Below are positions 1-64,000 of a stretch of DNA of 64,000 nt, one piece after another. The stretch comes from Phytoamicus setariae (GTDB lineage: Bacteria > Pseudomonadota > Alphaproteobacteria > Rhizobiales > Rhizobiaceae), in the NCBI RefSeq assembly GCF_016722925.1, contig NZ_JAEQNC010000003.1:1-64000 (forward strand), written 5' to 3'. The stretch's first letter is position 1; each line of letters starts with the position of its first letter. The position numbers were made by a program, and so were the translations under genes. The notes beneath the pieces are model-generated. The model was given only the letters and a program-made list of their open reading frames with translations. It searched no databases and was not told the DNA's origin.

Positions 1-193
1 CGGTGGTATAGAGATCCGCAAGGATACGGAGATATCGGTTGTTCGACAGTTTGCCGGCAGCACCGAGAAATCCGAAGACCACCGATACGGCGTAGGAAAC
101 CAACGAGACCTGCAGGGTCATCAGCAGACCCCAGGCGAATTCATCGCCCCAGCCCTCTCCTCCCCAGGCAAGCAAGTGCCAGTATGCGTCCAT
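1..193 (-). CDS. Amino-acid ABC transporter permease (partial, 5' end only)
   Basis: The minus-strand frame starts with ATG at 193 and runs off the left edge, so only about 64 N-terminal residues are visible. They begin MDAYWHLLAWGGEGWGDEF, followed by a hydrophobic stretch (GLLMTLQVSLVSYAVSVVFG) typical of the first membrane segment of HisM/ArtQ-type permeases of polar amino-acid importers. It lies directly downstream, on the same strand, of a family-3 solute-binding protein and the arginine-derivative enzymes, so it most likely forms the inner-membrane channel of that importer. The substrate cannot be read from this fragment; arginine, citrulline, ornithine or methylarginine is inferred from context. 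Confidence 0.75.
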   Translation of the reverse strand, partial: MDAYWHLLAWGGEGWGDEFAWGLLMTLQVSLVSYAVSVVFGFLGAAGKLSNNRYLRILADLYTT

Positions 194-393
194 GCGTTGT
201 TACCTGATTGATACGGCGTTGCTCACTGCAATCGCCAAGGTGGCGCACGCGCCGCCGATGTCCCGATAATCCATGTCATTCGTGCCGTCGGCATGCACTT
301 GTGCAGCCCCCTCCCGGACAGCGCACGAACATTTCCATCGGCCGGGTTTCGGCGGGCATCGCAATATACGGCGCCCGCCTAACGATGAGTCGA

Positions 394-1194
394 TTACTTC
401 TTGGCGAAGATCCACTGGTCGACAAGCTTCTTCAGCGTGCCGTCCTTGTCGAGTTCGGCAAGCGCCGTGTTAAGCTTGCCAAGCGTTTCCGCATCGCCCT
501 TGCGCACTGCGTAGGCCACACCTTCGCCGAGCACTGCACTCTTCGGCGCTTCGAGCTTGACTTCGAAGTCGGCGCCCTCCGGCGTCTTGAGGAAGGCCTT
601 GATGTAGATGTCAGGGATCAGCACATAATCGACGCGACCGGCGACCAGATCGGCAACCGAGTTATCGGCAGTGTCATAGCTCTTTGCTTCGGCACCCGAA
701 AGGTACTTGGCAACATAAGCCGACTGCACGGACGATGTCTGGACGCCGATGATCTTGCCGGCAACAGTTTCCGGGTTGATGATCTTGCCCGAGCCATCGG
801 GCGCATCGACGACATCGATCTTGGTCTCGTCGGCCTTTGCGCCGACGAAGGACGTGCCTTCGGTGTAGTATGGGATGGAGAAATCCACCACCTTGCGGCG
901 ATCGTCGGTGATCGAGAACGCACCGATGATGAAATCGACCTTGTTCTCCTTCAGCGACGGGATGAGACCGTCCCAGGCCATCTGCTTGATCTCGCACTTG
1001 ATCTGCATTTTGGTGCAGACGGCGCGCGAAAGATCAGCTTCGAGGCCTTCCCATTCACCGGCAGTGTTGATCTGCGTAAACGGCATGTAGGGCTCTGGTG
1101 TCATGCCGAGACGGATGGTGTCTTCAGCGTGCGCGACGCTGGCCGAAAGGCACAGCATGACGCCGGCGACGATCCTGGATTTCAAAGTGTTCAC
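394..1194 (-). CDS. Amino-acid ABC transporter substrate-binding protein (SBP family 3)
   Basis: A 266-residue periplasmic binding protein. It begins with a signal peptide (MNTLKSRIVAGVMLCLSASV, cleavage expected after AHA at about residue 23). The body has the family-3 layout: EGLEADLSRAV near the start, AWDGLIPSLKENKVDFIIGAFSIT in the middle and the hallmark DDRRKVVDFSIPYY. The family captures polar amino acids and opines. It sits between the permease and the DDAH-like hydrolase on the same strand, so the likely ligands are arginine, methylarginine, citrulline or ornithine. Length is normal for the family. Confidence 0.9.
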   Translation of the reverse strand: MNTLKSRIVAGVMLCLSASVAHAEDTIRLGMTPEPYMPFTQINTAGEWEGLEADLSRAVCTKMQIKCEIKQMAWDGLIPSLKENKVDFIIGAFSITDDRRKVVDFSIPYYTEGTSFVGAKADETKIDVVDAPDGSGKIINPETVAGKIIGVQTSSVQSAYVAKYLSGAEAKSYDTADNSVADLVAGRVDYVLIPDIYIKAFLKTPEGADFEVKLEAPKSAVLGEGVAYAVRKGDAETLGKLNTALAELDKDGTLKKLVDQWIFAKK

Positions 1195-1224
1195 GTTCCC
1201 ATACTCCTTTTATGCAATTGCGGA

Positions 1225-2028
1225 TTAGCGAGCGTCGCGGAACCAACGCAGCGACATGCAGGACAGACCCGCGTCGATCTTGCCGATTTCGGTGGTCTTC
1301 ATCGGGACGACCTTGTAGCCAAGCTTGTCGAGCATCTCGATGGTGCGCGGGAAATCCGAGCCGACCATGACGACGTCGTTTACGCGCAGGGCATTCGCAG
1401 CCGGCTCTTCGCCTTCCGGGATGATGATCTGCTTGAAGTTCTTGAAAACGCCGGACTGGGCCAGACGCGCGGTCGACAGAACGTTTTCGTCGTCGAGCAG
1501 CGAGCAATCGGTCTTGAAGTGCAGGACGCCCTTTGGCGTGGCAACCACTTCGCCCTTCAGGCCAAGCTTGTCAAGGCAGCCGATGAGTGCTTCGGCGCCG
1601 GCCTTGTCGGTGCGAGCCGACAGACCGATCATCACGCTCTTCGGCGTAGTCAGCACGTCGCCACCATCAGCAAAACCGGGGCTCGGCAGGTCGAGCACAG
1701 TGTCGAACATCTCGCGCAGCGTCGGCGTGATTTCGGCAGTTTCCTTGACGCGGGTTTCGGCGCCCGGACGCAGCAGGATCGCGCCCGATGTGAAGACGAG
1801 CGCCGGATCTTCCACGAAGATCGAGTCCGGAAACTCTTCCAATGCCGGCAGCACCGTCACTTCGACACCGGCAGCGCGCATGGCGTCGATGTAGGCGTCG
1901 TGTTCGGCCTTGACGCCTTCATAGGTCGGGTTGCCGCGATCGTCGGCGCGAAGTCCGTTGACGACCGAGCGCGACGGCGTACGCACGATGACGGAATTGA
2001 AATTGTAAACTGCTCTCGTTTGCGACAT
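1225..2028 (-). CDS. Dimethylarginine dimethylaminohydrolase (DDAH)-like amidinohydrolase
   Basis: A 267-residue member of the guanidino-group-modifying (amidinotransferase) superfamily. DDAH hydrolyses N-omega-methylated arginines to citrulline and methylamines. Visible signature elements are FPDSIFVEDP at about 66-75, FADGGDVL at about 119-126, a catalytic-type His170 in GVLHFKTDC and Cys257 in GLSCMSLRW near the C-terminus, which is the His and Cys arrangement of DDAH. Length agrees with bacterial DDAH (about 255-285). It is flanked by a CtlX-type citrulline hydrolase and ornithine cyclodeaminase on the same strand, which supports a catabolic role ending in proline. A different guanidino substrate cannot be excluded. 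Confidence 0.85.
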   Translation of the reverse strand: MSQTRAVYNFNSVIVRTPSRSVVNGLRADDRGNPTYEGVKAEHDAYIDAMRAAGVEVTVLPALEEFPDSIFVEDPALVFTSGAILLRPGAETRVKETAEITPTLREMFDTVLDLPSPGFADGGDVLTTPKSVMIGLSARTDKAGAEALIGCLDKLGLKGEVVATPKGVLHFKTDCSLLDDENVLSTARLAQSGVFKNFKQIIIPEGEEPAANALRVNDVVMVGSDFPRTIEMLDKLGYKVVPMKTTEIGKIDAGLSCMSLRWFRDAR

Positions 2029-2060
2029 TTCAGGATACCTTTATATTTGCTGGGGCTTCT

Positions 2061-3032
2061 CTAAACGGCTCGCTCGGCCGCGTAAAGCAATTGTGTGGCA
2101 GGAATCTCGCGGCGCGACAGATGAATGCCTGCGAGCATGCAGCGCACCGACCCACCGGCGAGCTCGATGGTCGAGACATCGAAAGGTAGCAGCGTCGCGC
2201 TTTGTTCAATCGCTTCGATCTGCTGCCGGTCGAGTGCGGCATGTGCCCTGGCGGAGAGGACGACCACCCGGCCGTCCTTGCCGTCGAGCTCAATGGCATT
2301 GCCGGCGAAGTTCTCGATCTGCTCGATAGAAAGATCGATCACCTTGCGCCCGGTCTCTTCAAGGCGGGCGACGATCTCCCGGCGACGCTTTTCGTCCGGG
2401 ATCATCTGCATACCCAATAGCGCAAACTCGGTGCCTATGCACATCAACACATTGGTGTGGTAGATCGACTTGCCGTGACGATCGACGGCGTCAAACACCA
2501 TCGGTTCGAAGTTGAAGTGCGTGCAGAACCGCTCCAGGGCCACTTCGTTGGTGCGGTTCGAGCGCACCGCATAGGCAACGCGACCGATATGATCGAGCAC
2601 CATCGCGCCCGTGCCCTCGAGATAGAAACCGTCCTTCTCCAGGCCGGAATAGTCGATCACGTCCTGAACCCGATAATCGTTCTTGAGCATCTCGATGATA
2701 TCGGGGCGGCGCTCGCTCTGGCGGCTTGCCGAAAACATCGGATAAATCGCCACGTGGCCGCCGGAATGGGTGGAGAACCAGTTGTTGGGAAACACCGAAT
2801 CCGGGCGGGTGGCCGTCTCGTCCTCGAAGACATGCACGGTGACGCCGGCTGCGGCCAGCCCCTCGGCCATCTCAGTCACCTCATCGAAGGCGGCGCGGGA
2901 AATGGCTTCTGCGGCGCGCTTTTCGTCATTGGACTGGAACGAATTGTCCTTGGCGGTCATCGGATTGGGGGTGAAATGATGCGGACGGATCATCACCACC
3001 GACTTCGGCGCCTGTACGGAAAGTCTGGTCAT
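2061..3032 (-). CDS. ctlX: CtlX-type citrulline hydrolase (citrulline ureidase family)
   Basis: A 323-residue protein of the same fold superfamily as its neighbour but of the CtlX branch, described in Francisella as a citrulline ureidase (citrulline to ornithine, CO2 and ammonia). Family signatures visible are VVMIRPHHFTPNP at the N-terminus, PDSVFPNNWFSTH at about 77-89, LEGTG, IYHTNVLMCIG (His) and a C-terminal ELAGGSVRCML (Cys). It follows ornithine cyclodeaminase with 3 bases between them. Sitting between a citrulline producer (DDAH) and an ornithine consumer (OCD), citrulline is the natural substrate; the activity itself is inferred from family and context. Confidence 0.8.
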   Translation of the reverse strand: MTRLSVQAPKSVVMIRPHHFTPNPMTAKDNSFQSNDEKRAAEAISRAAFDEVTEMAEGLAAAGVTVHVFEDETATRPDSVFPNNWFSTHSGGHVAIYPMFSASRQSERRPDIIEMLKNDYRVQDVIDYSGLEKDGFYLEGTGAMVLDHIGRVAYAVRSNRTNEVALERFCTHFNFEPMVFDAVDRHGKSIYHTNVLMCIGTEFALLGMQMIPDEKRRREIVARLEETGRKVIDLSIEQIENFAGNAIELDGKDGRVVVLSARAHAALDRQQIEAIEQSATLLPFDVSTIELAGGSVRCMLAGIHLSRREIPATQLLYAAERAV

Positions 3033-3035
3033 GGC

Positions 3036-4094
3036 TCAGGCAAAGCTCCCTTCGAGAACGGCAAGCGGGGCGACCGGCGCCGGCTGCCGGAACAGCCCGT
3101 AGAGATTGCGGGGATCCTTCGGCTGGGTTGTCAGGTCGAGCTCGGTGAAGAAGCTGGTGCCCTGAACGGCATCGCGGAGGTAACGCAGCGCGGAGAAATC
3201 CTCCGTTGCAAATCCAACGGAATCGAAAATGGTGATCTGGGCGTCGGAGCGACGGCCGGCAGCCCCGCCCGTCATCACCTGCCAGAGTTCGGTGACCGGG
3301 AAATCCGCTTCCATCTGCTGGATCTCGCCTTCGATGCGGGTCTGCTCGGGAAACTCAACGAACACGTCGGCCCGGCGCAGGATCTCGCCCTGCAATTCGG
3401 TCTTGCCGGGGCAATCGCCACCAACGGCGTTGATGTGCACGCCGGCGCCGACCATGTTGTCGGAAAGGATCGTGGCATTGCGCTTGTCAGCGGTGACGGT
3501 GGTGATGATATCGGCGCCGGAGACGGCGTCCTCGGCGGTCTCGCCGACAACGATCTCGATATCCGTATCGGCAAGGTTGTCGCGGAACTTGGCGGTTGCC
3601 GCCGGATCGATGTCGTAGACGCGCAGCTTCTTGATGCCGAGCAGTGCATGAAAAGCCAGCGCCTGAAACTCAGATTGCGCCCCGAGCCCGATGATCGCCA
3701 TGGTGCGAGCATCCTTGCGGGCCAGGTATTTTGCCGCGAGCGCCGAGGTTGCCGCCGTGCGAAGTCCCGTCATCAGGGTCATCTCGGACACCAGGCAGGG
3801 ATAGCCCGTGCTGACGTCGGAAAGCACGCCGAAGGCCGTGACCGTCTGCAGACCGTCATTGGGGTTCTTGGGATGGCCGTTGACGTATTTGAAACCGTAG
3901 AGCTCGCCGTCGGAGGTCGGCATCAGCTCGATAACGCCTGACGTCGAGTGGCTGGCAACGCGCGGCGCCTTCTCGAACTGCTCCCAGCGGCGGAAATCCT
4001 CTTCAATATAATCCACGAGACCAAGCAGGAATGTCTCGATGCCGGTTGATCTCACCAGCTCGATAACATTGCCCACACCCACATACTGTACCAC
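3036..4094 (-). CDS. Ornithine cyclodeaminase
   Basis: A 352-residue member of the ornithine cyclodeaminase/mu-crystallin family, which converts L-ornithine to L-proline and ammonia using bound NAD. The Rossmann segment TMAIIGLGAQSEFQALAF carries the GxGxQ nucleotide loop, preceded by LMTGLRTAATSALAAKYLA, which is the typical substrate-binding region of OCD. It appears to be the first gene of the minus-strand operon, using a GTG start at 4094. The divergent Lrp/AsnC regulator starts about 130 bases away. Lysine cyclodeaminase or a related alanine dehydrogenase would share these motifs, but the genes beside it favour ornithine. Confidence 0.88.
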   Translation of the reverse strand: MVQYVGVGNVIELVRSTGIETFLLGLVDYIEEDFRRWEQFEKAPRVASHSTSGVIELMPTSDGELYGFKYVNGHPKNPNDGLQTVTAFGVLSDVSTGYPCLVSEMTLMTGLRTAATSALAAKYLARKDARTMAIIGLGAQSEFQALAFHALLGIKKLRVYDIDPAATAKFRDNLADTDIEIVVGETAEDAVSGADIITTVTADKRNATILSDNMVGAGVHINAVGGDCPGKTELQGEILRRADVFVEFPEQTRIEGEIQQMEADFPVTELWQVMTGGAAGRRSDAQITIFDSVGFATEDFSALRYLRDAVQGTSFFTELDLTTQPKDPRNLYGLFRQPAPVAPLAVLEGSFA

Positions 4095-4222
4095 GTCTGC
4101 AGCTCCATCCGGAAATTCGTTGAGATCAGCCTAGGCAGGCGTAACGCCACTTGAAATCTGAAAAATGTTCGAAGCACTGCAATACTTCTGGCAAATTGCT
4201 AGGCGGAACTGTACAATTTGCC

Positions 4223-4648
4223 ATGCACATTTTTGACGAGTTGGACCACAAGCTTATCTCCATCCTGCGCGAGGATGGTCGCGCGCCGCTGTCAAAACTG
4301 GCGGAGATATTGGGCGTGTCCAGAGGTACCGTTCAGTCGCGGCTGGATCGCCTGCTGCAATCCGGCGCGGCTCTCGGATTTACGATTCGGGTGCGCCAGG
4401 ATTATGACGAGGGGGCCATCCGCGCGATCATGATGATCGAGGTGCAGGGACGTTCGACAACGAAAGTCATCAAGTTTCTCCGTGGCTTGCCCGAGCTTTA
4501 TACGCTGCACACCACCAATGGCTCGTGGGATCTGGTGGCGGAAATTCGCGCCGCGAACCTGCACGAATTCGACCGTGTGCTCCGAGAGGTCAGAACGGTC
4601 GAGGGCGTACTCAACAGCGAGACGAGCATCCTGCTGAGCAGCGTGTAG
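4223..4648 (+). CDS. Lrp/AsnC-family transcriptional regulator
   Basis: A 141-residue regulator using the ATG at 4223; the open frame reaches further upstream to 4151 but those extra residues do not resemble the family. The N-terminal winged helix begins DELDHKLISILREDGRAPLSKLAEILGVSRGTVQSRLDRL, and a RAM ligand-binding domain follows (VQGRSTTKVIKFLRGLPELYTLHTTNGSWDLV). Family members sense amino acids. It is transcribed away from the ornithine cyclodeaminase operon, so it is the natural local regulator of arginine-derivative catabolism. Confidence 0.9.
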   Translation: MHIFDELDHKLISILREDGRAPLSKLAEILGVSRGTVQSRLDRLLQSGAALGFTIRVRQDYDEGAIRAIMMIEVQGRSTTKVIKFLRGLPELYTLHTTNGSWDLVAEIRAANLHEFDRVLREVRTVEGVLNSETSILLSSV

Positions 4649-4658
4649 GATATTCTCT

Positions 4659-4681
4659 CCAGTCCGCCATCGCGGGACTGG
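4659..4681. terminator. Hairpin between convergent genes
   Basis: A 7-bp perfect inverted repeat, CCAGTCC (4659-4665) with GGACTGG (4675-4681), separated by 9 bases. It lies between the 3' ends of the convergent Lrp and RpiR genes. There is no clear T run, so its role as a bidirectional terminator is inferred from position. Confidence 0.45.
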
Positions 4682-4688
4682 CAAGCGC

Positions 4689-5543
4689 TTACGGCTCGAA
4701 ATCCCCGAACATATCCTGAAGTCGCGTCAGCTGCTGGACACGTTCATCGACCTGGCTGCCCAGCAGCACGATGATGTTGCTGATCAACAGGTCGATCACG
4801 ATGGTCGAAACCGCAGCTCCATCCCAGAGCGGCCCCTGCGTCGACGGCTCCATCAACGTGATATCAGAGACTTCATGCGCCCAGGTGCAGGAATCGTTGG
4901 TGAGCAGCACGACCCGGACGCCGGCGCGTTGCGCCTCTGCCGCCAGCGGGCGTGCTTTCGAGGCAAACCGGCGCACATCGAGCAAGAACAGACAACGCCC
5001 TTCCACCGATCCATCCAGCAATTCGGCAAACGTGCCGTTCAGACCATCGACGAACTGCACGCGCGGGCGGGCATAGGAAAGCTGGGCGGCGAAATACTGG
5101 GCGATGCCACGAACATTCTGAAAGGCGACGACGTAGATCTCGCTCGCCGCGATCAAGGCATCGATGGTTTCCTGCCACTGCCTGGAGGCAGTCAACTCAT
5201 AGATATGACTCAGGCTGTCGATATGCTGATGCAGCAGGTTGGCCAGCAGCTTTCCGTCACGAATGTCGGCCTGAAACCGGTCCATCTGCCCCTTGACCTG
5301 CCAGGCCGGATTGGACCGGCTGTTGCGCAACTCCGCCTTGAGCTCTTCGAGCCCCTCGAAGCCGAGGCGCCTGAGATAGCGGCTGATGGTCATTGGGCTG
5401 ACGCCGACGCGTTGGGCAATCGAGCGGGCGGTCTCGAACGGCGTGTCGGCCAGATTGCGCTCGAGATAATTGGCGATCATCTTGTCGGATGCGGAACGCC
5501 GCATCTCGTCACTTTTCAGACGCGCGATGATGTGCCTCGACAT
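4689..5543 (-). CDS. RpiR/MurR-family transcriptional regulator (HTH + SIS)
   Basis: A 284-residue regulator. The N-terminal RpiR-type helix-turn-helix is seen in ETARSIAQRVGVSPMTISRYLRRLGFEGLEELKAELR (about 38-75). The C-terminal half (about 125-260) looks like a SIS phosphosugar-binding fold, with ASEIYVVAFQNVRGIAQYFA and LLDVRRFASKARPLAAEAQRAGVRVVLLTND. It ends next to the Lrp gene and starts about 57 bases downstream of the polyamine-type binding-protein stop on the same strand, so it may be cotranscribed with it and regulate that importer. The ligand is unknown. Confidence 0.85.
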   Translation of the reverse strand: MSRHIIARLKSDEMRRSASDKMIANYLERNLADTPFETARSIAQRVGVSPMTISRYLRRLGFEGLEELKAELRNSRSNPAWQVKGQMDRFQADIRDGKLLANLLHQHIDSLSHIYELTASRQWQETIDALIAASEIYVVAFQNVRGIAQYFAAQLSYARPRVQFVDGLNGTFAELLDGSVEGRCLFLLDVRRFASKARPLAAEAQRAGVRVVLLTNDSCTWAHEVSDITLMEPSTQGPLWDGAAVSTIVIDLLISNIIVLLGSQVDERVQQLTRLQDMFGDFEP

Positions 5544-5600
5544 GGTCCGCCCTCCCGGCAGTTGCGCCCCGGTACAAAAGCTGAACCGGGGCGGGTATGC

Positions 5601-6692
5601 TTATTCCGCCGTCTTGACCTTTGTCCAGACCCTGTCAACGACACGGATCTTGGCACCGAGGTCTTCGAAGATCTGCAGGCGGGTCATCGTTTCCGCAGGC
5701 GGATTGATTTCCTTGCTGTCCCTGATCTTCTCGGGCGTCATCGTCCGTGCCGGAACGTTGGCCGTGCCATTGGTCTGCTGCGACACATTGAGCGCCACAA
5801 CCTCGGGCTGGGTATAGAACTCGAGGAATTTCTTGGCATTTTCCTTGTTCGGTGCCGATTTCAGCACGCAGACGTCTTCCTGATACATCGTCGCGCCTTC
5901 CTCGGGAATGACATAGCCGAGATCGGCCTCATTGCCGAACACGTCGACCATGGCGCCGACGAAGAAATGCGCAGCCGCGACATCGCCGGCCTGCACCATC
6001 GGGCGCGAATTGTAGGTGAAGGAGGCCACATAGGGCTTCATCTCGGTCACCGTCGCGGCGGCTTTCTGTAGCTCCTCGGGATCAGTCGAGTTGACCTTGT
6101 AGCCGTTGAGGATCAGGCCGACGGCGAGCACTTCGCGCATGTCGTCAAGCAAGGTGATCTTGAGGTTCTTTTCCTTGACTGTGGCGAGGAGGTCCTTCCA
6201 GCCGGTCACGTCCTTGCCGAGAACCTTCCTGTTGTAGAAAATGCCGACCGTTCCCCAGGCATAGGGCAGGCAGTATTCGCCATTCGGGTCGCTCTTGGCG
6301 CGCAGGAACGAAGGATCGATATTCTTGAAGCCTTCGTACTGGTTGATGTCGGTCTTTTCCAGGAGATCAAGCTTGGCCATGATGTCCTGCATATGCACGG
6401 ACGGAAACACCACGTCATAGCCGGTGGCGCCGCTCTGGATCTTGGCCAGCATTTCCTCGTTGGATGCATAGGTCGACAGGTTGACCTTGATGCCGGTATC
6501 CTTCTCGAATTTCTTCAGCACATCCGGATTGATGTACTCACCCCAGTTGTAGACATTGAGCTCGCCGCCGCCGGCTACGGCCGGTGTCTGAGCCATCAGC
6601 GTCATAGACATCCCGGCCAGAAGCCCTGCGGCGAGCAGCCTGGGCAAGGATGTCCTGGCGCGCGCTCTATCCCCGTTCTTGCAGTCATTCAT
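5601..6692 (-). CDS. Spermidine/putrescine-type ABC transporter substrate-binding protein
   Basis: A 363-residue periplasmic binding protein of the PotD/PotF type. The ATG at 6692 is preferred because GAGGAG lies 8 bases upstream; a GTG at 6701 is too close to that site. After a signal peptide ending near AVAGG, the mature part begins ELNVYNWGEYINPDVLKKFEKDTGIKVNLSTYASNEEMLAKIQSG, the classic PotD opening. The divergent genes at 6853-9696 supply the ATPase and both permeases, so this is the ligand receptor of a complete importer. Ligands of this family include polyamines and other small amines. Confidence 0.9.
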   Translation of the reverse strand: MNDCKNGDRARARTSLPRLLAAGLLAGMSMTLMAQTPAVAGGGELNVYNWGEYINPDVLKKFEKDTGIKVNLSTYASNEEMLAKIQSGATGYDVVFPSVHMQDIMAKLDLLEKTDINQYEGFKNIDPSFLRAKSDPNGEYCLPYAWGTVGIFYNRKVLGKDVTGWKDLLATVKEKNLKITLLDDMREVLAVGLILNGYKVNSTDPEELQKAAATVTEMKPYVASFTYNSRPMVQAGDVAAAHFFVGAMVDVFGNEADLGYVIPEEGATMYQEDVCVLKSAPNKENAKKFLEFYTQPEVVALNVSQQTNGTANVPARTMTPEKIRDSKEINPPAETMTRLQIFEDLGAKIRVVDRVWTKVKTAE

Positions 6693-6852
6693 GTCGTTCA
6701 CTCCTCATTGTTTCGATCATTCTTGTCGGTGATCCGTTGCAGGCTTGGCGCCCTTTTGGTTTTGATTGGCCCGTGTTGACAGCAGCAAAGTTATGATATT
6801 CAAATACCAAAAACGCGCAATGGTTATTTGCGTAACAAAAAGAGGCGAACAG

Positions 6853-7959
6853 ATGAACAATGCCATCGTCAGGATGGAGCAGGCCAGCAAGGCCTTCGAT
6901 TCCCCGGAAGGCGGAAAGGTCCACGCCCTCCGCAGCGTCAATCTCGAGGTCAGGCGCAACGAATTCCTGACGCTGCTCGGGCCATCGGGCTGTGGCAAGA
7001 CCACGCTTCTGCAGTCGATCAACGGATTTGCCGAACTCGATGGCGGCGCGGTCCATATCGACGGGGAGGACGTGACCAAGGTTCCGCCCTATCGCCGCAA
7101 GGTCAACACCGTCTTCCAGAACTACGCGCTCTTTCCGCATATGACGATCGGCCAGAACGTCGGCTACGCGCTGGAAGTCGAGGGGGTCGGCAAGAGCCAG
7201 CGGCTCAAGCGTATCGCCGATGTGCTCGCTCTTGTCGGCCTCTCCGGGCTCGAAGACCGCGGGCCACGACAGATTTCCGGCGGCCAGCAGCAGCGCGTCG
7301 CTTTGGCGCGCGCCATCATTGCCCGGCCAAAACTGCTGCTGCTCGACGAGCCGCTGTCCGCACTCGACAAGAACCTGCGCCATTCCATGCAGATCGAGCT
7401 GAAGACGCTGCAGAGCGAGCTCGGCATCTCCTTCATCTTCGTCACCCACGACCAGCAGGAAGCGCTGACGATGTCGGACCGCATCGCGGTGCTGCAGGGC
7501 GGCATCATCCAGCAGCTCGACGCACCGCGGGCGATCTACGACCGGCCCGACACGATCTTCGTTGCCAACTTCATCGGCACCAGCAATCTGTTCGAGGGCA
7601 GCATCGACGGCGCCGCTATCAAGCTAGCTGACGGCTCGGCAGTTGCATTCGACGGCGCCTGTTCTCCGCAAGAAAACGGCCGCGCGACCGCGTTGATCCG
7701 GCCGGAGAACTTTTCGCTCGTCGGCTCGTCACGATTTTCGGGGGCACTTGATATCATCCGCGAGCAGGTGGTGTTTGCCGGTTCCAGCTTCGAAATCCTT
7801 GGCCGAACACCATCGGGCCGCAAGGTCACCGCCACGGTTCCCGGCAGCGAACGCGCCCGCATTCCGGCAATCGAGGAAAACAGCGCGGTCACACTCCATT
7901 ACGACCCGGCGACCGTACACCTGATCTACGATACGGCCTCCCAGGGAGGCAGGGCATGA
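6853..7959 (+). CDS. Polyamine-type ABC transporter ATP-binding protein
   Basis: A 368-residue ATPase of the PotA type, starting at the ATG at 6853 behind an AGAGG ribosome site. It has Walker [10 protein letters not shown], signature [15 protein letters not shown], Walker [13 protein letters not shown] and the H-loop VTHDQQEA. The C-terminal 110 residues form the TOBE-type regulatory domain ([11 protein letters not shown]). Its stop overlaps the ATG of the first permease by 4 bases, showing translational coupling. It energises import with the two permeases and the divergent binding protein. Confidence 0.93.
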
Positions 7960-8852
7960 CCATCGCCTGGCTTCGCCGCCTGCAACTGACGCTGCTGCTC
8001 GGACCGGTCACCGGCTTCCTGGCCGTGTTTTTCCTGGTGCCGCTGATCATCATGGTGGCGATCAGCTTCATGGCGCCCGGGCTCTACGGCGGCGTCGAAT
8101 ATTCCTATTACCCCGACAATTACGGACGCATCTTCGGCTTTGCCGACCCGATGTTCGAGGAATACGACCCGGTCTATCTGGCGATCTTCCTCCGCTCGAT
8201 CCGCATCGCCGTCATCACCGTCGTGCTGTCGCTCGTGGTCTGCTATCCGGCCGCTTTCATGATCGCCCGGATGCCGGAAAAGTGGAAGAATTTCTGCCTG
8301 TTCCTGATCACCCTGCCCTTCTTTGCCAGCGTCATCGTGCGGCTTTTCATCTGGGTGCTGATCCTCAGACCCACTGGCTTCATCAACGCGATCCTGCTCG
8401 GCATCGGCATCATCGACCGGCCGCTGGAGCTGATCTACACAGATGGTGCGATCATTCTTGGCATGGTCTATGTCTTCATTCCCTTCATGTTCATGCCGCT
8501 TTATGCCAGCATCGAAAAGCTTGACTGGACGCTGATCCAGGCTTCGGAAGATCTCGGCGCCGGCCCGATCCGCACCTTCTTCCGGATCATCCTGCCGCTG
8601 ACCATGCCCGGCATCATCGGCGGCTCGATCATCGTCTTCATCCCGGCACTCGGCAATTTCGTCGTGCCGACCCTGCTGGGAGGGGCCAAGGTGCAGATGC
8701 TGGGTAACCTTATCGAGCAGCAGTTCCTGTCTGCCCGCAACTGGCCGTTCGGCTCGGCGCTGGCGATGATGGTCATGGGCACGATGCTGGTTGTGCTGTT
8801 CTTCTATGTCAGACTCGACAGCCGCCAGCAGGCTGCGAGCGGCGTACGGTGA
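7956..8852 (+). CDS. Polyamine-type ABC transporter permease (PotB-like)
   Basis: A 298-residue inner-membrane protein with about six hydrophobic segments. The first is LLGPVTGFLAVFFLVPLIIMVAI, as in PotB/PotH proteins. The EAA loop that contacts the ATPase is visible as ASEDLGAGPIRTFFRIILPLTMPGI (about 205-229). It starts within the stop codon of the ATPase gene and is followed 10 bases later by the second permease. Confidence 0.92.
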   Translation: MTIAWLRRLQLTLLLGPVTGFLAVFFLVPLIIMVAISFMAPGLYGGVEYSYYPDNYGRIFGFADPMFEEYDPVYLAIFLRSIRIAVITVVLSLVVCYPAAFMIARMPEKWKNFCLFLITLPFFASVIVRLFIWVLILRPTGFINAILLGIGIIDRPLELIYTDGAIILGMVYVFIPFMFMPLYASIEKLDWTLIQASEDLGAGPIRTFFRIILPLTMPGIIGGSIIVFIPALGNFVVPTLLGGAKVQMLGNLIEQQFLSARNWPFGSALAMMVMGTMLVVLFFYVRLDSRQQAASGVR

Positions 8853-8862
8853 GGAGCGCATC

Positions 8863-9696
8863 ATGAACTGGTTCATTCCCATCGCCCGAGGTGGCCTGAA
8901 GGTCTATCTCTTCGCCTTCTTCGCCTTCGTCTACGTGCCGCTGGTGCTGATCGTCGTCTATTCCTTCAATTCCAACCCGATCAACATGATGACCTGGTCC
9001 GGCTTCACCACGGACTGGTATGCGCAGGTGCTCGGCTTCAAGACGAAAGTGGCGACCGACGCCTTCTACGTCGAATCCACCGACCAGTTGCTGGCGGCGG
9101 TACGCAATAGCCTGGTTATCGCCCTGGTCACCACGACCGTCGCCACCGTGCTCGGCTCGGCTGCCGCAATTGCCGTCTACCGGTATTCTTTCTTCGGCCA
9201 GCGCTTCTATCGCACCATGCTGTTTTTGCCGATGCTGATGCCGGATATCGTGCTCGGCATCGCGCTGCTGCTGTTCTTCGTCAGTCTCGGCATGAATCCC
9301 GGGCTGCTGACGATCATCATCGGCCAGTGCACCTTCCTGATCTCCTATGTGTTCATCGTCGTCTCGGCCCGGCTTGCCGGCATGGACCGGACGCTGGAAC
9401 AGGCGTCCGCCGATCTCGGCGCGGGCGAATGGATGACCTTTCGGCGGATCCTGCTGCCGCAACTGATGCCCGGCATCATCGGCGGCGCGCTTCTGGCCTT
9501 CATCATCTCGATGGACGACCTGGTGATCACCTACTTCGTCGCCGGCGCCGAAGTGACAACGCTGCCGATGTACATCTTCGCGATGCTGCGCCGCGGCCTG
9601 AAACCGGAAGTCAACGCCATCGCGGTGATGATGCTGTCCTTCTCCTTCGTACTCGCCTCGACCGGGCTATATCTCCGCTCGCGGCGCAGTCTCTAG
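8863..9696 (+). CDS. Polyamine-type ABC transporter permease (PotC-like)
   Basis: A 277-residue membrane protein; the ATG at 8863 follows a GAGGAG ribosome site. The N-terminal segment (LFAFFAFVYVPLVLIVVYSFN) and the EAA loop ASADLGAGEWMTFRRILLPQLMPGI are those of PotC/PotI permeases. It completes the importer with the two upstream genes and the divergent binding protein. The peptidase gene follows 26 bases downstream and is probably in the same transcript. Confidence 0.92.
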   Translation: MNWFIPIARGGLKVYLFAFFAFVYVPLVLIVVYSFNSNPINMMTWSGFTTDWYAQVLGFKTKVATDAFYVESTDQLLAAVRNSLVIALVTTTVATVLGSAAAIAVYRYSFFGQRFYRTMLFLPMLMPDIVLGIALLLFFVSLGMNPGLLTIIIGQCTFLISYVFIVVSARLAGMDRTLEQASADLGAGEWMTFRRILLPQLMPGIIGGALLAFIISMDDLVITYFVAGAEVTTLPMYIFAMLRRGLKPEVNAIAVMMLSFSFVLASTGLYLRSRRSL

Positions 9697-9722
9697 CTTT
9701 CTGAATTGCGGATGATCCACAC

Positions 9723-10847
9723 ATGACCAAGGTTTCAATACCCCTCGCCAAGCGCGCCCGCGACTATGACGTGCCCTTTTCCGGAAACACCGGCCCGCTG
9801 AATGCCATCACCGATGTCGAGGGCATCCATGTCGGTTTCTCGACGATTCGCGAGGAGACCCCGCGGCCGGGGCGCAAGAGGCCGGTGCGCACCGGCGTGA
9901 CGGCCATCGTGCCGCATGCGCAATCGGATGTGCCGGTTCCCGTGTTCGCCGGTGTCCACCGGTTCAACGGCAATGGCGAGATGACCGGATCGCACTGGAT
10001 CGAAGACGGCGGCTATTTCCTCGGACCGGTTCTGATCACCAACACCCATGGCGTCGGCATGGCCCATCACGGTGCGGTGGAGTGGATGCTGCAGCGCTAT
10101 GCCAGCACCTATGACAGCGACGATTTCCTCTGGATCATGCCTGTGGTGGCCGAGACCTACGACGGCGTGCTCAACGACATCAACGGCCAGCATGTCACCG
10201 TGCAGCATGCGCACGAGGCGTTGAATTCGGCGGCGTCAGGCCCCGTGGCCGAAGGCAATGTCGGCGGCGGCACCGGCATGATAACCTATGGCTTCAAGGG
10301 CGGCACAGGCACGGCATCACGGGTGGTCGAGATCAACGGGAAGCGCCATGTGATCGGCGCGCTCGTGCAGGCCAATCACGGGCAGCGCGAATGGCTCACC
10401 ATCAGCGGCGTCCCGGTTGGGCCCGAGATGATGGACAAGAGCCCAGCCAGCCAGATGCAGGAGCGTGGCTCGATCATCGTCGTCATCGCCACTGATCTGC
10501 CCTTGGCACCGCATCAGCTGACACGGCTTGCCCGTCGCGGCGCTATCGGCATCGGCCGCAACGGGACTGTCGGCGGCAACAATTCCGGCGACATCTTCCT
10601 GGCCTTCTCGACCGCCAACGCGCTGCCGATGCGGCACAAGGCAGCCCAGGTGCTGTCGATCGACATGGTCAACGACGATATCCTCGATCCGGTCTACCAG
10701 GCGGCGATCGAAAGCGTCGAGGAAGCGGTCATCAATGCGATGTTTGCGGCAGAGACCACTGGCGGCACACCCTATGACCGCTTCACCGTAGAGGCGATCG
10801 ACAAGGAAAGACTGATGGCGATCCTGAAACGATATGGCCGGGTCTGA
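9723..10847 (+). CDS. P1-family peptidase (DmpA-type aminopeptidase, autoprocessing)
   Basis: A 374-residue homologue of DmpA/BapA N-terminal nucleophile hydrolases, which release N-terminal residues from small or beta-amino-acid peptides. These enzymes cut themselves between Gly249 and Ser250 to expose the Ser nucleophile. Here GS lies at residues 249-250 in QERGSIIVVIATDLPL, matching position and context. Upstream, TDVEGIHVGFSTI and NVGGGTGMITYGFKGGTGTASR are also typical. No signal peptide is obvious, so it probably acts in the cytoplasm. Its place behind the importer suggests that some imported amide- or peptide-like compound is hydrolysed here; this is inference. Confidence 0.9.
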   Translation: MTKVSIPLAKRARDYDVPFSGNTGPLNAITDVEGIHVGFSTIREETPRPGRKRPVRTGVTAIVPHAQSDVPVPVFAGVHRFNGNGEMTGSHWIEDGGYFLGPVLITNTHGVGMAHHGAVEWMLQRYASTYDSDDFLWIMPVVAETYDGVLNDINGQHVTVQHAHEALNSAASGPVAEGNVGGGTGMITYGFKGGTGTASRVVEINGKRHVIGALVQANHGQREWLTISGVPVGPEMMDKSPASQMQERGSIIVVIATDLPLAPHQLTRLARRGAIGIGRNGTVGGNNSGDIFLAFSTANALPMRHKAAQVLSIDMVNDDILDPVYQAAIESVEEAVINAMFAAETTGGTPYDRFTVEAIDKERLMAILKRYGRV

Positions 10848-10892
10848 CGTCGGGACCCGGCTTGCCACATGGATTTCAGCCTTGATCAAGGC

Positions 10893-10915
10893 CGCGACCG
10901 GCACCGCTGGTCGCG
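10893..10915. terminator. Hairpin between convergent genes
   Basis: Inverted repeat CGCGACC (10893-10899) and GGTCGCG (10909-10915) with a 9-base loop, between the convergent ends of the P1 peptidase and the EamA transporter. It is followed by TCTTA rather than a strong T run. Terminator function is inferred from position. Confidence 0.45.
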
Positions 10916-10917
10916 TC

Positions 10918-11790
10918 TTACGTGATCGCCTCGGCTATGTCATTGGCCGTTCTTTCCGTCAGGACGATTGCCACTCCTGCGAGGATGATCAGCCCGCCAA
11001 GCAATTGCAGCAGCGTTGGTCGCTCGCCCAGCAGCAGAACGCTCCCTAAGATGGAGATTAGCGGGACGAGCAGCAGAAACGGCGCAAGTCTTATGACCGG
11101 GACACGGCCGAGAAGTTGATACCAGATCCCAATGCCGAGAGCCGTCATGACGACACCCAGATAGATGACGGCAAGCCAGCTTCCGGTGGACGCCGTGCTG
11201 ATTACGGCCGCATGGCCCGTCTCGAGCACGAACGAGATCAACAGCAATTGCGGCACGGCAAACAGCGATGCCCAGGCGAGGGTGCTGAAACCTCCGATGC
11301 CCGTTAACGTTCGAACCTTGATTTGTCCTAGTGCCCAAACCACGGTACTCGCCAGCGAAAGAACGACCGCCAGGACGTTTCCCTGCCCGAAAACAACACC
11401 GATGAGCAAAACAACTCCAACCAGCGCCAGGCCGATGCCGAAAGCCTGCCGCGTCGTTGGCGTTTCACGCAACAGGATTGCCGCAACAAGGATCAACGCT
11501 GGCGCTTCCATCTGCGCCAGAAGTACGGATGTCGATACGTCTAGGTCTTTCATCGCGGTGTAGGACAGACTGTAGGGAATGCCAAAGGCGAAAATGGAGA
11601 TGAATGCCACGTCGCGCCATTTTCCCGTTGGCATCCTCACGAACCAGACGAGCACAAGGGCTGTGACGGCAAAACGAAACGCCGCGAGCAGGACGGGCGG
11701 GAAGTGTGACATAGCCCCCTTGGTGAATACCCAACCTAGCCCGAATATTATGGCCATCAAGCATGCGAGTAAGAAGTCACTAAATTTCAT
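10918..11790 (-). CDS. EamA/DMT-family transporter
   Basis: A 290-residue integral membrane protein starting at the ATG at 11790 (MKFSDFLLACLMAIIFGLGWVF). It has about ten hydrophobic segments in two EamA repeats; the second ends in PLISILGSVLLLGERPTLLQLLGGLIILAGVAIVL, the usual signature of amino-acid or metabolite exporters of the drug/metabolite superfamily. It is divergent from a LysR regulator at 11940. The substrate cannot be predicted from sequence. Confidence 0.88.
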   Translation of the reverse strand: MKFSDFLLACLMAIIFGLGWVFTKGAMSHFPPVLLAAFRFAVTALVLVWFVRMPTGKWRDVAFISIFAFGIPYSLSYTAMKDLDVSTSVLLAQMEAPALILVAAILLRETPTTRQAFGIGLALVGVVLLIGVVFGQGNVLAVVLSLASTVVWALGQIKVRTLTGIGGFSTLAWASLFAVPQLLLISFVLETGHAAVISTASTGSWLAVIYLGVVMTALGIGIWYQLLGRVPVIRLAPFLLLVPLISILGSVLLLGERPTLLQLLGGLIILAGVAIVLTERTANDIAEAIT

Positions 11791-11851
11791 TGAACTGATG
11801 ACCCATGAAGAAAGACAATCTAATCTCCGCAACGGAGCTGAATAAACACTA

Positions 11852-11886
11852 ATTCATAAAATTCACGCTGTTGCTCTATTCATAAA
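11852..11886. promoter_or_regulatory. Direct repeat in EamA-LysR divergent promoter
   Basis: The nonamer ATTCATAAA occurs at 11852-11860 and again at 11878-11886, 26 bases apart, each followed by a (C/A)TTCAC or CTCAC-like tail. The repeat sits in the AT-rich gap between the EamA start and the LysR start, where a LysR protein would be expected to bind. Confidence 0.4.
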
Positions 11887-11939
11887 CTCACTCGTGCTGA
11901 TACTCTAACCAGATGATCTTATGTCTTGGGTTAGATTTC

Positions 11940-12860
11940 ATGCCTGGAAAATCAGCTTGGATGCCGTCGTTGAATGCTCTCAGAGCATTTGATGCGGTGG
12001 CGCGACACGGCAGCTTTCAAAAGGCTGCAGATGAACTGAACGTCACGTCGCCTGCGATCCAGCAACTCGTGCGCTCTTTAGAAGAAGCAGTCGGCCAGCC
12101 GCTGATCACGCGGCAGAACCGTAAGCTTGGCTTGAGCGGGGCAGCGGCTTCAGCTATGCCATTCTTGAGCATGGCTTTTGAAAACTTGGCCGCCGCAGTG
12201 GCAGGGATGCGGTCCTATGCACGACCGAAGGGTATTACTGTTTCTGTCGAACCGTCTTTCGCAGCAGCATGGCTGTTGAACCGCCTGCAAGATTTTCAGG
12301 AACGCCATCCAGACATCGATGTGTTTATCGACGCATCATTGCGTCTCGTCGATATCGAGCGCGATGCCGACGTTGCAATTCGATATACGCGACCCGAGAC
12401 CGGCGATTATGCGTCCAGTCAACTTTTCGAAGACGAAACAATTGCCGTCTGTGCGCCAAATCTGGCCGATAAATTAGCTGACGTGCGATCATGCACGTGC
12501 GACTGGCCAAGCGATGTCTGCCTGATCCACTATGAAAGCCCGCGTCGTGTTGGCCTGCAGCCGGACTGGCGGACCTGGCTTGCCGCCAGCAATATCTCGT
12601 CCGATATGCCTTCGAAGGGACTGCGGTTCTCGGACTACAACATGGTGCTCCAATCAGCGATAGCCGGACACGGCATAGCACTGGCGAGCAAGCCCTTGAT
12701 CGGGGACGCCATGAGGGTGGGGTTGTTGAAAGATGCATTTTCAAAAAGCATCAAGAACGGGTTCGTATACCGTGTGATGACGACAAAGGCTGCAGCCTCT
12801 CGCGTAGAGGTTGCAGCCTTTGTTGACTGGCTGGTCGAAGTCGTCAAAGCGGACACATAG
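11940..12860 (+). CDS. LysR-family transcriptional regulator (GcvA-like)
   Basis: A LysR regulator of about 300 residues. ATG codons at 11913, 11940 and 11961 are all in frame; homologues of the GcvA branch usually begin at the PSLNALRAF element, so 11940 or 11961 is most plausible. The HTH is LNALRAFDAVARHGSFQKAADELNVTSPAIQQLVRSLE. The effector domain contains WLLNRLQDFQERHPDIDVFIDASLRLVDIERDADVAIRY, typical of this branch. It is divergent from the EamA transporter, which it probably controls. Confidence 0.88.
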   Translation: MPGKSAWMPSLNALRAFDAVARHGSFQKAADELNVTSPAIQQLVRSLEEAVGQPLITRQNRKLGLSGAAASAMPFLSMAFENLAAAVAGMRSYARPKGITVSVEPSFAAAWLLNRLQDFQERHPDIDVFIDASLRLVDIERDADVAIRYTRPETGDYASSQLFEDETIAVCAPNLADKLADVRSCTCDWPSDVCLIHYESPRRVGLQPDWRTWLAASNISSDMPSKGLRFSDYNMVLQSAIAGHGIALASKPLIGDAMRVGLLKDAFSKSIKNGFVYRVMTTKAAASRVEVAAFVDWLVEVVKADT

Positions 12861-12875
12861 GTTCCGTGCGAACTC

Positions 12876-13970
12876 TCAAGCTGCCAATGTTGCAAGCTTT
12901 GCCCTGATGGCATCGATCGTCGGCTTCAGCACTTCCGAGACACCCGGAATAGCCAGCACCTTGTCGAACAATCCGTTGAGCGTCGGCACCATCGGCTTGA
13001 CCACGGCAGCGAGCGCGGTTTTCTGCGCAGCCGAGAGCTGGCCGAAGCCCGTGGCGATCTTGTCGATATCGGCCTGGGCCGCTTGCAGTTTCGGCAATGC
13101 AGCCTGTGCAGAAGCGGCGTCGGTAATGCCGCCAACTGCCGTTTGCAGGCTGGTCAATGTATCGCCGAGCTGCTTGCCGACATCCATTGCGGCTGGCGCC
13201 ACTTCCTGAGTGGTGGTCGTTGCCGGTGGCGTCGCGGCTTGCTGTCTCGGTCGTCCGAGATAGTAGTAAAGCGCGGCAGCGACGATCAACAGGGCAATCA
13301 GCCATAGCAGCCACCGTGACGACGAAGGCGCAGCCTGCGCGACGGACTGCTGGGCAGTGCTGGCAGCGGAAGAGGCTGCTGCGGTCGTGCGGGCGGCTGT
13401 CTGGCTGGCGGTGCGTACGGTCCCACCGAGCGCGCCCAGCAAGCCGGTTCCGGCAAGCATTTCGCCTATGCCGGACGGCAGTGCCGCAGCGATATTGTCC
13501 TTCTGGCTTGCCAAAAGGCCGGCAATGTTGCCTGGGCTGAGATCGCCGTCACTCTTGTCGGCCAGACCGTTCAGCACAAGAGGCGCAAGCATCCCCAGCA
13601 ACGAGGTGCCGGCGTTCTTGTCCAGCCCCGCATGGTTGCTGATGGCATTTGCAAGCATTCCGCTGTCTCCCGTACCGAACAGCGACGAGAGTATCTTTGA
13701 TCCGTTTTGAATAAGCGGCGCCTGGTTGCCTGCACTGAGCATGTTGGTCAGGTCGCTAAGAGTCGCGCTTTGCTGGCCAACCGCGTCAGCGATTTTTTCG
13801 GCGCCCCCGGGCTGCGCCGCGACACCGCCAAGACCAGCGAGCAAAGTCGGCACGGCTGCGGCAATCGCCCCCTGGACCTTGTTTGCATCGAGGCCGAGCG
13901 CACCAGCGACGCGGCCAATCATATCCGGTGTGAGAAATTGAAGGATGTAGGAAACGAGGTTGCCTGCCAT
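12876..13970 (-). CDS. DUF937-family protein with one membrane helix, function unknown
   Basis: A 364-residue protein. Residues about 1-140 match the DUF937 pattern: helical, with PDMIGRVAGALGLDANKVQGAIAAAVPTLLAGL and KILSSLFGTGDSGMLANAISNHAGL, plus repeated SLLGMLAPLVLNGLA. An Ala/Thr-rich linker (185-216) leads to a single transmembrane helix at 219-238 (RWLLWLIALLIVAAALYYYLG). A second helical region at 255-364 is rich in Ala and Gln and probably lies on the other side of the membrane. There is no signal peptide. The gene stands alone, convergent with the LysR gene. Confidence 0.75.
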   Translation of the reverse strand: MAGNLVSYILQFLTPDMIGRVAGALGLDANKVQGAIAAAVPTLLAGLGGVAAQPGGAEKIADAVGQQSATLSDLTNMLSAGNQAPLIQNGSKILSSLFGTGDSGMLANAISNHAGLDKNAGTSLLGMLAPLVLNGLADKSDGDLSPGNIAGLLASQKDNIAAALPSGIGEMLAGTGLLGALGGTVRTASQTAARTTAAASSAASTAQQSVAQAAPSSSRWLLWLIALLIVAAALYYYLGRPRQQAATPPATTTTQEVAPAAMDVGKQLGDTLTSLQTAVGGITDAASAQAALPKLQAAQADIDKIATGFGQLSAAQKTALAAVVKPMVPTLNGLFDKVLAIPGVSEVLKPTIDAIRAKLATLAA

Positions 13971-14407
13971 TGAGTTTTCCTCCGCATTTGCCCGTTGCGA
14001 AAAGCGATGGGGAAATCGAGTTCAAAAAGGTCTGGCTACTAGGGCCTTCCGGCTACGTCGAAAGGAGACGTCACACTGATAGTACGCAAACTGCATCGAC
14101 GCACGAAGACGAAAGACCTCATGCAGCTCTTGGTAATTTAGCAAACACTACCATTCGGCGAAACGCTTGGCTAGGCACAAAGTTGCGCCCGATTGGCGAA
14201 GCGCTGCGCATTTGGCACGCTTTGCAATGGTTATCAGGGTCGATTGTCACATCCGTACTATCAATTCGCAACAATTGCGCCAATTTATAGTAGGTGGCAC
14301 ATGCGAAGCGTGCACCATGCCGGTGCAATCCAAGCGCACCGGCACAACCACAGAGATGCAGCCTACCGCTACGCTCAGTACGATCCCTGCGTTCAGATCC
14401 TGGACTT
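13971..14407. other. 437-base intergenic stretch without a recognisable gene
   Basis: Between the DUF937 gene start and the 3' end of the XRE-cupin gene. Short open frames cross it on both strands but none has a convincing start, ribosome site, codon bias or recognisable protein pattern. It must hold the DUF937 promoter. No repeat, tRNA or strong hairpin was seen. Confidence 0.6.
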
Positions 14408-15013
14408 CTAGAAGCTCGGCGGGCTGATAGCCCACATGACGATTGCTTCACCCGGGCCCGGATTCCTATACCGGTGAGGCTCGCCAGAGGAATAGGAGCA
14501 GCTGTCGCCCTCATGGAGGTGGAAATGGCGTTCTCCGACCCAGATCTCAAGTTCGCCCGAGATGACAAACCCGACGCCGTCACCATCATGCGTATAGCTT
14601 TGCGCGCTTTCGGTCCCTGGCGGTAGACGCGTATAGATCATCTCGACCTGCAAGCTCATCTTCGGCGTGACCAGTTCGTCGATGATGCCGTGCTCATATT
14701 GAATGCGCAGGCGGTTGCCGCGACGTATGACATATCCGTGCTCATCGGGCGGAACGGGAGATGCGCCGGCAAAAAACCACTGCACCGTCACGCCAAGACT
14801 TTTGGCGATGTTCACCAGAGCCGGAATGGACGGGAAAGCAAGGTTGCGCTCGATCTGGCTGATATAGCCGGTGGACAGGTTGCAACTCTCCGCCAACTGC
14901 GCAAGCGTCATCTTGCGCCGTTTGCGCAGGCCGCGAATGCGCTCGCCGAGGACGAGGTCCTCGCCCGAAGATTCCTCTTCGATTTCGGGTTCAAGATCGC
15001 CCACAGGGGACAT
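14408..15013 (-). CDS. XRE-type HTH regulator with C-terminal cupin domain
   Basis: About 201 residues from the ATG at 15013; an in-frame GTG at 15091 would add 26 residues that do not look conserved. The HTH occupies about residues 23-77 (LGERIRGLRKRRKMTLAQLAESCNLSTGYISQIERNLAFPS). A cupin sensor domain follows, with YTHDGDGVGFVISGELEIWVGERHFHLHEGDSCSYSSGEPHRYRNPG. This architecture is common in regulators of amine and amino-acid catabolism. It is divergent from the cupin/flavoprotein pair at 15239-17599, its probable target. Confidence 0.88.
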   Translation of the reverse strand: MSPVGDLEPEIEEESSGEDLVLGERIRGLRKRRKMTLAQLAESCNLSTGYISQIERNLAFPSIPALVNIAKSLGVTVQWFFAGASPVPPDEHGYVIRRGNRLRIQYEHGIIDELVTPKMSLQVEMIYTRLPPGTESAQSYTHDGDGVGFVISGELEIWVGERHFHLHEGDSCSYSSGEPHRYRNPGPGEAIVMWAISPPSF

Positions 15014-15238
15014 GTCCGCTTTCTGTTTCGTTTGGAATAAAGGCGCCGCCTTGCGACCGCATACCCACTTGAGCCAAGGCGATGCCCGCACTTGTTACCG
15101 ATCGCGCATTCCGGCGCAAGACATTCGCAGAGAAAATCCGAAATCGATCGCAATTTGTTCCCACAGTAAAATTTTGTCTCGCTTTTTTACTTTAGATAAA
15201 ATATTCAATCCTCAATTCAGGTCGATGGGAGGAGCCAA

Positions 15239-15592
15239 ATGACCGACGTCGTACATTTCAAAAAGTCCGAGCGGGCCTTCGAGGCCTATGGAGACGATCC
15301 CCGCCGCGCGACGATTTCCAGGCTTGTCGGCCCGGAGCTGAGCAAGACGATGGGCGCCGGTATTGCGCGCTTCGATGACTGTTCCATCGAATGGACGGTT
15401 CTCTATGATGAGCTGATCGTTACACTTGAGGGCAAGTTTCGCCTGCGGGTCGGCGAACAGGTGTTCGACACCGTGCCTGGCGACGTGCTGTGGGTGCCAA
15501 AGGGAACCTCGCTCGCCTACGAAGGCGAAGGCGCGACCGTATTTTATGCGCTCGATCCCGTCGACTGGAAGTCACGCCAGATCAAAGCCTGA
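15239..15592 (+). CDS. Small cupin protein (EutQ-like)
   Basis: A 117-residue single-domain cupin. The middle reads ELIVTLEGKFRLRVGEQVFDTVPGDVLWVPKGTSLAYEGEGATVFYALDPVDW, as in the C-terminal domain of EutQ proteins. A good ribosome site (GGGAGG) lies 8 bases upstream of the ATG. It is followed 48 bases later by the dimethylglycine-demethylase-like flavoprotein, and the divergent regulator also contains a cupin. A metal or substrate-binding role in amine catabolism is possible; the biochemical activity is unknown. Confidence 0.8.
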   Translation: MTDVVHFKKSERAFEAYGDDPRRATISRLVGPELSKTMGAGIARFDDCSIEWTVLYDELIVTLEGKFRLRVGEQVFDTVPGDVLWVPKGTSLAYEGEGATVFYALDPVDWKSRQIKA

Positions 15593-15640
15593 CAACCCGC
15601 TATGTTCGGGCGCAATGCAACTGGGAGCTCCGCACTCGCG

Positions 15641-17599
15641 ATGACCACCAATCCGTTTCCAAACCTCTTCGAACCGCTGCAAATTCGCGGCGCACGCCTG
15701 AAAAACAGGATCATGTCCACCGGACATGACACGACCCTGCCGACCGACGGCCTGGTCAACGACGCGCTGGTTGCTTATCACGAGGCACGCGCCCGCGGCG
15801 GCGCCGGACTGATCGTCAGCCAGGTGGCCGGCGTACACGAGACGGCCCGCTATACGTCCCACATGCTGATGGCGACCGAAGACGAATGCATCAACGGCTA
15901 TCGCCGGCTCGCCGATACCTGTCATGCGCATGGCTGCATGATTTTTTCCCAGCTCTTCCACCCGGGACGGGAGATCATGGAAGGCGGCGATGGGTTACTG
16001 ACGGTGGCCTATGCGCCGTCGGTTTCGCCCAATGAGCGTTTCCGTGTCATGCCGAGAGAGCTCGACAGGAAACTGATTGCCCAGATTGTCGAAGGCTATG
16101 GTCAGGCGGCGCGCCGCATGCACGAAGCTGGCCTTGACGGCGTCGAATTCGTGGCAAGCCACGGCTACCTCCCCGCCCAGTTCTTCAATCCGCGCGTCAA
16201 TCGCCGGACGGACGACTATGGTGGATCGCTGGAAAACCGGCTTCGCTTTGCCATCGAGTGTCTAGCAGCCATGCGCGCGGCGACATCCGACGATTTCGTC
16301 ATCGGCATGCGCATCAGCAGCGGCGAACGCGATGAAACAGGACTCGTGCCTGATGAAGTCATGGATTGCTGTCGGCTGCTCGAACCGCTGCTCGACTATG
16401 TAAACATCACGGCGGGAACCTCCGCGTCTCTCGGTGGCGCGGTACATATCGTCCCGCCTATGGCCTATCAGAGCGCCTATCTCGCCAATGACGCCGCAGC
16501 ATTCCGCAAGGCGCTTGGCATTCCTGTCTTCGTGGCAGGGCGGATCAATCAGCCGCAGGATGCCGAAACCATTCTGGCCAGCGGCTCCGCCGATGTCTGC
16601 GGCATGACGCGCGCGCTGATCTGCGATCCCGATATGCCCGAGAAAGCCGAGGATGGGCGTACGGACGACATCCGCGCCTGCATTGCCTGCAATCAGGCCT
16701 GCATCGGACACTTCCATCGCGGCGTTCCGATATCCTGCATCCAGCATCCCGAAACCGGGCGCGAGCTGAAATACGGCTCGATGCAAGCCGCGGCTCGCTC
16801 GAAAACGGTCATGGTCATCGGCGGTGGACCGGGCGGCATGAAGGCGGCCGTCATCGCGGCAAGTCGCGGCCACAAGGTCACGCTCTACGAGGCCGCCACC
16901 CAGCTTGGCGGGCAGGCATTGCTTGCCCAGCAATTGCCGCGCCGCGCCGAATTTGGCGGAATTGTCACCAATCTGTTGCGCGAGCTGGAACTTGCTCAGG
17001 TCCGCGTGGTCAAGGGCGTTCGGGTAGACCAGGCGCTGGTCGAAAGCGAAAAGCCGGATGCGGTCATCATTGCAACCGGTGCACGCCCCTATATTCCTGA
17101 GATACCGCAGGACGGCCAGATCCAGGTCGTCGATGCCTGGCAAGTGCTGCGCAACGAGGTCAAGGTCGGCCGGCGCGTGGTCGTCGCCGACTGGCGCTGC
17201 GACTGGATCGGTCCTGGCATCGCAGAATTGCTCGTCAAGGACGGATGCAATGTCGAGCTTGCCGTCAACGGTACCCACCCCGGCGAGCTTCTGCCTCTTT
17301 ATGTCCGCGACAATATCGCCGCAGAACTGCACCGCAACGAAGTTCGCGTAACACCCTATGCCCGCCTCTATGGTTGCGATGGCAGCACGGTCTACATGCA
17401 GCACAGTGTCAGCGAGCAGCCGATCATGTTCGAGGATGTCGACACGCTGGTGCTCTGTCTCGGGCATGAGCCGGTCGACGATCTCGGCGCCTTGCTCAGC
17501 GACCGCGTGCCCGAAATGCACAGGATCGGCGATTGCATGGCCCCCCGGACTGCTGAGGAGGCGGTCTACGAGGGCTTGAAGGCCGCCTGGGCGCTGTAG
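15641..17599 (+). CDS. FMN/4Fe-4S/FAD oxidoreductase of the trimethylamine dehydrogenase / DgcA type
   Basis: A 652-residue protein starting at the ATG at 15641. Residues 1-340 form an old-yellow-enzyme TIM barrel (SHGYLPAQFFNPRVNRRTDDYGGSLENR). The iron-sulphur motif is Cys347, Cys350, Cys354 and Cys366 (CxxCxxxCx11C), as in trimethylamine dehydrogenase and 2,4-dienoyl-CoA reductase. A dinucleotide loop follows at 392-399 (VIGGGPGG). The order barrel, cluster, FAD/NAD fold matches demethylases such as DgcA and stachydrine demethylase. With the cupin and XRE-cupin regulator it probably demethylates a methylated amine or betaine; the precise substrate is not determinable. Confidence 0.85.
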   Translation: MTTNPFPNLFEPLQIRGARLKNRIMSTGHDTTLPTDGLVNDALVAYHEARARGGAGLIVSQVAGVHETARYTSHMLMATEDECINGYRRLADTCHAHGCMIFSQLFHPGREIMEGGDGLLTVAYAPSVSPNERFRVMPRELDRKLIAQIVEGYGQAARRMHEAGLDGVEFVASHGYLPAQFFNPRVNRRTDDYGGSLENRLRFAIECLAAMRAATSDDFVIGMRISSGERDETGLVPDEVMDCCRLLEPLLDYVNITAGTSASLGGAVHIVPPMAYQSAYLANDAAAFRKALGIPVFVAGRINQPQDAETILASGSADVCGMTRALICDPDMPEKAEDGRTDDIRACIACNQACIGHFHRGVPISCIQHPETGRELKYGSMQAAARSKTVMVIGGGPGGMKAAVIAASRGHKVTLYEAATQLGGQALLAQQLPRRAEFGGIVTNLLRELELAQVRVVKGVRVDQALVESEKPDAVIIATGARPYIPEIPQDGQIQVVDAWQVLRNEVKVGRRVVVADWRCDWIGPGIAELLVKDGCNVELAVNGTHPGELLPLYVRDNIAAELHRNEVRVTPYARLYGCDGSTVYMQHSVSEQPIMFEDVDTLVLCLGHEPVDDLGALLSDRVPEMHRIGDCMAPRTAEEAVYEGLKAAWAL

Positions 17600-17906
17600 T
17601 CGGGAGCCGTCCGGTCTGCGAGCTTGGTGGCTGTTCTTCAGTCACCAGGCTTACGGCCCGCAAGCCCAAGCCATGCTGCGACCAATGGCATTTGGTGCTA
17701 TAGTATCGTGTTGACCCGGACGCGTGGAGAGTGTTCTGCGGTCACATCTGATGAAAATCATTCCACCGAACGTCGTCGTGCGTGTTCATGCAACACGCAG
17801 CGCGGTGCGCATCCGGCATCGAATGCCGTCTCATTCCACGATCGACCAGGCTTCTGCAACGACGGGGCACCAGAACGGAGATTGCAACCCAAAGAAGGAG
17901 CGTGCC
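17600..17906. other. 307-base stretch without a recognisable gene
   Basis: Between the flavoprotein stop and the small protein at 17907. Open frames crossing it continue into the next gene without convincing starts. It should contain the promoter of the small gene; no repeat or hairpin stands out. Confidence 0.5.
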
Positions 17907-18176
17907 ATGACCACGTTGTTCGTGAGACATTCGGTCACCGACTACAGGACCTGGCGGAAGACCTACGATGCGTTTTCAGAGATGCAGAAAGCAAACGGGG
18001 TCACGGCAGAGGCAGTGTATCAATCCACCGACGACCCGAACGACGTGACCGTGACGCACGAATTCGCGACACTTGAAGCGGCCAAAGCCTTTGCCAAGCT
18101 TGATGCGCTGGCCAAGGCGATGCAAACCGGTGGCGTTGTCGGGACACCGACTGTCTGGTTTACCCAGAAAGCATAA
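17907..18176 (+). CDS. Small dimeric alpha/beta-barrel-like protein, function unknown
   Basis: An 89-residue protein, MTTLFVRHSVTDYRTWRKTYD at the start, with the ATG at 17907 directly behind AAGGAG. The pattern of one beta strand, the element VTDYRTWRKTYD, and a later THEFATLEAAKAFA resembles small ferredoxin-like-fold proteins of the cyclase/antibiotic-monooxygenase superfamily. No catalytic residue can be assigned. It stands alone, convergent with the histidine-kinase gene. Confidence 0.7.
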   Translation: MTTLFVRHSVTDYRTWRKTYDAFSEMQKANGVTAEAVYQSTDDPNDVTVTHEFATLEAAKAFAKLDALAKAMQTGGVVGTPTVWFTQKA

Positions 18177-18234
18177 CCCCCGCGGCAGCGGCGCGAGTTA
18201 CGCCGTGAGCATAAAGACCGGTCTTGGCGACAGA

Positions 18235-19587
18235 TCAACTGCCTGCCGCCTGCAGGCGGATTGTGACCCTCAGTCCCCGATCGAGATTTTCAAGCCGCAG
18301 CGAGCCGCCGACCGCATTCGAAATATCGTTCGATATGGCAAGGCCGAGACCGGCGCCGCCGCTCGTTCGATCAAGCTGGCCGCCGCGTCGCAGAACCTGC
18401 GGAATCTTTTCCTCTGGTATCCCCGGTCCGTCATCGATGATTTCCATCACGATATCCGCCCCGGCCCGACGCGCCGAGATTGTGACCTCGCTCGTCGCAT
18501 AGCGCGCGGCATTGTCGAGGAGATTGCCGAGCATCTCGGTAAGATCGTCCTTGTCGATGCGTGCCTTGAGCTCTGGCGGGACATCCACGGTCCATTCAAG
18601 AAATTGTCCGCGTGGCGTCCGCTGCAGGACCGCAACCAGATGTTCGACAGACAGGCGCAGCGCCGCGGTCGCATTCGCCCGTCCAGCCATGCGCGCGCGC
18701 GCAAGCTGATGATCGACATGCTGTCGCATGTCGCCGATCAGGCTCTGGATTTCAGCAGCGATCTCGACTTCGCCTCGCTCCTTCAGTCGCCCGACATCCC
18801 CGGCAAGTGCTTGTAGCGGTGTCTTCAGCCCATGGGCGAAATCCGCGGCATGTTCACGAGCACGCTTGATCTGCATTTCTCGGTCGGCGAGTAGCTCGTC
18901 GACTTCCCGTGTCAGCGGAAGAATTTCGCGGGGAAAGACGTCCCCTATACGCTGCGTTTCGCCTTGGCGCACGCTAGCGACCCGTGATTGCAGGGCCTTG
19001 AGCGGGCTGAGCCCCAAACGAATCTGGATCCAGTTGCCGGCAATGAAGAGCAGTGCCAGTAAACCCAGGTAGGGCGCGATGTCGCGCTGGAATGCCGCTG
19101 TCGCGGCGTCGATTTCCGTTCGATCCACCGCCACGGCGGCGATGACCGGCCTGCCGCCGAACCTTTTGTTGGCGGCGATCTCCCGCATCACCAGCACGAG
19201 CGATGTGCCGGACGGGCCAGCCAGATCCAACCGGACCGGCGCACCGGGATCGAGCGCTGGCAGATCCAGATCTTCGTCCCACAGCGAGCGCGACCGTAGC
19301 GCATGACCGCCGCTCTCCACCTGCCAGTAAAGACCGGAAAGCGGCTGCGTGAATCGTGGATCGACTGGCTGTTTTTCGAGATTTAGCTGCCCATCGGGAC
19401 CGAGTCGCAGACCAGACACTATCTGCTCGAGATGCGTGGTCATCTCCGCGACCACACGCCTTTCGACGTGGCGCTGAAACAGCAATGAGAACCCGAAAAA
19501 GGCGACCACCAGAGCAACGACGAGCAAGGCGAGGCCAGCGACTGCCAATCGCAGCCGGATCGATTGCCCGCCAGCGGGACTATCCAC
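18235..19587 (-). CDS. Sensor histidine kinase
   Basis: A 450-residue membrane kinase. Transmembrane helices lie at about 12-33 and 173-192, flanking a periplasmic sensor of about 140 residues. A HAMP region follows, then the H-box DFAHGLKTPLQALAGDV with the phospho-accepting His near 254, the N-box LGNLLDNAARYA, and G-boxes DDGPGIPE and GGAGLGLAISNDI. Its ATG overlaps the stop of the response regulator, showing one operon with the PepSY gene. The HGLKTP form of the H-box is that of PhoQ-like kinases. Confidence 0.92.
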   Translation of the reverse strand: MDSPAGGQSIRLRLAVAGLALLVVALVVAFFGFSLLFQRHVERRVVAEMTTHLEQIVSGLRLGPDGQLNLEKQPVDPRFTQPLSGLYWQVESGGHALRSRSLWDEDLDLPALDPGAPVRLDLAGPSGTSLVLVMREIAANKRFGGRPVIAAVAVDRTEIDAATAAFQRDIAPYLGLLALLFIAGNWIQIRLGLSPLKALQSRVASVRQGETQRIGDVFPREILPLTREVDELLADREMQIKRAREHAADFAHGLKTPLQALAGDVGRLKERGEVEIAAEIQSLIGDMRQHVDHQLARARMAGRANATAALRLSVEHLVAVLQRTPRGQFLEWTVDVPPELKARIDKDDLTEMLGNLLDNAARYATSEVTISARRAGADIVMEIIDDGPGIPEEKIPQVLRRGGQLDRTSGGAGLGLAISNDISNAVGGSLRLENLDRGLRVTIRLQAAGS

Positions 19588-20255
19588 TAGGGAGCCTCCG
19601 CGCCGATATAGTAACCAAAGCCACGCTTGGTGCCGACGATATCCGGACCAAGTTTTTTCCTGACACGGGTAATCAGGACTTCAAGCGTATTGGCGTCCCT
19701 GGAAAAATCGTCGCCATAGAGATGGCTTTGCAATTCCGTCGCCGGGACGACGCGGCCATGGTGGTGACCAAGGTAACTGACCAGGCGATATTCGAGCGGG
19801 GTCAACGGTTGCGGCACCCCGTTCAGGCTCACCCGCATGGCACGCGGGTCGATCTTGATGTCACCGATGCTGATGATCGCCGCACCCATGCCCACCGAGC
19901 GGCGAATCAGCGCCCTTATGCGGGCAATAAGCTCCTCGAACTGGAATGGCTTCGGCAGATAATCGTCCGCACCCGCATCGATGCCTTCAACCCGTTCGGC
20001 CCAGCTTCCCCGCGCCGTCAGCATGATGATCGGCATATGACGATCATTGGCGCGCCAGCGCTTGAGGATCGACAGTCCATCGAGCCCCGGCAGGCCGATA
20101 TCGAGGATAATCGCATCGTAATCCTCGGTATCCCCGAGGAACCAGGCCTCCTCTCCATTTGCAACGGCTTCGACGTTGTAGCCCGCAGTGGTCAATGCAG
20201 CGACAATATCGCTGGCAATGCGGCGATCATCCTCCACCAGCAAAAGCCGCATCAA
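19587..20255 (-). CDS. OmpR/PhoP-family response regulator
   Basis: A 222-residue regulator. The receiver has acidic residues ED at 9-10, phospho-acceptor Asp52 (AIILDIGLPG), and the conserved Lys in PKPF near 102. The C-terminal winged helix has LTPLEYRLVSYLGHH and RDANTLEVLITRVRKKL. It lies between PepSY and histidine kinase genes with overlapping ends. The set resembles the PhoPQ/FeuPQ-type systems of rhizobia; the sequence alone does not settle which. It may bind the 11-bp-spaced repeat at 20638-20655. Confidence 0.92.
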   Translation of the reverse strand: MMRLLLVEDDRRIASDIVAALTTAGYNVEAVANGEEAWFLGDTEDYDAIILDIGLPGLDGLSILKRWRANDRHMPIIMLTARGSWAERVEGIDAGADDYLPKPFQFEELIARIRALIRRSVGMGAAIISIGDIKIDPRAMRVSLNGVPQPLTPLEYRLVSYLGHHHGRVVPATELQSHLYGDDFSRDANTLEVLITRVRKKLGPDIVGTKRGFGYYIGAEAP

Positions 20256-20593
20256 TCGTCCTCTATTTCAACCACGGCCAGCGTCCTGGCATCAATCTTC
20301 ACCTCGACAAGATGCCCGTCGGGTCGGATGAGTTCAATCTCGTAGACGTATTGGCCGTTGTGCTTTTCAAACTCGACCTCGATAATGTCACCCTTGAAAG
20401 TCTTGCGGACCTCCACCAGGATCTCCTCGAGCGGGCGCACAAGCTTCTGCCTGACGGCTTCGCGCGCCTCTTCCTGTTGAAGGTCATCGCTGGAGGAAGG
20501 CTCCGCCGAATCCTCCGCAGTGACGGGAGATATGCCACCGAAAAGAACGACAACGATTGCTAAAATTGACAAAGGGGGGGATCTTTTTCTCAT
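20252..20593 (-). CDS. Exported PepSY-domain protein
   Basis: A 113-residue protein. A signal peptide (LSILAIVVVLFGGISPVTAE) is followed by an acidic linker and one PepSY-like domain: LEEILVEVRKTFKGDIIEVEFEKHNGQYVYEIELIRPDGHLVEVKIDARTLAVVEIEDD. It overlaps the response-regulator start by 4 bases and is the first gene of the operon. Small periplasmic proteins encoded with two-component systems often tune the sensor, and FeuN does so for FeuPQ in Sinorhizobium; a similar role here is inference. Confidence 0.85.
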   Translation of the reverse strand: MRKRSPPLSILAIVVVLFGGISPVTAEDSAEPSSSDDLQQEEAREAVRQKLVRPLEEILVEVRKTFKGDIIEVEFEKHNGQYVYEIELIRPDGHLVEVKIDARTLAVVEIEDD

Positions 20594-20637
20594 CAGCCGA
20601 CTTTATGCGAGCATACCTTACAAAATGCTGACTTCAG

Positions 20638-20655
20638 CTGTCAGGCATCTGTCAG
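20638..20655. promoter_or_regulatory. Pho-box-like tandem repeat (response-regulator site)
   Basis: Two head-to-tail copies of CTGTCAG at 20638-20644 and 20649-20655, 11 bases apart start to start. This is one helical turn, as bound by OmpR/PhoB dimers, and it resembles the 18-base Pho box (CTGTCAT, 4 bases, CTGTCAY). It lies between the divergent PepSY operon and the RTX gene. The binder could be PhoB or the neighbouring response regulator. Confidence 0.55.
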
Positions 20656-20706
20656 CGGGCCTGTGCAATAGGCATGACATAGCAACGGAAAGGAAGGAAC
20701 CGGCCA

Positions 20707-21177
20707 ATGGCAATCCGACACGGCAACAAGAACGACAACATCCTCAAGGGAACCAACCAGAACGATGAGATCGAAGGCAAGGGCGGCAACGACACGCTCT
20801 TCGGCTATGGTGGAAATGATGACCTCGAGGGCGATGCCGGCAATGACAAGCTATATGGCGGCGCCGGCAACGACGACCTGGAAGGCGGATCGGGCAGAGA
20901 CCTTCTCGATGGCGGCACCGGCCGGGACGATCTTGAAGGCGGCTTGGGCAACGATACTTTCATCTTCCGCAAAGGTCTGACCGAAATCGATGATTTCGGC
21001 GTTGGCAACGATCTTATCCGTATTGATGACGCGCTCGGCGTCGATACCTTCGCGGAACTGAAAGCAACAGCTCGAAATGTCGGCGAAGATCTGGTCTTCG
21101 ACTTCGGCAAGCACGAGCTACGCCTCGACGACACCAGGCTTGCAGACCTGAAGGCTTCGGATTTCGACTTCTTTTAG
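20707..21177 (+). CDS. Small RTX (hemolysin-type) calcium-binding protein
   Basis: A 156-residue protein made largely of GGxGxDxxx nonapeptides: about seven copies between residues 15 and 85 ([45 protein letters not shown] and so on), which form a calcium-binding beta roll. The C-terminal 70 residues ([22 protein letters not shown], ending [10 protein letters not shown]) resemble the terminal signal region of type I secreted RTX proteins. No N-terminal signal peptide is present, as expected for type I export; no secretion genes lie in the window. It is divergent from the PepSY operon. Confidence 0.88.
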
Positions 21178-21219
21178 GACTGGCGATCAGGGCCACCTGT
21201 CCTCAACGGGCATGAAGAA

Positions 21220-21238
21220 GGCGGCCCGCCGGGCCGCC
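21220..21238. terminator. Strong GC hairpin
   Basis: GGCGGCCC (21220-21227) and GGGCCGCC (21231-21238) form an 8-bp GC-only stem with a 3-base loop between the convergent RTX and aldo/keto reductase genes. It is followed by GTCT rather than a long T run. Likely a bidirectional terminator. Confidence 0.6.
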
Positions 21239-21268
21239 GTCTCGCTCAATCGAGCAATGACCAGGAGC

Positions 21269-22658
<1,390 letters not shown>

Positions 22659-22776
22659 GATATCGTCCTTCCGTTTAAGAGGGCGCCGGGAGCCGCCTCT
22701 GCTGAAGAACTTAGCAACTGGGATTGGTTCCGATTAGCTGGTAAAAGCCGCATGGACCTATGAGGAAGATTCATGA

Positions 22777-23670
22777 ATGTCGCGCCAATCCTATAACGAC
22801 CTCGTCGCCTTCCTGGCCGTCGCCCGCGTGCGAAGCTTCACCAAGGCCGCCGCCCAACTCGGTGTCTCACAATCCGCGCTCAGTCATACGATCCGGGGCC
22901 TCGAGGCGCGTCTCGGCATTCGGCTGTTAACGCGGAGCACCCGCAGCGTTTCGGCGACGGAGGCAGGCGAACGCTTGCTCGCATCCATCGGCCCCAAGCT
23001 CGACGAGATCGAAAGTGAACTCGCCGCGCTGAGCGAATTTCGCGATAAGCCATCGGGCACCATCCGTATCACGGCCGGGGAGCATCCGGCGGGAACGTTG
23101 CTCTCGCCTGCGCTGGAGAGGTTCCTGCCTGATTATCCGGATATCCACGTCGAAGTCATTGTCGACTATGGCCTGACCGATATCGTTGCCGAACGTTACG
23201 ATGCGGGCATCCGCATCGGCGAACAGGTGGCGAAGGACATGATCGCAGTGCGGATCGGGCCGGACATGCGTATGGCGGTGGTCGGGGCGCCGAGCTATTT
23301 TTCCACTCGCACCCAACCCCTCACACCGCAGGGTCTGACCGATCACGTCTGCATCAACATACGCCTGCCGACCCATGGCGGAATTTATGCATGGGAATTC
23401 GAGAAAGACGGTCGGGAACTGAAAGTCAGAGTCGAAGGCCAACTGGTATTCAACAATATCGCGCTCCGGCTGAATGCCGCCCTGGCAGGGTTGGGCCTGG
23501 CCTATCTTCCCGAGGATATCGTGCAGGCACATGTCGAGAGCGGCAAGCTGGTGCGGATCCTCGAAGACTGGTGCGAACCGTTCACGGGATATCACCTGTA
23601 CTACCCGAGCCGCAGACAGTCGTCGCCCGCATTCGCCCTGTTGGTGAACGCTCTACGTTATCGGGCGTGA
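22777..23670 (+). CDS. LysR-family transcriptional regulator
   Basis: A 297-residue LysR protein. The HTH is YNDLVAFLAVARVRSFTKAAAQLGVSQSALSHTIRGLEARLGIRLLTRSTRSV, and the effector domain includes GTIRITAGEHPAGTLLSPALERFLPDYPDIHVEV and AERYDAGIRIGEQVAKDMIAVRI, typical of the subgroup that controls small oxidoreductases. It is divergent from the cupin and aldo/keto reductase genes, its probable targets. Confidence 0.92.
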   Translation: MSRQSYNDLVAFLAVARVRSFTKAAAQLGVSQSALSHTIRGLEARLGIRLLTRSTRSVSATEAGERLLASIGPKLDEIESELAALSEFRDKPSGTIRITAGEHPAGTLLSPALERFLPDYPDIHVEVIVDYGLTDIVAERYDAGIRIGEQVAKDMIAVRIGPDMRMAVVGAPSYFSTRTQPLTPQGLTDHVCINIRLPTHGGIYAWEFEKDGRELKVRVEGQLVFNNIALRLNAALAGLGLAYLPEDIVQAHVESGKLVRILEDWCEPFTGYHLYYPSRRQSSPAFALLVNALRYRA

Positions 23671-23756
23671 ACGGCGCATGGCAAACCTGAGAGGGCGACG
23701 GCAAGGCGGCGGGTGTCCCCCTGACAGGCAACAGGCCTTTCATTCGACCCCGGCCA

Positions 23757-25373
23757 TCATGTCGCCTTCAGCACGAAGCGCTGGATCTTGCCGGTCTGTG
23801 TCTTCGGCAATTCGGCGATGAACTTGATCGAGCGGGGATATTTGTAGGGCGCAATCGTCGCCTTGACGTGATCCTGCAGGATCTTGCGCGTCAGATCGTC
23901 GGCCGCTACACCGTCCACCAGCACGACATGTGCCTCGACGATCTGGCCGCGATCCGTATCGGACACGCCAATGACGGCACACTCCTTGACGTGGGCATGC
24001 GAAAGCAATGCGCCTTCCACTTCCGGCCCGGCAATATTGTAGCCTGACGATATGATCATGTCGTCCGACCGCGCGGCGAAATGAAAGAAACCCGCCTCAT
24101 CCTGGATGAAGGAATCGCCCGTCAGATTCCAGCCATCGCGGACATACTTGCCCTGCCTGTCGTCCGCGAGGTAGCGGCAACCGGTCGGGCCACGCACGGC
24201 AAGCCGGCCGACTGAACCGCGCGGCAATTCCCTCATCTCCTCATCGACGATCTTCGCCTCATAGCCGGTCACCGGCCGGCCAGTGGTGGCGGGCGCCATG
24301 TCCTCCAGCCGGTTCGAGATGAAGATGTGCAGCATCTCGGTCGCGCCGATTCCGTCCAGGATCGGCTTTCCCGTCTTTGTCGTCCAGGCCTCGAACACCG
24401 GCGCGGGCAGCGTCTCCCCCGCTGAGACGGCGATGCGCAAGGAGGAAAGATCGGCACCCTCCTCCATTGCCGCCAGCATGGCGCGATAGGCTGTTGGCGC
24501 GGTGAAACTGATCGTCGCGCGATATTTCTCGATGATTTCGATCATGTTCGGGGGCGAGGCATTTTCCAGCAAGGTCGCTGTCGCGCCAAAGCGCAGCGGA
24601 AACACCGCCAGCCCGCCAAGTCCAAAGGTAAAGGCAAGCGGCGGCGAACCGACGAACACATCGTCCGGCGTCACGCCCAGCACTTCCTTCGCATAGCCAT
24701 CCGCGATGATGAGGATGTCGCGATGAAAGTGCATCGTTGCCTTGGGCACACCAGTCGTGCCGGATGTAAAGCCGAGTAAGGCCACGTCGTCGCTGCCGGT
24801 TGCGATCGCCTCGAACCGCACTGGTTTGTCGAGCGCCACCCTGTCGAGTTCGGCATCGTGATTGGCTGTGCCGTCGAAGCCGACGACCTGCTTGAGAAAC
24901 CGGCTGTCTTTGGCACAGGCGATCATGTCATCCATCAGCCGCGTATCGCAAAGGGCAAGCGAAACCTCAGCCTTGTCAACAATTTGGGAAAGTTCCCCCG
25001 CCCGCAGCATCGGCATAGTATTGACGACGACTGCACCGGCCTTGGTGGCCGCCAGCCAGCAGGCGACCATGGCGGGATTGTTGGCAGAGCGGATCAGCAC
25101 GCGGTTGCCAGGCTTGACTCCATAGGTCTCGACCAGCGCATGGGCGAGCCGGTTCGTCCAGTCGGAAAGCTCCTTGTAAGTTCGACGCCGACCGTTGCCG
25201 ATCAACGCCACATGATCGCCGAAACCGCGTTCGACCTGCCGATCGGTCAGTTCGACACCGATATTCAGCCGCTCCGGGTAATCGAAGCCATCGAGAAGGA
25301 TATCCGGCCACTGGTGCGGCGGCGGAAGGTTGTCGCGCGCAAATGTGTCGGTATGTGCTGACGGTCCGAGCAT
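23757..25373 (-). CDS. Aryl-CoA ligase (2-aminobenzoate-CoA ligase-like)
   Basis: A 538-residue AMP-forming acyl-CoA synthetase. The opening TDTFARDNLPPPHQWPDILLD is typical of the 2-aminobenzoate/benzoate-CoA ligase branch. AMP-binding signature LLGFTSGTTGVPKATMHFHRD lies at about 194-214, DGIGATEMLHIF at about 338-349, the motif YVRDGWNLTGDSF near 428, and the C-terminal lysine in PKTQTGKIQRFVL. It would activate an aromatic or heteroaromatic acid. It is divergent from the catabolic operon at 25581 across a 207-base gap with a TetR-like palindrome, so it probably belongs to that pathway. The acid is unknown. Confidence 0.85.
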   Translation of the reverse strand: MLGPSAHTDTFARDNLPPPHQWPDILLDGFDYPERLNIGVELTDRQVERGFGDHVALIGNGRRRTYKELSDWTNRLAHALVETYGVKPGNRVLIRSANNPAMVACWLAATKAGAVVVNTMPMLRAGELSQIVDKAEVSLALCDTRLMDDMIACAKDSRFLKQVVGFDGTANHDAELDRVALDKPVRFEAIATGSDDVALLGFTSGTTGVPKATMHFHRDILIIADGYAKEVLGVTPDDVFVGSPPLAFTFGLGGLAVFPLRFGATATLLENASPPNMIEIIEKYRATISFTAPTAYRAMLAAMEEGADLSSLRIAVSAGETLPAPVFEAWTTKTGKPILDGIGATEMLHIFISNRLEDMAPATTGRPVTGYEAKIVDEEMRELPRGSVGRLAVRGPTGCRYLADDRQGKYVRDGWNLTGDSFIQDEAGFFHFAARSDDMIISSGYNIAGPEVEGALLSHAHVKECAVIGVSDTDRGQIVEAHVVLVDGVAADDLTRKILQDHVKATIAPYKYPRSIKFIAELPKTQTGKIQRFVLKAT

Positions 25374-25482
25374 ATCCTGGTTCCTCCCCTGCTGCCCTTC
25401 GGCTGCCGCATCGATGCTGGCCGCGACCTGACATTATCGCTACCCGCTCCTCCGGCAAAGCTCCTCACAAGCAAAGGAGTAA

Positions 25483-25497
25483 ACTAAACTGTTTAGT
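25483..25497. promoter_or_regulatory. TetR-type operator candidate
   Basis: Perfect palindrome ACTAAAC-T-GTTTAGT in the 207-base gap between the divergent CoA-ligase and dioxygenase genes. Size and base composition fit TetR-family operators, and the cluster encodes a TetR regulator at 29293. Confidence 0.6.
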
Positions 25498-25580
25498 AAA
25501 AAAAGTGCTTGAAGAATGAAATTTCCGTGCTAGCGTTTGGGGTGAGGAGCCCGAGACGAACGGGCATGGGAGGAATATCG

Positions 25581-26627
25581 ATGCTGCAGGAGCGGATCGA
25601 AGGGAAGTGGTTGGCTTCCTTTCGCAGGGTACTTGCGCTGAACGGAATAGGTCCGGGCACAAGCGCCATCATCATCGCGGAAACGCAATCGCGTCCCGTT
25701 CTCGTTCATCTGGCGGAACTTGCCTGCTACGATCTCGGCGCCGACTTCTCCATCATCACCCTGCCGACGCCGAAGCTCGATGCGCCGGTGCCCGTGCGCT
25801 CCACCGGTGCCTGCAAGGCGATCCGCGGCATGCGGCACGTCATCGAGGCACTCAAGGCCGTCGAGATCGTTGTCGATGTCACGGTCGAAGGCCTGCTGCA
25901 TGCCCCCGAATGGCAGGAGATCGAAGACGCGGGCACGCGCCTGTTCGTCATCTGCAATGAACACCCGGAAATTCTCGAGCGGACCGAGCCGACGATCGAA
26001 CTTGCCGCCAAGGTCGAGCTCGGCATTGCTGCGCTCAAGCAGGCAAAGACGATGCGGGTCACCAGCCGCGCCGGCACCGACCTCACCATCGATGTGTCGG
26101 GCGCACCCTGTGGCGGCACGCCGGGTTTCACCACCAGGCCGGGTGGCGTCGCGCACTGGCCGGGGGGGCTGTGCCTCTGCTTTCCCGGCAAGAACACGAT
26201 CAACGGCCGCATCGTCATGGATGCCGGCGACCAGAACCTGACCTTCAAGACGTTCCTCAGGGATCGCGTCATCCTCGAGGTCCGCAACGATTATGTCACC
26301 GAGATCATCGGCGACAATCTCGACGCAGAACTGACCCGCGAATACCTCGCGGCCTGGAACGATCCAGTCGCTTACGGCTTCTCGCATGTCGGCTGGGGCG
26401 TCAATACGGGCGCCAAATGGGTCTCCATGGCGCTCTACGACAAGCGCGACATGCAGGCGACCGAGTTTCGTGCCTTTGCCGGCAGCTTCCTGTTTTCCAC
26501 CGGCGCCAACCAGTATGCCGGCCGCTTCACCGAGGGCCATTTCGATTTCCCGCTCCGAAACTGCACCATTACCCTCGATGACGAGGTCGTGGCCAGGGAC
26601 GGCATTTTGCAAGGACGTTTCGCATGA
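25581..26627 (+). CDS. NicX-like (2,5-dihydroxypyridine 5,6-dioxygenase family) protein
   Basis: A 348-residue protein. The ATG at 25581 is chosen because GGGAGGA lies 6 bases upstream; the open frame extends to 25509. It belongs to the group often labelled leucyl aminopeptidase (M29-like) that includes NicX, an iron ring-cleaving dioxygenase of 350 residues. The iron ligands of NicX (His265, His318, Asp320) have clear counterparts here: His269 in GFSHVGWG and His320 with Asp322 in TEGHFDFP. It therefore probably opens a hydroxylated, perhaps N-containing, ring. Its stop overlaps the next ATG by 4 bases. Confidence 0.75.
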   Translation: MLQERIEGKWLASFRRVLALNGIGPGTSAIIIAETQSRPVLVHLAELACYDLGADFSIITLPTPKLDAPVPVRSTGACKAIRGMRHVIEALKAVEIVVDVTVEGLLHAPEWQEIEDAGTRLFVICNEHPEILERTEPTIELAAKVELGIAALKQAKTMRVTSRAGTDLTIDVSGAPCGGTPGFTTRPGGVAHWPGGLCLCFPGKNTINGRIVMDAGDQNLTFKTFLRDRVILEVRNDYVTEIIGDNLDAELTREYLAAWNDPVAYGFSHVGWGVNTGAKWVSMALYDKRDMQATEFRAFAGSFLFSTGANQYAGRFTEGHFDFPLRNCTITLDDEVVARDGILQGRFA

Positions 26628-27988
26628 ACCAGCACGCACATGACGCACAGATGCACCGCGCAGCGATCTCCGAGGCAGGCAACATGAGTTTCTCGAACTA
26701 TTACGATCTCGAATGTCTTTCGAGCGATCTTCGTACGATGATGGAAAAGGCCAATCTGCTGGGGCGCGAAGGCTTCGCCGCCCGCGCTTTTGCCCATGAC
26801 CGGGACGCCTCCTTCCCGACCCAGAATTATGATGATCTCCGCGCGCATGGCTTCCTGAAACTGGTCGTACCGAAGGAATTCGGCGGCTACGGATTCACGG
26901 TCGGGGAATACGCGACAGTGGCCGCGGAAATCGGCAAGTATTGCGGTGCGACCGCGCTGACTTTCAACATGCATACATCGGCCATGCTGTGGTCGAACTT
27001 CATGTTCGACATGCCCGATCTGACCGAAGAGGAACGCACGGCCTTCGCCCGGATGCGCGAACGCCAGTTCCGGCGTGTCGTCGAGGAAGGCGCGATCTAT
27101 TCCCAACCGATCTCGGAAGGCGGACAGAACTGGACCTCCAAGCCAATCCAGACCAACTGCCGAAAGGTCGACGGCGGCTATCTGATTAACGGCTTCAAGA
27201 AGTTCGCGTCGCTGGCCGGAAACTGCGACTACTATTGCATCGTCTGCACAGAGCATTTCGCGGGCATCGAACCCCGCCACGAAGACACGATGATCTTTGC
27301 CGTGCCGAAGGATGCGCCCGGCCTCACGGTGGTCGGCGATTGGGATCCGATCGGCATGCGTGGAACCGTATCGCGCGATCTCATTCTCAAGGATATTTTC
27401 GTCACCGACGAGGACTTGATGATGCCGCGCGGCGTGTTTTCCAAGACACTGCCGAACTGGCCGCACATGATGGCGCTGCTTTCTCCGACTTACATGGGTG
27501 TCTCGCAGGCGGCTTACGATTACACCGTCGCCTATCTGCGCGGTGAAGCCGAAGGCAAGGGCATCGACCGCCGGATATACCCGACCAAGCGGATTGCCGT
27601 CGGGCGGATGTACCAGAAACTGATGGAAATGCGCTCGCTCTGGCACCGTGCGATGATGGAAGCCAAGGCTTACCCTTCCAAGGCCGAAGTGATGCGCCTC
27701 TACGCCGCGCAATATGCTGTCATGGAAGGCGTACAGGAAATGACCGCGCTGGCGATCCGGACCTGCGGTGGGCAGTCCATGCTCAAGAGCCTGCCGCTGG
27801 AGCGGCTTTACCGCGACAGCCGCTGCGGCGCGCTCATGCTGCCCTACACCTCCGAAATCATGGAGGACTACCTGTCGGTGCTGACGCTCTATGACATGGA
27901 CGAAATCGACAATGTCGGCACCGATACGGAATCCGCCCGCACCTCGCTCTGGCGTGGCGGGCACGGATCCTCCAAGGCCCTGCGCTGA
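26624..27988 (+). CDS. Acyl-CoA-dehydrogenase-fold flavoprotein, probable two-component monooxygenase
   Basis: A 454-residue protein with the three-part acyl-CoA dehydrogenase layout: N-terminal helical domain (LRAHGFLKLVVPKEFGGYGF), beta domain (AIYSQPISEGGQNWTSKPIQ and GFKKFASLAG), C-terminal helical domain (LAIRTCGGQSMLKSLPLERLYRDSRCGAL). The segment that carries the catalytic Glu in most dehydrogenases (YEGTSEI) reads LPYTSEI at 406-412, so that Glu is replaced by Pro407. Loss of this base is seen in flavin monooxygenases of the same fold (HsaA, DszC). A flavin reductase is encoded in the same operon. I infer hydroxylation of an aromatic or heteroaromatic substrate. Confidence 0.7.
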   Translation: MNQHAHDAQMHRAAISEAGNMSFSNYYDLECLSSDLRTMMEKANLLGREGFAARAFAHDRDASFPTQNYDDLRAHGFLKLVVPKEFGGYGFTVGEYATVAAEIGKYCGATALTFNMHTSAMLWSNFMFDMPDLTEEERTAFARMRERQFRRVVEEGAIYSQPISEGGQNWTSKPIQTNCRKVDGGYLINGFKKFASLAGNCDYYCIVCTEHFAGIEPRHEDTMIFAVPKDAPGLTVVGDWDPIGMRGTVSRDLILKDIFVTDEDLMMPRGVFSKTLPNWPHMMALLSPTYMGVSQAAYDYTVAYLRGEAEGKGIDRRIYPTKRIAVGRMYQKLMEMRSLWHRAMMEAKAYPSKAEVMRLYAAQYAVMEGVQEMTALAIRTCGGQSMLKSLPLERLYRDSRCGALMLPYTSEIMEDYLSVLTLYDMDEIDNVGTDTESARTSLWRGGHGSSKALR

Positions 27989-28007
27989 CTCTGAGCAAGG
28001 CAATCCG

Positions 28008-29300
28008 ATGACCGATACGCCAGCCGAGACAAGCCCCGCAATCCAGGTCCAATGCACCGAATGGATCGATGCGCCAGCGGATCTCGTCTGGACCGTGGTC
28101 GGCGACTTCGGTTCGGGTTGGCATCCAGCAATGGAAACATGCCGGCTCGAAATGACCAATGGGGCGGCAGAGCGCGTCTTCACCGTTGCCGGCGTCTCGA
28201 CGGTGTTTCGGGAGAGAATGCTGTTTCACAGCGACACGGAGCGCATGCTGTCTTACCGCATGATGGCCGGCAGCACCGTTCTTGACCGCTATGACGCAAC
28301 GGTTCGCGTCGTCGCCGATGGGGATGGCGCCAAAGTCGTCTGGAGCGCAGTACTCGCGGGCCAGGATCCGGACGCCGTCGCCGAAAGTGCGTCCGAGACA
28401 CGCGAGATATTTGCTGCTGGACTCGGCTTCCTGAAGCATCGCATCGAAATGCGCAGCCTTGTAGCCGAACTGCCCCACCGGATCGGCCAGCTGTCGGCCG
28501 GCGAAGGCGAGCTGGTGCTGTTCCTGCACGGCATCGGCGGGCGCAAGGAAAACTGGCGCCAGCAGATCCAGGCGCTCGCACCTCATGCACATGCCGTTGC
28601 CTTGGACCTTCGTGGATACGGCGAGAGCGATCTGGCTTTTGGCGAACTGAGGCTCGAAGATCATTTCGCCGACATCCATGCAGTCATGGCCGCTTACGGC
28701 GTCGAACGCGCCCATCTCGTCGGCATGTCCTACGGCAGCTGGATGGCCGCAAGTTTTGCCCATGCCTATCCGGATCGAGTGACAAGCCTTCTGCTGAGCG
28801 GCGGCTGTACCGGCATGTCCGAGGCCGAACCGGAAACGGTGCGGGCCTTTCGCGAGGCGCGCGAAGCGCCGCTCGACCGGGGGCTGACGCCAGCAGATAT
28901 CGCGCCGGATGTCGTGCGCATGTTGAAAGGGCCGCAATGCCCGCCGACAGCGGAGGCGGAACTGCTTGCGTCGATGAGCGCCATTCGGCCGGAAGCCTAT
29001 CGCGCTGCGGTCCGGTGCTTCACGTCGCCGCCCTTCCGGCTCGATTTTGCGCGCTTCGTCATGCCCGTGCTGATGATGACGGGAGAGCACGATCGCCTGG
29101 CGCCACCTGCGGAAATTTCCGGCGTGGCAAGGCGCATCGCAGCAGCCCGAGCCATGCACAAGTCTCCAGCGGAAGTACGGTTCGAAGTCTTGCCTGGGGC
29201 AGGTCATCTCTGCAATCTGGAGGCGCCCGAAAGCTATAACCGGCTTTTGACGGGATTTCTTTCCTCGCACCTCAGTAAGGCGGAGGCTCACATTGACTAA
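28008..29300 (+). CDS. SRPBCC domain fused to alpha/beta hydrolase
   Basis: A 430-residue fusion starting at the ATG at 28008, 19 bases after the flavoprotein stop. Residues 1-150 look like an SRPBCC/polyketide-cyclase-type ligand pocket ([27 protein letters not shown]). Residues 155-425 are an alpha/beta hydrolase: oxyanion region HGIGG at 174-178, nucleophile Ser241 in GMSYGS, Asp362 in GEHDRL and His400 in GAGHLCN. NicD-type deformylases and enol-lactone hydrolases share this hydrolase form, which fits a step after ring cleavage. The N-terminal fusion is unusual and may bind or tautomerise the substrate. Confidence 0.8.
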
Positions 29301-30003
29301 ACAGCCAGGCAAATCGGCCGCCAAACGTGGCCGCATCCTTGATGCTGCCTTCGAAATCTTTGCCGCACGCGGCTTCTCCGGCGCGTCCATGGACGAGATC
29401 GCTAAACTGGCGGAGGTCTCCAAACCGACGCTCTACACCTATTTCGGTGACAAGGAAGGCCTGTTCACCGCCCTGCTCGACCTGCAGAAGGCCGATCTGC
29501 TCATCCCGTTCGAGCGGACAGAAGGCCACGACATGGTGGAGACCATGCTCGACTTTGGCATGAAATATGCCGTCTTTGCGCTGGATCCAAAGGTCATCGC
29601 TTTCGGCCGCATGGTCATTTCCGAAGCCGGGCGTTTTCCCGGCATCGGCCGGCTCTACCTGGAAGCGGGACCCGATCGGGCGCTCAACGGGATCGTCCGG
29701 TACATGGATGCGATGCGCGAGCGCGGCCGTCTGGCCTTCGATGACCACGAACTGGCGGCAGACGACTTCTGGTCACTGATCCTGTCGACGCCGCGCGGCA
29801 AGGCCCATCTGCGTCCGGAGCTGACATTCGAGGAGCTGCAGCCCGAACGCCACGTCATCAACGGCATCAGGGTGTTCCTGAAGGCCTACTCCACCAATGC
29901 CGAAGCCGACCTCGCCCTGCTGGGCCGGCTCAGCGAAGACCAATCAAGAATCAAGTTCATCGGGAGGGAACATGAGCGAACTGGAAAGCCTGCTGGAGGA
30001 TAA
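29293..30003 (+). CDS. TetR-family transcriptional regulator
   Basis: A 236-residue regulator. It starts with TTG at 29293, overlapping the end of the hydrolase gene by 8 bases. HTH residues about 12-58 read [49 protein letters not shown]. The C-terminal ligand domain has the form seen in AefR-like repressors ([24 protein letters not shown]). It lies within the operon and its end overlaps the next gene. It probably represses the divergent promoters at the palindrome 25483-25497 and is released by a pathway substrate or intermediate. Confidence 0.88.
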
Positions 30004-31324
30004 GCACTGCCAATTCGCCACGATCGCGGCATCGGATACGAATGGCTTCCTTCGGGGCCAGCTCGTATCGCGCAAGGCGGTTTTGTCGATCGCGGAAAGC
30101 GGCATGGGGATGTCGCCCGTCACACTGGCGCTTGATCCGACGGATGTGGTGCTCCCGATGCCGGGGGTGTCGGATGACAACTCGGATTTCCATGACGCCA
30201 AGCTGCGTCTCGATCCGGGCTCCTGGCGTGAAATCCCCTGGCATGGCCAAGGCAAGCGCCTGCTGTTCCTGGCCGATTTCGATGGTGGCGAGGCGGCCAT
30301 CTGCCCCCGCGCCCTGCTCAAGAAAATCATCGCCGAGGCGCATGCCGAGGGTTTTTCGCCCAAATATGGGTTGGAGCTGGAATACACCCTTTTCAACGAG
30401 ACGCCGCAGTCGGCCAAGGACAAGGGCTACCGCGACCTGACACCCGCCACCACATTCGCCAGCCACGATCTCGTTCTCTACCAGAGCACGCAGAGCGAGT
30501 GGTACGATGCGCTGATCGACATGTGCGCCGATCTCCGGATCGATCTCTACAAGGCGCATGAGGAAATCGGCGCGGGCTTCATGGAAGTCTGCATCGGGGC
30601 GGGACGCGATCTCGGCCCGGCCGATCAAGCCGTCGTCCTCAGAACATTCCTCAAGGCTCTGGCAATCCGCAACGGCAAGATGGTGACCTTCATGCCGCGC
30701 TGGAGCGAGGCCGCCGACAGCCAGTCGACGCATATCCACCTTTCGCTGGTCGACAAAACCACAGGCAAGCCACTTTTCTGGCGGGAGGGCGACCCACGCA
30801 ACATGTCGCCACTGTTCCGGCATTTCCTCGGCGGTTTGCAGGCCTATCTCGGCGACCTGATGCTGATCTTCGCGCCGAGCGTCAATGCCTATCGCCGTTT
30901 TGCGCCGGGTACGTTTGCGCCGCCGTCGCTGAACTGGGGCTATGAAAACCGCACCGCGAGCTTGCGCGTGGTCGGCGACGATCCAGGCTCCCTGCGTTTT
31001 GAAAACCGGCTGCCGGGCTCGGATTCCAACCCCTACCTTTCGACGGCCGCGACGCTTGCCGCTGGCCTTGCCGGCATCCGCGGGAAGATCGAACCGCGCG
31101 AGGAGCTTCTCGGAAACGGTTATGCACAGGAGATCGATCCTGCCCTTCTGTTTCCGCGCACCATGCACGAAGCGATCGATCGCTTCCGCAATTCGGCCTT
31201 CGCTCGAAAGGCGCTCGGGGACCGCTTTGTCGAGAGCTTCGCGGCGACCCGGCAGGCGCAATTGGACGAGTTTGCCAGAAAGGTGCCCGACGTGGAGCTT
31301 GCCCGGTTCTTCGAACTCGGCTGA
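29972..31324 (+). CDS. Glutamine-synthetase-like gamma-glutamyl ligase
   Basis: A 450-residue protein starting at the ATG at 29972 behind GGGAGG and overlapping the TetR stop by 32 bases. The GS fold is clear: metal ligand motif [30 protein letters not shown], and the ATP/ammonia region [29 protein letters not shown]. Sequences of this type include PuuA and IpuC, which join glutamate to an amine rather than ammonia. In a catabolic operon with no other nitrogen genes, amine capture by gamma-glutamylation is more likely than nitrogen assimilation. The amine is unknown. Confidence 0.82.
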
Positions 31325-31341
31325 CAACAAGGAGGACGCGC

Positions 31342-32502
31342 ATGATCATGCAACCCATCCAGACCGAACTGCGCCAGCTGTTCGTCGAGGGCATGAGCAG
31401 GGTGGCATCGGCCGTCACTGTCGTCACCACGGATGGCGAGGCCGGTCGACACGGGGTCACCGTCAGTTCGATGACCTCGGTTTCGGCCGACACGACCAAG
31501 CCGTCGCTGCTGATCAGCGTGCACCACCTGAGCCCGGCCTGCGAAGCGATCCGCAAGAACGGCCGCTTCTGCGCCAATGTGCTGAGCGGCAGCCAGAGTG
31601 GACTGTCCGACCTGTTTTCGGGCCGACTCAAGCCGGAAAGCGGCGACAGGTTTGCCGAGACGGCCTGGCATGCCGGGGCAACCGGCGCCCCGGTGATCGA
31701 GGGGGCCATCGTTTCCTTCGATTGCGCGCTTCGCACCGCGCTCGTCTGGGGCACGCATTGCATCTTCATCGGCGAAGCTGAGAACATTGAAATGTCCGAG
31801 CAGCGCTCGCCGCTCGTCTATGCCAATCGCGGCTACCGGCGGGCGGTACCCATCGCGACCCCAGAGCAGGCGGTTCCAGTCGTTGAAGAAGAACTGCGCG
31901 TCGGCTTTTTCATGACGCTAGCACCGCAATTCCTTCCGTCGCTGATCGCCGAGTTCTCCAGTCTACATCCGACCACCGGCATACGGCTGCTCGAAACGGA
32001 TCACGAGGATCTCGTCGAGCAATTGCGCGCCGGGCGCATCGACGCCGCGATCAGCTACCGGCTGGCCATGCCTGCGGACCTCTCGATCGAGACACTGCGC
32101 CGGGCGCAGCCGCATGTCCTGCTGCCAACCGATCATCTCCTGGCCGCAAGCGCCGGGCTCGGCGTTGCGGATCTTGCCGACCTGCCAATGGTTCTGCTCG
32201 ATTATCCATCGGTGCGAACCGCTATCAACGCCCTGTTCCAGCGGCATGGCCATAAACCCGCGATCCGCTTTCAGTCACCCTCTTTCGAGATGGTGCGGGC
32301 ACTGGTCGCGCATGGTCTGGGCTATTCGATCGCGCCGCATCTTCCCAGCGATCTGGCCTCTCCGGACGGCAAGCAACTGGTGGCGATCCCGCTGATGGAA
32401 ACATTTGCCGAGGCCGACATCGTCGTCCTGCTTCGGCCCGGCACCAAGCTGGCGAGCACCATGGACGCCTTCCTATCACAGTGCAGAAAACTCATTGAAT
32501 AA
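31342..32502 (+). CDS. Flavin reductase fused to a LysR-type effector-binding domain
   Basis: A 386-residue fusion. Residues about 8-170 form a flavin reductase of the HpaC/NtaB type (FVEGMSRVASAVTVVTTDGEAGRHGVTVSSMTSVSAD and PSLLISVHHLSPACEAI, RFCANVLS). Residues about 185-386 match the substrate-binding domain of LysR regulators (LRVGFFMTLAPQFLPSLIAEFSSLHPTTGIRLLETDHEDLVEQLRAGRIDAAISYRL), but no helix-turn-helix is present. It can supply reduced flavin to the monooxygenase at 26624. By analogy with the Acinetobacter 4-hydroxyphenylacetate hydroxylase reductase, whose MarR-like tail gates activity, the added domain may sense substrate. This function is inferred. Confidence 0.82.
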   Translation: MIMQPIQTELRQLFVEGMSRVASAVTVVTTDGEAGRHGVTVSSMTSVSADTTKPSLLISVHHLSPACEAIRKNGRFCANVLSGSQSGLSDLFSGRLKPESGDRFAETAWHAGATGAPVIEGAIVSFDCALRTALVWGTHCIFIGEAENIEMSEQRSPLVYANRGYRRAVPIATPEQAVPVVEEELRVGFFMTLAPQFLPSLIAEFSSLHPTTGIRLLETDHEDLVEQLRAGRIDAAISYRLAMPADLSIETLRRAQPHVLLPTDHLLAASAGLGVADLADLPMVLLDYPSVRTAINALFQRHGHKPAIRFQSPSFEMVRALVAHGLGYSIAPHLPSDLASPDGKQLVAIPLMETFAEADIVVLLRPGTKLASTMDAFLSQCRKLIE

Positions 32503-32529
32503 ACAACGAACTTCGGAGGGGAAGTCACA

Positions 32530-33726
32530 ATGACGTTTCAGAAAAGCCAAGAAAATCCAATCGACAAGACATCCGTCTATGTCGCCGCCGGACTGATATC
32601 CGCCGCCGGCGCATTGCTTCTCAACGTGTTGCCGGTTCTGTTCGGGACGCTGGCGGAGGCGTTCGGCCTGGGAGAGGCCGAGCTCGGAAATCTGGCCTTC
32701 AGCGCCAATATCGGCTTTGCGCTGCTCGGCATCATCTCGCTCGCCTGGGTGCGCAAGACAAGCTGGCGGACCATTTCGATCATCGCGTCGGCCGTGGTCA
32801 CGCTGGCCATCCTCTACATCTGGACCAAGCCATCCTACGGCGGATTGCTCGCGGCCATGGCAGTTGCCGGTGCTGGCACCGGCGCGCTCTACGCGCTTGC
32901 CATGGTGATTTTCGGCGACAGTTCGCAGCCGGAACGCGCCTATGGCTTCAAGCTCGGCATGGAAACGCTGCCGGGCGTGGTGCTGCTGGTGCTGCTGCCG
33001 GTCGTCATTGCGCCGGCATGGGGTTTCGGTGGCGTAATGATCACGCTGGCGCTGGCCGCTGTCCTGATGGGCATCGTGCCCTTGCCATGGGTTCCGGCTC
33101 GCGGTCTCGACCGTTCGGGTGACGCCTCCCCGACGCACGATCACGTTCCGCACGGCTCTGCTTCAACGACCGTCTGGCTGAGCCTGCTCGCCAGCCTTAT
33201 CTTCCTGATGGGTATCATCGCGATCTGGGCGTTCCTCGAACTTATCGGCAAGCAGACAGGGCTTTCGTCGGATACGATCGGCATGGTCCTTTCAGCCGGC
33301 TTCTTCGTCAACGCCATTGGCGGTTTCATCGCAGCCGGACTGGGCCTCAAGGTCGGCCGTATCACGCCGGTGGTTATTGTCATCGCGGCGGAACTTCTCG
33401 GCCTCGTATTGATCGGGCAATTCGCTTCCGTCACCACATTTGCAGTCGGTGTGATGCTGTTTCTGTTCTCGATCAACTTCGTGCTCGCCTACACATTCGG
33501 CCTGATGGCGGAATACGACCTTTCGGGCAAGCTCGTGGCGCTGGGTTCCGTATGCCTGTCGCTTGGCGGCGCGCTCGGTCCAATGATTTCCGGTAACATC
33601 ATCGAATCCTCTGGATATACGGCCGCGCTGGTCTTTTCCGGTGGCTGCTCGTTGGTGGCGCTTGCCATCTACGCCTCACTGGCACGACGGGCTAGCCAGC
33701 TGACGCTCGCGCCCTCGCAACCCTAA
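32530..33726 (+). CDS. MFS transporter
   Basis: A 398-residue membrane protein with about twelve hydrophobic segments (first: VAAGLISAAGALLLNVLPVLFGTL). Topology and length are those of major-facilitator uptake or efflux proteins. The ATG follows GGAGGGG. It is the last gene of the operon starting at 25581 and probably carries the pathway substrate or a product. The direction of transport cannot be read from the sequence. Confidence 0.85.
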   Translation: MTFQKSQENPIDKTSVYVAAGLISAAGALLLNVLPVLFGTLAEAFGLGEAELGNLAFSANIGFALLGIISLAWVRKTSWRTISIIASAVVTLAILYIWTKPSYGGLLAAMAVAGAGTGALYALAMVIFGDSSQPERAYGFKLGMETLPGVVLLVLLPVVIAPAWGFGGVMITLALAAVLMGIVPLPWVPARGLDRSGDASPTHDHVPHGSASTTVWLSLLASLIFLMGIIAIWAFLELIGKQTGLSSDTIGMVLSAGFFVNAIGGFIAAGLGLKVGRITPVVIVIAAELLGLVLIGQFASVTTFAVGVMLFLFSINFVLAYTFGLMAEYDLSGKLVALGSVCLSLGGALGPMISGNIIESSGYTAALVFSGGCSLVALAIYASLARRASQLTLAPSQP

Positions 33727-33751
33727 TGTTGCCGAAGCCGGGACGCTGATA

Positions 33752-33774
33752 GTGAGAGCGCGTCGCGCTCTCAC
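33752..33774. terminator. Hairpin ending the catabolic operon
   Basis: GTGAGAGCG (33752-33760) and CGCTCTCAC (33766-33774), a 9-bp perfect stem around CGTCG, between the MFS gene and the convergent uxuA. No long T run follows. Likely a shared terminator. Confidence 0.6.
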
Positions 33775-33819
33775 ACCTGTTCGACAACGATCGAGAACTG
33801 TTCGTCTGCCCGATTTCTG

Positions 33820-35010
33820 CTATATGCTGCTGTCGAGAAACCGGTGGGCCATGCGCATGGCGCCCCGGAGTTCGGCGAGTCCCTTGAGACGGCCAATCAG
33901 TGAATAGCCTGGGTTGATCCGCGACTTGCCGATATCATCGGCGAGCAGATGGCCGTGATCGGGCCGCATCGGGATTTTCCAGTCACTTCGTCCCTCGCGC
34001 CGACGGCGGAGTTCTTCCCGGGTCAGAGCGATCACCACCGCTTCCATATCCGTGGAGCCATCGAGATGATCCGCCTCATAGAACGAACCATCCGGCTCCA
34101 GCGTCACATTGCGAAGATGGGTAAAATGGATGCGGCTTGCGAACTCCTCTACCATAGCCGGCAGGTCATTGTCCGGTCGCGCGCCAAAGGAACCGGCGCA
34201 GAACGTCAATCCGTTTTCCCGAAGATCGACCGCCGCCAGGATTGCCCGTGCGTCTGCCGCCGTAGACACCACCCGCGGCAGGCCAAACAGTGAAAACGGC
34301 GGATCGTCGGGATGGATGCACATGTTGACGCCGCATTCCGCGGCGACCGGGATGATCTCGGACAAGAAGTCAAACAGGTTGGATCGCAACGCGTCGGCAT
34401 CGATGTCGCGATATTCGGCGAGTGCGGATCGGAATGCGGGCCGGTCGTAGACACGCTCGGTTGCCGGCAGCCCGGCAATCAGGTTCCTCTCGATCCGCTC
34501 TGCGGTGTCGTTATCCATGGCCTTGAAGCGCATTTCAGCTTCTGCCACACGGCCATTGTTGTAATCGTCGGCCGCATTGTGTCGTTCGAGGATGAAGATG
34601 TCATAGGCGGCGAAATCGACCGCATCGAACCGCAACGCATAACCAGTTGATGGCAGCCGGTACATGAGATCCGTGCGCGTCCAGTCGACCACCGGCATGA
34701 AATTGTAGCAAACCGTGCGAATTCCGGCTTCCGCCAGTGCGTGGATCGTCTGCTTGTACTGATCGATATAAACGCGCCGCTCGGGCGACCCGATTTTGAT
34801 CGAATTTTGCACCGGAATGCTTTCGACCACCGACCATGTCAGGCCGGCAGCTTCGATGGTCCTTTGATGTGCGGCAATTTCGGACGCCGGCCACGCCGAG
34901 CCGTCATAGATGTGGTGCAAGGCCGTGACGATGCCGGTGGCACCCGCCTGCCTGATGTGATCGAGCGGCACCGGATCCGTTGAACCATACCAGCGAAAAC
35001 ACTCCTGCAT
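33820..35010 (-). CDS. uxuA: D-mannonate dehydratase
   Basis: A 396-residue UxuA protein (D-mannonate to 2-keto-3-deoxy-D-gluconate, glucuronate branch). The ATG at 35010 is better spaced from GGGAGG than the ATG at 35013. The opening [34 protein letters not shown] is characteristic, as are [36 protein letters not shown]-like text ([15 protein letters not shown]), and [12 protein letters not shown] at the C-terminus, which carry metal-binding His and Asp residues. It is divergent from a FadR-type regulator. Confidence 0.95.
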
Positions 35011-35029
35011 CATGCGCCTCCCGTTTTAT

Positions 35030-35114
35030 TTGTTGGACCACAGTGCAAGATACTTTGCAATATCGCAGCGAGATAGGCAGAAGGATTGACAACTTTTGTG
35101 ATCCAGTCCAACAA
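35030..35114. promoter_or_regulatory. Inverted pair of regulator-site candidates at uxuA
   Basis: TTGTTGGAC at 35030-35038 and its reverse complement GTCCAACAA at 35106-35114 lie in the gap between uxuA and the divergent FadR-type regulator. The first is followed by CACA and the second is preceded by TGTGATCCA, so the flanks are also related. Probably operators for the adjacent regulator. Confidence 0.5.
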
Positions 35115-35148
35115 TTAGCCAGTTTATAGACCCAGCCAACGGGTAAGC

Positions 35149-35886
35149 ATGGAAACCATCGAAACGCCAGAGCCGAAGGATGTCCCGCGCGGCTCTGCCG
35201 TCGAGCGGCTGGTTGAAAGCGTGCAGGAAATGATAGCCGAGCGTGGCCTGGCTTTCGGCGACCCACTGCCAACCGAGCGGGAACTCGGGCAATTGTTCGG
35301 GGGTAGCCGCAACACCGTGCGCGAAGCGCTGCAATATCTGCGGGCTTACGGCATCATCGACATTAGGCCCAAGACCGGCGCGGTTCTAGCCAATCGGCAG
35401 AGCCACGCCGTTGCCCGGCTGATGACGCTTCACCACAAAATCTCGCCGGCCTCCTTCCGGGAGGTTCAAGGGTTTCGCAAGATTGTCGAGTCGGCAGCGG
35501 GCGAAGCGATAATCATGCGGGCGAACGAAGGCGATCTGCTGCGGCTGGAGCAAACAAACCGGCAACTGCTCGAATGCAGCGATGTTGAAGGGTCCGCCCA
35601 CCAGGATTTTGCGTTCCATGACTTGCTGGTCAGCCTTGCCGGCAACAGCGTGCTGCACGCTAGCTATCTATATCAGCACAATGCGATCCTCGACATCATG
35701 ACGCTCGGCAAGGAAAACCGCCCGATCAACGAGGCGACGTTCGATGCGCACCAGGAAATCATCGATGCACTAAGGGCGCGCGACCGTATCGCCTTTGCCT
35801 ATCTACTCAATCGCCATCTGGATTTCGGCATGCAGTTCGTAGAGGCGGAAAACCATTCACCGGGAGACATTGATGGCGGAGTTTGA
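35149..35886 (+). CDS. GntR/FadR-family transcriptional regulator (UxuR-like)
   Basis: A 245-residue regulator. The winged helix includes GLAFGDPLPTERELGQLFGGSRNTVREALQYLRAYGIIDIRPKTGAVL (about 34-80). An FCD ligand-binding domain follows (QGFRKIVESAAGEAIIMRA and FHDLLVSLAGNSVLHASY). FadR-group members next to uxuA usually respond to hexuronate intermediates. It is divergent from uxuA and overlaps the start of the SDR gene, so it may control both sides. Confidence 0.9.
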   Translation: METIETPEPKDVPRGSAVERLVESVQEMIAERGLAFGDPLPTERELGQLFGGSRNTVREALQYLRAYGIIDIRPKTGAVLANRQSHAVARLMTLHHKISPASFREVQGFRKIVESAAGEAIIMRANEGDLLRLEQTNRQLLECSDVEGSAHQDFAFHDLLVSLAGNSVLHASYLYQHNAILDIMTLGKENRPINEATFDAHQEIIDALRARDRIAFAYLLNRHLDFGMQFVEAENHSPGDIDGGV

Positions 35887-36658
35887 AGGTAAGGTCGCGC
35901 TGGTTACCGGAACGTCCGGTATTGGGCGCGCCTCAGCGCTGGAACTGGCAAGATCCGGCGCGCGCGTTCTATGCCTTGGTATAGACGACGGCGCCAATGG
36001 CGAGCTCACTGCGATCGGTAAAGCAGAAGGGTTCGATATCGTTGTCCGCAAAGCCGATGTCTCGCGGCCAGACGAAGTGCAGGCGGCAATCGTCACTCTT
36101 GAATCAGACTTCGGAGGGCTGGATATTATCGTCAATTCGGCGGCCATCCACCCCTATGGCACGGTCGTGGATACCGATCCCGAAGTGTTTCTGCGTGCCT
36201 ATGCGGTCAATGTCGGCTCCATCCAGCTTACCGCGCGCTACGGCATTCCGCTGATGAGAAAGCGCGGTGGCGGGGCGATCATCAATATCGCCTCGGTTCA
36301 GGGGCATGCGTGCCAGAAGAATGTCGCGGCCTATGTCGCGACCAAAGGCGCGATCCACGCGCTGACCCGTGCCATGGCCATCGATCATGCGAGCGACAAA
36401 ATCCGGGTGAACTCGGTCAGCCCCGGCTCGGTTCGCACCCCGATTCTGGAATTGGCCGCCCGGACGTTCGATGGCAACAATGCCGACATAGAGGATGTCT
36501 TCAAGCGATTTGGCGCCGCCCATCCCATCGGTCGGATCGGCGAGCCGGAAGAGATCGCAGCACTCGTTGCATTTCTTGCTTCCCGCCGCGCCGGCTTCAT
36601 TACAGGGGCCGACTACAGCATCGATGGTGGTCTACTGGCCGGACTGGGGGTGCAGTAA
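35873..36658 (+). CDS. SDR-family oxidoreductase
   Basis: A 261-residue short-chain dehydrogenase beginning at the ATG at 35873, within the end of the regulator gene; CGGGAG serves as ribosome site. NAD-binding loop TGTSGIGRASALELA, NSAAIHPYG, catalytic Ser in IINIASVQGH, Tyr-Lys in AAYVATKGAIHAL. The end (FITGADYSIDGGLLAGLG) is typical. With uxuA and the downstream sugar genes it probably oxidises or reduces a sugar, sugar alcohol or sugar acid; it could stand in for fructuronate reductase. Confidence 0.88.
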   Translation: MAEFEGKVALVTGTSGIGRASALELARSGARVLCLGIDDGANGELTAIGKAEGFDIVVRKADVSRPDEVQAAIVTLESDFGGLDIIVNSAAIHPYGTVVDTDPEVFLRAYAVNVGSIQLTARYGIPLMRKRGGGAIINIASVQGHACQKNVAAYVATKGAIHALTRAMAIDHASDKIRVNSVSPGSVRTPILELAARTFDGNNADIEDVFKRFGAAHPIGRIGEPEEIAALVAFLASRRAGFITGADYSIDGGLLAGLGVQ

Positions 36659-36793
36659 AGGCAGGGCGGCGAAATCGAAGGCAGCGGCATAGATGCGTTA
36701 TCTTGCGTTTTTACGCAGCTTTATGCGCTTTCAATATTGACATGCGGCACAAAAGCGCCGACGCTTATGGACGTCATCGCATGGGAGGTTCGC

Positions 36794-37867
36794 GTGAAGA
36801 AACAGGATCGGCAGCTCCGCGTCGGCGTGCTCGGCTGCGGACCGATCGCGCAGTTTGCGCATTTTGAATCGAGCACCAAAGCCCGCAATGCATGCCTCTA
36901 TGCCATCTGCGATGCAGCCCCCGATCTGGCTGCCCGGATGGGCGCGACTTACGAACCGGACAAGATATATTACGATTATGACGACATGCTTGCGGATCCC
37001 GCGCTCGAGGCGGTGATCATCGCCACATCGGATGCGTTTCATGTTCCTGCTGCCATCAAAGCCCTCGAAGCCGGCAAGCACGTGCTTTGCGAAAAACCGG
37101 TCGGCACAAACGTCGAGGAGGTCGAGGCGCTTGCCGAAGTGGTGCGCCGGAGCGGCAAGGTTCTGCAGATCGGCCATATGAAGCGCTTCGATCCCGGCAT
37201 CGAGGCGGCCAAGCAATTCATCGACGAGGAAATGGGCGCGCGCCTGGCGCTCAAGGCTTGGTATTGCGACAGCACCCACCGCTACACAATGACGGATGCC
37301 GTACAGCCGCTGCCTGTTCTCAGCAAGGCGGCACTGAAGCCTGCGGGCAATCCCAAGGCCGACCTCAAGCGCTACTACATGCTCGCGCATGGCAGTCATC
37401 TCGTCGATATTGCTCGCCATCTGTGCGGCGAGATCGAATGGGTACGGGCCCGCCTGCTCGAACGGTTCGGCGCCTATTGCTGGTTCGTCGAAACAGGATT
37501 TGCAGATGGCACTCTTGGCCATCTCGACCTCACCGTCGCCGTGCGGATGGACTGGCATGAAGGCTTCCAGCTCTATGGCGAGAACGGCAGCGTGCTCGCC
37601 AAGACCTATAACCCCTGGTACTACCGGTCGAGCGACGTCGAGATCTTCCGCGAGAAGACGGCCGCATACGAACGCGCGCTCGGCGCCGATGGCCACTTCT
37701 ATCGCCGGCAACTGGAGGGATTCGCAGACACCATCCTGGATGGCTCGCCGATGCGCGGCGCCGACATCGAGGACGGCCTTGCTTCGGTCCGGGCAATGGC
37801 CGCCATCGCGCGATCAGTGGAGACGGGAACAAGCGTCGACGTCGCATCGATGACCGGGGCGATCTGA
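36794..37867 (+). CDS. Gfo/Idh/MocA-family oxidoreductase
   Basis: A 357-residue NAD(P)-dependent sugar oxidoreductase. The GTG at 36794 is preferred since GGGAGG lies 5 bases upstream; the open frame reaches 36737. N-terminal Rossmann fold LRVGVLGCGPIAQFAHFES and the family motif GKHVLCEKPVGTNVEEVEAL (EKP lysine near residue 100). Members act on inositols, glucose or hexuronate derivatives. It overlaps the next gene by 1 base and is followed by three further coupled genes, forming one sugar-catabolic operon of unknown substrate. Confidence 0.88.
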   Translation: MKKQDRQLRVGVLGCGPIAQFAHFESSTKARNACLYAICDAAPDLAARMGATYEPDKIYYDYDDMLADPALEAVIIATSDAFHVPAAIKALEAGKHVLCEKPVGTNVEEVEALAEVVRRSGKVLQIGHMKRFDPGIEAAKQFIDEEMGARLALKAWYCDSTHRYTMTDAVQPLPVLSKAALKPAGNPKADLKRYYMLAHGSHLVDIARHLCGEIEWVRARLLERFGAYCWFVETGFADGTLGHLDLTVAVRMDWHEGFQLYGENGSVLAKTYNPWYYRSSDVEIFREKTAAYERALGADGHFYRRQLEGFADTILDGSPMRGADIEDGLASVRAMAAIARSVETGTSVDVASMTGAI

Positions 37868-38688
37868 TGCAGGTGGGGATCTTTGCCAAGACCTTTGCGG
37901 GCGCCGACCCGAAGACGGTGCTGTCTCATTCCGCTGCCGCCGGTTATGGCTGCGTGCAGTATAACTTCGCCTGCTCCGGTCTGGCCTCCATGCCGGATAC
38001 TGTGCCCGAAGAGGCCATGCACGCCATCGTGTCGGCAATGCAGGCGACCGGCATGGAGATCGCGGCACTTTCCGCCACCTACAACATGATCCATCCCGAC
38101 AGGTTGGTGCGCGAGGCAGGGATGGCACGGCTCGAGGTCGCGCTCAAGGCTGCGGCCCGGCTGGCGATCCCACTCGTCACCCTGTGTACCGGAACCCGCG
38201 ATTCCGACGACCAGTGGCGACATCATCCGGACAACGCCAGCGCGGAGGCTTGGCGCGATCTGGTCACGGAGATGGAGAGGGCAGCCGCAAAAGCTGAAGC
38301 GCTGGGCATCCATCTGGGCATCGAGCCGGAACAGGCCAATGTCGTGCAGGATGCGCAATGCGCCGTGCGGCTGATGCGCGAGGTGCCGTCGCAATCCCTC
38401 CGGATCGTGTTCGATCCCGCCAATCTGTTCGAACATGCGAGCCAGAACGAGGCGCGCAGTATCGTGACGCGATCCATCGATGTGCTGGCAGACCGCATCG
38501 CTATGGCCCACGCCAAGGACAGGGATGCGGCGGGACAGTTTGTCACTGCCGGTCAGGGCATAGTCGATTTTCCCGACTTGATTTCGCGGTTGAAGCAGGC
38601 CGGCTTCGACGGACCTGTCGTCACCCACGGACTTGAGGAACATGAAGCGCCGGAAGTCGCCCGCTTTCTGGCTGGACTCATCGCATGA
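37867..38688 (+). CDS. TIM-barrel sugar isomerase/epimerase (AP-endonuclease-2 family)
   Basis: A 273-residue xylose-isomerase-like barrel. Metal-site motifs typical of the family are seen: GIEPEQANV (Glu), RIVFDPANLF (Asp), MAHAKDRDAAG (His, Asp) and a late VVTHGLEEHE (Glu). Related proteins epimerise ketoses or dehydrate inositol derivatives. It overlaps its neighbours at both ends (4 bases with the hydrolase), so it works in the same pathway as the Gfo/Idh/MocA protein. Confidence 0.85.
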   Translation: MQVGIFAKTFAGADPKTVLSHSAAAGYGCVQYNFACSGLASMPDTVPEEAMHAIVSAMQATGMEIAALSATYNMIHPDRLVREAGMARLEVALKAAARLAIPLVTLCTGTRDSDDQWRHHPDNASAEAWRDLVTEMERAAAKAEALGIHLGIEPEQANVVQDAQCAVRLMREVPSQSLRIVFDPANLFEHASQNEARSIVTRSIDVLADRIAMAHAKDRDAAGQFVTAGQGIVDFPDLISRLKQAGFDGPVVTHGLEEHEAPEVARFLAGLIA

Positions 38689-39512
38689 GCGAGGCAATGA
38701 CCCAACTGCCGGACGGAACTTCGCTCAACGTCGTCGATGTCGGCACCGGCTATCCGGTGATCTTCCAGCATGGTCTTGGCGGCGACAGGCATCAGGTCGC
38801 CGACAGCTTTCCCGAACCCATCGCTTGCCGGCGCGTAACGGTGGAATGCCGTGGCCACGGCCTTTCCGACAAGGCGGCGGTCGAACGTTACTCAATTGCC
38901 GGTTTCGCGGACGACATCATTGCTGCCGCCGACAGCCTGGGCCTTCAACGGTTCATCGTGGGCGGGATATCGATGGGCGCGGCGATTGCGCTGAGGCTCG
39001 CGATCACCAGGCCAGAGCGCATCGCCGCCCTTATGCTCGTCCGCCCCGCATGGTTGACCGAACCGGCGCCCGACAACATGCGGCCTTTTGCCGAAGCGGC
39101 AACGCTGCTGCATACCCACGGCCGCGAAGGCCGCGAGATCTTTGCCAGTTCACCCACCGGTATTCGCCTCGCTACGGAGGCCCCAGACAATCTTGCATCG
39201 CTTCTCGGATTTTTCGAGCGCGACGATCTCCACGCGCTTGGCGATCTGCTCGGGGCAATTGCGCTGGATGGCCCAGGCGTGACCGAGGAACAGGTCCGTG
39301 CCTTGAGTATCCCGGCGCTCGTCGTTGGCCACACGCATGACCTTGTCCATCCATGGGCCTATGCCCGCCAGCTTGCAGGAATTATCCCCGGCGCTCGCTG
39401 GGCCGAGATCACACCGAAAGCGGTCGACAAAGCCCGCTACGCCGCCGACCTGCGCGCCGTAATGGACGCGTTTCTGAGAAAATTCGCTGCTTCCGAGGAG
39501 ACCCGCACATGA
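38685..39512 (+). CDS. Alpha/beta hydrolase
   Basis: A 275-residue serine hydrolase. Oxyanion region FQHGLGGDRHQ, nucleophile elbow GGISMGAAIALRLA, and the substrate-side VVGHTHDLVHPW carrying the acid; the C-terminal usual His is not in a standard GxGH context, so the triad is only partly visible. In this operon a lactonase or esterase step on a sugar-acid lactone is plausible. It overlaps the next gene by 4 bases. Confidence 0.8.
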   Translation: MSEAMTQLPDGTSLNVVDVGTGYPVIFQHGLGGDRHQVADSFPEPIACRRVTVECRGHGLSDKAAVERYSIAGFADDIIAAADSLGLQRFIVGGISMGAAIALRLAITRPERIAALMLVRPAWLTEPAPDNMRPFAEAATLLHTHGREGREIFASSPTGIRLATEAPDNLASLLGFFERDDLHALGDLLGAIALDGPGVTEEQVRALSIPALVVGHTHDLVHPWAYARQLAGIIPGARWAEITPKAVDKARYAADLRAVMDAFLRKFAASEETRT

Positions 39513-40216
39513 GCACCGCTTCAAACCCGCCGGCCGGCTGGCTGGATACCCTTCCGCGGAACCGGTTGCTCGGAGAATTCTCCCTCTGGTCCGCCGATCT
39601 TGCAAATCTGGAAAATGAGATCCGCCGGGTCGACCAGCATGTCGATCTCTATCATGCCGATGTGGCGGATGGGCGGTTTGCACCCTCCTTCCTGTTCTTT
39701 CCCGACCAGCTTGCACGCATTCGCAAGCTGACGAAGAAGCCGATCCACGTGCATCTGATGGTGGAGGGCGACATCGTATTAAGCCAGATCCGCCAGTTTG
39801 CCGAAGCCGGTGCCGACCTAATATCCGTTCATCCAGAAAATGGCGCAGTGACCGGCGAAGCGCTGGACCTGATCCACTCGCTTGGTCTCAAAGCTGGCGT
39901 CGTGCTGCGGCTGGAGACACCTGTCAAGACGATCGCGCCGCTGGTAGAGCGGCTGTCCTTCGTCACCCTGCTCGGCACGGCAATCGGGGTGAAAGGACAG
40001 GGGCTATCAGAGCAGGCTTGCCCGCGGCTTCGCGAAGCCCGCCTCCTTCTCAACGCAGCTGACCGCAGCGACATCATACTGGCGGCGGATGGCGGCATTC
40101 GCGACAACACCGTCCCGGCGCTGCGCAGCGCGGGCGCCGAAACCGTCGTGCTCGGCTCGCTGGCTTTCGGCGATCCGGATCTCGCTACGCGCATGGCCTG
40201 GCTCAAAGCGCTCTGA
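39509..40216 (+). CDS. Ribulose-phosphate 3-epimerase family protein
   Basis: A 235-residue RPE-like barrel with ATG at 39509 inside the previous stop. Motifs: LWSADLANLENEIRRVD, HADVADGRFAPS (metal His and Asp), IHVHLMVEGD, ISVHPENG and ILAADGGIRDNT (second Asp). Substitutions such as HADVADG for the usual HVDVMDG suggest a paralogue acting on another ketose phosphate, for example an allulose-6-phosphate 3-epimerase, not the housekeeping enzyme. It ends the operon. Confidence 0.85.
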   Translation: MSTASNPPAGWLDTLPRNRLLGEFSLWSADLANLENEIRRVDQHVDLYHADVADGRFAPSFLFFPDQLARIRKLTKKPIHVHLMVEGDIVLSQIRQFAEAGADLISVHPENGAVTGEALDLIHSLGLKAGVVLRLETPVKTIAPLVERLSFVTLLGTAIGVKGQGLSEQACPRLREARLLLNAADRSDIILAADGGIRDNTVPALRSAGAETVVLGSLAFGDPDLATRMAWLKAL

Positions 40217-40228
40217 GGCGAAAAAGCC

Positions 40229-41044
40229 TCAGCAGACGATCAGTTGCGTTCCTGCCTTCTTCATCGCCGTGACGATGGCGTCCGGCGGCCAGGCGTCGGT
40301 TACCACAAAGGTGATCTGGCTGAATGTCGCGACCCGGGCAAAGGCAGTTGTATTGAACTTGCTTTGATCGAGCAGCGCGATCGTCCGGGAAGCAACCTTG
40401 ATCATCGCCGTGGTCTCAGACGCCTCCTCGAGACGTCCCATCGACACACCGCCAGCCGCGATGCCGGTGGCACCGATAACCGCAGTGTCGGCACTGATAC
40501 CGGACACCTCGGGAAACCCGACGGGGCCGATCGTCACCTGCGAAACGGGCCAGTAGGCGCCGCCTAGAATGTGGATCGAGCGCAACGCGCTTTCCGGCGT
40601 CACCGGCGGCAGGCGCAGGTTATTGGTGATGATGGTGAGGTTCTGTTTATCGCCGAGGGCTGCGGCGAAGAAACAGGTGCTGGACCCGCCATTGACAATC
40701 AGGGTTTCGCCATCCCGGATGAGGGCGGCAGCCGCCTTGCCGATCCGCTGCTTGGCTGACGTGAAGGCGTCCATCCGCGAACCAAGCGTCGTATCGACGC
40801 GGACAAGCGTGTCGTTGTAAATTGCGCCGCCATGGGTACGGAGGATAAGCCCGCGACCTTCCAACTGGTCGAGGTCCCGACGGATCGTGTCGCGGGAAAC
40901 CGAAAGCTGTTCGACCATCTCGTTGACGGTCATCTGGCCGTGCTCGCGCAGAAGTTCGACCAGCCGGTTGTGACGGACGGCGGGCAGCGCGGCACTGCCT
41001 GTCATCGGGGTTGGCGATTTGGCGCTTTCCGGCTCGTCTACCAT
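40229..41044 (-). CDS. DeoR-family transcriptional regulator
   Basis: A 271-residue repressor. The N-terminal HTH (RHNRLVELLREHGQMTVNEMVEQLSVSRDTIRRDLDQLEGRGLILRTHGGA) is classical DeoR, and the C-terminal DeoRC sensor domain holds IVNGGSSTCFFAAALGD and TNNLRLPPV, which bind phosphosugars. It converges with the epimerase operon and lies downstream of the ABC importer genes on the same strand, so it may control the importer or the adjacent sugar genes. Confidence 0.9.
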   Translation of the reverse strand: MVDEPESAKSPTPMTGSAALPAVRHNRLVELLREHGQMTVNEMVEQLSVSRDTIRRDLDQLEGRGLILRTHGGAIYNDTLVRVDTTLGSRMDAFTSAKQRIGKAAAALIRDGETLIVNGGSSTCFFAAALGDKQNLTIITNNLRLPPVTPESALRSIHILGGAYWPVSQVTIGPVGFPEVSGISADTAVIGATGIAAGGVSMGRLEEASETTAMIKVASRTIALLDQSKFNTTAFARVATFSQITFVVTDAWPPDAIVTAMKKAGTQLIVC

Positions 41045-41128
41045 TGGGTCCCATCATTGTCGAAAAAGGGCCAGCTATTTGACCGCCCCTTCTCATAGAT
41101 GCTCATGCATGGCATGCCAAGGCGTGCC

Positions 41129-41875
41129 TCACCCACCAATCATCAGCTTGACGACTTCATCGTGGTTGGTATCGGCGATGTTTCTCTCGCCGGCGACGAT
41201 GCCGCGCCGCAGCACCACGATCCGGTCCGATACCGCGAAAATATCCTGGAGATTGTGGGAAATGAAGATGACCCCGCGGCCCTGCGCCTTGAGCGACTTG
41301 ATCAGGGAAATCACCTTGCGTTGCTCCGGAACACCTAGAGCCGCGGTCGGTTCGTCCATGATCAGGATCTTGGCGTTCCAGTAGACGGCCCGGCCGATTG
41401 CCACCGCCTGCCGCTGGCCGCCCGAGAAGTTGCTGACCGGTGCGTCCAGCCGCTTCACATGGAAATCCAGCAGCGCCATGGTTTCGGCAGCGGCCTTGGA
41501 CATCGTTTTGCGATCGATCACCGGCAAGAAGCCGAATGCCTTGCGCATCGGTTCGCGGCCAAGGAAGATATTGGCGCCGATCGTCAGGTTGTCAGCGAGC
41601 GCCAGGTCCTGATAGATCGTCTCGATGCCGAGTGCTCGCGCCTCCTGCGGCGACGAAAACGTCACGGGCTTTCCCTCAATCAGGATCTCGCCTGAGGTCG
41701 GGGGATAGACACCAGAGATCGCCTTGATCATCGTGGTCTTTCCGGCGCCGTTGTCGCCTGCGAGGGCAACGACTTCACCCGGACGGACCACCATCGAGCA
41801 GTCATCGAGCGCACGCACGGCGCCAAAATGCCGCGACAGGTTGCGGACTTCCAGAAGCGGGGTCTGACTATTCAT
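41129..41875 (-). CDS. Sugar ABC transporter ATP-binding protein (FrcA-like)
   Basis: A 248-residue single-domain ATPase of the carbohydrate uptake 2 type. Walker A GDNGAGKTTMIKAI, signature FSGGQRQAVAIGRAV, Walker B ILIMDEPTAALG. FrcA-type importers of rhizobia use one such domain, unlike the double AraG/RbsA. It overlaps the permease gene by 8 bases and belongs with the binding protein at 43045. Confidence 0.92.
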   Translation of the reverse strand: MNSQTPLLEVRNLSRHFGAVRALDDCSMVVRPGEVVALAGDNGAGKTTMIKAISGVYPPTSGEILIEGKPVTFSSPQEARALGIETIYQDLALADNLTIGANIFLGREPMRKAFGFLPVIDRKTMSKAAAETMALLDFHVKRLDAPVSNFSGGQRQAVAIGRAVYWNAKILIMDEPTAALGVPEQRKVISLIKSLKAQGRGVIFISHNLQDIFAVSDRIVVLRRGIVAGERNIADTNHDEVVKLMIGG

Positions 41876-42932
41876 CTTGCTTGCCTCCGCTGAACCGGCG
41901 TTGCGCCTGATCGATCAGCACGGATATGATAATGACGACGCCGACCGCGATGAACTGCCAGAAGGGCTCGACATCGAGAAACACCAGTCCGTACTGGATG
42001 ACGGCAATAACGAGGGCTCCCGCGACAGTGCCGATGATCGAGCCTGAACCGCCGAACAGGCTGGCGCCGCCGATCACCACGGCTGCGACGCTATCGAGAA
42101 GCAGGGGTTCGCCGGCCTGCGCTGCACCGGCTGTGAAGCGAGCCGCATAAAGCGCGCCGCCGAGGCCGGCGCACATGGCCGAAAGCACATAGAGGCGCAG
42201 GATATGGCCCTTGATGTCGATACCCGCACGTCGCGCCGCCTGGACGTTGGCACCGATCGCATAGTTATGCTGACCAAACCGGGTCTGGCTGAGGATGTAG
42301 TGCATCACGAGCACGAAAATGGCGGTCACGATTACCAGGTAGGGAACGCCGAAGATGCGTCCATTGCCGAGCATGGCGAAATAGGAATTGGAAACCGGCA
42401 CCGTGGTGCCGCCCGCAAGCAGGAAAGCCGCACCACGCGCAACACCGAACATCCCGAGAGTGCCGATGAAAGGAGGGACTTTCAGCCGGGAAATCAACAG
42501 GCCGTTGACGAGGCCGGGAATACCCGCGGCGAGAATCGCGCAGAGCATGCCGAAGAGCATGGCAAACGGCAGGGGCATGTAAAGCCCGGCGATGTTGGTC
42601 AAATGAGCCGCGACCACGGCGGCAAGCCCCATGATGAAGCCGGTCGACAGATCGATGCCACCGGAAATGATCACGAATGTCTGTCCGACGGCGATCAGCA
42701 ACGGCGCGACCGCGAAGACGGCGACCGATTGCCAGTTATAGGACGAGAACACGAACGTGCCGCCAAAATCCACGCGAGCCCATATTTCGAAGGTCACAAT
42801 CAGGGCGGCAAGAAACAGCCATGCCCGCAACTGGGCAATGCGCTGTACGATGGACTTTGCGGTTTCGCCATGGTCCGCCTGGGGCGCCACGTGCTTGGTC
42901 GCATCATCTAGGGATAGTTGTTGTTCTGACAT
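41868..42932 (-). CDS. Sugar ABC transporter permease (FrcC/RbsC-like)
   Basis: A 354-residue membrane protein starting at the ATG at 42932. It has about ten hydrophobic segments and the conserved ISGGIDLSTGFIMGLAAVVAAHL near the N-terminal third and VVIGGASLFGGSGSIIGTVAGALVIAVI near the end, as in ribose/fructose permeases. It is the channel of the importer formed with its two neighbours. Confidence 0.93.
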   Translation of the reverse strand: MSEQQLSLDDATKHVAPQADHGETAKSIVQRIAQLRAWLFLAALIVTFEIWARVDFGGTFVFSSYNWQSVAVFAVAPLLIAVGQTFVIISGGIDLSTGFIMGLAAVVAAHLTNIAGLYMPLPFAMLFGMLCAILAAGIPGLVNGLLISRLKVPPFIGTLGMFGVARGAAFLLAGGTTVPVSNSYFAMLGNGRIFGVPYLVIVTAIFVLVMHYILSQTRFGQHNYAIGANVQAARRAGIDIKGHILRLYVLSAMCAGLGGALYAARFTAGAAQAGEPLLLDSVAAVVIGGASLFGGSGSIIGTVAGALVIAVIQYGLVFLDVEPFWQFIAVGVVIIISVLIDQAQRRFSGGKQDE

Positions 42933-43044
42933 CACGATTTCCGGACAGCGGGACAGGCCGGTGCAGGCCGGCATGCCTCCGTCTCAAGAGCCAAAAGAGG
43001 TGGCATCCGGCCTGTGCCGGATGCCTTGGTCGTCGGGAGGATGC

Positions 43045-44034
43045 TTAGTCGGAGTAGATGAACTTGGCGACGTTCGGATCGGCAACGTTCGACTTGTCAA
43101 TGACGGTAAAACCGGTGCCGATCGCGGTCGGAACGGAGTTGCCGGTCAGGTGCGCATAGGCCGCCATGACGCCGAAATAGCCGATTTCAGCCGGATGCTG
43201 GGCAATCGCCATATCGACGAGGCCGGTATTGATGTTGTCGACGATGCTGGTCGGCGCATCGAAGGCAACTACCTTAACCTTGCCATGCTGGCCGGCCTGC
43301 GACACGCCGTTGGCCGCGCCGAGAGCCGAAAACAGATTGGCGCCGAACACGCCTGCCAGATCGGGATTACGAGCAAACACCGCCTGCAGCTGTGACGCCG
43401 CCTTGTTGGCATCGTCCTCGTTGAACTGGGTTTCCAGAACCTCGATGCCCGGATGCTTGGCCATTTCGCGCTTGAAGCCTTCTTCGCGCTGATCGGTGGT
43501 GGAGATCCCCGGCTTGACGTTGGAGACGTAGACCTTGCCCTTGTCGCCGATGGCGGTGGCCAGCGCACGCGCGGCAATCTCGCCACCCAGGATGTTGTCG
43601 GAAGCGATGTAGGAAAGCGGGAAGTCCGCGTCACCGGCGCCAGTCTGATAGACGCCCGTGCCAATGAAGGTGTCGACCGTGAACACCGGAATGCCGGCAT
43701 CGGCAGCCTTCTTCAGCGGCTGAACGAGCTGGGTCTTGTCGGTCGGCGCGATCAGGATCGCATCGGGATGCTTGGCGATCACCGCATCCAGAACCGGAAC
43801 CTGGGTAACCGGGTTGAAATCGGGAGCGCCCTGGAAAACAAGCTCGGCGCCGACGGCCTTCGCAGCCGCTTCAGCACCCTTGCGCATGGTAATATAGAAA
43901 GCGTCGGTCGTCAGACCGGGCACAAGTGCGATGGTGAATTTCTTGTCCTGTGCGCTGGCGTGACCTGCGGTCAATGCAGCTGTTGTAGCGACTGTCGCTG
44001 CTGCGGCAATCTTGAAAAATGAACGGCGCTCCAT
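43045..44034 (-). CDS. Sugar ABC transporter substrate-binding protein (FrcB-like, Tat signal)
   Basis: A 329-residue periplasmic binding protein from the ATG at 44034. The signal contains twin arginines in MERRSFFKIAAAATVA, suggesting Tat export, with cleavage after AHASAQ-like GHASA. The body is a ribose-type binding protein (IALVPGLTTDAFYITMRKGAEAAAKAVG; DAILIAPTDKTQLVQPLKKAADAGIPVFTVDT). A TAT signal on an ABC binding protein is uncommon but known. The ligand is a pentose, hexose or polyol; neighbouring tagatose genes are suggestive. Confidence 0.9.
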   Translation of the reverse strand: MERRSFFKIAAAATVATTAALTAGHASAQDKKFTIALVPGLTTDAFYITMRKGAEAAAKAVGAELVFQGAPDFNPVTQVPVLDAVIAKHPDAILIAPTDKTQLVQPLKKAADAGIPVFTVDTFIGTGVYQTGAGDADFPLSYIASDNILGGEIAARALATAIGDKGKVYVSNVKPGISTTDQREEGFKREMAKHPGIEVLETQFNEDDANKAASQLQAVFARNPDLAGVFGANLFSALGAANGVSQAGQHGKVKVVAFDAPTSIVDNINTGLVDMAIAQHPAEIGYFGVMAAYAHLTGNSVPTAIGTGFTVIDKSNVADPNVAKFIYSD

Positions 44035-44083
44035 AGTCTCCTCCTGATGTGAGCTGGTCCCTCTACCATTACCCGGCAACTCC

Positions 44084-44154
44084 TCCTGAAACCGGTTGGA
44101 ACCATATTCACGCCCAGAATGAGCGTTCGTCAAGTGAAATTTCTTCCTGAAACG
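44084..44154. promoter_or_regulatory. Repeated TCCTGAAAC boxes upstream of the sugar importer
   Basis: TCCTGAAAC occurs at 44084-44092 and 44145-44153, 61 bases apart. A related TTCTGAAACG lies at 45170-45179, upstream of the SorC gene. The second box sits inside an inverted repeat GAAATT (44136-44141) and AATTTC (44155-44160). Repeats near both the importer and the regulator fit an operator of the SorC protein. Confidence 0.5.
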
Positions 44155-44203
44155 AATTTCGTGCGTTTTTCTGCACGTTTAACAAATGTCAAAGCTTGGC
44201 TGA

Positions 44204-45115
44204 TTAGCTTTCTCGAACGCCGCGAACGATATCCAGAATTGCCTGCGCAGTCGCCGTGTCTGTCACGACAGCGTTGATCATCCCGGAACGCACTGCGCCG
44301 ACTATGCCTGCCGCCTTCTCCACCGTTGCCGCAACGCCGATCGAAAGCTTCGTACGACGCAATTGTTCAGGCGATGCTGCGATCATCCGCTCCTCGCCTT
44401 CCCAGTGAAGGATCGCTCCTTCGATATCGACGTAGTGGCGGATGACGTCGCCGACCGCACTCAACGCTTGTTCATTCACCGTGGCGGCGCTGGCTTCGGG
44501 CGGATTGATCGCGTGCGGCAGGCCGATCCCTACGATGCAACAGTCCATCCGATCCCAGAGGCCAGTCGTCTCCTGCACATCGGGATCGCTCAGGAACGCC
44601 TCTCGCAATTCCGTCGAGGAAACATAGGGCGCATGCAAAAAATGCGGTGTACCGCCGAGTTGCTCTGCAGCCTGGCGCGCGAATTCGTTGATCTGGAAAT
44701 GCGCTGCCGCCTGCTGCATGCCTCCATTCATGGGAACGGCCAGCACCCCGGGAATGCGCGGCAAGCCGGCCATCAGCACCTCGCGCACGGCGCGGCCCCA
44801 TCCGATTCCCAGAACCGACCCGGTGCCAAGCCCCTCCTCCCTGAGAAGGTTGCCCAGGGGTGCTGCAAGTGCACCAAGCACTGCCGTACCCGGCGTATCG
44901 ATGACAGCCGCCCTTTTCAGTCCCAATGCTTCGATCAGCTCGAGCGTGATCTCCTCGGGAGAGGCGAGATCGAGCACTTCAATCCGCACGATGCCAACGG
45001 CGCGCGCCTTTTGCAGCAGACGCGACACTGTGGCGGTCGAAACACCCAGCTTTCGGGCAATATCGACTTGCGCCATGTCTGACTGGTAATGCAGCTTGGC
45101 GACCATGTGCAGCAT
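44204..45115 (-). CDS. SorC/DeoR-type sugar-binding transcriptional regulator
   Basis: A 303-residue regulator; the ATG at 45115 is the first usable start, as the frame closes at 45184. HTH: MLHMVAKLHYQSDMAQVDIARKLGVSTATVSRLLQKARAVGIVRIEV. The sugar-binding domain includes VLGIGWGRAVREVL and CCIVGIGLPHAINPPEA. Family members sense phosphorylated sugars. It lies between the importer and the divergent aldolase-kinase operon and probably regulates both. Confidence 0.9.
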   Translation of the reverse strand: MLHMVAKLHYQSDMAQVDIARKLGVSTATVSRLLQKARAVGIVRIEVLDLASPEEITLELIEALGLKRAAVIDTPGTAVLGALAAPLGNLLREEGLGTGSVLGIGWGRAVREVLMAGLPRIPGVLAVPMNGGMQQAAAHFQINEFARQAAEQLGGTPHFLHAPYVSSTELREAFLSDPDVQETTGLWDRMDCCIVGIGLPHAINPPEASAATVNEQALSAVGDVIRHYVDIEGAILHWEGEERMIAASPEQLRRTKLSIGVAATVEKAAGIVGAVRSGMINAVVTDTATAQAILDIVRGVRES

Positions 45116-45373
45116 CGCCCGCGACGCGGGAGTTTCCTGGGAGGGTTGCGGAGGCAGCTTGCAATTCCTTTCTGAAACGTGTTACATGAACGCGACTTGG
45201 AGGAGTTATCGCTGAAAAGCAGCAAAATCGCAATGCGCTTGAATGCCTAAATTCCCGGCTGCTTCAGACGTGCCTAACATAAGGCGCGCCGCGCTAAGAT
45301 ATTGCCTTTTTTCCGGTCTCCCCGGGCACTTATCAACAGCCGCCACAACCTGGGCGGAGCGGGAGTATACACG

Positions 45374-46291
45374 ATGGCAGCAATGACGACAGCCGAACGG
45401 CGCGGATACCAGCAGATCTGTGGCGCAAGCGGGGCAATGATGGTGATCGCCTGCGACCAGCGCGGCGGCATGCGCAGTTTGCTCGCCGCAAGCCCCGAAG
45501 ATCAAGCAAAGATCAGTAACGACACATTGGGCGACACCAAAGCTGATATCACACTGCATCTCGCCTCGCACGCCGGCTGCGTGCTTGTCGATCCGATGTG
45601 CGCGGTGCCAAAACTGGTGGACGACGCCATATTGCCGCGCGACACGGCCCTGCTGATCGGCATCGACGCATCGGGCTGGGATACCTCCTCAGAAGGCTAC
45701 CGCATTTCCAAGATGGTAGAAGGGGTGGATGCGCGACGCGTTCGCGAACTTGGGGGCACTGGCGGCAAGATCATGGTCTATTTGCGTATGGATGTGCCCG
45801 CAGCCAACACCCAGAACCTGGAAACGCTCAAGGCGAGCATCGAGGATTTCTCCCGTGAAGATCTCCTGCTGGTGGTGGAATTCCTGACCTACCGCCTTCA
45901 GGGCGAGAGCGCCGAAGAATATGAGGCAAAGATCCCGATGCTGATCCAGGAGGGTTCGCGCGCCTGCCTCGAGCTCGGCTCCAAGGTGCTGAAGATCCCC
46001 TATCCCGGTTCCGAGGAATCCTGCGCCGAAATCACTCGCATTGCCGGCGACGTTCCCTGGGCCGTTCTTTCGGCTGGCGTAGATCATCAGACGTTCCTCG
46101 GTCAGGTCGAAGCCGCCATGAAGAATGGCGCGTCCGGCGTCATTGCCGGCCGGTCGCTGTGGAAGGATTGCATCTCGCTCGACAGGGACGTTACGAAGGC
46201 GAAGCTTTCGACTGTGGCGGTTTCCAGATTGCGGGATATCCAGGCGCTGATTGCACGCTATTATCGGCCCAGTGACAGCAAGGCAGCATGA
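45374..46291 (+). CDS. LacD/YihT-type ketose-(bis)phosphate aldolase
   Basis: A 305-residue class I aldolase. The ATG at 45374 follows GCGGGAG. Family features: CGASGAMMVIACDQRGGMRSLL near the start and KVLKIPYPGSEESC, whose Lys207 matches the Schiff-base lysine of LacD. LacD cleaves tagatose 1,6-bisphosphate and YihT cleaves 6-deoxy-6-sulfofructose 1-phosphate. The operon has kinases and GatZ, so a tagatose- or fructose-type bisphosphate is the best guess. Confidence 0.85.
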   Translation: MAAMTTAERRGYQQICGASGAMMVIACDQRGGMRSLLAASPEDQAKISNDTLGDTKADITLHLASHAGCVLVDPMCAVPKLVDDAILPRDTALLIGIDASGWDTSSEGYRISKMVEGVDARRVRELGGTGGKIMVYLRMDVPAANTQNLETLKASIEDFSREDLLLVVEFLTYRLQGESAEEYEAKIPMLIQEGSRACLELGSKVLKIPYPGSEESCAEITRIAGDVPWAVLSAGVDHQTFLGQVEAAMKNGASGVIAGRSLWKDCISLDRDVTKAKLSTVAVSRLRDIQALIARYYRPSDSKAA

Positions 46292-46306
46292 GGCCCGGCG
46301 GCAAAC

Positions 46307-47758
46307 ATGGACACGCAACATTGCACCATCGGCGTGGATATCGGCGGCACGAACATTCGCGCCGCGCGGATCTCGCGGTCAGGCGACATTCTGCGCAAGA
46401 AGATCGTTGCCGGCAGCCGTGATCGGCAGACGGCAATCGGCCTGATTGCCGATCTGATCCGGGAGATGGATGGCCCGGATGTGGTCGCGATCGGCATCGG
46501 CGTGCCGGGCCGGGTCGATGCCGGAACCGGCATGGTCCTGTCGGGCGGTTATCTCGACCTTTCGGGCTGCGACTTCAAGCAATTGATCGAACAGACATTT
46601 GGCAAGCCCGTGGTGCTTGCCAATGATTGCAGCATGGCGCTGATCGGTGAAACCGGCGTCGGTGCCGCCCGCGGCGCCGAAAGCGCCGTCATGCTGACCA
46701 TCGGCACCGGTATCGGCGGGGCGGCCATGGAAAGCGGGCGCATCGTCAACGGCAAGCAGAGTGCCGGGCAATTGGGGCACCTGATAATCAATCATGCCGG
46801 GCGGCAATGTGTTTGCGGACAACGCGGCTGCGTCGAGACGGAATCCTCGGGCACATCGTTGCGCCGCCATCTCGACGAGGCCGGTTATTCAGCCGAAACG
46901 CGTTTCGAAGATATCCTGCCGCTCGCTCGCGCCGGCGACGAGCTTGCGCTGTCCGTCATGACGCGCTGGGCTGGACCGCTAAGGGCAGCCATCGGAACTC
47001 TCTCGGCAACATTCGACCCCGCCGTGCTGCTGCTGGGCGGAGGCATGGGGGCTGCGGCAATGGACGCACTCGGCTTTTTGCCGAAGGTGGAAGGCTGGTA
47101 CAATACCGACGTACGGCCGGCAGCACTGGGCGACGACGCCGGCGTGATCGGGGCCGGTCTCGCGGCCCGCGACGCTGCAACGGCAGCCAATGCCGGTTCT
47201 TCCGCCCCGTTAGGCGGCAAACGCGTGTTGATGGTCAACGGCATCCCGGCGTCGGGTAAAAGCCGCCTGTCACACGCGATATCGGAACGCACGGGCTGGC
47301 CTGTCCTGGCGCTGGACACTGTCAAGAACCCGTTTCTCGAACATATCGAAGGCGTCGATCGCCTATTCAACCGCACCCTTGGCAAGGCAAGTTACCAGGC
47401 GATTTTCGCCGTCATCGCCGATGCGCCCGACGGCTCCACTTTCATCGTCGATGCCTGGTTCGGCTTCCAGCCTATCGAGTTGCTGCAACAGCACATCGCT
47501 TCGTCCGGTGTAACCGGCATCGCCGAGATCTGGTGTCATGCCCCCGGAGAGGTGCTTGCCGAGCGCTATGCCGCCCGGCTCGACCAGCGACTTGCCGGCC
47601 ATCCCGGAGCAGCCTACATCCCCGAACTTGTGGAACTCGCCAAACATGCCTCGCCCGCGCGATTGGGACCAGTCTATGATGTCGACACAACCTTGCCGCC
47701 TGCCGATGATGCGGTCGTGAACTGGGTGAGAAAGACTTTGCAGGGAGAGACCGCATGA
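46307..47758 (+). CDS. ROK sugar kinase fused to a P-loop kinase domain
   Basis: A 483-residue fusion. Residues 1-295 are a ROK kinase: ATP loop DIGGTN at 11-16, catalytic Asp107 in [13 protein letters not shown] and the zinc motif with His157 and Cys168, Cys170, Cys175. Residues 305-483 form a separate P-loop domain with Walker A GIPASGKS at 312-319, like small-molecule kinases (chloramphenicol phosphotransferase or zeta-toxin fold). Both halves look intact. The gene lies between an aldolase and PfkB kinase, with 15 bases to the former and a 4-base overlap to the latter. Sequential phosphorylation of one sugar is possible. Confidence 0.88.
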
Positions 47759-48738
47759 GCCAGGCCGAACGACCCGCCATAGCCCCGGAAGCCCTCGGCC
47801 CGGCCATCACCATCGGCGAAATCCTGGTCGAGATCATGGCAGATGCACCGGGGCTGGGTTTTCTGGAACCGTTGGCTCTGACAGGTCCCTTTCCATCGGG
47901 GGCTCCGGCGATCTTCATCGACCAGCTCGCCCGGATGGGCGCTTCGGCCGGGATCATCGCCGCTGTGGGCGCCGACGATTTCGGCACGGTCAATATCAGG
48001 CGGCTCGCGGATGATGGCGTCGATGTTTCCGCCATCGCAATTGCTCCACAGCACCCCACCGGCACGGCCTTCGTTCGCTACAAGCCGGATGGCGGCCGTG
48101 ATTTTGTGTTCAATATCGCCCTGAGTGCCGCCGGCGAAATCCACCCGACAGAACAGGCTCGTGCTCTGATTGGCCGCGCTGGCCATCTGCATCTGATGGG
48201 AACCGCGCTCACTATCCCTCATGCCTGGCCGGTTATCCAATATGCCATGGATACCATCCGCAGCCGCGGTGGCAGCTTCTCCTTCGATCCCAATGTCCGA
48301 AAGGAACTGCTTGCCAGCCCTGATTTCCGCGAACGCTTCGCGGCCGTGCTGGCGCGTGCCGATGTATTGCTGCCTTCTGGTGACGAGTTGTTCGCGGCAG
48401 CCCCCGCGGCAAACGAGCCCGAGGCTGTAACAAAGCTGCTGGACCTCGGCATCAGCGAAATCGTGTTGAAGCGGGGGGCTTCAGGCGCCACCGTGTTCAC
48501 GCGTGCGGGTCGGTACGACGCCACTGCCTATGGCGTGGAGGAAATAGACCCCACTGGCGCAGGCGACTGCTTCGGGGGCGCCTATATTGCCTGCAGGCGA
48601 CTTGGCCTGCCTATCGAGCAGGCGCTTGATTACGCCAATGCCGCCGGCGCGATCGCCGTCACCGCACGCGGCCCGATGGAAGGAGCCTCGACCAGGGACA
48701 TGCTTGAGGCGTTCATGAACAATGCAGGGAGAATGTAG
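47755..48738 (+). CDS. PfkB-family sugar kinase (tagatose-kinase-like)
   Basis: A 327-residue ribokinase-fold kinase. Opening [12 protein letters not shown], central [14 protein letters not shown]-binding [12 protein letters not shown] and catalytic Asp271 in [11 protein letters not shown]. It is followed by GatZ with 1 base between. In Agrobacterium a PfkB kinase beside GatZ phosphorylates D-tagatose at C6 for the GatZ epimerase; the same pairing here supports that role. Confidence 0.9.
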
Positions 48739-48739
48739 C

Positions 48740-50005
48740 ATGTACCCCGCACTGAAGCGCCTTGCTGAAAGCCGCCGCAGCGGAAAGCCGCGCGGAATCA
48801 CATCGGTCTGCTCCGCCCACCCTCTCGTCATCCGTGCTGCGATCCGCCGTGGCGTTGCCACCGGCGAGGCAGTGCTGATCGAGGCGACCTGCAACCAGGT
48901 CAATCAGGATGGCGGCTATACCGGCATGACGCCCGCCGATTTTCGCCGGCTGGTGCTGGGGATCGCCAATGAAGAAGGCCTTGCCTCCGATAACCTCATT
49001 CTAGGCGGCGACCATCTTGGCCCCAACCCCTGGAAGTCGCTTGCGCCCGACATGGCAATGGAGAAGGCCAGCACCATGATCCGCGCCTATGTCGAGGCTG
49101 GATTCGAAAAACTGCACCTCGACACGAGCATGGGTTGCGCGAACGAACCGCCGGCTCTCGAAGATACCCTGGTGGCCGAACGTGCCGCCGCCCTTGCCCG
49201 CATCGCCGAAACCCATGCGCCCGACAACAAACGGCTTGCCTATATCATCGGCACCGAGGTGCCGGTGCCGGGTGGCGCCGACCATCTGCTCGACGTGGTG
49301 ACGCCGACCACTCCCGAGGCCGCCATGGCCACCATCGCCATCCACCGGCAGATTTTTCGAGAGGCAGGCCTCGCGGAGGCGTTTTTGCGCGTCATCGCCG
49401 CTGTCGTCCAGCCAGGCGTGGAGTTCGGTCACGAGAACGTCGTCGCCTATCAGCCCGAGCAGGCAAAAAGGCTTTCCGCAGTGCTGGACCAGACCGAGGG
49501 GCTGGTCTTCGAAGCACATTCCACCGACTACCAGTCCGTCGATGCGCTGACTTCACTGGTGCGTGATGGCTTCCCAATCCTCAAGGTCGGCCCCGGCCTG
49601 ACTTTCGCATTGCGAAGGGCACTCTACGGGCTCGATCTGATCGCGAGCGAACTCGATGCCACCTACGGTGCGCGCCCGCTTGCGCGCATGATGGAACACC
49701 TCCTCCAAAACGACCCCGGCCATTGGCAAGGGCACTATCGTGGGCCGGAAGCGACGCTGCGCGCACTACGCCATTATTCCTATTCCGATCGCATCCGCTA
49801 CTACTGGCCGCTTCCCGAGGCACAAGCGGCGATCAAGAGGCTTGCATCGGCGCTTGAGGGCAAAACTATTCCCGACACTCTGTTCAACCAATTCCTGCCG
49901 GGGTTGCCCGCAGGTCTGAACGACGCTTCGACGGAAAGAATCCTGATCGCGGCTGTCGACAAGGTGCTGGCAGACTACGCCGTCGCGACCCGGAGCAGCG
50001 ATTGA
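48740..50005 (+). CDS. gatZ: GatZ/KbaZ family protein (tagatose-6-phosphate 4-epimerase type)
   Basis: A 421-residue protein of the GatZ/KbaZ family, starting at the ATG at 48740. Motifs: GITSVCSAHPLVIRAAI, EATCNQVNQDGGYTGMTP, LGGDHLGPNPW, HLDTSMGCA. In enterobacteria these are accessory to tagatose-bisphosphate aldolase, whereas in Agrobacterium the homologue was shown to be a D-tagatose-6-phosphate 4-epimerase making fructose 6-phosphate. No GatY-like class II aldolase is next to it, which favours the epimerase role. Confidence 0.92.
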   Translation: MYPALKRLAESRRSGKPRGITSVCSAHPLVIRAAIRRGVATGEAVLIEATCNQVNQDGGYTGMTPADFRRLVLGIANEEGLASDNLILGGDHLGPNPWKSLAPDMAMEKASTMIRAYVEAGFEKLHLDTSMGCANEPPALEDTLVAERAAALARIAETHAPDNKRLAYIIGTEVPVPGGADHLLDVVTPTTPEAAMATIAIHRQIFREAGLAEAFLRVIAAVVQPGVEFGHENVVAYQPEQAKRLSAVLDQTEGLVFEAHSTDYQSVDALTSLVRDGFPILKVGPGLTFALRRALYGLDLIASELDATYGARPLARMMEHLLQNDPGHWQGHYRGPEATLRALRHYSYSDRIRYYWPLPEAQAAIKRLASALEGKTIPDTLFNQFLPGLPAGLNDASTERILIAAVDKVLADYAVATRSSD

Positions 50006-50024
50006 CACTGGCACGCCTGAGTGA

Positions 50025-50747
50025 CTACTCGGGCGCTGATTGGGAAGTGTGAGTAAAATTTCTTCGATAGGTTGCGCCGATCAGGATCTCTGCGGCTTCA
50101 GCCGCGGCCTTTTCGTTGCGAAGTTCGATGGCGTCGATGATTGCTTCGTGCATTTTCAGCGACTGTTGAAGGCCACCGAAAGATTTGAGCGTTTTTGGGA
50201 TGCTGATCGTCAGCGCAGCGCGGATGACGGATGAAACCGGCAGCAGAAACCTGTTATGTGCGGCCTGGAAGATCTGCAGGTGAAAGCTGATATCCGCCTC
50301 GATCGCCGCCGCTGCCGTCTCATGGTCTGCGGCCATACGGGCAAACGCCGCTCTGATCAGCCCGTGCTCCGTGGTCGAGCCGCGACGGGCGGCCAGTTTT
50401 GCTGCGAGCGGCTCGACAGCAAGGCGAATCTCGAACAATTCTTCGGCCAGCGCCTCCTGATCATCCGCGTCGCCTTGCCAGGCAAGCACCACCGGATCGA
50501 GCGTGTTCCAGAATTCCGGCGATCGAACACGCGTGCCGAGACGCGGCTTGGCCTCGATGAAGCCTTTTGTAGACAGGATCTTCAACGCCTCACGCAATGT
50601 GGTGCGGCTGACTTGCAGACCGGAGAGAAGCTCGGTTTCCTTCGGCAGGATCTCACCGACCTTCAACTCTCCGAGCGTGATACGACGCCCGATCTCGCCG
50701 GCGATCCGTGCCGGTAATCCGCGGTCTCCAAGTGCGATCGTTTTCAT
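50025..50747 (-). CDS. GntR/FadR-family transcriptional regulator
   Basis: A 240-residue regulator. Winged helix: ITLGELKVGEILPKETELLSGLQVSRTTLREALKILSTKGFIEAKPRLGTRV. FCD domain follows (LAEELFEIRLAVEPLAAKLAARRG; FHLQIFQAAHNRFLLPVSSVI). It overlaps the stop of the DHDPS-family gene by 4 bases and is the last gene of the minus-strand pentonate operon, which it probably regulates. Confidence 0.9.
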   Translation of the reverse strand: MKTIALGDRGLPARIAGEIGRRITLGELKVGEILPKETELLSGLQVSRTTLREALKILSTKGFIEAKPRLGTRVRSPEFWNTLDPVVLAWQGDADDQEALAEELFEIRLAVEPLAAKLAARRGSTTEHGLIRAAFARMAADHETAAAAIEADISFHLQIFQAAHNRFLLPVSSVIRAALTISIPKTLKSFGGLQQSLKMHEAIIDAIELRNEKAAAEAAEILIGATYRRNFTHTSQSAPE

Positions 50748-51784
50748 GCGTTATCCGTTCGAGAGTGTCCGGTCGCATGTTCCATAGTGGAATTCGAAGC
50801 CGCTTGCACCTGCTGCATGCAATCGCCGCTGCATTCCGACAGTGTCCCGTCGAAGACGCCGAGCTCTGCCGCATAGCGCCTTGTCATCTCCAGCCCTGCC
50901 TGGCTCGGACGAAGCGCTGGTGCACGGTCGAATATCGGCATTCCTGCTCGTTCGCCGAACAGGCGCTTTCCGTAGCAAAGAAGGTTCTCGATACCCTGCA
51001 TGGTGAAGACGACCGCGGGCAACATTTGCCGATAAGCCTCTTCTGCTTCCTCCTTCCAGCCGTCCATGAAGAATTCATAGGCACGCACGGCGTAATCGAT
51101 GCAATCAGGAGCGAGGATCAGGCCGCGGCAGCCCGCGCGCAGATTGTCGGGTAATTCCAGCCCGGCTCTCCCGTTGAAGACCGGGAGCTTTCCGTCTGTC
51201 ACCTCGATGAGGGCAGCGATATCGACCACCGGGCCTTCACCCTTGACAAGCCTGATATTGGGATGCTGCTGCACGAGATCGCGAATGTCGACGGCCGTCA
51301 ATCCACGGCCCATCAGGGCCGGGGCATTCTGGATGGCGACCGGAAGATCGGTCTGATCGGCCACGCGCCCGAAGAATTGCATGTATTCTCGTGCCGCAAA
51401 CTGCCCGATCATCGGCGGCTGGAGGATCAGCCAGTCGGCCCCGACGTCGGTGGCATGACGGGCCTGGCGCACTTGCTCTTCGACCGAAGATCCAAAAATC
51501 GTCAATGCGACCGGCACGCGCCCGTCGGTATCCTGGACGACCCATTCCATGACTGCTATGCGCTCGTTCTCGCCCAGCTTGGAGGCTTCCGTGGCAAGGC
51601 CAAGTGCTGCCATTCCATGCACGCCGGCTGCCAGGCAAATGTCCACCTGCCGGCGCATGGCATTGCGGTCGAGCTTTTCGTCCTTGTCGAACAGCGCGTA
51701 GAGGATGGCATGGATGCCGTGCAGATCCTCGGCCCGGAAATCGTTCACGCCCGCCTCCTCAATGGCTTTCGCGGGGAACCGCAT
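50744..51784 (-). CDS. DHDPS/NAL-family enzyme (2-keto-3-deoxy-pentonate dehydratase or aldolase)
   Basis: A 346-residue class I aldolase-fold protein, starting at the ATG at 51784 inside the end of the dehydratase gene. Schiff-base Lys181 is in IRLVKGEGP. The position of the usual catalytic Tyr (YNxP) reads QNAP (Gln152). GLATEASKL replaces the usual GTTGE element. Such changes are seen in family members acting on 2-keto-3-deoxy sugar acids. The C-terminal 45 residues are longer than usual. With the IlvD/Edd dehydratase it should process the keto-deoxy pentonate, either by dehydration or aldol cleavage. Confidence 0.82.
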   Translation of the reverse strand: MRFPAKAIEEAGVNDFRAEDLHGIHAILYALFDKDEKLDRNAMRRQVDICLAAGVHGMAALGLATEASKLGENERIAVMEWVVQDTDGRVPVALTIFGSSVEEQVRQARHATDVGADWLILQPPMIGQFAAREYMQFFGRVADQTDLPVAIQNAPALMGRGLTAVDIRDLVQQHPNIRLVKGEGPVVDIAALIEVTDGKLPVFNGRAGLELPDNLRAGCRGLILAPDCIDYAVRAYEFFMDGWKEEAEEAYRQMLPAVVFTMQGIENLLCYGKRLFGERAGMPIFDRAPALRPSQAGLEMTRRYAAELGVFDGTLSECSGDCMQQVQAASNSTMEHATGHSRTDNA

Positions 51785-53474
51785 GGCCGCGGCATCCCAC
51801 GAGGAAGTCGAGATCGGCGCCCTTGTCCGCCTGCATGACCCGTTCGACATAGAGCCCCTGGTAGCCTCCGGGCATGTCAGGCACTGGAGCGACCCAGCGT
51901 GCGTGACGGCGGCTCAATTCAGCATCATCGACATCAAGGTGCAGCTTGCGGTTTTCCACATCGAGTTCGATGAAATCGCCATCCTCGACCAGCGCCAGCA
52001 CGCCGCCGACGGCCGCCTCGGGCGCCACGTGCAGAACGACCGTGCCAAAGGCTGTGCCGGACATGCGGGCATCGGATATCCGGACCATGTCGCGCACGCC
52101 CTTTTTTAGCAGTTTCTGCGGCAGCGCCATGTTGCCGACCTCCGCCATGCCCGGATAGCCTTTCGGCCCGCAGTTCTTCAGGACCATGATGCAGGTTTCG
52201 TCGATATCCAGATCGGGATCATCGACACGGCTTTTGTAGTGATCGATGGATTCGAAGACAACGGCGCGGCCACGATGCTTCATCAGGCCGGTTGTTGCCG
52301 CGGATGGTTTCACAATCGCGCCCTGCGGGGCAAGGTTGCCCCTGAGCACAGCTATTCCGCCCTGCTGGGTCAGGGCCTTTTCACGGGGCAGGATGACGTC
52401 GGCATTGTAATTCTCTGCACTTTCGATATTGGCGCCGATTGTTTTGCCGGTCACCGTCATGCAGTCGAGATCGAGCAAGTCGGAGATCTCCTTCATCACG
52501 GCAGGCAGTCCGCCCGCATAACAGAAATCCTCCATGAGATAGGCCCCGGAAGGCATCAGGTTGAGGATTGTGGGCACGTCGCGACCGAAACGATCCCAAT
52601 CATCCAGCGTCAGTTCCGTGCCAACTCGCCCGGCAATCGCCAGAAGATGCACGACGGCGTTTGTCGAGCCGCCGATCGCGCCGTTGACGCGGATGGCGTT
52701 GGCGAAGGCTTCGCGCGTGAGGATATTCGACAGGCGCAAGTCCTCGGCGACCATATCGACAATCCTGCGACCCGTCAGGCGTGCCAGCCGGGCCCGGTGC
52801 GCATCGACCGCCGGGTAGGCTGCATTGCCTGGCAGCGCCAGGCCAAGCGCTTCGGCCATCGAGGCCATGGTGGACGCTGTACCCATGGTCATGCAATGGC
52901 CGGGCGACCGTGACATCGCGCTTTCGGCCGCCATGAAATCAGCCGGCGACATGACCCCTGCGCGGACATCTTCGGAGAATTTCCACACATCGGTACCAGA
53001 GCCTATCGCGCGGCCCTTGAACTGACCGTTCAGCATGGGGCCACCCGATATGACGATCGACGGCAGATCACACGAGGCTGCCCCCATCACCAGCGAGGGC
53101 GTGGTCTTGTCACAGCCTGCAACGAGCACGACACCGTCAATAGGATTGCCGCGGATCGCTTCCTCGACGTCCATCGATGCGAGGTTGCGAAACAACATTG
53201 CCGTGGGGCGGAGATTGGATTCGCCGCAGGAGAAGACGGGAAACTCCAGCGGCAGTCCACCAGCTTCCAGTACACCCGCCTTGATCTGTTCGACCAGGCC
53301 ACGGAAATGCGCGTTGCAAGGCGTCAATTCCGAAAAGGTGTTGCAGATGCCGATCACCGGGCGGCCGTCGAATGCATCGTCGGGCAGGCCGTTGTTCTTC
53401 ATCCAGCTTCTGTGAATGAAGGCATCCTTGTCCAGCCCGCCGAACCAATGCTGCGATCTCAACTTTCTGGACAT
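51759..53474 (-). CDS. IlvD/Edd-family pentonate (L-arabinonate-type) dehydratase
   Basis: A 571-residue dehydratase starting at the ATG at 53474. The iron-sulphur cysteines are Cys53, Cys121 and Cys194. The spacings of 68 and 73 residues are those of the Rhizobium L-arabinonate dehydratase (Cys59, 127 and 200), a [2Fe-2S] enzyme. SDARMSGTAFG near the C-terminus contains the conserved catalytic Ser. Opening MSRKLRSQHWFGG is typical for sugar-acid dehydratases, unlike IlvD. Beside araFGH, L-arabinonate or a related pentonate is the likely substrate. Confidence 0.9.
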   Translation of the reverse strand: MSRKLRSQHWFGGLDKDAFIHRSWMKNNGLPDDAFDGRPVIGICNTFSELTPCNAHFRGLVEQIKAGVLEAGGLPLEFPVFSCGESNLRPTAMLFRNLASMDVEEAIRGNPIDGVVLVAGCDKTTPSLVMGAASCDLPSIVISGGPMLNGQFKGRAIGSGTDVWKFSEDVRAGVMSPADFMAAESAMSRSPGHCMTMGTASTMASMAEALGLALPGNAAYPAVDAHRARLARLTGRRIVDMVAEDLRLSNILTREAFANAIRVNGAIGGSTNAVVHLLAIAGRVGTELTLDDWDRFGRDVPTILNLMPSGAYLMEDFCYAGGLPAVMKEISDLLDLDCMTVTGKTIGANIESAENYNADVILPREKALTQQGGIAVLRGNLAPQGAIVKPSAATTGLMKHRGRAVVFESIDHYKSRVDDPDLDIDETCIMVLKNCGPKGYPGMAEVGNMALPQKLLKKGVRDMVRISDARMSGTAFGTVVLHVAPEAAVGGVLALVEDGDFIELDVENRKLHLDVDDAELSRRHARWVAPVPDMPGGYQGLYVERVMQADKGADLDFLVGCRGHAVPRESH

Positions 53475-53495
53475 GGTCCATTCCTCCACTCATAA

Positions 53496-53521
53496 TCCGA
53501 TTTTATTCTCATATAATCGGA
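53496..53521. promoter_or_regulatory. Inverted repeat upstream of the dehydratase
   Basis: TCCGATT (53496-53502) and AATCGGA (53515-53521), 12 bases apart, 22 to 47 bases before the dehydratase start. Likely operator for one of the two FadR-type regulators of this region. Confidence 0.5.
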
Positions 53522-53603
53522 GTTAATCACAGTCAAGCCATCATGAGCAGAGAGGAACCGGCTTCCGAATGACACCGGTCAGGTCAATGGAAAGCGGGCA
53601 GCC

Positions 53604-53643
53604 CTAGCGATGGGGTCGCCGCGAGTGGCGACCCCATCGCTAG
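53604..53643. terminator. 17-bp perfect hairpin
   Basis: A 17-bp perfect stem (53604-53620 with 53627-53643) around a 6-base loop GCGAGT, 50 bases past the SDR stop in its direction and upstream of the dehydratase operon. No T run follows on either strand. Very stable; most likely terminates the SDR transcript. Confidence 0.65.
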
Positions 53644-53692
53644 CTGGCCTTGAAGGAAGGAGTTTTGGGCAGAAGTTAAATGAACGGCAGCT

Positions 53693-54472
53693 TCAGACCG
53701 GATGATGCAGCACGCTGAGACCGCCATCGACCGTGAGGCACGTCGCGTTCATGAAGGTGCACTCGTCCGAGATCATGAAAAGCGCGGCGCGGGCGATTTC
53801 TTCCGCCTCGGCAATACGGCCGCCCGGATGCAACTTCATCGTGGCGGCTCTGGCCGCCTCGGGATCCGAAAAGCTGTTCCAGTATTCAGTGGCTTTCTGC
53901 GTCATCACATAGCCCGGCGCGATTGCGTTCACCCTGACGCCATCAGGCGCATATTCAATGCCGAGCGACTTCGTCATGCCAAGCAATGCATGCTTTGCCA
54001 CCGGATAGGGAAACGTATGCGGAATAATGGTGAAGGCATGCGTCGAGGCAATATTGAGGATTGCGCCACCGCCGGCCGCGATCATTCCGGGCAGCACGGC
54101 CCTGCAGCAGTTCCATGCACCCTTGAGGTTGATGTCAAAGCAGCGTTGCCATTCCGCGTCGGATATCTCAAGCGGTTTGCCAAAGACATTTACACCGGCG
54201 TTGTTGACGAGCGCATTTGGTTGTCCGATCGTGGACGCGGCGTCAGCGACCGCGCGGCCAATTGCGTCGACATCCGTGATATCGGCTTCGCAAAAAGCAA
54301 GGGTTCCACCGCTTGCTTGCAAACGCTTCGCCTCTCTTTCAAGCAACGGCCCGTCCCGATCGATCAGATAAAGGCGCGCGCCCTCCGCCAGAAACACCTC
54401 CGCAATGGCAAGGCCAATTCCCTGCGCCGCTCCCGTCACCACAATGCGCTTGCCTGCGAGCCGTTCGCCCAT
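53693..54472 (-). CDS. SDR-family sugar dehydrogenase (L-arabinose 1-dehydrogenase-like)
   Basis: A 259-residue short-chain dehydrogenase from the ATG at 54472 (MGERLAGKRIVVTGAAQGIG). NAD loop TGAAQGIG, NNAGVNVFG, Ser in LNIASTHAF, Tyr-Lys in YPVAKHALLG. The open frame extends upstream without support. Sits between the FadR-type regulator and the pentonate dehydratase, so oxidation of a pentose (L-arabinose or similar) to a lactone is the probable step. A lactonase is not evident in this block. Confidence 0.85.
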   Translation of the reverse strand: MGERLAGKRIVVTGAAQGIGLAIAEVFLAEGARLYLIDRDGPLLEREAKRLQASGGTLAFCEADITDVDAIGRAVADAASTIGQPNALVNNAGVNVFGKPLEISDAEWQRCFDINLKGAWNCCRAVLPGMIAAGGGAILNIASTHAFTIIPHTFPYPVAKHALLGMTKSLGIEYAPDGVRVNAIAPGYVMTQKATEYWNSFSDPEAARAATMKLHPGGRIAEAEEIARAALFMISDECTFMNATCLTVDGGLSVLHHPV

Positions 54473-54515
54473 ATCGACCTCCAAATCTGTAAATGTATCC
54501 GCTTTTCCGTATGTG

Positions 54516-55241
54516 TTACGGATCGATCGCCGTCGCGCCGCCAAGCGCCTTCTGCGCCACTGTGATGTCGCGGGCGGCCAGATCGAGCATCTTGTTCGAA
54601 CAGGCCCGGGCTCCCTCCTTGTCGCGCATGCGCAGGGCCTCGACCAGTTCGCCATGCAGTACCACTGCCTCCTCGCGGTTTTCGACGGCGACGTTGGAGG
54701 CATGCAGGGTGTATTTCAACGCTGCGTGGATCGCGCTGGAGAGCCGGCGAAAGACCTGGTTGTGGCTCGCAGCGAGCAATACCGAGTGATATTGCACGTC
54801 GGCTTCGGTAAACTTCTCCGGATCGTTGGCGGCAGCCTGCATCTGGCGCCATGCGCGGTCGAGGTCAGCCAGTTCCTGTACCGTTGCGCGCTCGGCAGCG
54901 TATTCTGCGGCAACCGGCTCCACTGCACGGCGTGCTTCGAGAATGCAGCCGAGCAGGTCGAAGTTGCGAATGTCGGGGCCCATCCACTCGAGGACATCGG
55001 CATCAAGGATGTTCCAGTCGTCCTTGTCGCAAACCGTGGTGCCGATCTTCGGCTTGCCACGGATCAATCCCTTGGACTCCAGGACCTTGATCGATTCACG
55101 GATAACGGTACGGCTCACCCCATAGAGGTCGCAAAGGTCGCTTTCACGCGGCAGCGGCTGCCCTGCCGGGTAGCGGTCCGCAAAGATCTCCTGCGCAATC
55201 GCGGCGGTGACATTTCGCCGAACCCGCGGCCTTCGCTCCAC
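54516..55241 (-). CDS. GntR/FadR-family transcriptional regulator
   Basis: A 241-residue regulator. The GTG at 55241 is chosen because AGGGAGG lies 7 bases upstream and because preceding residues do not match the family. Winged helix: YPAGQPLPRESDLCDLYGVSRTVIRESIKVLESKGLIRGKPKIGTTV, then FCD domain (LGCILEARRAVEPVAAEYAAERA; YHSVLLAASHNQVFRRLSSAI). It lies divergent from araFGH and upstream of the sugar dehydrogenase. Confidence 0.88.
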   Translation of the reverse strand: MERRPRVRRNVTAAIAQEIFADRYPAGQPLPRESDLCDLYGVSRTVIRESIKVLESKGLIRGKPKIGTTVCDKDDWNILDADVLEWMGPDIRNFDLLGCILEARRAVEPVAAEYAAERATVQELADLDRAWRQMQAAANDPEKFTEADVQYHSVLLAASHNQVFRRLSSAIHAALKYTLHASNVAVENREEAVVLHGELVEALRMRDKEGARACSNKMLDLAARDITVAQKALGGATAIDP

Positions 55242-55399
55242 CGTCGCCCTCCCTGTTTCATGGTCTTCGACCGCTTGCAACTTGCACCTCTTTGCATGGC
55301 CATCCGGCTTTCGAATCTCGTCCTGTCGAGTTCGATCCACCTTATGACATTCCTCCCAATACGTCGCGTCGACGTTTGAAATACTCTTTTATCGGAAGG

Positions 55400-55428
55400 A
55401 TCATACATTGGCAATTGACGTGTATGAT
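55400..55428. promoter_or_regulatory. Palindromic operator candidate upstream of araF
   Basis: ATCATACA (55400-55407) and TGTATGAT (55421-55428) form an 8-bp inverted repeat with a 13-base spacer in the gap between the FadR-type regulator and the araF gene. Probable operator of that regulator. Confidence 0.6.
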
Positions 55429-55498
55429 GATTTGAAATATTTCATTAGACACTGCCAGGGAGGCAGTTGCTCGTTTAGTGACTTAGGGAGAGAGAGAC

Positions 55499-56482
55499 AT
55501 GCGCTTGTTCCGCGCCGCCATCCTGGCTGGCACCGTCGCCGTTATGGCCGCCAGTTCCGCATTTGCCGCCGACGTGAAGATCGGCTTCATCGTAAAGCAG
55601 CCCGAAGAACCCTGGTTCCAGGACGAATGGAAATTCGCCGAGCAGGCCGGCAAGGAAAAAGGCTTTACCGTCGTCAAGATTGGCGCCGAAGACGGCGAAA
55701 AGGTTCAATCGGCGATCGATAATCTGGGCGCCCAGGGCGCGCAGGGCTTCATCATCTGCACCCCCGACGTCAAGCTTGGCCCCGGCATCGTGGCCAAGGC
55801 CGAAGCCAATCAGCTGAAGATGATGACTGTTGATGACAGGCTGGTGGGCGCTGATGGCCAGCCGATGGCAGACGTTCCGCACATGGGCATTTCCGCCACC
55901 AAGATCGGCGAAACTGTCGGCCAAGCGATTGTCGATGAAATGAAGAAGCGCGGCTGGGACATGAAGAATGTCGGTGCGATCCGCGTCTCCTATGACTCGT
56001 TGCCGACCGCCGTGGACCGCGTCGAGGGTGCGATTTCGGTACTCAAGGCGGCCGGGTTCCCGGCCGACAACATCTATGATGCGCCGCAGTCCAAGACGGA
56101 TACCGAAGCAGCCCTCAACGCCTCGACGACCGTTCTGAACAAGCATGCTGATGTGAAGTACTGGATTGCCTTCGGTCTGAACGATGAAGCGGCGCTCGGT
56201 GCTGTTCGCGCATCGGAGTCGGTCGGCATCCCGGCAGAGAACGTCATTGCCGTCGGAATCGGTGGCGCGGAATCGGCAATCAACGAGTTCAAGAAAGCTG
56301 ACGCGACCGGCTTCTACGGCACCGTGATCATCTCGCCGAAGCGTCATGGCTACGAAACGGCGATGAACATGTATAACTGGATCGCCGAAGGCAAGGAGCC
56401 GGAAAAGGTGACCCTGACCTCTGGTTCGCTCGCACTGCGCGGCGATTACGAGAAGGTTCGCAAGGATCTCGGCATCGAGTAA
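55499..56482 (+). CDS. araF: L-arabinose-type ABC transporter substrate-binding protein
   Basis: A 327-residue periplasmic protein. Signal peptide MRLFRAAILAGTVAVMAASS, cleaved after AFA. The mature part, DVKIGFIVKQPEEPWFQDEWKFAEQAGKEKGFTVVKIGAEDGEKVQSAIDNLGAQGAQGFIICTPDVKLGPGI, is characteristic of AraF (KQPEEPWFQDEW). It is the first gene of araFGH and follows AGGGAGAGAG. It delivers L-arabinose, possibly D-galactose or D-fucose. Confidence 0.93.
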   Translation: MRLFRAAILAGTVAVMAASSAFAADVKIGFIVKQPEEPWFQDEWKFAEQAGKEKGFTVVKIGAEDGEKVQSAIDNLGAQGAQGFIICTPDVKLGPGIVAKAEANQLKMMTVDDRLVGADGQPMADVPHMGISATKIGETVGQAIVDEMKKRGWDMKNVGAIRVSYDSLPTAVDRVEGAISVLKAAGFPADNIYDAPQSKTDTEAALNASTTVLNKHADVKYWIAFGLNDEAALGAVRASESVGIPAENVIAVGIGGAESAINEFKKADATGFYGTVIISPKRHGYETAMNMYNWIAEGKEPEKVTLTSGSLALRGDYEKVRKDLGIE

Positions 56483-56547
56483 CCTTCTGGCCAATGACTA
56501 TCCCCGGTGGCGGCTGATGTCGCCTCCGGGCTTCGGGCGGGGGGATC

Positions 56548-58053
56548 ATGGCATTTCTTGAATTCAATCACATTTCCAAGGGTTACCCCGGCGTCCAGGC
56601 TTTGAAGGACGTTTCCTTCGGGGTCACCAAGGGTGCCGTACACGGCCTCATGGGCGAAAACGGGGCCGGCAAATCAACGCTGATCCGCGTGCTGTCGGGC
56701 GACCAGTCCGCCGACGAGGGCGCTATCTTCATCGACGGCGTCGAGCAGAAATATGCATCCGTGCGCGACGCCTTTCACGCTGGCGTGATCGTCATCCACC
56801 AGGAATTGCAGCTGGTGCCGGAACTGACGGTCGCAGAGAATCTGTGGCTCGGACGATTTCCGGCCAAGGGCGGGGTCATCAGCGGCCGCTTGCTCCTTGA
56901 GACCGTCAAGCAGAGACTTGACGACATCGGCATAGATGTCGATCCGAACGCCAAGGTCGCAACGCTTTCGATTGGCGAGCGGCAGATGGTGGAAATCGCC
57001 AAAGCCGTCATGCTGGACGCACGCGTGATCGCGCTCGACGAACCGACCTCATCGCTCTCGTCGCGCGAAAGCGAGATCCTGTTTGCCTTGATCGACAAGC
57101 TGAAGGCGAAGGGTACGGTCATTCTCTATGTCTCGCACCGCCTTGACGAGATTTTCCGGCTTTGCGACAGCCTGACGGTTCTGCGCGACGGCAAGCTCGC
57201 CGCCCACCATCCAGCCATCGCCGACGTGACCCGCGAGCAGATCATCTCCGAAATGGTCGGCCGCGAAATCAGCGATATCTGGAACTGGCGTGCACGTCCG
57301 CTCGGCGACGTCAGGCTCGACGTGAAGAATCTGGCCGGAGCCAGCCTTCCCACGCCAATCAGCTTTTCAGTTCGTCGTGGCGAAATTCTCGGCTTCTTCG
57401 GCCTGATCGGGGCCGGGCGCAGCGAGATGGCACGGCTGCTTTATGGTGCCGATCATCGGAGCCAGGGTTCTGTCAGCATCGATGGCGTTGCAATCGCCCC
57501 CAGCAGTCCCGGAGCAGCCATCCATGCCGGCATGGTGCTTTGCCCGGAGGACCGCAAGCATGACGGCATCATCCAAGGCCGTTCGATCGAGGAAAATATC
57601 GCCATTTCCTCGCGCCGGCATTTTTCGCCGTTCGGAATACTGAGCCTCAGGAAGGAAGCCGCACTTGCGGACCAGTTCATTGCCAAGCTGAGGGTAAGAA
57701 CGCCCTCGCGCAAGCAGGACATCATCAACCTCTCTGGTGGCAATCAGCAGAAGGTCATTCTCGGCCGCTGGCTGTCCGAACAGGGGATCAAGGTACTGGT
57801 GATCGATGAGCCGACACGCGGAATCGATGTCGGTGCCAAGTCGGAAATCTATGAGATCCTCTTTGAACTGGCCGCCGATGGCATGGCGATCGTGATGATT
57901 TCCAGCGAGCTTCCGGAGGTCATGGGAATCTCCGACCGTATCATCGTCATGTGTGGCGGCAGCGTCGCCGCGACAGTCGAGCGCAGCAATTTCAACGAGC
58001 ACAGCATTCTGACCGCGGCGCTGCCCGACAAGAATGCGGCCGGCAACGTCTAG
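56548..58053 (+). CDS. araG: L-arabinose ABC transporter ATP-binding protein
   Basis: A 501-residue double ATPase. First cassette: Walker A GENGAGKST, signature LSIGERQMVEIAKAV, Walker B VIALDEPTSSLS. Second cassette: GLIGAGRSE (degenerate Walker A), LSGGNQQKVILGRWL and LVIDEPTRGID. This layout is that of AraG/RbsA/XylG. It lies between araF (65 bases) and araH (11 bases). Confidence 0.95.
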   Translation: MAFLEFNHISKGYPGVQALKDVSFGVTKGAVHGLMGENGAGKSTLIRVLSGDQSADEGAIFIDGVEQKYASVRDAFHAGVIVIHQELQLVPELTVAENLWLGRFPAKGGVISGRLLLETVKQRLDDIGIDVDPNAKVATLSIGERQMVEIAKAVMLDARVIALDEPTSSLSSRESEILFALIDKLKAKGTVILYVSHRLDEIFRLCDSLTVLRDGKLAAHHPAIADVTREQIISEMVGREISDIWNWRARPLGDVRLDVKNLAGASLPTPISFSVRRGEILGFFGLIGAGRSEMARLLYGADHRSQGSVSIDGVAIAPSSPGAAIHAGMVLCPEDRKHDGIIQGRSIEENIAISSRRHFSPFGILSLRKEAALADQFIAKLRVRTPSRKQDIINLSGGNQQKVILGRWLSEQGIKVLVIDEPTRGIDVGAKSEIYEILFELAADGMAIVMISSELPEVMGISDRIIVMCGGSVAATVERSNFNEHSILTAALPDKNAAGNV

Positions 58054-58064
58054 GATCGATAGCA

Positions 58065-59015
58065 ATGAATTCGTTGAAAAAACTCTTTCTCGGCGAGCAG
58101 GGGCTGGTGGTGATCTTCGCGGCCGCCTTCGTGATCGTCTCGATCCTCGTGCCGAACTTTCTTACTGAGCGCAATATGCTCGGGCTTCTACAGTCCGTCG
58201 TGACGATCGGTATCGTGTCCTGCACGATGATGTTCTGTCTCGCTTCGCGGGATTTCGACCTTTCGGTCGGCTCGACCGTGGCTTTTTCGGGCATGATTGC
58301 GGTGATGGCCTCCAACGCCACGGGCTCGATTGTGCTCGGCCTGTTGTCGGCTGTCATCTGCGGCGGCATTGTCGGCCTGCTCAACGGGGTTATCATCGCC
58401 CGCTTCCGTATCAACGCCCTGATCACCACGCTTGCCACCATGCAGATCGTGCGCGGCCTGGCGCTGATTGCGTCGGACGGCCGCGCCGTCGGCATCAACG
58501 ATCCAGCTTTCTATCAGCTGGCGCTGTCGAAGTTCCTGACCGTACCGACGCCGATCTGGGTCATGGCTGTGCTATTCATCTTCTTCGGCTTCGTGCTCAA
58601 TCGCACCGTCTTCGGCAAGAACACGCTGGCGATCGGCGGCAATCCGGAGGCCTCAAGACTCGCGGGCGTCAATGTCGCCAACATGCGCATCTGGATCTTC
58701 GCACTACAAGGCCTGGTCTGCGGAATAGCCGGCATCCTGCTTGCCTCCCGCATCACGTCCGGCCAGCCGAATGCTGCGACGGGGCTCGAGCTGTCGGTGA
58801 TCTCTGCCTGCGTACTCGGTGGCGTCTCGCTGGCCGGTGGCCGTGCGGCGATGAGCGGCGTGATTGTCGGGGTGCTGATCATGGGCATTGCCGAAAATGT
58901 CATGAACCTGCTTAATATCCAGGCATTCTATCAGTACGTCGTGCGCGGGCTGATCCTCCTCGTTGCCGTCCTGCTGGATAACCTCCGCTCCGCTGCGGCC
59001 GGAAGACGAAGCTAG
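58065..59015 (+). CDS. araH: L-arabinose ABC transporter permease
   Basis: A 316-residue membrane protein starting at the ATG at 58065. It carries about ten hydrophobic segments and the conserved CLASRDFDLSVGSTVAFSGMIAVMAS and VLGGVSLAGGRAAMSGVIVGVLIMGIAENVMNLL of AraH permeases. It closes the araFGH operon, followed by a hairpin at 59048. Confidence 0.95.
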   Translation: MNSLKKLFLGEQGLVVIFAAAFVIVSILVPNFLTERNMLGLLQSVVTIGIVSCTMMFCLASRDFDLSVGSTVAFSGMIAVMASNATGSIVLGLLSAVICGGIVGLLNGVIIARFRINALITTLATMQIVRGLALIASDGRAVGINDPAFYQLALSKFLTVPTPIWVMAVLFIFFGFVLNRTVFGKNTLAIGGNPEASRLAGVNVANMRIWIFALQGLVCGIAGILLASRITSGQPNAATGLELSVISACVLGGVSLAGGRAAMSGVIVGVLIMGIAENVMNLLNIQAFYQYVVRGLILLVAVLLDNLRSAAAGRRS

Positions 59016-59047
59016 TCCCGCATCTGCGCAATGCACAGCTTTCGGTA

Positions 59048-59073
59048 GGGTGAGCCGCTTCGGCGGCTCACCC
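59048..59073 (+). terminator. araFGH terminator hairpin
   Basis: GGGTGAGCCGC (59048-59058), loop TTCG, GCGGCTCACCC (59063-59073): an 11-bp perfect stem with the very stable UUCG tetraloop, 32 bases after the araH stop. No long T run follows. Confidence 0.75.
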
Positions 59074-59356
59074 CTTGCAGCACGTTGCCGCGGAATACCT
59101 TTCCATCAACTGACCCGGAACGAGGGCTCACTGAGCGGCGCCGGTTGTGCGGACGAGCTTCCCGCAGGAGCCGTTCATGCCTGGGCGATGCCGTAATTTC
59201 GGGCGCCATCAACTGCCTTGGATTCAGCTCGAAATCAGTAAATCGCTTGAGCTCTCTGGAGGTCTCGAATTTTTTGCGCTTCATACGAGTACTGGAGCGC
59301 CGAACGCCAAAACCGGCGATTCAATGCACTCACATACCATTGATTTCACAAAAAAA
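59074..59356. other. Intergenic stretch without a recognisable gene
   Basis: About 280 bases between the araFGH hairpin and the tRNA gene. No convincing reading frame, repeat or RNA was seen. It has a lower GC patch (TTTCACAAAAAAATGG at its end) next to the tRNA 3' end, which on the minus strand gives a T-rich stretch suitable for terminating the tRNA transcript. Confidence 0.5.
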
Positions 59357-59432
59357 TGGTGCCGCTTGCAGGACTCGAACCTGCGACCCCATCATTACGA
59401 ATGATGTGCTCTACCACCTGAGCTAAAGCGGC
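59357..59432 (-). tRNA. tRNA-Thr (anticodon CGT)
   Basis: 76 bases on the minus strand from 59432 to 59357. Acceptor stem GCCGCTT with AAGCGGC, D arm GCTC..GAGC, anticodon stem-loop CATCA-TTCGTAA-TGATG giving anticodon CGT, T arm GCAGG-TTCGAGT-CCTGC, discriminator A and encoded CCA. A T-rich stretch follows the 3' end. No integrated element was seen at its 3' end. Confidence 0.95.
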
Positions 59433-59589
59433 AACCGTGCGCCGGCGATGCCGGGACAGCAGTTATGCGGGCGCTGATACCGAAAATGTTTCGTCTTTGC
59501 AAGTCGATATCGGAGAATTCCTCATCACAAATGCAACATTCCCAAATCGCCACCTTTGGGAACGCTCCTTGTGCTGCGCGATCGCCATG

Positions 59590-60549
59590 TCAGCCGCAAA
59601 GCCGGCTCCTGGCTGCCCGGTATTCCGTTTCAAGGCGACCGACCAGAACCTCGACGGGCTCCACGGCCTTGACGGCCGAAATCCCCTGCCCGCAGCCCCA
59701 TATTTCCTTCCAGGCCTTCGGACCTGATTCGGTCTTGTTGAAATCCATCTTCTTCGGATCCGCTTCCGGCAGCTTCTCCGGGTCCATACCCTGGGCGACA
59801 ATCGAACCCCTGAGGTAATTGCCATGAATGCCGGTGAAGTAGTTGGAGTAGACGATATCGTCGGCGCGACCCTCGACGATCATCTGCTTGTAGGCATCGG
59901 TCGCGCGGGCTTCAGGTGTGGCAATGAAGGGTGAACCGATATAGGCCATGTCAGCGCCCATCGCCTGGGCAGCGAGAATCGCGCCGCCATTGGCAATCGC
60001 ACCCGACAACAGCAGCGGCCCGTCGAACCATTCGCGGATTTCCTGCACAAGTGCGAATGGCGACAACTTGCCGGCATGTCCCCCTGCCCCGGTCGCCACC
60101 GCTATCAGCCCGTCGGCACCCTTGCGAATTGCCGAATTGGCGTGGCGATTGTTGATCACATCGTGCAGCACGATGCCTCCATAGGAGTGGACTGCGTCGT
60201 TGACCTCGGGCACCGCCCCCAAAGACGAGATGACGATCGGCACCTTGTATTTGACGCACATTTCCAGATCGTGCTGCAGTCGCGTGTTGGTCGCATGGAC
60301 AATCTGGTTGACGGCAAATGGCGCCGCCTTGCGATCGGGGTTTGCTCTGTCATGGGCTGCAAGCGTCTCGGTGATCTCCGCAAGCCATTCATCGAGCTGG
60401 CTTTCGGGCCGGGCGTTGAGCGCCGGAAACGAGCCGACCACACCTGCCTTGCATTGCGCAATGACGAGTTCAGGATGAGAGATGATGAACATCGGCGACG
60501 CGACAACCGGTATGCGCAGATTGTCCGCGAGAATGGAAGGCAAAGTCAT
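59590..60549 (-). CDS. NAD(P)H-dependent flavin oxidoreductase / nitronate monooxygenase family
   Basis: A 319-residue FMN-binding TIM barrel from the ATG at 60549. Opening RIPVVASPMFIISHPELVIAQCKAGVVGSFPALNARP, VISSLGAVPEV, LIAVATGAGGHAGKLSPFALVQEIREWFDGPLLLSGAIANGGAILAAQAMGADMAYIGSPFIAT, matching the 2-nitropropane dioxygenase (NMO) family. GAGGHAG binds the flavin phosphate and contains the His usually used for catalysis. Monocistronic by position. Real substrate unknown; members oxidise alkyl nitronates or act as enoyl/quinone reductases. Confidence 0.88.
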   Translation of the reverse strand: MTLPSILADNLRIPVVASPMFIISHPELVIAQCKAGVVGSFPALNARPESQLDEWLAEITETLAAHDRANPDRKAAPFAVNQIVHATNTRLQHDLEMCVKYKVPIVISSLGAVPEVNDAVHSYGGIVLHDVINNRHANSAIRKGADGLIAVATGAGGHAGKLSPFALVQEIREWFDGPLLLSGAIANGGAILAAQAMGADMAYIGSPFIATPEARATDAYKQMIVEGRADDIVYSNYFTGIHGNYLRGSIVAQGMDPEKLPEADPKKMDFNKTESGPKAWKEIWGCGQGISAVKAVEPVEVLVGRLETEYRAARSRLCG

Positions 60550-60790
60550 GAACACTCCCTATGCAAGCCGAAATGCGGCGATCCTCGCGACGTACTATTG
60601 GGCATCGGGCAAGATTGTTCAACCTTGAATTTCCTGTGGCAACTGACCGGGGAGGTTTTTGCCGATCATGGGGATTTTGCCGGGGAGAGGTTCCATCCCG
60701 GGGCCGCCAAGCGCTTGCCAAGCAGGAAATGAAAGATTACCGAAGTATGAAATGCGGCCGCCAACAACGGCGTTACCAGGGTAGATTTTA

Positions 60791-62071
60791 TTGAGCGGAC
60801 TGGAACAGGCTATTCGAAATGCGTTGGAACGGGCCGAGCGGACCGATCCGGATATTCGTGCGCGCATCTACCAGTCCGCGCGCAATGCGCTTGATGCCGG
60901 ACTGCGCAAGCAGGAAATCGTCGACGCAGACGTGATCGGTCGACAGCGGCAGCGGCTGGAGGCGACGATCCGCGCCATTGAGGTAGAGGAACTCCAACGA
61001 CCGGGCAGCCTTGCGCGCGTTGACAAGGCGATCTTCGAGCCCCCCTTGGAAGAGCCGGAGGAAGACACCCATCCGGTGTTCACGTCCTCGCCCGATGTCG
61101 TTGCGATGGAGCCCGAACCCGAGCGCTCTCATCACGCGCCTGCCGCACCGTCTGTATTTCGTGACGATGCCCCCATTGCCCGGTCCAACGATCCACACGA
61201 CGACGATGGCTCCCTGGGGGACATGTCCGCCACGCGTGACGGTCGCCCGAGAGGCAAGGCCCTGATAGGCGATCTGGCCGGATTGACGCGCGAGGAACGG
61301 CGCTCGTCCCGCAAACAGAAGCGGGCCCGCCATGAGGAAGAAGATCCCGCCTGGGCCGATCCATCGACCCCCGCGGGCAAAAGCGTTCCAGCCGCAAAGC
61401 GCTCGCGTCGCCGCCGGCGCGGTTCCTTCCTGGTGTCGCTGTTCGTCTATTCCGTGCTTGTGGGCGTGGTCGCTGTCGGTGTCTGGTGGGTCTATGCGAC
61501 AGGTATGCTCGATGCAGCGCTCAAGGGAAGCAGCGAATTCGATCTCGTGCCGAAGGAACTGAAGGGTGAAGACTTCGAGCCACAGCGCAAACAGACCCGC
61601 CTTGACCCGCTGCGTGGATTTTCGGGCGACTGGGTGGATATCTACAAGCCGAACGGAACGTCCGGGGTCACGCCGCGCTCATCGGCAACCGTGACGGCCG
61701 CCAACGACAGCGATGGCGCCGCAGTCAGCATCGCCTCCAATGCACCTGATCAGGATGGCGAGGTTCTGATCGAGGTCCCCGCCAGCATCCTGCAGGAGCT
61801 GGCCGGCAAGACATCGACACTCGCCGTCACCCTGCGCGCCGATGGCGACAAGCCCTCGCAAATCTACATCCAGTGCGAGTTCACGACGCTGGGCGATTGC
61901 GGCCGCCATCGTTTCACCGTTTCCAACGAACGAGTGGACGAGCTGATCCAGATGAAATTCGACGGCAAGCTTGGCCCGACCGAGCCGGGCCACATCGTCA
62001 TCAACAGCGACCTGACCGGCCAGGGCCGCGCCATCCGGCTTTATGGCGTCCGCGTACTGCCCGGCTCCTGA
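60791..62071 (+). CDS. Bitopic membrane protein of unknown function
   Basis: A 426-residue protein starting with TTG at 60791. Residues 1-70 are helical and charged (LEQAIRNALERAERTDPDIRARIYQSARNALD; RQRQRLEATIRAIEVEEL), perhaps a coiled coil. Residues 75-205 are low-complexity, acidic then basic. A transmembrane helix spans 213-238 (FLVSLFVYSVLVGVVAVGVWWVY), preceded by RSRRRRR, so the N-terminus should be cytoplasmic. The C-terminal 190 residues would be periplasmic and look like a beta-rich domain. It is convergent with phoB. I do not recognise a known domain. Confidence 0.7.
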   Translation: MSGLEQAIRNALERAERTDPDIRARIYQSARNALDAGLRKQEIVDADVIGRQRQRLEATIRAIEVEELQRPGSLARVDKAIFEPPLEEPEEDTHPVFTSSPDVVAMEPEPERSHHAPAAPSVFRDDAPIARSNDPHDDDGSLGDMSATRDGRPRGKALIGDLAGLTREERRSSRKQKRARHEEEDPAWADPSTPAGKSVPAAKRSRRRRRGSFLVSLFVYSVLVGVVAVGVWWVYATGMLDAALKGSSEFDLVPKELKGEDFEPQRKQTRLDPLRGFSGDWVDIYKPNGTSGVTPRSSATVTAANDSDGAAVSIASNAPDQDGEVLIEVPASILQELAGKTSTLAVTLRADGDKPSQIYIQCEFTTLGDCGRHRFTVSNERVDELIQMKFDGKLGPTEPGHIVINSDLTGQGRAIRLYGVRVLPGS

Positions 62072-62092
62072 CGCAGCCGTCGGGACGCACTG

Positions 62093-62776
62093 TCAGACTT
62101 CCATGGCGTAGCCGGCGCCCCGCACCGTGCGGATGACATCCGGCATGGTCGAAAGATTGAGCGCCTTCCTCAGGCGCCCGACATGCACGTCGACGGTCCG
62201 TTCATCGACGTAAATGTCGTGCCCCCAGACGCCATCGAGCAACTGCGAGCGCGAGAAAACGCGGCCGGGCGAGGCCATGAAGAATTCCAGTAACTTGAAC
62301 TCGGTCGGCCCGAGGCGGATCTCGCGCGAGCGGCGGTGGACCCGATAGGTTTCCCGATCGAGTTCGACATCGCCGCATTTGAGCAGCGACGAGATCGCAT
62401 TCGGCCGCACGCGGCGCAGCATCGCCTTGACCCGCGCCATCAGCTCCGGCGTCGAGAATGGCTTGACCACGTAGTCGTCGGCGCCTGTGGACAGGCCACG
62501 CACCCGTTCACTTTCCTCGCCGCGCGCCGTCAGCATGATGACCGGCAACCTCTCGGTCTCGGGACGCATACGCAGGCGACGGCAAAGTTCGATTCCGGAA
62601 ACACCCGGCAGCATCCAGTCGAGCAACAGAAGATCGGGAACCCGTTCCTGCAAGCGGATGTCCGCCTCGTCGCCGCGTGGGATCACTTCGACTTCATAGC
62701 CTTCGGCTTCGAGATTGTAGCTGAGCAGAGTACCCAGCGCTTCTTCATCTTCGACAACCATAATCCTTGGCTGCAT
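62093..62776 (-). CDS. phoB: Phosphate regulon response regulator PhoB
   Basis: A 227-residue OmpR-family regulator: MQPRIMVVEDEEALGTLLSYNLEAEGYEVEV, acceptor Asp53 in LLLLDWMLPG, Lys in VKPFSTPELMARV, winged helix LGPTEFKLLEFFMASPGRVFSRSQLLDGVWGHDIYVDERTVDVHVGRLRKAL, which is PhoB-specific text. It lies downstream of phoU and pstB on the same strand, the usual rhizobial order. It activates Pho-box promoters under phosphate limitation. Confidence 0.97.
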   Translation of the reverse strand: MQPRIMVVEDEEALGTLLSYNLEAEGYEVEVIPRGDEADIRLQERVPDLLLLDWMLPGVSGIELCRRLRMRPETERLPVIMLTARGEESERVRGLSTGADDYVVKPFSTPELMARVKAMLRRVRPNAISSLLKCGDVELDRETYRVHRRSREIRLGPTEFKLLEFFMASPGRVFSRSQLLDGVWGHDIYVDERTVDVHVGRLRKALNLSTMPDVIRTVRGAGYAMEV

Positions 62777-62840
62777 TTAATAGTCGCTCCATTTCGATGG
62801 ACATCCGCGCGCTTGGGAGGACGCGCGGATGTTCGATGGT

Positions 62841-63554
62841 TTATTCGGCGGGCTGCACCACGGTCGCGGTATTGTCGTCCTTCGGACGTTCGCCCGCGGG
62901 CTGCTCGCCGGTCTTCATGTAGTAAATGGTTTCGGCGATGTTCGTGGCATGATCGCCGATGCGCTCGATGTTCTTGGCGCAAAACAGCAGATGCGTGCAG
63001 GGCGTGATGTTGCGCGGATCTTCCATCATATATGTCAGCATCTCGCGAAACAGCGAGGTGTACATCGCGTCGATCTCTTCGTCCCGGCGGCGGATCGCCT
63101 CGGCCTTTTCCGCCGAGCGCGTGGAATAGACGTCCAGCACATCCTTGAGCTGGGAAAGAGCGAGTTCCGCAAGATGCTCGATGCCGCGGGCCAGCGGCCG
63201 GGGAATGCCAGAGCTCTGCACCGCGATGACGCGCTTGGCATTCGACTTGCCGAGGTCGCCAACGCGCTCGAGGTCGGCGGCGATACGAAGCGAGCCGATG
63301 ATTTCGCGCAGGTCCGACGCAACAGGCTGGCGCTTGGCGATCATCAAGATTGCGCTGTCGCCGATGTCACGCTCGGTTTTATCGACCAGGACGTCCTGGG
63401 AGATCACCCGCTGCGCCAAAGCCGCATCGGAGGTGACGAGTGCGCGGATCGAGTCCGAGACCATCTGCTCGGCCATGCCGCCCATTTCGGCGATGCCGCG
63501 GGCAAGGTGTTTCAGCTCGTCGTCGAATACGGAATAGATATGTGATGTAACCAT
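62841..63554 (-). CDS. phoU: Phosphate signalling regulator PhoU
   Basis: A 237-residue PhoU with its two three-helix PhoU repeats: EMGGMAEQMVSDSIRAL in the first and LREIIGSLRIAADLERVGDLGKSNAKR (metal-binding E/DxxxD region), then ITPCTHLLFCAKNIERIGDHATNIAETIYY in the second. It links the Pst transporter to PhoR-PhoB signalling. It lies between phoB and pstB with 39 bases to pstB. Confidence 0.97.
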   Translation of the reverse strand: MVTSHIYSVFDDELKHLARGIAEMGGMAEQMVSDSIRALVTSDAALAQRVISQDVLVDKTERDIGDSAILMIAKRQPVASDLREIIGSLRIAADLERVGDLGKSNAKRVIAVQSSGIPRPLARGIEHLAELALSQLKDVLDVYSTRSAEKAEAIRRRDEEIDAMYTSLFREMLTYMMEDPRNITPCTHLLFCAKNIERIGDHATNIAETIYYMKTGEQPAGERPKDDNTATVVQPAE

Positions 63555-63593
63555 GACAGGAACTCCAGGCCCGCAAGAGCAGGCGAAATATGA

Positions 63594-64000
63594 TCAACCA
63601 AAACGGCCCATGATGTAATCCTGGGTGCGCTGGTCATCCGGATTGGTGAAAATCTTGTCGGTATCGTTTTCCTCGACGAGATAGCCGAGGTGGAACATGG
63701 CGGTGCGCTGGGAAACGCGCGCCGCCTGCTGCATCGAGTGGGTGACGATCACAATCGTGAAGTTCTCGCGAAGTTCATGGATTAGTTCCTCGACCTTCGC
63801 GGTTGCGATGGGATCGAGTGCCGAGCAGGGTTCGTCCATCAGGATGACTTCTGGGCTGACAGCAACCGCGCGGGCGATGCACAGGCGCTGCTGCTGGCCG
63901 CCGGACAAACCGGTGCCCGGCTCATGCAAGCGATCCTTTACCTCATTCCACAAGCCGGCGCGCTGCAGGCTCGATTCGACGATCTGGTCGAGCTGGGCCT
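63594..64000 (-). CDS. pstB: Phosphate ABC transporter ATP-binding protein PstB (partial, C-terminal part)
   Basis: About 135 C-terminal residues; the frame continues past the right edge, so the start and Walker A are not visible. Seen are [62 protein letters not shown] (signature, Walker B, D-loop) and the H-loop [15 protein letters not shown], with the ending [10 protein letters not shown] typical of PstB. It energises PstSCAB phosphate uptake. Confidence 0.97.

What the first reader, a model, noticed from the sequence alone, without database searches (positions are those of the whole stretch)
23757..33726. Unfamiliar catabolic cluster for an aromatic or N-heteroaromatic compound
Eight genes in two divergent units share one palindrome: aryl-CoA ligase; NicX-type ring-cleaving dioxygenase homologue; acyl-CoA-dehydrogenase-fold flavoprotein without the catalytic Glu; SRPBCC-hydrolase fusion; TetR; GS-like gamma-glutamyl ligase; flavin reductase with a LysR sensor domain; MFS transporter. 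Overlaps of 4, 8 and 32 bases tie the operon together. NicX plus an alpha/beta hydrolase recalls the nicotinate lower pathway, but the maleamate amidase, the hydroxynicotinate monooxygenase and the NicAB oxidase are absent, and CoA ligase, GS-like ligase and a two-component monooxygenase are extra. I know no described pathway with this set.
Basis: partly seen in the sequence, partly recalled or inferred. Interest (0 to 1): 0.88.

Follow-up and report, generated by a model that had tools for sequence, protein, structure and literature searches.

The report
Likely ring-to-anthranilate catabolic gene cluster
A bacterium of the Rhizobium family carries a conserved set of genes that probably breaks open a nitrogen-containing aromatic ring down to anthranilate, which the cell then burns; the exact starting compound is still unknown.

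Summary
In detail: a divergent CoA-ligase gene and a seven-gene unit face each other across a perfect 15-bp palindrome, with the stated overlaps. Relatives share it: among 80 fetched loci all six core genes appear in 46 of the 70 long enough, and one of two operator forms lies upstream of the dioxygenase gene in 46 of 83.

New: the ligase is most likely an anthranilate-CoA ligase. Orthologues sit with tryptophan dioxygenase, kynureninase and a 2-aminobenzoyl-CoA monooxygenase/reductase-type flavoenzyme; this genome has a second copy beside kynureninase. A paralogous module runs straight into such an operon. I read the cluster as an upper pathway: flavin hydroxylation, NicX-type ring opening beside nitrogen, hydrolysis to anthranilate, CoA activation. 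The substrate is inferred only as a bicyclic N-heteroaromatic, indole-type first, perhaps amine-bearing.

Main rival, about 0.15: the published homarine pathway, whose paper I could not read. No experiment was done. New variant of a known kind of pathway.

The parts
23757..25373 (-). benzoate-CoA-ligase-family AMP-binding enzyme; most likely 2-aminobenzoate (anthranilate)-CoA ligase
   Evidence: Best solved relative anthranilate-CoA ligase 4wv3, E 1.5e-83; TIGR02262 369.4 bits, just under its cut-off 375.25; orthologues (about 75-83%) in flavoenzyme operons or beside tryptophan dioxygenase and kynureninase
25483..25497 (.). 15-bp palindrome, probable TetR operator between the divergent units
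   Evidence: Only match in the window at up to 2 mismatches; same form upstream of NICX in 15 further loci, a second form in 30 of 83 (post hoc patterns); binding not tested
25581..26627 (+). NICX: NicX/2,5-dihydroxypyridine 5,6-dioxygenase homologue, putative ring-opening dioxygenase (ATG at 25581; the ORF listing gave a longer TTG start at 25509)
   Evidence: phmmer to 7cn3 E 1.4e-59; H269, H320, D322 invariant in 21 rows and aligned to H265/H318/D320
26624..27988 (+). ACAD: acyl-CoA-dehydrogenase-fold flavin monooxygenase, oxygenase component
   Evidence: Best solved relatives 5gj7 and 5z8t (5z8t is described as flavin-containing monooxygenase); Pro407 invariant where dehydrogenases have Glu (motif recalled)
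28008..29300 (+). SRPH: N-terminal SRPBCC domain fused to C-terminal alpha/beta-hydrolase; putative N-acyl/N-formyl hydrolase
   Evidence: PF10604 and PF00561; S241, D362, H400 invariant in 25 rows; model pLDDT 88, esterase folds best
29293..30003 (+). TetR-family regulator (TTG start)
   Evidence: PF00440 and PF14246
29972..31324 (+). GS: glutamine-synthetase-like, putative gamma-glutamyl-amine ligase
   Evidence: PF00120 272 bits; TIGR03105 and NF045547 far below their cut-offs
31342..32502 (+). FRED: flavin reductase domain fused to a LysR-type substrate-binding domain
   Evidence: PF01613 and PF03466; fusion in 7 of 52 related loci with a reductase found
32530..33726 (+). MFS transporter, probable uptake
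   Evidence: PF07690; other transporter families stand in relatives

Best explanation
The cluster is an upper pathway that turns a bicyclic N-heteroaromatic compound into anthranilate and hands it to the aerobic 2-aminobenzoyl-CoA pathway. Inferred steps: FRED supplies reduced flavin to ACAD, which hydroxylates the hetero-ring at the carbon next to the N-bearing carbon; NICX, a non-haem iron dioxygenase, cuts the C-C bond between those two carbons (on 3-hydroxyindole this would give N-formylanthranilate, as NicX gives N-formylmaleamate); the Ser-His-Asp hydrolase SRPH removes the N-acyl group and releases anthranilate; the divergent ligase makes anthraniloyl-CoA; the flavoenzyme and beta-oxidation-type genes on contig C34 finish it. 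The GS-like ligase would gamma-glutamylate an amine of the substrate or of an intermediate, as in aniline and putrescine catabolism. TetR would control both arms through the palindrome. Shown by sequence: gene families, conserved order, conserved catalytic residues, conserved operator-like motif, linkage and co-occurrence with anthranilate-CoA genes. Inferred: all reactions and the regulation. Substrate guess: indole-type first (about 0.45), then quinoline-type.
For: (1) Ligase orthologues lie in operons with a bifunctional flavoenzyme (NF006101, 1272 bits against cut-off 1078; NCBI's name for it is salicylyl-CoA 5-hydroxylase/oxidoreductase), SDR, MarR, enoyl-CoA hydratase, acyl-CoA dehydrogenase, thioesterase-like and RidA-type (L-PSP) genes. 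In Shinella (L176) the ligase is followed by tryptophan 2,3-dioxygenase (434 bits, cut-off 391) and lies near kynureninase (373, cut-off 246) and the flavoenzyme; a NICX-free relative (L178) has the same set. (2) The window genome has a second ligase on C36 beside kynureninase (304 bits), so the window copy looks dedicated to this cluster. (3) Ligase or flavoenzyme operon stands near NICX in several arrangements: divergent (window), downstream behind the permease (L023, L024, L056), beside or within the flavoenzyme operon (L063, L032, L018, L039). On a ligase tree the linkage needs 5 changes, 3 forced by well-supported branches; losses may be among them. (4) Type A NICX and the flavoenzyme co-occur: Rhizobiaceae 10 of 10 against 102 of 188 without type A; Rhodobacteraceae 9 of 12 against 55 of 167; Fisher p 0.003 and 0.005 (not corrected for phylogeny). 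Of 45 genomes chosen by me, the ligase was found in 16 of 16 with NICX and 21 of 29 without. (5) The paralogous type B module runs in one direction NICX, hydrolase, ACAD, ligase B, flavoenzyme, SDR, MarR, hydratase, dehydrogenase, ligase, RidA in L174 and lies beside the flavoenzyme operon in L164 and L168; class-wide 19 of 26 NICX-positive against 49 of 359. (6) A gentisate-dioxygenase-like cupin (23 of 82 loci), its flavin-reductase neighbour (25) and FAH and nitrilase-type genes lie near NICX; gentisate is another reported route for anthranilate (PMC4539516 and PMC6221969, passages). (7) Precedent: the quinaldine plasmid of Arthrobacter Rue61a carries its own anthranilate-CoA ligase beside chromosomal paralogues (PMC3534580, passages).
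Against: No substrate, product or activity was measured. Only 7 of 80 fetched loci hold the ligase within 10 kb of NICX (many loci are cut short). 3 of 12 Rhodobacteraceae with type A NICX lack the flavoenzyme at E 1e-200, as do 2 of 30 NICX genomes by handle at full length. Anthranilate also comes from kynurenine, so the flavoenzyme has a job without NICX (102 of 188 Rhizobiaceae without type A have it). 8 of 45 genomes have the flavoenzyme but no ligase at E 1e-200, two of them of the window's genus. The linkage label on the ligase tree is not clearly clustered (61 of 500 shuffles as low). The class-wide association rests almost wholly on type B. Indole itself has no amine, so GS is unexplained unless the substrate bears one; N-methylglutamate-synthase-like genes stand near NICX in five loci without core GS, which fits methylamine release. 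Homoprotocatechuate-type genes in 8 of 82 loci are not explained.
Confidence: 0.62

Rival explanations
1. The six-gene core is the homarine (N-methylpicolinate) operon reported in 2026: ACAD/FRED hydroxylates the pyridine ring, NICX opens it, SRPH deformylates, and GS assimilates the released methylamine.
For: The report exists (reference 55 of PMC13390433, which also says Mgd takes part in homarine catabolism; passages). From memory of its abstract only: operon homABCDER, i.e. five structural genes plus a regulator, as here, in Rhodobacterales, SAR116 and SAR11. NicX is a pyridine cleaver. N-methylglutamate-synthase-like genes stand near NICX in five loci that lack core GS. Rhodobacteraceae and a SAR116 contig are among the loci.
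Against: It does not explain the anthranilate-CoA-type ligase opposite NICX across one palindrome, nor flavoenzyme linkage and co-occurrence. All 35 class-wide hits lie in genomes of 2.5 Mb or more, so no SAR11-sized genome was hit (how many SAR11 genomes were sampled is unknown). Ruegeria pomeroyi draws homarine down (PMC12817926, passages), yet no Ruegeria title is among the 80 loci (best 80 of 119, so not exhaustive). Carriers include Shinella, Mesorhizobium and Gemmobacter, soil or freshwater genera by recall. GS scores 203 bits to its best solved relative and 105 to glutamate-methylamine ligase 9qur.
Confidence: 0.15
2. The product is anthranilate but the substrate is a quinoline-type compound (kynurenate, a 2-alkyl-4-quinolone, quinaldine-like), SRPH releasing an acid other than formate from an N-acylanthranilate.
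For: Quinaldine degradation ends in anthranilate and anthranilate-CoA ligase (PMC3534580, passages); the type B module carries a second CoA ligase that scores best, below cut-off, with long-chain-fatty-acid and o-succinylbenzoate ligase models and could activate the released acid; a tryptophan-dioxygenase-like gene lies in a type B locus (TIGR03036 173 bits, under its cut-off 391).
Against: In known quinolone cleavage the dioxygenase has the alpha/beta-hydrolase fold (recalled), not the NicX fold. Does not explain GS.
Confidence: 0.2
3. An ordinary nicotinate/picolinate-type pyridine pathway of the nic/pic kind in an unusual arrangement.
For: NicX homologue plus alpha/beta-hydrolase.
Against: No maleamate amidase, isomerase or NicC among the eight genes; NICX is 36-38% identical to proteins annotated as 2,5-dihydroxypyridine dioxygenase, whereas the 80 cluster loci are at 66-78%; ligase evidence as above.
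Confidence: 0.05

Closest known systems
NicX, 2,5-dihydroxypyridine 5,6-dioxygenase (7cn3/7cnt/7cup), nicotinate lower pathway
   Same: Homologous dioxygenase with the three aligned His/His/Asp residues, in an operon with an alpha/beta-hydrolase
   Different: 36-38% identity to annotated dioxygenases; different partners; exit apparently by anthraniloyl-CoA, not maleamate
iif/ind indole cluster (Acinetobacter, Cupriavidus)
   Same: Two-component flavin oxygenase plus reductase, anthranilate as product, aminobenzoyl-CoA pathway downstream in Cupriavidus (PMC6221969, passages)
   Different: No SDR among the eight genes; IifA was not searched by sequence; NicX-type enzyme and SRPBCC-hydrolase instead; GS-like ligase extra
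Quinaldine upper pathway of Arthrobacter sp. Rue61a
   Same: N-heteroaromatic to anthranilate with a dedicated anthranilate-CoA ligase on the same element (PMC3534580, passages)
   Different: Ring-cleaving enzyme of another fold (recalled)
Aniline operons (tdnQ/atdA1 GS-like, glutamine-amidotransferase-like)
   Same: GS-like ligase in an aromatic-amine operon (PMC4539516, passages), and in some relatives a class-I amidotransferase-like gene right after FRED (L032, L063)
   Different: No Rieske aniline dioxygenase among the eight genes; amine here unknown
hom operon for homarine (Ferrer-Gonzalez et al. 2026)
   Same: Recalled number of genes and part of the taxa
   Different: Gene content could not be compared; ligase/flavoenzyme linkage not expected for homarine

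Membership tests
2,5-dihydroxypyridine 5,6-dioxygenase (NicX) family | Homology and the three metal-binding residues | tested here: met
   E 1.4e-59; H269/H320/D322 align to H265/H318/D320 and are invariant; that they bind Fe is recalled
2,5-dihydroxypyridine 5,6-dioxygenase (NicX) family | Activity on 2,5-dihydroxypyridine | not testable with these tools
   needs enzyme assay
Nicotinate (nic) lower pathway | Maleamate amidase, maleate isomerase and NicC beside NicX | tested here: not met
   none among the eight genes; the rest of the genome was not searched for them
Anthranilate-CoA ligase of the 2-aminobenzoyl-CoA pathway | Homology and flavoenzyme (ACMR-type) operon partner among orthologues | tested here: met
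   TIGR02262 itself is just missed (369.4 against 375.25 bits)
Anthranilate-CoA ligase of the 2-aminobenzoyl-CoA pathway | Activity on anthranilate | not testable with these tools
   needs enzyme assay
iif/ind indole clusters | IifB-type SDR beside the oxygenase | tested here: not met
   no SDR among the eight genes
iif/ind indole clusters | Cofactor-free oxygenase IifA | not tested
   no IifA sequence at hand
Gamma-glutamyl amine ligases (PuuA, AtdA1, GMAS type) | Glutamine-synthetase catalytic domain outside the curated GS and PuuA cut-offs | tested here: met
   PF00120 above cut-off; TIGR03105, NF045547 and TIGR00653 below theirs
Gamma-glutamyl amine ligases (PuuA, AtdA1, GMAS type) | Ligation of an amine to glutamate | not testable with these tools
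   substrate unknown
hom operon (homarine) | Orthology to the published hom genes | not testable with these tools
   paper not held; no sequences at hand

The most novel reading that the evidence does not exclude
NicX-type dioxygenases are not only pyridine-ring enzymes: a pair of paralogous modules spread through Alphaproteobacteria (type A with a GS-like ligase and SRPBCC-hydrolase, type B with a second CoA ligase) uses a NicX-type enzyme to open the five- or six-membered N-ring of an indole- or quinoline-type metabolite beside nitrogen, giving an N-acylanthranilate and then anthraniloyl-CoA, with gamma-glutamylation of an amine-bearing substrate (tryptamine or serotonin-like) in type A.
Probability: 0.35. 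Interest if true: 0.75.

Novelty: new variant of a known kind. Interest (0 to 1): 0.6.

Why it matters
If right, it adds a non-pyridine branch to the NicX family, gives Alphaproteobacteria a route from an N-heteroaromatic (perhaps a tryptophan-derived signal) to anthranilate distinct from iif and from kynurenine, and offers a candidate (the gentisate-dioxygenase-like/amidase/FAH module) for the gentisate route of anthranilate, whose gene a 2018 review called not yet revealed (PMC6221969, passages). It makes the substrate question directly testable with one deletion strain and a small panel. If the homarine rival is right, it places that pathway in Rhizobiaceae and in Rhodobacteraceae genera known (by recall) from soil and fresh water.

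Tried and rejected
Nicotinate/picolinate pathway: rejected as best reading (missing partners; ligase evidence). Homarine operon: my first lead, kept as main rival; the paper could not be read by PMC id or DOI, and paper searches (listings) led only to a citation of it and to homarine uptake work (passages). Indole-3-acetate iac/iad-type pathway: considered from memory, not tested by sequence. Paper searches (listings only) showed no title or abstract that I read as describing this gene set; this covers only the held open-licence library. Structure searches gave family-level folds, no substrate hint: ACAD model (pLDDT 78) nearest 5z8t, SRPH model nearest 4uhc esterase. Dolichospermum plasmid hit (ACAD 49.5%): no catabolic neighbours annotated. 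Annotated plasmid regions: two had gene tables, two had none. A first ORF clustering was contaminated by wrong-frame ORFs and was replaced by a codon-model version. ORF calls in 64, 79 and 84 missed some genes; tblastn was used for counts. A first ligase tree had two rows labelled unlinked because their fragments did not reach NICX; it was rebuilt with the labels mended and the distant L174 row left out, and only the second is used. The genes around the flavoenzyme were first named by eye; one search checked them with Pfam.
Full report
Observation. The NicX-like protein matches no Pfam or NCBIfam model at E 0.001 and is known by its similarity to solved NicX. The acyl-CoA-dehydrogenase-fold protein has an invariant Pro407 where dehydrogenases carry Glu (motif recalled). 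In SRPH the triad S241/D362/H400 is invariant in 25 rows, so it looks like a working hydrolase.

Co-conservation. One scan of genome contigs gave 80 relatives (best 80 of 119 confirmed), at 66-78% identity to NICX. Among loci long enough to show each gene: ACAD 76 of 78, SRPH 74 of 75, TetR 67 of 72, GS 55 of 71, FRED 47 of 70, all six 46 of 70. By record titles they are mostly Rhodobacteraceae and Rhizobiales, with one SAR116 contig and some Gammaproteobacteria. The MFS gene and the LysR-domain fusion are not part of the core. In the window's own genome NICX is single, and the two other genomes of its genus in the sample lack it, so it is accessory there. Type A NICX was found in 10 of 198 Rhizobiaceae and 12 of 179 genomes of the Rhodobacteraceae-type family around G007.

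Operator. The window palindrome form occurs upstream of NICX in 16 of 83 loci (window included) and a second form, CTTWACT-N4-AGTWAAG, in 30 of 83, with no locus in both, mostly starting 28-62 bases before NICX (98 in the window); composition-shuffled upstream regions gave none (patterns chosen after inspection). A further motif, ATTTTCGAAAAT, stands upstream in 20 loci, 17 of which show the cupin module.

What the ligase is. Its best solved relative is an anthranilate-CoA ligase. In L063 a ligase orthologue lies in an operon with a bifunctional flavoenzyme (P0001, NF006101 above cut-off), SDR, MarR, enoyl-CoA hydratase, acyl-CoA dehydrogenase, thioesterase-like and L-PSP/RidA-type genes (Pfam; positions). 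A salicylate-hydroxylase-like half fused to an old-yellow-enzyme half is, from recall, the layout of 2-aminobenzoyl-CoA monooxygenase/reductase (ACMR); PMC4539516 and PMC3534580 (passages) describe that pathway. NCBI's own name for the model is salicylyl-CoA 5-hydroxylase/oxidoreductase; the L-PSP gene, tryptophan dioxygenase and kynureninase beside it argue for the amino compound. In Shinella (L176) the ligase is followed by tryptophan 2,3-dioxygenase and lies near kynureninase and the flavoenzyme; a NICX-free relative (L178) has the same set. The window genome keeps a second ligase (C36, 78% identical) beside kynureninase, and the flavoenzyme operon on C34 without a ligase in the 19 kb read. 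The window copy is therefore most simply a dedicated one, as on the quinaldine plasmid of Rue61a.

Tie to the NICX cluster. Ligase or flavoenzyme operon lies near NICX in the window, in Shinella (L003, L006, L084; flavoenzyme about 22-26 kb from NICX in G001/G172, G002 and G003), in Rhodobacter/Gemmobacter-type loci (L023, L024, L056), in L039 and in L063, L032 and L018. A tree of 20 ligases needs 5 gains or losses of NICX linkage, 3 forced by well-supported branches; the label is not clearly clustered. Of 30 NICX-bearing genomes given by handle, 28 have the full-length flavoenzyme (misses G014, first half only, and G026, second half only). Controls with genomes not chosen for NICX: Rhizobiaceae 10 of 10 type A genomes against 102 of 188 others; Rhodobacteraceae 9 of 12 against 55 of 167 (p 0.003 and 0.005). 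In 45 genomes that I chose, the ligase itself was found in 16 of 16 with NICX and 21 of 29 without. These are modest and not corrected for phylogeny.

Type B. At about 44-57% identity to NICX a paralogous module exists: NICX, a short hydrolase (no SRPBCC domain in the one scanned, L131), ACAD, another CoA ligase and often a flavin reductase, without GS. In L174 it runs in one direction into flavoenzyme, SDR, MarR, hydratase, dehydrogenase, ligase (52-53%) and RidA; L164 and L168 have it adjacent too. Class-wide, 19 of 26 NICX-positive genomes carry the flavoenzyme against 49 of 359 others (by score, all positives but the window's own are type B). This is the strongest sign that NICX-hydrolase-ACAD is chemistry ending in anthranilate; carrying it over to type A is inference by homology plus the ligase evidence.

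Other neighbours of type A, of 82 loci. A gentisate-1,2-dioxygenase-like cupin in 23, a flavin-reductase-like protein in 25 (either in 29), with FAH, nitrilase-type and FCD/GntR-type genes; it could serve the gentisate route of anthranilate, an amidase being what a 2-amino analogue of gentisate would need (inference). Homoprotocatechuate-type genes in 8 (HpaD above cut-off, HpaH-like just below its cut-off) and a pyridoxal-dependent decarboxylase (PF00282) in 3. A second GS-like gene in 9, eight of them with a P450 and a class-I amidotransferase-like gene; five of the nine lack core GS. N-methylglutamate-synthase-like genes in 5 (third subunit seen in 4), all five without core GS in view. The GS step is therefore about an amine, whose identity is open: a side-chain amine, an aromatic amine as in aniline degradation (PMC4539516), or methylamine.

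Mechanism and substrate. NicX cleaves between an OH-bearing carbon and the carbon next to N (recalled). On 3-hydroxyindole the same cut gives N-formylanthranilate, which a hydrolase turns into anthranilate: hydroxylase plus reductase, dioxygenase, hydrolase and ligase are then all accounted for. That makes an indole-type substrate my first choice, but the GS gene and the SRPBCC domain suggest something larger than indole. Quinoline-type substrates are next.

Main rival and verdict. The homarine operon must be compared directly; I could not. What I recall of its abstract matches gene number and some taxa; what I measured (ligase, flavoenzyme linkage and co-occurrence) does not call for homarine. 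Verdict: real, conserved, and not found described in the searches of the held library; a new variant of upper pathways that feed N-heteroaromatics into anthranilate.

Noticed in passing
L174:5070-18053 (also L164, L168; hydrolase and flavoenzyme in L175): Paralogous type B module (NICX, hydrolase, flavin monooxygenase, second CoA ligase) contiguous with an aminobenzoyl-CoA-type flavoenzyme operon.
   Followed up: partly
L083:7433-11883 and further loci (cupin in 23 of 82): FCD/GntR-type regulator with gentisate-dioxygenase-like cupin, FAH hydrolase, nitrilase-type hydrolase and flavin reductase upstream of NICX; candidate for a gentisate-type route of (hydroxy)anthranilate.
   Followed up: partly
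L005:6857-9998, L037, L045, L071, L076: N-methylglutamate-synthase-like genes near NICX in five loci without the core GS gene in view.
   Followed up: partly
L007, L010, L031, L034, L040, L053, L055, L065: P450 with a second GS-like ligase and a class-I amidotransferase-like gene, a gamma-glutamyl-amine type module, near NICX operons.
   Followed up: no
about 70-150 bases upstream of NICX in 20 of 83 loci (e.g. L083, L029, L052): Perfect palindrome ATTTTCGAAAAT, in 17 of these 20 together with the cupin module; perhaps the operator of its regulator.
   Followed up: no
window 33820-38688: Mannonate dehydratase gene divergent from genes that look by eye like GntR, SDR, Gfo/Idh and sugar isomerase: a separate sugar-acid cluster.
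   Followed up: no
window 20707-21177: Small protein that by eye consists largely of RTX-type glycine/aspartate-rich nonapeptide repeats.
   Followed up: no
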